A DNA stretch of 12,724 nt, taken from the NCBI GenBank assembly GCA_902802975.1, contig CADCOF010000295.1:1-12724 (forward strand), given 5' to 3'. Shown in pieces: positions 1 through 12,724 of the stretch. Made by a program: the position numbers and the translations under genes. The notes under the pieces are model-generated. The model made no database searches. It saw nothing but the letters and a program-made list of their open reading frames with translations, and was not told the origin of the DNA. Source of the DNA: an uncultured Ruminococcus sp. GTDB taxonomy: Bacteria > Bacillota > Clostridia > Oscillospirales > Acutalibacteraceae. The stretch's first letter is position 1; each line of letters starts with the position of its first letter.

Positions 1-30
1 ACGAGAAGCCCCCGAGTCTCGCTTTCCAGC

Positions 31-78
31 TCGGTCGGTGCTTTTGCTTTGCAAAGGTCTCCACAGGAGACCCGCACC
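31..78 (-). repeat. Left copy of a structured inverted repeat
   Basis: Read on the minus strand, this 48-base stretch matches 12626-12675 at the other end of the window. It shares a 13-base block, one mismatch, a 10-base block, a variable hairpin and another 13-base block. Two local hairpins are visible on the + strand: TTTGC-ttt-GCAAA (43-55) and GGTCTCC-aca-GGAGACC (56-72). The first differs in sequence from its counterpart in the right copy but is still paired there, so the structure looks conserved. Weaker similarity, mostly transitions, continues outward to about position 8. I see no promoter in 1-146 that I would defend; the rest of that stretch is GC-rich near the repeat (81-108) and otherwise featureless. 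Confidence 0.8.
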
Positions 79-173
79 CTCTAAGCGTTAGCGTAGGCGG
101 CGGGAGTATGTCATTTTGTGGTAATGGCTTTTTGGAATAAGAGCGTTTGCAATTTGTAAAGGAGATGAACTAT

Positions 174-614
174 ATGATCTATACTGATCTTACAAAAAAG
201 GCGTTAAGGATTTCTTTTGCTGCCCACCAAAACCAAATAGATATGGGTGGAATGCCTTATGTGTATCATCCATATCATTTGGCAGAACAGATGGACGATG
301 AATACTCGGTGTGTGTCGCTCTTTTGCATGATGTTGTAGAGGATGCGGGAGTAAGCATAGAAAAGTTGGAAGCGTGTGGATTCCCTGATGATATTTTGGA
401 TGCCGTGGAAATATTGACCCACGACAAACGTATGCAATACATGGATTATATTGCGATGGTGAAAACAAATGACCTTGCCAGAAAGGTTAAAATCGCTGAT
501 TTAAAACATAACAGTGACCTCAGCAGAATAGAGCGTTTTACAGAGCATACTTTTGAAAGAAACGCTAAGTATAACAAAGCATTGAAATTTTTGACAGATG
601 AAAGCGGTTTTTAG
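174..614 (+). CDS. Small stand-alone HD-domain hydrolase (RelA/SpoT/Mesh1 type)
   Basis: A 146-residue HD-superfamily metal-dependent phosphohydrolase, resembling the hydrolase half of RelA/SpoT and the single-domain Mesh1-type alarmone hydrolases, which remove the 3'-pyrophosphate from (p)ppGpp. Visible motifs are H18-Q19 near the N-terminus, YHP around H32, the H52-D53-x-x-E56-D57 metal and catalytic cluster, and IADLKHN with D109 and N113. The family's metal ligands therefore appear intact. No synthetase, TGS or ACT domain follows, and the length fits a domain on its own. The ATG at 174 is chosen because AAAGGAG at 158-164 lies 9 bases upstream; an in-frame TTG at 147 and an ATG at 165 overlapping the Shine-Dalgarno are less likely. 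The gene has its own terminator and so is probably separate from the downstream operon. Other small HD hydrolases of nucleotides share this fold, so the alarmone substrate is inferred. Confidence 0.85.
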   Translation: MIYTDLTKKALRISFAAHQNQIDMGGMPYVYHPYHLAEQMDDEYSVCVALLHDVVEDAGVSIEKLEACGFPDDILDAVEILTHDKRMQYMDYIAMVKTNDLARKVKIADLKHNSDLSRIERFTEHTFERNAKYNKALKFLTDESGF

Positions 615-628
615 TATTATCAATTAGT

Positions 629-664
629 AAAGGCAGTGTGACATATTGTCCGCTGCCTTTTTTG
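629..664 (+). terminator. Intrinsic terminator after the HD hydrolase gene
   Basis: AAAGGCAGTG (629-638) pairs with CGCTGCCTTT (651-660) through ten pairs, one a G-T wobble, around a 12-base loop. The stem runs into a tract of T residues through 663. It starts 15 bases after the stop codon of the HD gene and separates that gene from the large operon. Confidence 0.85.
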
Positions 665-710
665 AGCAAAAAAATTGTGACAGTTACATAATATTGTAAT
701 AATATGCATT

Positions 711-737
711 ATCTTTTGTCTATACTTGACAAAAGAT
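711..737. promoter_or_regulatory. Perfect 10-bp inverted repeat over the -35 box (candidate operator)
   Basis: ATCTTTTGTC (711-720) and GACAAAAGAT (728-737) are exact reverse complements separated by 7 bases. The right arm overlaps the predicted -35 hexamer at 726-731, the position expected of a site where a dimeric regulator would compete with RNA polymerase. It is upstream of the predicted transcript, so it would act as DNA rather than as an RNA hairpin. The sequence is neither CIRCE nor a CtsR site. The regulator is not identifiable from this window. Confidence 0.6.
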
Positions 738-755
738 ACCTTTTAATGTTATTAT
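726..755 (+). promoter_or_regulatory. Predicted sigma-A promoter of the Hsp70/GTPase operon
   Basis: A consensus -35 TTGACA (726-731) is followed after 18 bases by TATTAT (750-755), one mismatch from the -10 consensus. Transcription would begin near 762, leaving a leader of about 83 bases before the GTG start at 845. A shifted -10 (TATAAC at 753-758) would need a 21-base spacer and is less likely. It is the only strong promoter-like sequence I see upstream of the six-gene operon. Confidence 0.65.
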
Positions 756-761
756 AACAGT

Positions 762-779
762 GTTAAACAATTGTTTGAC
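762..779. promoter_or_regulatory. 18-bp near-palindrome at the predicted transcription start
   Basis: GTTAAACAA (762-770) meets TTGTTTGAC (771-779) with no spacer and eight of nine pairs complementary; the only exception is T764 against G777. Its location at about +1 to +18 and its symmetric AAACAATTGTTT core fit a repressor operator. Its arms differ from those of the inverted repeat at 711-737, so the two may bind different proteins or be unrelated. Confidence 0.5.
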
Positions 780-831
780 GGTATACCAATTTTTAAACCG
801 GATAAACTGATTATATACACCGATGTCGATT

Positions 832-836
832 GGAGG
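832..836 (+). promoter_or_regulatory. Ribosome binding site that fixes the GTG start of the GrpE-like gene
   Basis: GGAGG lies 8 bases before GTG at 845. An ATG at 843 overlaps it but runs directly into TGA, and the in-frame TTG at 830 overlaps the Shine-Dalgarno itself. GTG at 845 is therefore the only sensible start. Confidence 0.8.
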
Positions 837-844
837 TAATTTAT

Positions 845-1594
845 GTGAGTACAGAAGAGATGATCAACGATGCTGTGCCGGTGCAGTCTGAAATTGAAAA
901 TATCGAGCCGGATATCAGCGAACTTGTTTCAAAAATGAGCGTCGCGATAGAAGAAATTAAACATACAAATGAAGACTTCTTCAATAGAATAATCGAGATG
1001 CTCCAAAAAGAAGAGCCTTCCGAAAATAATGTGAAGAAAGAGAAAGATAGAAGTGAAGAACTTATTGGTTCTGTTGTATCAAAGATTGACAGTTTGGAAA
1101 ATGAAGTTAAATCGATTGCTGAAAAACAGGATCGCAATGATTCAAAGCTGATTCAGACGCTGCGTGAAAACGCTAATTTTCAGGTTCAGGTTCGCAGAGG
1201 TATGCAGCAGGATATAGACACATATAAAGAACAGTTGAGTCAGGAACGATTTGACGGTATTTTGAAGGATATTGCAACCATATATGTTGAGTATGGTTCT
1301 GTTTTGGATGATGAGTCAATGGCAGAACGTACAAAAAAGAATATTCGATCTCTTTTTGAACAGCTTGAAGATGTTCTTACCGATTACGGCGCGGAGATTG
1401 TGAGAAGCAATGAGGGAGAAGTAAGACGTACAAGAATCACAAAGGTGATAAACAAAATACCCGTTGACGATGAGCCGAAACATAATACAATTGCAAAAAG
1501 CCGCAAACCGGGCGTTGTACGAGACAGAGTTGTACTGTATCCCGAGTTTGTAGATATTTATGTATATGAGCCGAAGTGCGAAAGTGAGGAGTAA
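845..1594 (+). CDS. GrpE-like nucleotide exchange factor for the operon's Hsp70s
   Basis: A 249-residue acidic, highly helical protein. Residues about 40-140 are rich in E, K, N and Q with hydrophobic spacing typical of the long GrpE coiled coil. A helical segment follows (about 115-185). A basic stretch and a short beta-rich end at about 195-244 (VVLYPEFVDIYVYE) resemble the GrpE beta wing. GrpE dimers open the Hsp70 nucleotide cleft to release ADP. The assignment rests on this layout and on the position 4 bases ahead of an Hsp70 gene, an order also common in housekeeping operons; sequence similarity is weak by eye. It is longer than the typical GrpE of about 200 residues, mostly at the N-terminus. 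First gene of the operon, with the GTG start supported by its ribosome binding site. It could instead be an unrelated coiled-coil adaptor. Confidence 0.7.
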   Translation: MSTEEMINDAVPVQSEIENIEPDISELVSKMSVAIEEIKHTNEDFFNRIIEMLQKEEPSENNVKKEKDRSEELIGSVVSKIDSLENEVKSIAEKQDRNDSKLIQTLRENANFQVQVRRGMQQDIDTYKEQLSQERFDGILKDIATIYVEYGSVLDDESMAERTKKNIRSLFEQLEDVLTDYGAEIVRSNEGEVRRTRITKVINKIPVDDEPKHNTIAKSRKPGVVRDRVVLYPEFVDIYVYEPKCESEE

Positions 1595-1598
1595 AATA

Positions 1599-3230
1599 AT
1601 GAGTACATATGGTATAGATCTTGGAACAACTTATTCTTGTATAGCCTGCCTTGACAGAAACGGTAACCCCGAAGTTATAAGAAACCAGGCGGACGCAGGC
1701 GACACTCTCGCTTCTGCGGTTTATTTTGAAAGCGTTGATAACGTTGTTATCGGCAGCAGCGCAAAGGAAATGGTTGAAAGCGATGGCGATAGGGTAGTAC
1801 AGTTTGTAAAGCGTGAGATCGGGAAACCAAATGCACGTACATATCAATTTGACGGAAAAACATACACACCCGTTGAAATCAGCGCGCTTATTTTGGGTCG
1901 ATTGAAACAAATGGTAGAGGAACAGGGCGGCACGGTTGATGACGTAGTTATCACATGCCCGGCTTATTTCGGTCTTGAAGAGCGAAATGCAACAAAACAG
2001 GCCGGCGAGCTTGCCGGGATGAACGTGCTTAATATGATCAACGAGCCGACAGCAGCCGCTTTGTGTTACTGTGCAAGACAGTTCAGAGAAGAACGCACAA
2101 TTTTGGTATACGACTTGGGCGGCGGTACATTTGATGTTACCATAGTAAAAATGTCGCTTGAAATGAACGATCAAGGCAAAGAGGTCGAACGTGTTCGTGT
2201 TGTTGCAACGGGCGGTAATGATCTTTTGGGCGGAAAAGATTGGGACGACAAGCTTTACGATTTTATATTGAAGGCTTGCTGTGAAGAAAACGGTTTGACA
2301 CCCGATGAAGTTGAACTTGAAACACGTCAGATAATCAGAAGTCGTGTGGAGACAGCAAAAAAGAAACTGAGCAATTCCGAAAATGTAAAGATCAAAATCA
2401 ATGTGAACGGTTCAATGACAACGGTCAGTGTGTCAAGAGCGCAGTTTGAGGAGATGACTTCCGATAAAGTTGCTCAAACTATGACATACGTTGAAGATGT
2501 TCTTAGAAAGGCCGGAAATATTGATATCGATACAGTTTTACTGGTTGGCGGATCGACATTTATGCCAATGATCAGAAATGCCGTTGAAGCAAGATTCCCG
2601 GGCAAGGTTCAGCTTGAAGATCCGGATAGAGCCGTTGCAAAGGGTGCAGCAATTTGCGCCGGAATCATTGTTGATGAGATTCTTGAAGCACGTGCCGAAA
2701 ACAACGGCAGCGATGTTGGTGAGATCAAAGCTCGTTCATCTACCGGAAGCGGTCTGTCAATGGGGTTTGAATATGAAGATCAGACACCGCGTTCGTTTGG
2801 TCCCGGTGTCCTTGACCGCAGCGGTGATTATATTATCGACAATATAATCAAATTGGGCGACATAATGCCCGCTAAGGCAGTCAAGGAATATTATACTTCT
2901 TTTGACAATATGGAAATGATAGTTCTCCGTGCGTTTGAAAATATGTGCCTTGATGATAGCTTAACACCGTGTGTAACAAATGAGGGCGAACCTCAGCAGA
3001 CCGATCCTTCAAACAAAGTAAAGCTTTTGGGAGAGTTGGAAATGATTCTTCCGAAAAATACGCCCAAGGGAACTCCGATCGAGGTAACATTCATCGTAGA
3101 CGCGGCAGGTGTTTATGTAAAGGCACTTAATAAGAACAACGGCGAAAGTGTTGAGACTACCATCAAAATGAATTCCGATGTCGATATGGAAAATAGCAGT
3201 GTTACTCAGCTGAGCATTTCTGCCGAGTGA
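1599..3230 (+). CDS. Lidless Hsp70-family chaperone (DnaK-like, first copy)
   Basis: A 543-residue Hsp70 with a complete actin-like ATPase domain (about 1-360) and a beta-sandwich substrate domain (about 400-525), but no alpha-helical lid; DnaK is usually 610-640 residues. ATPase motifs are intact: GIDLGTTYS at 5-13 with D7, FVKREIG carrying the catalytic lysine, EPTAAAL from E149, DLGGGTFD at 172-179 with T177, and VGGST at 316-320. The substrate domain shows EVTFIVDAAGVYVKALNKNNG and TTIKM strands matching DnaK. Two departures are notable. The position of E. coli R167, which contacts the J-domain HPD aspartate, is N145. The conserved DVLLLD interdomain linker is replaced by a longer polar segment at about 360-390. 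The ATG at 1599 has GAGGAG 7 bases upstream and the gene starts 4 bases after the GrpE-like gene, so the two are probably translationally coupled. It is not the housekeeping dnaK. Confidence 0.9.
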   Translation: MSTYGIDLGTTYSCIACLDRNGNPEVIRNQADAGDTLASAVYFESVDNVVIGSSAKEMVESDGDRVVQFVKREIGKPNARTYQFDGKTYTPVEISALILGRLKQMVEEQGGTVDDVVITCPAYFGLEERNATKQAGELAGMNVLNMINEPTAAALCYCARQFREERTILVYDLGGGTFDVTIVKMSLEMNDQGKEVERVRVVATGGNDLLGGKDWDDKLYDFILKACCEENGLTPDEVELETRQIIRSRVETAKKKLSNSENVKIKINVNGSMTTVSVSRAQFEEMTSDKVAQTMTYVEDVLRKAGNIDIDTVLLVGGSTFMPMIRNAVEARFPGKVQLEDPDRAVAKGAAICAGIIVDEILEARAENNGSDVGEIKARSSTGSGLSMGFEYEDQTPRSFGPGVLDRSGDYIIDNIIKLGDIMPAKAVKEYYTSFDNMEMIVLRAFENMCLDDSLTPCVTNEGEPQQTDPSNKVKLLGELEMILPKNTPKGTPIEVTFIVDAAGVYVKALNKNNGESVETTIKMNSDVDMENSSVTQLSISAE

Positions 3231-3244
3231 TAGGGTGACAAAGA

Positions 3245-5434
3245 ATGGGGATAAAAATAGGCATTGATCTTGGAACGACCTTTTCGGCGGCTGCCGTTTT
3301 GGATAAACGTAAAGGCATTCCTGTTATCATACCGAATAGAGACGGAGAAAGAATTACACCATCGGTGATACAATTTCAGGGAAAAAACGTTATTGTCGGC
3401 AGTGAGGCAAAAGATGCTTATGAATCCGGCGAATCAGGCTGTACATCTGCGTTCAAACGCAGTATGGGCAGTGACGAGGTTTATTGTACTATCGATTCGG
3501 TGGGCTATACTCCTGTGAAGCTGTCGGCAATAATGCTGCGTCATATCAAAAATGAGGTTGAAGCAGTTACCGGTGAGACCGTCGATGAAGCTGTTGTAAC
3601 TGTACCTGCATATTTTTATCACAAAGAACGCAGTGCAACACTTGATGCGGCAAGATTAGCGGGGCTTAAAGTTAAGCAGCTTATCAATGAGCCGACTGCC
3701 GCTGCACTTGCGTACAGTATTGATCACTGGCGCGAGAACGCGCGGATAATGGTGTATGATCTTGGCGGTGGAACATTTGACGTTACTCTCATACAGATGA
3801 AGAGTGGCGGCAAGATTGAATCTCTGCGTACAAAAGGTGATCATACGCTTGGCGGCAAAGATTGGGACGCGCGGCTGACAAGCTTGATAGAAAGTAAAGC
3901 CGAGTTTGAAGCGGGACTCACCGTGAATGAGTATCCGCAGCTGCATAATGCAGCAATGAGAGCTGCAGAAAGTGTAAAGAAACAGCTTTCAACAAAAAAC
4001 ATAGCCTCTTTGAGATTGTCTTCCGAAGATTTTGGGAAATTCAAAACTGAGATCGGTATTGATGAATTTAACAAAGCAACTTTTGATTTGCTAAAGCGCA
4101 CAACTACTCTATGCGAGCAGTTACTTTCGGAATTGAATCTTTCTTGGAACGATATTACCGATATATTACTTGTCGGAGGTTCTACTCGAATGCGCCAAGT
4201 TTCGGCTTTCCTTAAGGAAAGAAGCGGTCACACGCCGCTGATGCATGTAAATCCCGATGAAGCAGTTGCTCTCGGTGCGGCTATATGTGTTTGGTCACCG
4301 CAGCCTGAGTATAATAAAGGCGTTGCGGGCAGCATATCTCATGAGAATCCCTCAAAACATACCGGCAGGGTCGGTACAGAAACAAAGCTGCACAACGCGC
4401 TTTCGATAATGCCTTCCGATGTGTGCGCTCATGCTATGGGTGTTATTGCAGTGAGTGCTGATGGAAAAAAGTATATTAACAAAACGATAGTGCCTGCCAA
4501 TAGTATTATCCCGGTGAAGTGTGCCGAAAGCTTCCATTATTACACGGGTGAAAAAGATGATAACGAATTGGAAATATATATGCTGCAAGGTGAAAAAACA
4601 CCGCTGGAAAGTGAAGTTATCGGAAAATATACTGTATGCGGAATCAAACATGATCCCAAAAACAACCCAACAGTTGTAAGCATACAATACAGTTATGATC
4701 TGAACGGCATGGTACACGTTCAGGTGCGCCAACAGGGAAAAAATGCAGACCTTAAATTAATTGAAGATCCTGTACCTAAAGATATGAGTAAATTTTCGCT
4801 GCCTGCCGAAAAGGTCACAGCCTCAGCCCAGCCTCAGCAGCTAAATGTTGTTATGGCTGTAGATGTATCGGGAAGCATGAACGGATATCCGTTAAAAGAA
4901 GCAAAAAAAGCAATGTGTCATTTTGTGGATAAACTGCGAAATTATCCGGGAACTCCCCAAGTAGGAGTTGTGGCCGTTTCCGACAGATCGATTGTAGTGA
5001 TGAAACTCGATAGTGATCTTAATAAGTGTAAGATCGCAATCAACTCTATAGAAGAAGAGATGGCGGGAATACTGAACGGAGCAGACCCGTTTGAAGATAT
5101 ACGCAGAATGCTCAGAAACGCAGTGGGAAGACGCTGGGGAATTGTTCTTGCTGATGGCAGATGGGACGATCAGCCAAAAGCGGTTCGCGCAGCTAAAATG
5201 TGCCATGAATTGGGTATAGATATCGTGGGGATAGGATTTGGTACGGCGGATGAGAAATTCTTGAAAGATATCAGTTCCGGTGAGATTGAATCTATGTTTG
5301 TAGGTTGTAACGAATTAGTCGAAAGTTTTGGGAAAATTGCGCAAGAGATCGGAGAAACGTCTCCGAAAAGATTGGGAAGATCAAACAAAGTTACAGCGGT
5401 GTCAACATGGCGAGCGATCGGTGAAACGCAGTAA
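3245..5434 (+). CDS. Hsp70-von Willebrand A fusion protein (second lidless Hsp70)
   Basis: A 729-residue fusion. Residues 1 to about 345 are an Hsp70 ATPase domain with GIDLGTTFS (D8), AFKR with K71, EPTAAAL from E149, DLGGGTFD at 172-179 and VGGST at 310-314. Residues about 385-515 resemble the Hsp70 beta-sandwich; no helical lid follows. Where DnaK has R167 this protein has Q145, and the linker before the beta-sandwich is long and lacks a clear DVLLLD. Residues about 530-705 form a vWA domain with the metal-site motif D540-V-S542-G-S544 and a second aspartate, D637, in LADG. The usual MIDAS threonine appears to be alanine (A613), so metal binding may be altered. vWA domains usually mediate metal-dependent protein binding. 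The tail is short and basic. The ATG at 3245 follows a weak AGGGTGA, 14 bases after the first Hsp70 gene ends. Confidence 0.9.
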   Translation: MGIKIGIDLGTTFSAAAVLDKRKGIPVIIPNRDGERITPSVIQFQGKNVIVGSEAKDAYESGESGCTSAFKRSMGSDEVYCTIDSVGYTPVKLSAIMLRHIKNEVEAVTGETVDEAVVTVPAYFYHKERSATLDAARLAGLKVKQLINEPTAAALAYSIDHWRENARIMVYDLGGGTFDVTLIQMKSGGKIESLRTKGDHTLGGKDWDARLTSLIESKAEFEAGLTVNEYPQLHNAAMRAAESVKKQLSTKNIASLRLSSEDFGKFKTEIGIDEFNKATFDLLKRTTTLCEQLLSELNLSWNDITDILLVGGSTRMRQVSAFLKERSGHTPLMHVNPDEAVALGAAICVWSPQPEYNKGVAGSISHENPSKHTGRVGTETKLHNALSIMPSDVCAHAMGVIAVSADGKKYINKTIVPANSIIPVKCAESFHYYTGEKDDNELEIYMLQGEKTPLESEVIGKYTVCGIKHDPKNNPTVVSIQYSYDLNGMVHVQVRQQGKNADLKLIEDPVPKDMSKFSLPAEKVTASAQPQQLNVVMAVDVSGSMNGYPLKEAKKAMCHFVDKLRNYPGTPQVGVVAVSDRSIVVMKLDSDLNKCKIAINSIEEEMAGILNGADPFEDIRRMLRNAVGRRWGIVLADGRWDDQPKAVRAAKMCHELGIDIVGIGFGTADEKFLKDISSGEIESMFVGCNELVESFGKIAQEIGETSPKRLGRSNKVTAVSTWRAIGETQ

Positions 5435-5445
5435 ATGCAGTAAAT
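5428..5445 (+). repeat. 9-bp tandem duplication across the stop codon of the Hsp70-vWA gene
   Basis: GCAGTAAAT occurs at 5428-5436 and again at 5437-5445. The first copy contains the TAA stop of the Hsp70-vWA gene. It looks like a small slippage duplication with no effect on the protein. The 59 bases between this stop and the next start contain nothing else notable apart from the ribosome binding site AGGAG (5478-5482). Confidence 0.8.
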
Positions 5446-5493
5446 AATGTAGGCATACCGCAAATGCATAATGTCCTAGGAGAAGTTAGTGTT

Positions 5494-8400
5494 ATGGCAA
5501 AACGAAATTATTTTGAATTACTGGGATTGGATTTTGATCCTCCCGAGAAAAACCAAAGACGCATCGAAAAGGCAATAAATGAGTGGAAGCGCAGAACAGA
5601 AGATATACTTGCAAACGAAACAGTTGAGTCTTATCGCCAGTCACTCAATGAGGAACTTTCTTTGTTCGAAGACATTGTGTCCGTTATGAATGACGTAAAG
5701 CTTAGAAATATAGAAGCAAGAGCATTGAAACAACTTAAGGTGCGCCAACTCGAGCAGATTTTGGATATATTGATGTTCGGAAGCGGTAATTCACCCATTG
5801 TAACAACAGCTCAGATACGCAGTGTCTGTTCTAAACTGAAACTCTCGCCCAAGACCGTTGAGGAAATATATACCTCAAAAGGATTTAGTATCAGCAAGCC
5901 TGCCGCACAACTTAATTTAGATGACTACTTTTTGTCATCTGTTATATACGGACATCTTTCAACTAACCTAAAGCGGCTGAAAACGCTTAATTCCACCAAA
6001 TATCCTTGGACTTCAAAAATTAATGATATATATGACTTGGCGTGTTTTTTCGGAGGAGGCAGTGAACGAGACAGAGTAGGTTTTCGTCGCCGCCGTGCTG
6101 GTGATCTTTATGCCATAATGGAAACATGGGCGTCTCGTCTTGCAAGTGATATGAGCGAAGAGGGACATTTGCTTGGCGATTTGTTCACCGCAGGAATGAC
6201 TCAGGTTTTTGACTGTGAAGCGAACAGGGAAAAATACGATTCGTCGCTAAAAAGAGATCAGCTCAAAGAGTTGTTTAGCTTGATAAAAGCTGCACCCGAG
6301 GAATTTAAACGAGACAGATATTTTGCCGAAGGTTGTATTGAGAAGATCAGGCGCAGTTTTCCTGAATATAATCTTGCTCTTGCCTTGTATAATAGGGAAG
6401 GTGGATTGTTGAAGGATCCTTACGAACCGTTTGACGCGTCGATACATATTATTTGTCCTTCGTGCGAAGCACCATATGAATTCAGAGATACAGAAACAGC
6501 TCAGCGTTCGGTGTGTACAGTATGCGGATCAAAGTTATATGTAAAATGTCCCAAATGCTCAAAGCCGGTTCCTGCTGCAGCAAAACGATGCTTATGCGGT
6601 TTCAATGTCCGAGAAATGCAGTATTTTGATGAATATGTAAATCAGTCTAGGACTGCGCTTTTGAGTAATGATCTTGATTCCGCACAGCGTTACTATAATA
6701 TGGCTGAATTATCATATCCTGGAAATCCCGAGCTATCGTCCTTAAAAAACGAGTTAGATGCACAAAAAGACAAGTATCAGCGACCAATTAACGAACTTCA
6801 CGCCTTGATCAATGCCAAGCGGTTTTGCGCTGCAAAAGAGCATGCGGATAAGCTTTCCGCATCCATGCCAAATTTAAATATTGAAAAAGAAAAAAAGCTT
6901 ATTGAAAGCCGACTAAATCAGGCACAGCAGATGATGCCGACGGCACAATTGCCGTTTGAACAACGCGCAAATGCCTGCATCGATGTGTTGGACATAGTTG
7001 CAGATCATTATTCAGCGACACAAATACTAAGCACGATACCTGTTTTACCGCCGGTTTCGCTAAATGCTGCCGCAGGTGGGGAAAAAGACATATTTTGCAA
7101 TTTATCATGGCTTCCTTCGGGTGATCGTGCGGTTACATATCGTATTGTTCGAAAAAAGAATACTCCACCTACAAGTATTACAGATGGTAAAGTAATTGCG
7201 TCGCAAATTAGCGAGACCGAATTTTGTGATAAAACGATAGTTTCTGGTATAAATTACGGATATGCGGTTTTTGCCCATAGAGCCAATGTCTTTTCAAAAC
7301 CGGCTGTGTGCAGCGCAGCGGTTTTCAGCGATCTTAACCGCAGGGAACTTAGTGCAGCTGCCGGCAACAATTCGTGCAAATTCAGTTGGGTGCTTCCTGA
7401 AAACAGTATAGGTGTGCGCGTTATCCGAAAAGAAGGAACCATACCTCCGGTTGTTCCGGATTCGTCGAGTGTTATTGCCTCACCAAAAGCTTTTGCACTT
7501 TTTAATGATGGAAATCTTCGCAACAATGTAACGTATGGATATCGCCTGCAGTGTGTTTATCCCTGTGACAGCGGTTTTGCCTATAGCGAAGGCATAACTC
7601 TTATGTTAACTCCCGAATATCCTCCGGAGGTGTTGCAGAATGTAACCGCAGGAACGTCAGGCAACAATGTTACGATAAGTTGGAAAAAATCGTTAAATGT
7701 AAAAACAACGGTTATTATCAAGGAAATAACAGATTCTGCATACTCATTGACGGATCACAATGTTATGGATATTTCCGATATTACTGAGGCTGTCGGAGGC
7801 GGAAATATCTTTGCAAATGTTGCGGGAATAGATGGCGAAGTTTCTTTTGTCATAGGTGAAAATACACAGCATACGCTCGCTGTATTGTCGCTTTCCGGCT
7901 CTAAAGGAATCGTATCGGAAGTGGTCAGAGTGTCCAGTGTATCAAAGTGCGAGATCGACCGCAAAAATACCGAGATCGTTGCAGGTAGGCTTTGTATTCG
8001 TCTTGCTAAGATCCCCGATATGTTGGAACGAATTCACTATTGTTTTGCTGTAAAAACAGAGGATACTGTTCCGTGGGCATCTGTAAACGATATAAGAAAC
8101 GGAACAATGCAAAGTGTATTTGTGGACGAATATCTGCGTGACGGAATGATGATGATTGAAAAACTTCCGGAAAAAGAACTATATGTTACTGTCATAGGAG
8201 AATACAGAATGGACGATGGTTCGGCAGTATACTCTGAGCCATCAAAAATCAGAATAAATAACAAACCTAAGCAATTATTGTCATATAAATTCTCATGGAT
8301 GGGAACGGGTCTGCTCAACCGTATTATGGAAAAGAGCTGCCGTTTGACCATTACATCAAATGGTAAAGACCTTCCCACTGTTTATGTGGTATGCCGGACT

Positions 8401-8625
8401 GACGGACATATCCCCATAAATTTGGACGATCCAAAAACAAAGATCATTCATCAAATAGAAGAAAAAGAGAATGCTTTTGTAAATGGAGAGTTTGTATACC
8501 GACTGCCCGACGATGCTGTAAAGAGTATGAATGTGGGAATGTATATTCGCTGCTTCACATCAGCCGATTATAAGGATGAGTTTGACCTATCTCCATCCGA
8601 TGTTGCAAGCTGTGTTGTAAAATGA
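5494..8625 (+). CDS. Degenerate J-like scaffold with zinc ribbons, TPR-like helices and FnIII-like repeats
   Basis: A 1043-residue multidomain protein. The N-terminus (NYFELLGLDFDPPE at 5-18, then a charged helix) has the feel of a J-domain start, but residues 33-35 are R-R-T where DnaJ has HPD. Helical sequence continues to about 310. A double zinc ribbon follows, with cysteines C321, C324, C341, C344 and then C352, C355, C366, C368. Residues about 377-490 look TPR-like (SNDLDSAQRYYNMAELSYPGNPE). From about 518 to 805 there are three fibronectin-III-like beta repeats, recognisable by recurrent W, Y-R and YGY patterns, and more beta-rich sequence extends to the end. No secretion signal is seen, so these repeats should be cytosolic, unlike typical FnIII exoproteins. 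The ATG at 5494 has AGGAG 11 bases upstream; an in-frame ATG at 5464 lacks a site. Its place after two Hsp70 genes suggests a client-recruiting or scaffold partner. The J-domain origin is an inference. Confidence 0.75.
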   Translation: MAKRNYFELLGLDFDPPEKNQRRIEKAINEWKRRTEDILANETVESYRQSLNEELSLFEDIVSVMNDVKLRNIEARALKQLKVRQLEQILDILMFGSGNSPIVTTAQIRSVCSKLKLSPKTVEEIYTSKGFSISKPAAQLNLDDYFLSSVIYGHLSTNLKRLKTLNSTKYPWTSKINDIYDLACFFGGGSERDRVGFRRRRAGDLYAIMETWASRLASDMSEEGHLLGDLFTAGMTQVFDCEANREKYDSSLKRDQLKELFSLIKAAPEEFKRDRYFAEGCIEKIRRSFPEYNLALALYNREGGLLKDPYEPFDASIHIICPSCEAPYEFRDTETAQRSVCTVCGSKLYVKCPKCSKPVPAAAKRCLCGFNVREMQYFDEYVNQSRTALLSNDLDSAQRYYNMAELSYPGNPELSSLKNELDAQKDKYQRPINELHALINAKRFCAAKEHADKLSASMPNLNIEKEKKLIESRLNQAQQMMPTAQLPFEQRANACIDVLDIVADHYSATQILSTIPVLPPVSLNAAAGGEKDIFCNLSWLPSGDRAVTYRIVRKKNTPPTSITDGKVIASQISETEFCDKTIVSGINYGYAVFAHRANVFSKPAVCSAAVFSDLNRRELSAAAGNNSCKFSWVLPENSIGVRVIRKEGTIPPVVPDSSSVIASPKAFALFNDGNLRNNVTYGYRLQCVYPCDSGFAYSEGITLMLTPEYPPEVLQNVTAGTSGNNVTISWKKSLNVKTTVIIKEITDSAYSLTDHNVMDISDITEAVGGGNIFANVAGIDGEVSFVIGENTQHTLAVLSLSGSKGIVSEVVRVSSVSKCEIDRKNTEIVAGRLCIRLAKIPDMLERIHYCFAVKTEDTVPWASVNDIRNGTMQSVFVDEYLRDGMMMIEKLPEKELYVTVIGEYRMDDGSAVYSEPSKIRINNKPKQLLSYKFSWMGTGLLNRIMEKSCRLTITSNGKDLPTVYVVCRTDGHIPINLDDPKTKIIHQIEEKENAFVNGEFVYRLPDDAVKSMNVGMYIRCFTSADYKDEFDLSPSDVASCVVK

Positions 8626-8633
8626 TCTATTGC

Positions 8634-8641
8634 AGAAAGGA
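8634..8641 (+). promoter_or_regulatory. Ribosome binding site supporting a TTG start for the GTPase
   Basis: AGAAAGGA ends 10 bases before TTG at 8652. An ATG at 8642 is in another frame and would give only a short peptide. A second TTG at 8658 would also keep all zinc-ligand cysteines, so the start is uncertain by two codons. Confidence 0.5.
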
Positions 8642-8651
8642 ATGATTATTT

Positions 8652-9758
8652 TTGAGATTGGTTTCAGAGGTGCTTTGCCCATATTGTTTAAAGGAACTGA
8701 GAAGTCAGGATCTGAGAATGGTCTGCAGTTCGTGCGGTGCACCGGCAGTGCCAACAAAAGCGGAATTGCTTTTGAAGAAGACGCCAAAATGTTCACGAAC
8801 AGGCTGCACAGGCTATGCCAGTGAACGAATTTGCAGTTATTGTAATGCTGCTCTGCCTCCTGATATTATGTCGTATTCAAAATATCTAAGATTCAGTATA
8901 CTTGGTATTACCGGTTCCGGAAAAACAAATTTTCTGACAACTATGCTTCACGAACTGCGTCACTCGCCCGATTCATATCTTGTTCCATCTCCAATGGACG
9001 AGTTGACAAAAGCTATGTTCGAAGAAAACGATGGAATCATTTATACGATGCACGAACCGGTTCCTGCGACACCGGCAGGTACAATGCCTCCTCCTCAGCT
9101 TTGGCGGCTAAAAGACAAGAATAAGATGACAGGATTGTTTATTCCGTCCTATTCTCTTACAATTTTTGACGGCGCAGGTGAGGATATAGAACATATCGAT
9201 CCCGTTGTAAGCCGATATATCAATGAGTCAAAGGTACTGGTAATTCTTATCGATCCTTTGGCACTGCCGGGCGTTGCAAGTACAATCGAAGAGGATATTC
9301 TGAATTGGTCTACAACTGCCGACCATGTCAATGATGCTTCTGCGAAAATGGTTGACGGTATTGCGGATTATGTAAGAAACAACTGCGGCCTTCCCCCCGG
9401 AAAGCTTATTAATAGAGATGTTGCCGTAGTTTTTACAAAAATAGATACAGTTAGAGAAAGCTTCGGCAGTGCAGTCGTAATGAACCCCAGTCCGCATTTG
9501 GCTAAAAAAGGTTTTGATAAAGCAGATGCAAACGCAGTCGATGCAGAGATAAGAGATTGGCTGCTAAGCAAAGGTGAAACATCGTTCTTAGACGCTATTG
9601 ATACTAATTTCAAGAGCAACCGAGTTCGATTCTTTGGAGTTTCAAGCTTTGGACAGCCGCCAACGGGAAATTCTCAGCTTGGAAAGGTAATGCCGCACCG
9701 CGTCCTTGATCCTCTGCTGTGGATGCTTTCAAAAGAAGGAATCATTCCGGTTGTTTGA
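8652..9758 (+). CDS. Zinc-ribbon TRAFAC-type GTPase
   Basis: A 368-residue protein. The N-terminus carries two zinc-binding units with cysteines C9, C12, C25, C28 and C47, C52, C61, C64. A P-loop GTPase domain follows: Walker A GITGSGKT at 85-92, a possible switch I threonine T144 in PAGTMPP, G3 motif D173-G-A-G176, hydrophobic strand VLVILIDPL, and G4 motif TKID at 262-265 in place of NKxD. The domain closes near residue 368 with no further module. The pattern matches the uncharacterised bacterial double-GTPase/TRAFAC-like families that occur beside GAP1-type proteins; I place it there from memory of family features. It probably acts as a GTP-controlled switch in the cytosol. The gene begins 26 bases after the J-like gene and is followed by the GAP1-like gene, its likely partner. 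Sharing zinc ribbons with the upstream protein hints at a common docking target. Confidence 0.8.
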   Translation: MRLVSEVLCPYCLKELRSQDLRMVCSSCGAPAVPTKAELLLKKTPKCSRTGCTGYASERICSYCNAALPPDIMSYSKYLRFSILGITGSGKTNFLTTMLHELRHSPDSYLVPSPMDELTKAMFEENDGIIYTMHEPVPATPAGTMPPPQLWRLKDKNKMTGLFIPSYSLTIFDGAGEDIEHIDPVVSRYINESKVLVILIDPLALPGVASTIEEDILNWSTTADHVNDASAKMVDGIADYVRNNCGLPPGKLINRDVAVVFTKIDTVRESFGSAVVMNPSPHLAKKGFDKADANAVDAEIRDWLLSKGETSFLDAIDTNFKSNRVRFFGVSSFGQPPTGNSQLGKVMPHRVLDPLLWMLSKEGIIPVV

Positions 9759-9813
9759 TTACATATTGCAAATATTCAGGCTTTCCGTAATAGAGCTTTT
9801 GAGGAGGGATACA

Positions 9814-12483
9814 ATGCTAAATCAGCTCATATACACCCGAAGTTCCCCTCATCGTGACTTGAAAAATAATGCTCAAGTTGTCAGAGGTGATGGGTTCGGT
9901 GTGTTTGCTGTAAGTGAGGGCTTAACACATATAAAAGATGCTAATTATGATTTTTTGTTGACCAGACTTGCCGTACCAAATTGTTCGAGAGAAAATTCAT
10001 CGGCAGGATTGGTACATTCGTATGACTATATATCTCTGGGCGGAGACATGTACGCATTTTCATTTGAGTTTGCTCGTCCGCATTGCCGTGAACCACGGAA
10101 AAACGGCAAAACTCATCGAGCAGGTACATATATAAAGCAGTGCTTTATCGGTTCTATCAGCGGATATCCTTTTTACTGGTTCGGTTCTCCTCAATGGAAT
10201 GCATATTTAAAAAGTGAAAATGATTATTATATGGATACCGAACCTAATCCTGTGCCGGAAATGCTCCCGGAAATTGACAGCGAACCTCAGACCGGTTCTA
10301 TCTCTGAAGAGGATGTGAGAGAATTTGTCCTCAACGGGCGTGGCAAAACACTCGTTGAGGGAGTATGGTTTTTACTTCACGAATATGAGAAGCCGGAAGA
10401 ACAAAGGAAAGTTCTTCTTATTAAAGATGAACCGAAAAATGTGGAGTTGTGGATTGCGGCGATTAATTATGCACTGCCTCAAGAACTTGCGCGAAAAATA
10501 ACTTTTTCAACAAACAGATCGAAGCTTGGCACTCAGGCAGATAAGGAGCTATTTTACTATACTGATGAGAACGGAAGGTTTTCCACACTGCAAAACCGCA
10601 GCACGAATCAGCAGCGACACCCATATAACATGATAGTTGGGTATCACCCTAAAGATGTATACTGTGCGTCGCTGAGACAAACTCCGAATTCCAATTATAC
10701 CATAATTGACGGCGTACAAAAAACAAGTACCGTGACAGTCGACGAGTCTGTAAATCAGCCATACTATAAGGCAATTGAAAAATTTGGCAAGGATCTTTTT
10801 GATTTCTGCGGAGCAGTTATGCCGGGTATCAATCCCGATAATATTTCGAGTGAAATATCTGATATGTTCAGTGCCTACAAATATCTCATGTCATCGGATA
10901 GCCGTGGTGAGAATTGGAAATACGATTATGCATTTGAAGCATTTTCACTGCTTACAAAATATGGAGTACCTACAAATCCTGCTGTGTGTACATATTTGCT
11001 GAGTGAAGGACTGGAATCTTACAAACGCTTGGGCAGAGAGGATTCTCATTATGGCTGCAGATACTTAATGATCCTGTATAAGATCGCAGCAGCATCAAAT
11101 CACCGTGATATGATAATAAATTTTTTTGAACGAAGTATAAAGAATGAGATTCGCAGAATAGATGCTGAGGATAACGCATTGACCGGTATTTGGGCAGCAT
11201 TGAAGACAGAACAGCTAAAAGAAATAAGACTTCCGCTGCTGATTGAGGTGTTTTCGGATGACAAGCTGAAAGCCTACTCTCATATGCTCAAAAATGCAAG
11301 TGATGATATTTTGCTGACAGTAGGTGAAATGTTTCTGACGCTGTGCGAAAGCCGTTATTCATCATTGTCCGAGATACTCAGAAGCAAGGAGCAGTACAGT
11401 TTTTTGTGCTATACACTGATGGCTGCAATAGATTGGCCATTTGTTCGCAAGAAACTTTTGGCTATAGTTGGTCGTTCACCAAGACTTTTTAATGCAACAT
11501 TGATTTCTATAGAACAGCGTCTTGAGAAAAAATCGCCCGAAAAAATGGATATGTGGATTTCTGTGTCAGCAGAAGCTGTTGGAAGAAGCGCGCTAGATAT
11601 AAGCATTCAAATAGCCAAGTCAGGAGCAGCCGACCGGACTACTGCTGAAAAAATTCTTGCCGGCGCAGTAAGAAACGACAGAGGCTATACGAGAGAAAGC
11701 ATGAATGCCGCAATGAATTTAATTCAAAGTGACGAAGAATTGTCAGGCGGCGCATATTTTTGCGCATGTGCGGAAGTATGTCCGCCCGGAGAAATGGATC
11801 GCCTCATCGAATTGATAATGGTATCAAATATGAGTGAAAAAGCTCAGAAAGCTGTATTTAACCGTATTGATTCAATCGTATCATTTGATCCGCCAGAAGG
11901 GTTTACAAAAGCAGGTTTTTTTGCATTGAAAAAATGGTCGGAGCAGCTTGGAATTACGTCAAAAAGCTGTGCATATTATGATCTGCGCCGAAAGTTGTCA
12001 TCAGATAAGCGAGAGCAGATTGCAGCGGAATCACTTAGCAGCTTTTTGATTTTAAACGAACCGCTAAAAAATGGTTTTATCGAAAGTCGTTGTTTCAGGG
12101 AGTTGGCTACAAATTGTGCCGGAATATGTCAGAGTGAAGTGCATATTTTATTCTTGTGTATGTTTGTATATGAAGACGAACGTCTGCGCAGACGGTTTAC
12201 CGATGCATATGTCTCGTGCATTTTTCGTCTTGCGCACAGCGGCGATGTATTAAAATCATTATTGAATCTATGCGAACCGTTTGTTTATGAATATAAAATT
12301 CGAGGAAGAACCGAAGAAGAAGTAAATGTTGCTTCGGACTATCTTGAAAAAAGTGTGAGAGGTCATTTGAAAAAAGTACATTTGCCACAGCTTGAAGAAA
12401 AGCTTGCCAAATATACGGAGTACGACGATGACGTAAAGAGAACTCTTTTGGAGCTTTGCAGAGCTGCGGGAAGCACACGTTAG
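9814..12483 (+). CDS. GTPase-associated protein 1 (GAP1)-like protein
   Basis: An 889-residue protein. The N-terminus (QLIYTRS at 4-10, then GFGVFAVSEGL at 27-37) matches my recollection of the GAP1 N-terminal domain, which opens with a QLxYTS-like strand and a GF-x-V-x-A-x-S-x-GL stretch. The middle segment has W213-IAAINYALPQELA followed by ITFSTNR from I229, like the GAP1 middle domain (W..a...LP..la..l.fsT). The remaining part, about 350-889, is helical, rich in leucine and charged residues and suggestive of alpha-solenoid repeats. No catalytic motif of a nuclease, protease or transferase is seen. GAP1-type proteins are known only from their recurrent linkage to GTPases in predicted conflict systems, and here a GTPase gene precedes it by 55 bases. 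The ATG at 9814 has GAGGAGG 6 bases upstream, the best site in the operon. Last gene of the operon; its function is unknown. Confidence 0.75.
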   Translation: MLNQLIYTRSSPHRDLKNNAQVVRGDGFGVFAVSEGLTHIKDANYDFLLTRLAVPNCSRENSSAGLVHSYDYISLGGDMYAFSFEFARPHCREPRKNGKTHRAGTYIKQCFIGSISGYPFYWFGSPQWNAYLKSENDYYMDTEPNPVPEMLPEIDSEPQTGSISEEDVREFVLNGRGKTLVEGVWFLLHEYEKPEEQRKVLLIKDEPKNVELWIAAINYALPQELARKITFSTNRSKLGTQADKELFYYTDENGRFSTLQNRSTNQQRHPYNMIVGYHPKDVYCASLRQTPNSNYTIIDGVQKTSTVTVDESVNQPYYKAIEKFGKDLFDFCGAVMPGINPDNISSEISDMFSAYKYLMSSDSRGENWKYDYAFEAFSLLTKYGVPTNPAVCTYLLSEGLESYKRLGREDSHYGCRYLMILYKIAAASNHRDMIINFFERSIKNEIRRIDAEDNALTGIWAALKTEQLKEIRLPLLIEVFSDDKLKAYSHMLKNASDDILLTVGEMFLTLCESRYSSLSEILRSKEQYSFLCYTLMAAIDWPFVRKKLLAIVGRSPRLFNATLISIEQRLEKKSPEKMDMWISVSAEAVGRSALDISIQIAKSGAADRTTAEKILAGAVRNDRGYTRESMNAAMNLIQSDEELSGGAYFCACAEVCPPGEMDRLIELIMVSNMSEKAQKAVFNRIDSIVSFDPPEGFTKAGFFALKKWSEQLGITSKSCAYYDLRRKLSSDKREQIAAESLSSFLILNEPLKNGFIESRCFRELATNCAGICQSEVHILFLCMFVYEDERLRRRFTDAYVSCIFRLAHSGDVLKSLLNLCEPFVYEYKIRGRTEEEVNVASDYLEKSVRGHLKKVHLPQLEEKLAKYTEYDDDVKRTLLELCRAAGSTR

Positions 12484-12591
12484 CATATAGAGCGTTCTGA
12501 GCTGCATGGCTAATATTAATAACTATAAATGAGCAAAAAAGTAAAAATGCACAAAACTGAAGTTTGATAGAGCACAGCATAAAGTTTTCGC

Positions 12592-12613
12592 CAAGCCTTT
12601 TTCAAAAGGCTTG
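12592..12613. repeat. 10-bp perfect hairpin downstream of the operon
   Basis: CAAGCCTTTT (12592-12601) pairs exactly with AAAAGGCTTG (12604-12613) around a two-base loop. No T tract follows on either strand, so it is not a canonical intrinsic terminator, though it could slow or end transcription of the operon. It directly precedes, and probably belongs to, the structured repeat. The stretch 12484-12591 between the last stop codon and this hairpin is AT-rich and shows no gene or clear signal. Confidence 0.7.
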
Positions 12614-12619
12614 CGGGAT

Positions 12620-12703
12620 CCAAGGGGTGCGGGTCTCCGGTGGAGACCTCTGCCGAAGGCAGAAGCACCGACCGAACCGGCAGGTGAGACCCAGAGCCCT
12701 TGG
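12620..12703 (+). repeat. Right copy of the structured inverted repeat
   Basis: The core at 12626-12675 is the inverted counterpart of 31-78. Local hairpins are GGTCTCC-ggt-GGAGACC (12632-12648) and TCTGCC-gaa-GGCAGA (12649-12663). A long-range pairing is also available: CCAAGGG (12620-12626) with CCCTTGG (12697-12703), and GGGTCTC (12631-12637) with GAGACCC (12686-12692), the latter competing with the first local hairpin. GC content is clearly above that of the preceding genes. It resembles dispersed structured repeats of Clostridia; no open reading frame of note lies within it. Confidence 0.8.
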
Positions 12704-12724
12704 CCGCCGGAGGCATTATTAAGC

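Follow-up and report, generated by a model that had tools for sequence, protein, structure and literature searches.

A conserved Hsp70, GTPase and GAP1 gene cluster in a rumen Ruminococcus, probably a divergent member of the GAP1-N2 DO-GTPase systems

The window analysed here, a stretch of 12,724 nucleotides, is an entire contig of a Ruminococcus MAG (completeness 83.6%) and ends 241 bases past the last gene of the locus, just after the GAP1 gene. Six open reading frames, all on the + strand, occupy positions 845–12483 and are separated by 4, 14, 59, 26 and 55 bases, sizes that depend on the chosen start codons; an earlier note on this DNA had described six co-directional genes at most 59 bases apart, and they are found as described. 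The genes encode, in this order, a GrpE-like protein with a GTG start (845–1594), Hsp70 a (1599–3230), Hsp70 b (3245–5434), a scaffold protein (5494–8625), a double zinc-ribbon GTPase of the DO-GTPase kind with a TTG start (8652–9758), and a GAP1-like protein (GTPase-associated protein 1; 9814–12483). A sigma-70-like promoter candidate (TTGACA, 18 nt, TATTAT; 726–755, + strand) lies upstream of the operon and agrees with the consensus at 11 of 12 positions, a likeness of sequence and not evidence of function. The same consensus scan found seven promoter-like sites in 560–900 against 1.5 expected, and a scan of the + strand found no terminator-like site between the six genes. One transcript for all six genes is plausible. 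All six genes are under purifying selection when the window is compared with G003 (pN/pS 0.06–0.32).

The Hsp70 domains of both Hsp70 proteins are certain (PF00012, 285 bits, E = 1e-84 and 334 bits, E = 2e-99; cut-off 20.6), as is the vWA domain at residues 534–683 of Hsp70 b (PF00092, 57.8 bits; cut-off 23.8), and the Hsp70-vWA fusion is present in seven of seven aligned sequences. Catalytic motifs are present in both proteins. The C-terminal part of Hsp70 a and the SBD-like part of Hsp70 b each match the genome's own DnaK-like Hsp70 (E = 6e-8 and 5e-8, respectively) and do not match each other (0.072); the Hsp70 at G000:C260, separate from the locus, is taken as the housekeeping DnaK. Since Hsp70 a stops shortly past its SBD-beta-like region and Hsp70 b runs on into the vWA domain, both are predicted to lack the alpha lid, which vWA would replace in Hsp70 b. 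A third Hsp70, consisting of an NBD only, is encoded in the relative locus L034. The GrpE-like assignment is much less certain. NCBIfam GrpE (PRK14162) matches at E = 1.1e-4, far under the model's cut-off, and a distant homologue in L035 gives 22.3 bits with Pfam GrpE, below the cut-off of 25.8. Together with an orthologue alignment, an AlphaFold2 model of low confidence (mean pLDDT 61) suggests a coiled coil followed by a strand region, with a long helix preceding the strands, and its top Foldseek neighbour in the PDB is GrpE (E = 0.055); a PDB profile search with the family did not retrieve GrpE, its matches being weak and for the most part of coiled-coil type. Of the Hsp70 part of the earlier description, the two Hsp70s and the vWA fusion therefore stand firmly and the GrpE-like factor tentatively.

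The fourth gene product had been described as a J-like, zinc-ribbon, TPR and FnIII scaffold, and these four parts fared differently. Its FnIII region is supported by a search of the PDB with the family alignment (Fn3, E = 3.2e-4; a titin chain, E = 6.7e-4), and the Pfam fn3 model gives no match on the window protein. The double zinc ribbon is seen in the alignment and scores 20.7 bits with Pfam DZR, below the cut-off of 27.3, and the TPR repeats found no Pfam match at E ≤ 1. The J-like call at the N-terminus was made by position and by inspection of the sequence, Pfam DnaJ having no match on this protein, and the HPD motif is absent from the first 120 residues in 12 of 12 sequences. Because of this absence, a canonical J function is judged unlikely. 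The locus thus shares with the canonical DnaK-DnaJ-GrpE machine Hsp70 NBDs with catalytic motifs and a GrpE-like partner, but differs from it in the predicted loss of both alpha lids, in a vWA domain in the position of one of them, and in the missing HPD. To run Hsp70s without lids, one of them carrying vWA instead, alongside a J-like domain that lacks HPD would be unusual.

The GTPase conserves CxxC pairs, the P-loop GxTGxGKT, FDGAGED (DGAGE) and TKxD in all four aligned sequences, in agreement with the zinc-ribbon GTPase named before, but it scores only 19.8 and 14.3 bits with the two DO-GTPase models (cut-off 27). It (P0005) finds P0008, which passes both DO-GTPase1 and DO-GTPase2, at E = 3.9e-10. 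The GAP1-like protein (P0006) passes the cut-off for GAP1-M (PF20014, 28.1 bits against 24), which bears out its earlier naming; GAP1-M is recovered at E ≤ 1 in five of five family members, and two further orthologues score 19.2 and 18.3, below the cut-off. The GAP1-N2 model (PF20013) gives no match on P0006. A profile-profile comparison of its family with proteins bearing GAP1-N2, namely two with PF20013 at 71 and 79 bits, aligns columns 3–493 at E = 2.2e-10. For neither the GTPase family nor the GAP1 family did a search of the PDB yield informative matches.

Kaur et al. predicted GAP1-N2 DO-GTPase systems with an HSP70/GrpE theme in 2020 (PMC7159879), and the six-gene combination itself was already described there. 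The earlier note had linked the locus to GAP1/GTPase conflict systems without naming this class, and the published class matches. In common are HSP70, an FnIII protein, a GTPase with two zinc ribbons, and GAP1 downstream of the GTPase, together with, more tentatively, GrpE and a DnaJ domain or TPRs on the FnIII protein; a subset of the class has a second HSP70, as the window has, and the window's relatives share with the class a further GTPase whose N-terminus carries four TM segments. However, the second HSP70 of that subset is without a peptide-binding domain, whereas both window Hsp70s keep an SBD-beta-like region, the window proteins miss the GAP1-N2 and DO-GTPase cut-offs, the J-like domain is without HPD, and the vWA-fused Hsp70 is not mentioned in the consulted portion of that paper. 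The support for the class is computational only, as far as that portion goes. CoCoNuT type III-A likewise combines Hsp70-like NBD/SBD, vWA, coiled coil and zinc ribbon with a GTPase in one predicted operon, and some of these operons also have an EssC-, VirB4- or HerA-like ATPase (PMC11090510, as excerpted). The CoCoNuT core is, however, an McrB-like GTPase with an McrC-like protein, neither of which Pfam and PADLOC found among the six window proteins, and its Hsp70s have degenerate Walker-like motifs, whereas the motifs of the window Hsp70s are present. A literature search for any three of DnaK-like, von Willebrand, GrpE and anti-phage found no paper. The locus probably belongs, as a divergent case, to the GAP1-N2 DO-GTPase systems with the Hsp70 theme, and its six proteins would form a two-step switch.

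The six genes stand in identical order in all seven close loci with enough sequence (the window, L015/L019 of G003, L017 of G028, L023, L024, L025 and L034 of G377), at an identity to the window as low as 27% for GAP1, so that they make up one conserved locus. That six functionally unrelated genes are adjacent by chance is hardly credible in view of this order, and no point in its favour was found. The distant loci L035 and L077 also keep the order, but the more distant GTPase relatives L036, L038 and L039 (G315, G399, G481) have no adjacent Hsp70 or GAP1 by tblastn, and the GAP1 relative L073 (G647) has no partner genes within 20 kb; the expected co-occurrence is thus seen in the close loci and in two distant ones, and fails in these four. 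The core is patchy and rare: of 391 class genomes, 8 contain the GTPase family, which has Hsp70/GAP1 partners in four of them, and a GAP1 relative occurs in 4 of the 22 listed genus genomes, the window's own included. Such a distribution is unlike housekeeping, and tells against an alternative Hsp70 machine that serves the routine protein quality control of certain clients, is assembled with the help of the GTPase and GAP1, and has no role in conflict. The two Hsp70s with catalytic motifs, the GrpE-like factor, the strong purifying selection and the fact that carriers within the genus gave no match for nuclease or HerA would all suit such a machine, but the HPD-less J-like domain and the toxin/immunity linkage in other genera do not, and it is regarded as unlikely.

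This linkage is seen in relatives of the window. Of the close relatives from other genera, all six that could be searched encode a HerA-family ATPase, a nuclease (Endonuclea_NS_2) and a transglutaminase, which adjoin the core in five of them. In L023, L024 and L025, HerA-like, Endonuclea_NS_2 (117–128 bits; cut-off 27), YezG-like (25.5–41.7 bits; cut-off 21.7) and transglutaminase-like genes lie downstream of the core; G028, G047 and G377 likewise encode HerA, nuclease and transglutaminase. Upstream in G028 lies a DO-GTPase whose N-terminus has four hydrophobic segments, and it has homologues in other relatives. By genome searches, the ATPase and the nuclease are found in none of the four carriers within the window's genus (G000, G003, G004, G010); the nuclease profile also has no match in the distant core carriers G425 and G444, and L077 has no HerA gene within its 20 kb. 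The earlier statement that no recognisable toxic effector is present is thus true for the window, in which no toxin domain with an adjacent immunity gene was found, but not for some of its relatives, which carry the nuclease together with a likely immunity protein. In the main text of the 2020 description, the HerA and YezG neighbours do not appear; in the portion consulted, NucA-type (Endonuclease NS) nucleases are placed in a separate System 3 and transglutaminase-like peptidases are rare components of VMAP proteins (PMC7159879).

Genes of the HerA family are frequently found next to toxin/immunity pairs of other kinds, in most cases where the six-gene core is missing. The toxin/immunity-type genes with which the family recurs are Colicin-DNase/WHH with SUKH, LHH with SUKH, GH-E with SUFU, and NS_2 with YezG-like, and such genes were found at none of six control loci. 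Among the 16 class genomes with a strong HerA-family match, only two have the core GTPase; since it is missing in the other 14, the HerA module is not tied to the six-gene core, and HerA as a strict part of the system was rejected.

Two further explanations were weighed. First, the locus may belong to an intercellular polymorphic-toxin deployment system, in which the nuclease is exported by the HerA ATPase and the membrane DO-GTPase and is held in an export-competent state by the Hsp70 arm; the window's lineage would have lost cargo and ATPase. The recurrence of the HerA family with varied toxin/immunity-type genes favours this, and the relatives share with polymorphic toxin systems a toxin nuclease and an adjacent immunity protein near an FtsK/HerA-superfamily ATPase; these toxin/immunity features are absent from the window itself, and Hsp70, DnaK or "chaperone" do not occur in the text consulted on such systems (Zhang et al. 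2012, PMC3482391). Against it, a Pfam scan of the three nucleases (L023, L024, L025) found no export domain, neither the HerA protein P0020 nor the nuclease P0021 has a hydrophobic segment above threshold, the scanned proteins included none recognisable as T7SS-type, and Kaur et al. report no secretion features for most systems of this kind (PMC7159879). Deployment between cells in this way is somewhat doubtful. Second, intracellular anti-phage defence, in which the switch would form on an invader and so bring about containment or the death of the cell, is what that publication predicts for the class (Kaur et al., PMC7159879, in the same portion), and the nuclease adjoining the core in relatives as well as the patchy distribution agree with it. 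PADLOC gave no strong or full-length match on the six proteins; its weak match of Hsp70 a to the candidate defence model PDC-M61B (28.6 bits, E = 1.4e-7, residues 143–329) was read as a shared Hsp70 NBD, and those of the GrpE-like protein to JetC, ZorA and LmuB, at 20.3 bits or lower, were put down to its coiled coil. Immunity proteins of the YezG-like and SUKH types mostly accompany toxins aimed at other cells, which also speaks against defence within the cell. Anti-phage defence is a tentative but serious alternative.

The divergent two-step switch is most likely the switch half of a system that controls a toxin, retained in the absence of the usual effector. The two NTP-hydrolysing arms postulated earlier, Hsp70s and GTPase, are both encoded, and the six products may join in one physical complex. 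The genes present, their conservation and linkage, and the absences found by searching are observed, whereas every biochemical step that follows is inferred. The FnIII scaffold would bind a client, either a foreign protein or a partner effector, and its HPD-less J-like domain would dock the two lidless Hsp70s on it without classical ATPase stimulation. The GrpE-like protein may set the holding time of the Hsp70s, vWA in the lid position may contact client or partners, and the zinc-ribbon GTPase with GAP1 would read the state of the complex and commit it. Because the switch lies beside the HerA ATPase, nuclease/immunity genes, transglutaminase and membrane DO-GTPase in other genera, its usual output is probably to release or deliver a toxic nuclease in a controlled way. 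Within the genus of the window, where the switch is kept and nuclease and HerA were not found, it may work solely by capturing clients, as a neutraliser, or through an effector encoded elsewhere. A bolder and rather improbable extension is that the six genes make up the chaperone half, driven by ATP and GTP, of a toxin-deployment machine not described before. Its other half would comprise the HerA-family ATPase, the membrane DO-GTPase, the transglutaminase-type protein and an exchangeable toxin/immunity pair; the rumen Ruminococcus lineage would have shed this toxin half and retained the chaperones, either to neutralise toxins that come in or as a re-targeted switch. The nuclease with its immunity partner in relatives offers a concrete, testable output for GAP1/DO-GTPase/Hsp70 systems, and the genus in which the cassette was not found is a natural experiment, so that what these systems control becomes directly testable.

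An origin from a mobile element was considered and rejected. Relatives of the GTPase are absent from phage records and viral contigs, a result neutral for anti-phage defence. Plasmid searches with the GTPase gave two Rhodococcus records at 22% identity, and those with the Hsp70-vWA protein gave 273 records, none covering 80% and all below 60% identity, which were dismissed because any Hsp70 would give them. Inverted repeats lie near the contig ends (16–79 and 12625–12690); they were weighed as element ends and are read instead as a dispersed repeat, their core motif being common to L052 and L053.

In the main text of Kaur et al. (2020; PMC7159879), GTPase-centric systems contain DO-GTPases and GAP1, and about 14% of the GAP1-N2 systems follow a second theme with HSP70 and GrpE, some with a second HSP70, in which the FnIII protein typically carries a fused DnaJ domain or TPRs. 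The six-gene core of the window fits this theme part by part as described there and is a new member of the published class, its GAP1-like protein (P0006) being divergent. The GAP1-N2 Pfam model gave no match on P0006, and a profile-profile comparison of the window GAP1 family with two GAP1-N2 proteins (71 and 79 bits) reached E=2.2e-10, starting at column 3. What sets this variant apart is the replacement of the Hsp70 lid by a fused vWA domain and the linkage to HerA and nuclease genes, and both make it worth testing. A literature search, mostly at title and abstract level and with most subscription journals outside its range, returned no account of the HerA/nuclease-core linkage; in the main text of Kaur et al., supplements and figures apart, HerA occurs once, in a reference title, and YezG is absent (PMC7159879). 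The same text places NucA-type nucleases in System 3, a different system, and describes rare transglutaminase-like peptidases in other systems.

The window is the entire contig C295 of a 1.98-Mb genome in 333 contigs (83.6% complete). Six ORFs on the + strand occupy 845-12483 with intergenic gaps of 4-59 bases, which confirms the co-directional genes with gaps of at most 59 bases read by the earlier note. Domain searches also agree with its two Hsp70s, vWA on the second (residues 534-683) and GAP1-type protein (GAP1-M in the last protein); the assignments of the GrpE-like factor, zinc ribbon and GTPase score under the curated cut-offs. From the proposed J-like zinc-ribbon/TPR/FnIII scaffold, FnIII was retained by an alignment-based PDB search, and Pfam found neither TPR repeats nor a DnaJ domain on this protein. 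The HPD motif is absent from the J-like N-terminus of all 12 sequences examined, including one from L111, a locus without GAP1. No hydrophobic segment exceeded the threshold in any of the six core proteins by a simple hydropathy scan.

Both Hsp70s keep the catalytic motifs and contain an SBD-beta-like stretch matching the genome's own DnaK-like Hsp70 (E about 5e-8; 0.11 for the vWA part as control), and the two stretches fail to match one another (0.072). Judged from the sequences, room for a normal lid appears to be absent in both. In the second Hsp70, vWA occupies the lid position in all seven aligned sequences; its DxSxS motif is conserved in 9/9 sequences examined, and the expected MIDAS threonine was not evident by eye. 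The AlphaFold2 model of the GrpE-like protein (mean pLDDT 61) shows two helices, the longer of 92 residues, together with strands. Foldseek gave 53 matches to it at E<=10, none reaching E=0.001; a GrpE-DnaK model ranks first (E=0.055), and the top 18 include three further entries that contain GrpE (8gb3, 1dkg and 3a6m). A PDB sequence-profile search with the family of this protein returned no GrpE, and the GrpE-like gene of a distant homologous locus, L035, scores 22.3 bits with Pfam GrpE (cut-off 25.8).

GAP1-like homologues are found in 6/198 relatives and, within the genus, in four of the 22 listed genomes (G000, the window's own, G003, G004 and G010); profile searches matched GAP1 in 6/398 phylum genomes and the GTPase in 8/391 class genomes, the own genome being counted in each. 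Three of these eight GTPase matches are weak (E above 1e-12; G399, G481 and G550), and Hsp70 and GAP1 partners lie beside the GTPase in four (G000, G377, G425 and G444; G550 was left out). A scan of named genomes gave seven loci, three being records of G003, G004 and G047. The six genes stand in identical order in all seven close loci of sufficient reach: the window, G003 (L015/L019), G028 (L017), G377 (L034), a Lachnospiraceae MAG (L023), Aerococcaceae NML190073 (L024) and a Clostridia MAG (L025). They span at least three genera (g1, g8 and g233, with L023-L025 outside the count). G004, G010, G047 and L022 are interrupted by contig ends, and their visible part agrees with this order. The co-occurrence on which the earlier note depended thus holds in the close loci and in distant L035 and L077, where gene order is kept; distant L037 has one Hsp70. 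It fails around the GTPase relatives of G315, G399 and G481, where Hsp70/GAP1 partners were not seen, and in G647 (L073:12324-15026, + strand), where a GAP1-like gene stands without known partners within 20 kb.

Between the window and G003, pS is 0.64-0.70 across the six core genes and pN/pS, in rising order, is 0.06 (GTPase), 0.07 (Hsp70 a), 0.19 (Hsp70-vWA), 0.22 (scaffold), 0.25 (GAP1) and 0.32 (GrpE-like gene); by these ratios, selection acts on the core in the window's genus. The G003 GTPase frame (L015:5005-6108, - strand) is interrupted in frame by a stop codon close to the N-terminus, and this gene may have a later start or be damaged. The G377 operon is interrupted by a third Hsp70 with an NBD only (L034:14845-15972, - strand), and ORFs resembling transposases and recombinases by eye lie around and inside the locus (L034, L079 and L080 flanks).

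The locus is larger in relatives. A second DO-GTPase lies 5′ of the GrpE-like gene in G010, G028, G377 and L023-L025, and that of G028 (P0008) has four hydrophobic N-terminal segments and matches DO-GTPase2 at 37.5 bits (cut-off 27); in G000, G003 and G004 the search yielded just a cross-match to the zinc-ribbon GTPase. In L023, L024 and L025, a cassette encoding four proteins lies 3′ of GAP1: an ATPase of the HerA family, a nuclease matching Endonuclea_NS_2 at 117-128 bits (cut-off 27), a protein like YezG (25.5-41.7 bits against a cut-off of 21.7) and one like transglutaminases, whose scores of 19.3-30.9 bits fall under the cut-off of 23 in one of the three loci. All four genes are present in G377, where transposase-looking ORFs separate GAP1 from HerA, and in G047, on a contig other than the core's; in G028, HerA, nuclease and transglutaminase adjoin the core. 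These three occur in 6/6 searchable close relatives outside the window's genus (L022, a 3.6-kb contig, was left out), core-adjacent in five. Among the four genus carriers (completeness 83.6% for G000, 99% for G003 and G004, and 97% for G010), HerA and nuclease were found in none at E<=0.001 and transglutaminase gave weak partial matches at most; other genes fill the flanks of the G003 and G004 loci. As for distant cores, HerA and nuclease searches were both negative in G425, G444 has a HerA-like gene on a separate contig with a negative nuclease search, and L077 has no HerA gene within 20 kb. The six genes are best read as a GAP1/DO-GTPase/Hsp70 switch that has a toxin cassette as partner in several other genera and is kept here without it. 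Its output may be intracellular, for which Kaur et al. argue in their main text (PMC7159879), or may act between cells.

The HerA family also occurs apart from the core. It was detected in 36/391 class genomes at E<=0.001, 16 of them strongly (E<1e-40), and the core GTPase accompanies strong HerA in two of the 16 (G377 and G444). The remaining 14 strong loci were fetched, and downstream genes were scanned in nine (L103, L104, L105, L107, L108, L109, L110, L114 and L115, leaving out L106, L111, L112, L113 and L116). A toxin-type nuclease above cut-off lies directly 3′ of HerA in four of the nine: Colicin-DNase/WHH in L105, GH-E in L107, WHH/Colicin-DNase in L110 and LHH in L115. SUKH or SUFU proteins, which we take to be immunity families, exceed the cut-off in four (L105, L107, L108 and L115). 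Toxin-like matches under threshold were obtained in L103, L109 and L114, and an Ig-like protein alone in L104. Six control loci with weak HerA matches (ordinary DUF87 ATPases and one pilus-type) had no toxin or immunity families among 10 neighbouring proteins, three of which have no Pfam match and one of which is on the opposite strand. Hsp70 is near the HerA-family ATPase also in L103 and L111, and dynamin-like GTPases or Hsp70 are near some Clostridia HerA/toxin-type loci without the core GTPase. It is possible that HerA ATPase with toxin-type nucleases and immunity-type proteins, without the core GTPase, is a separate toxin system. With a conserved ATPase and varying toxin/immunity-type genes, the HerA loci resemble polymorphic toxin systems, in which a YueA-like FtsK/HerA ATPase drives T7SS (PMC3482391). 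Type III-A CoCoNuTs, predicted systems that combine Hsp70-like and vWA components with ATPases of the EssC/VirB4/HerA type, offer a parallel (PMC11090510).

Big_2 Ig-like proteins adjoin the HerA-family ATPase at L083:6615-8183 and L104:324-1967, as does their blastp homologue at L103:5945-7546. In the window, a small HD-domain protein like the RelA/SpoT hydrolase N-terminus is encoded 5′ of the operon (174-614, + strand; TIGR00691 46 bits, far under that model's cut-off), and other genes occupy this place in G003. Inverted repeat copies lie at both contig ends (16-79 and 12625-12690); their core motif recurs at two loci from sister genomes (L052 and L053), so a dispersed repeat probably interrupted the assembly here.
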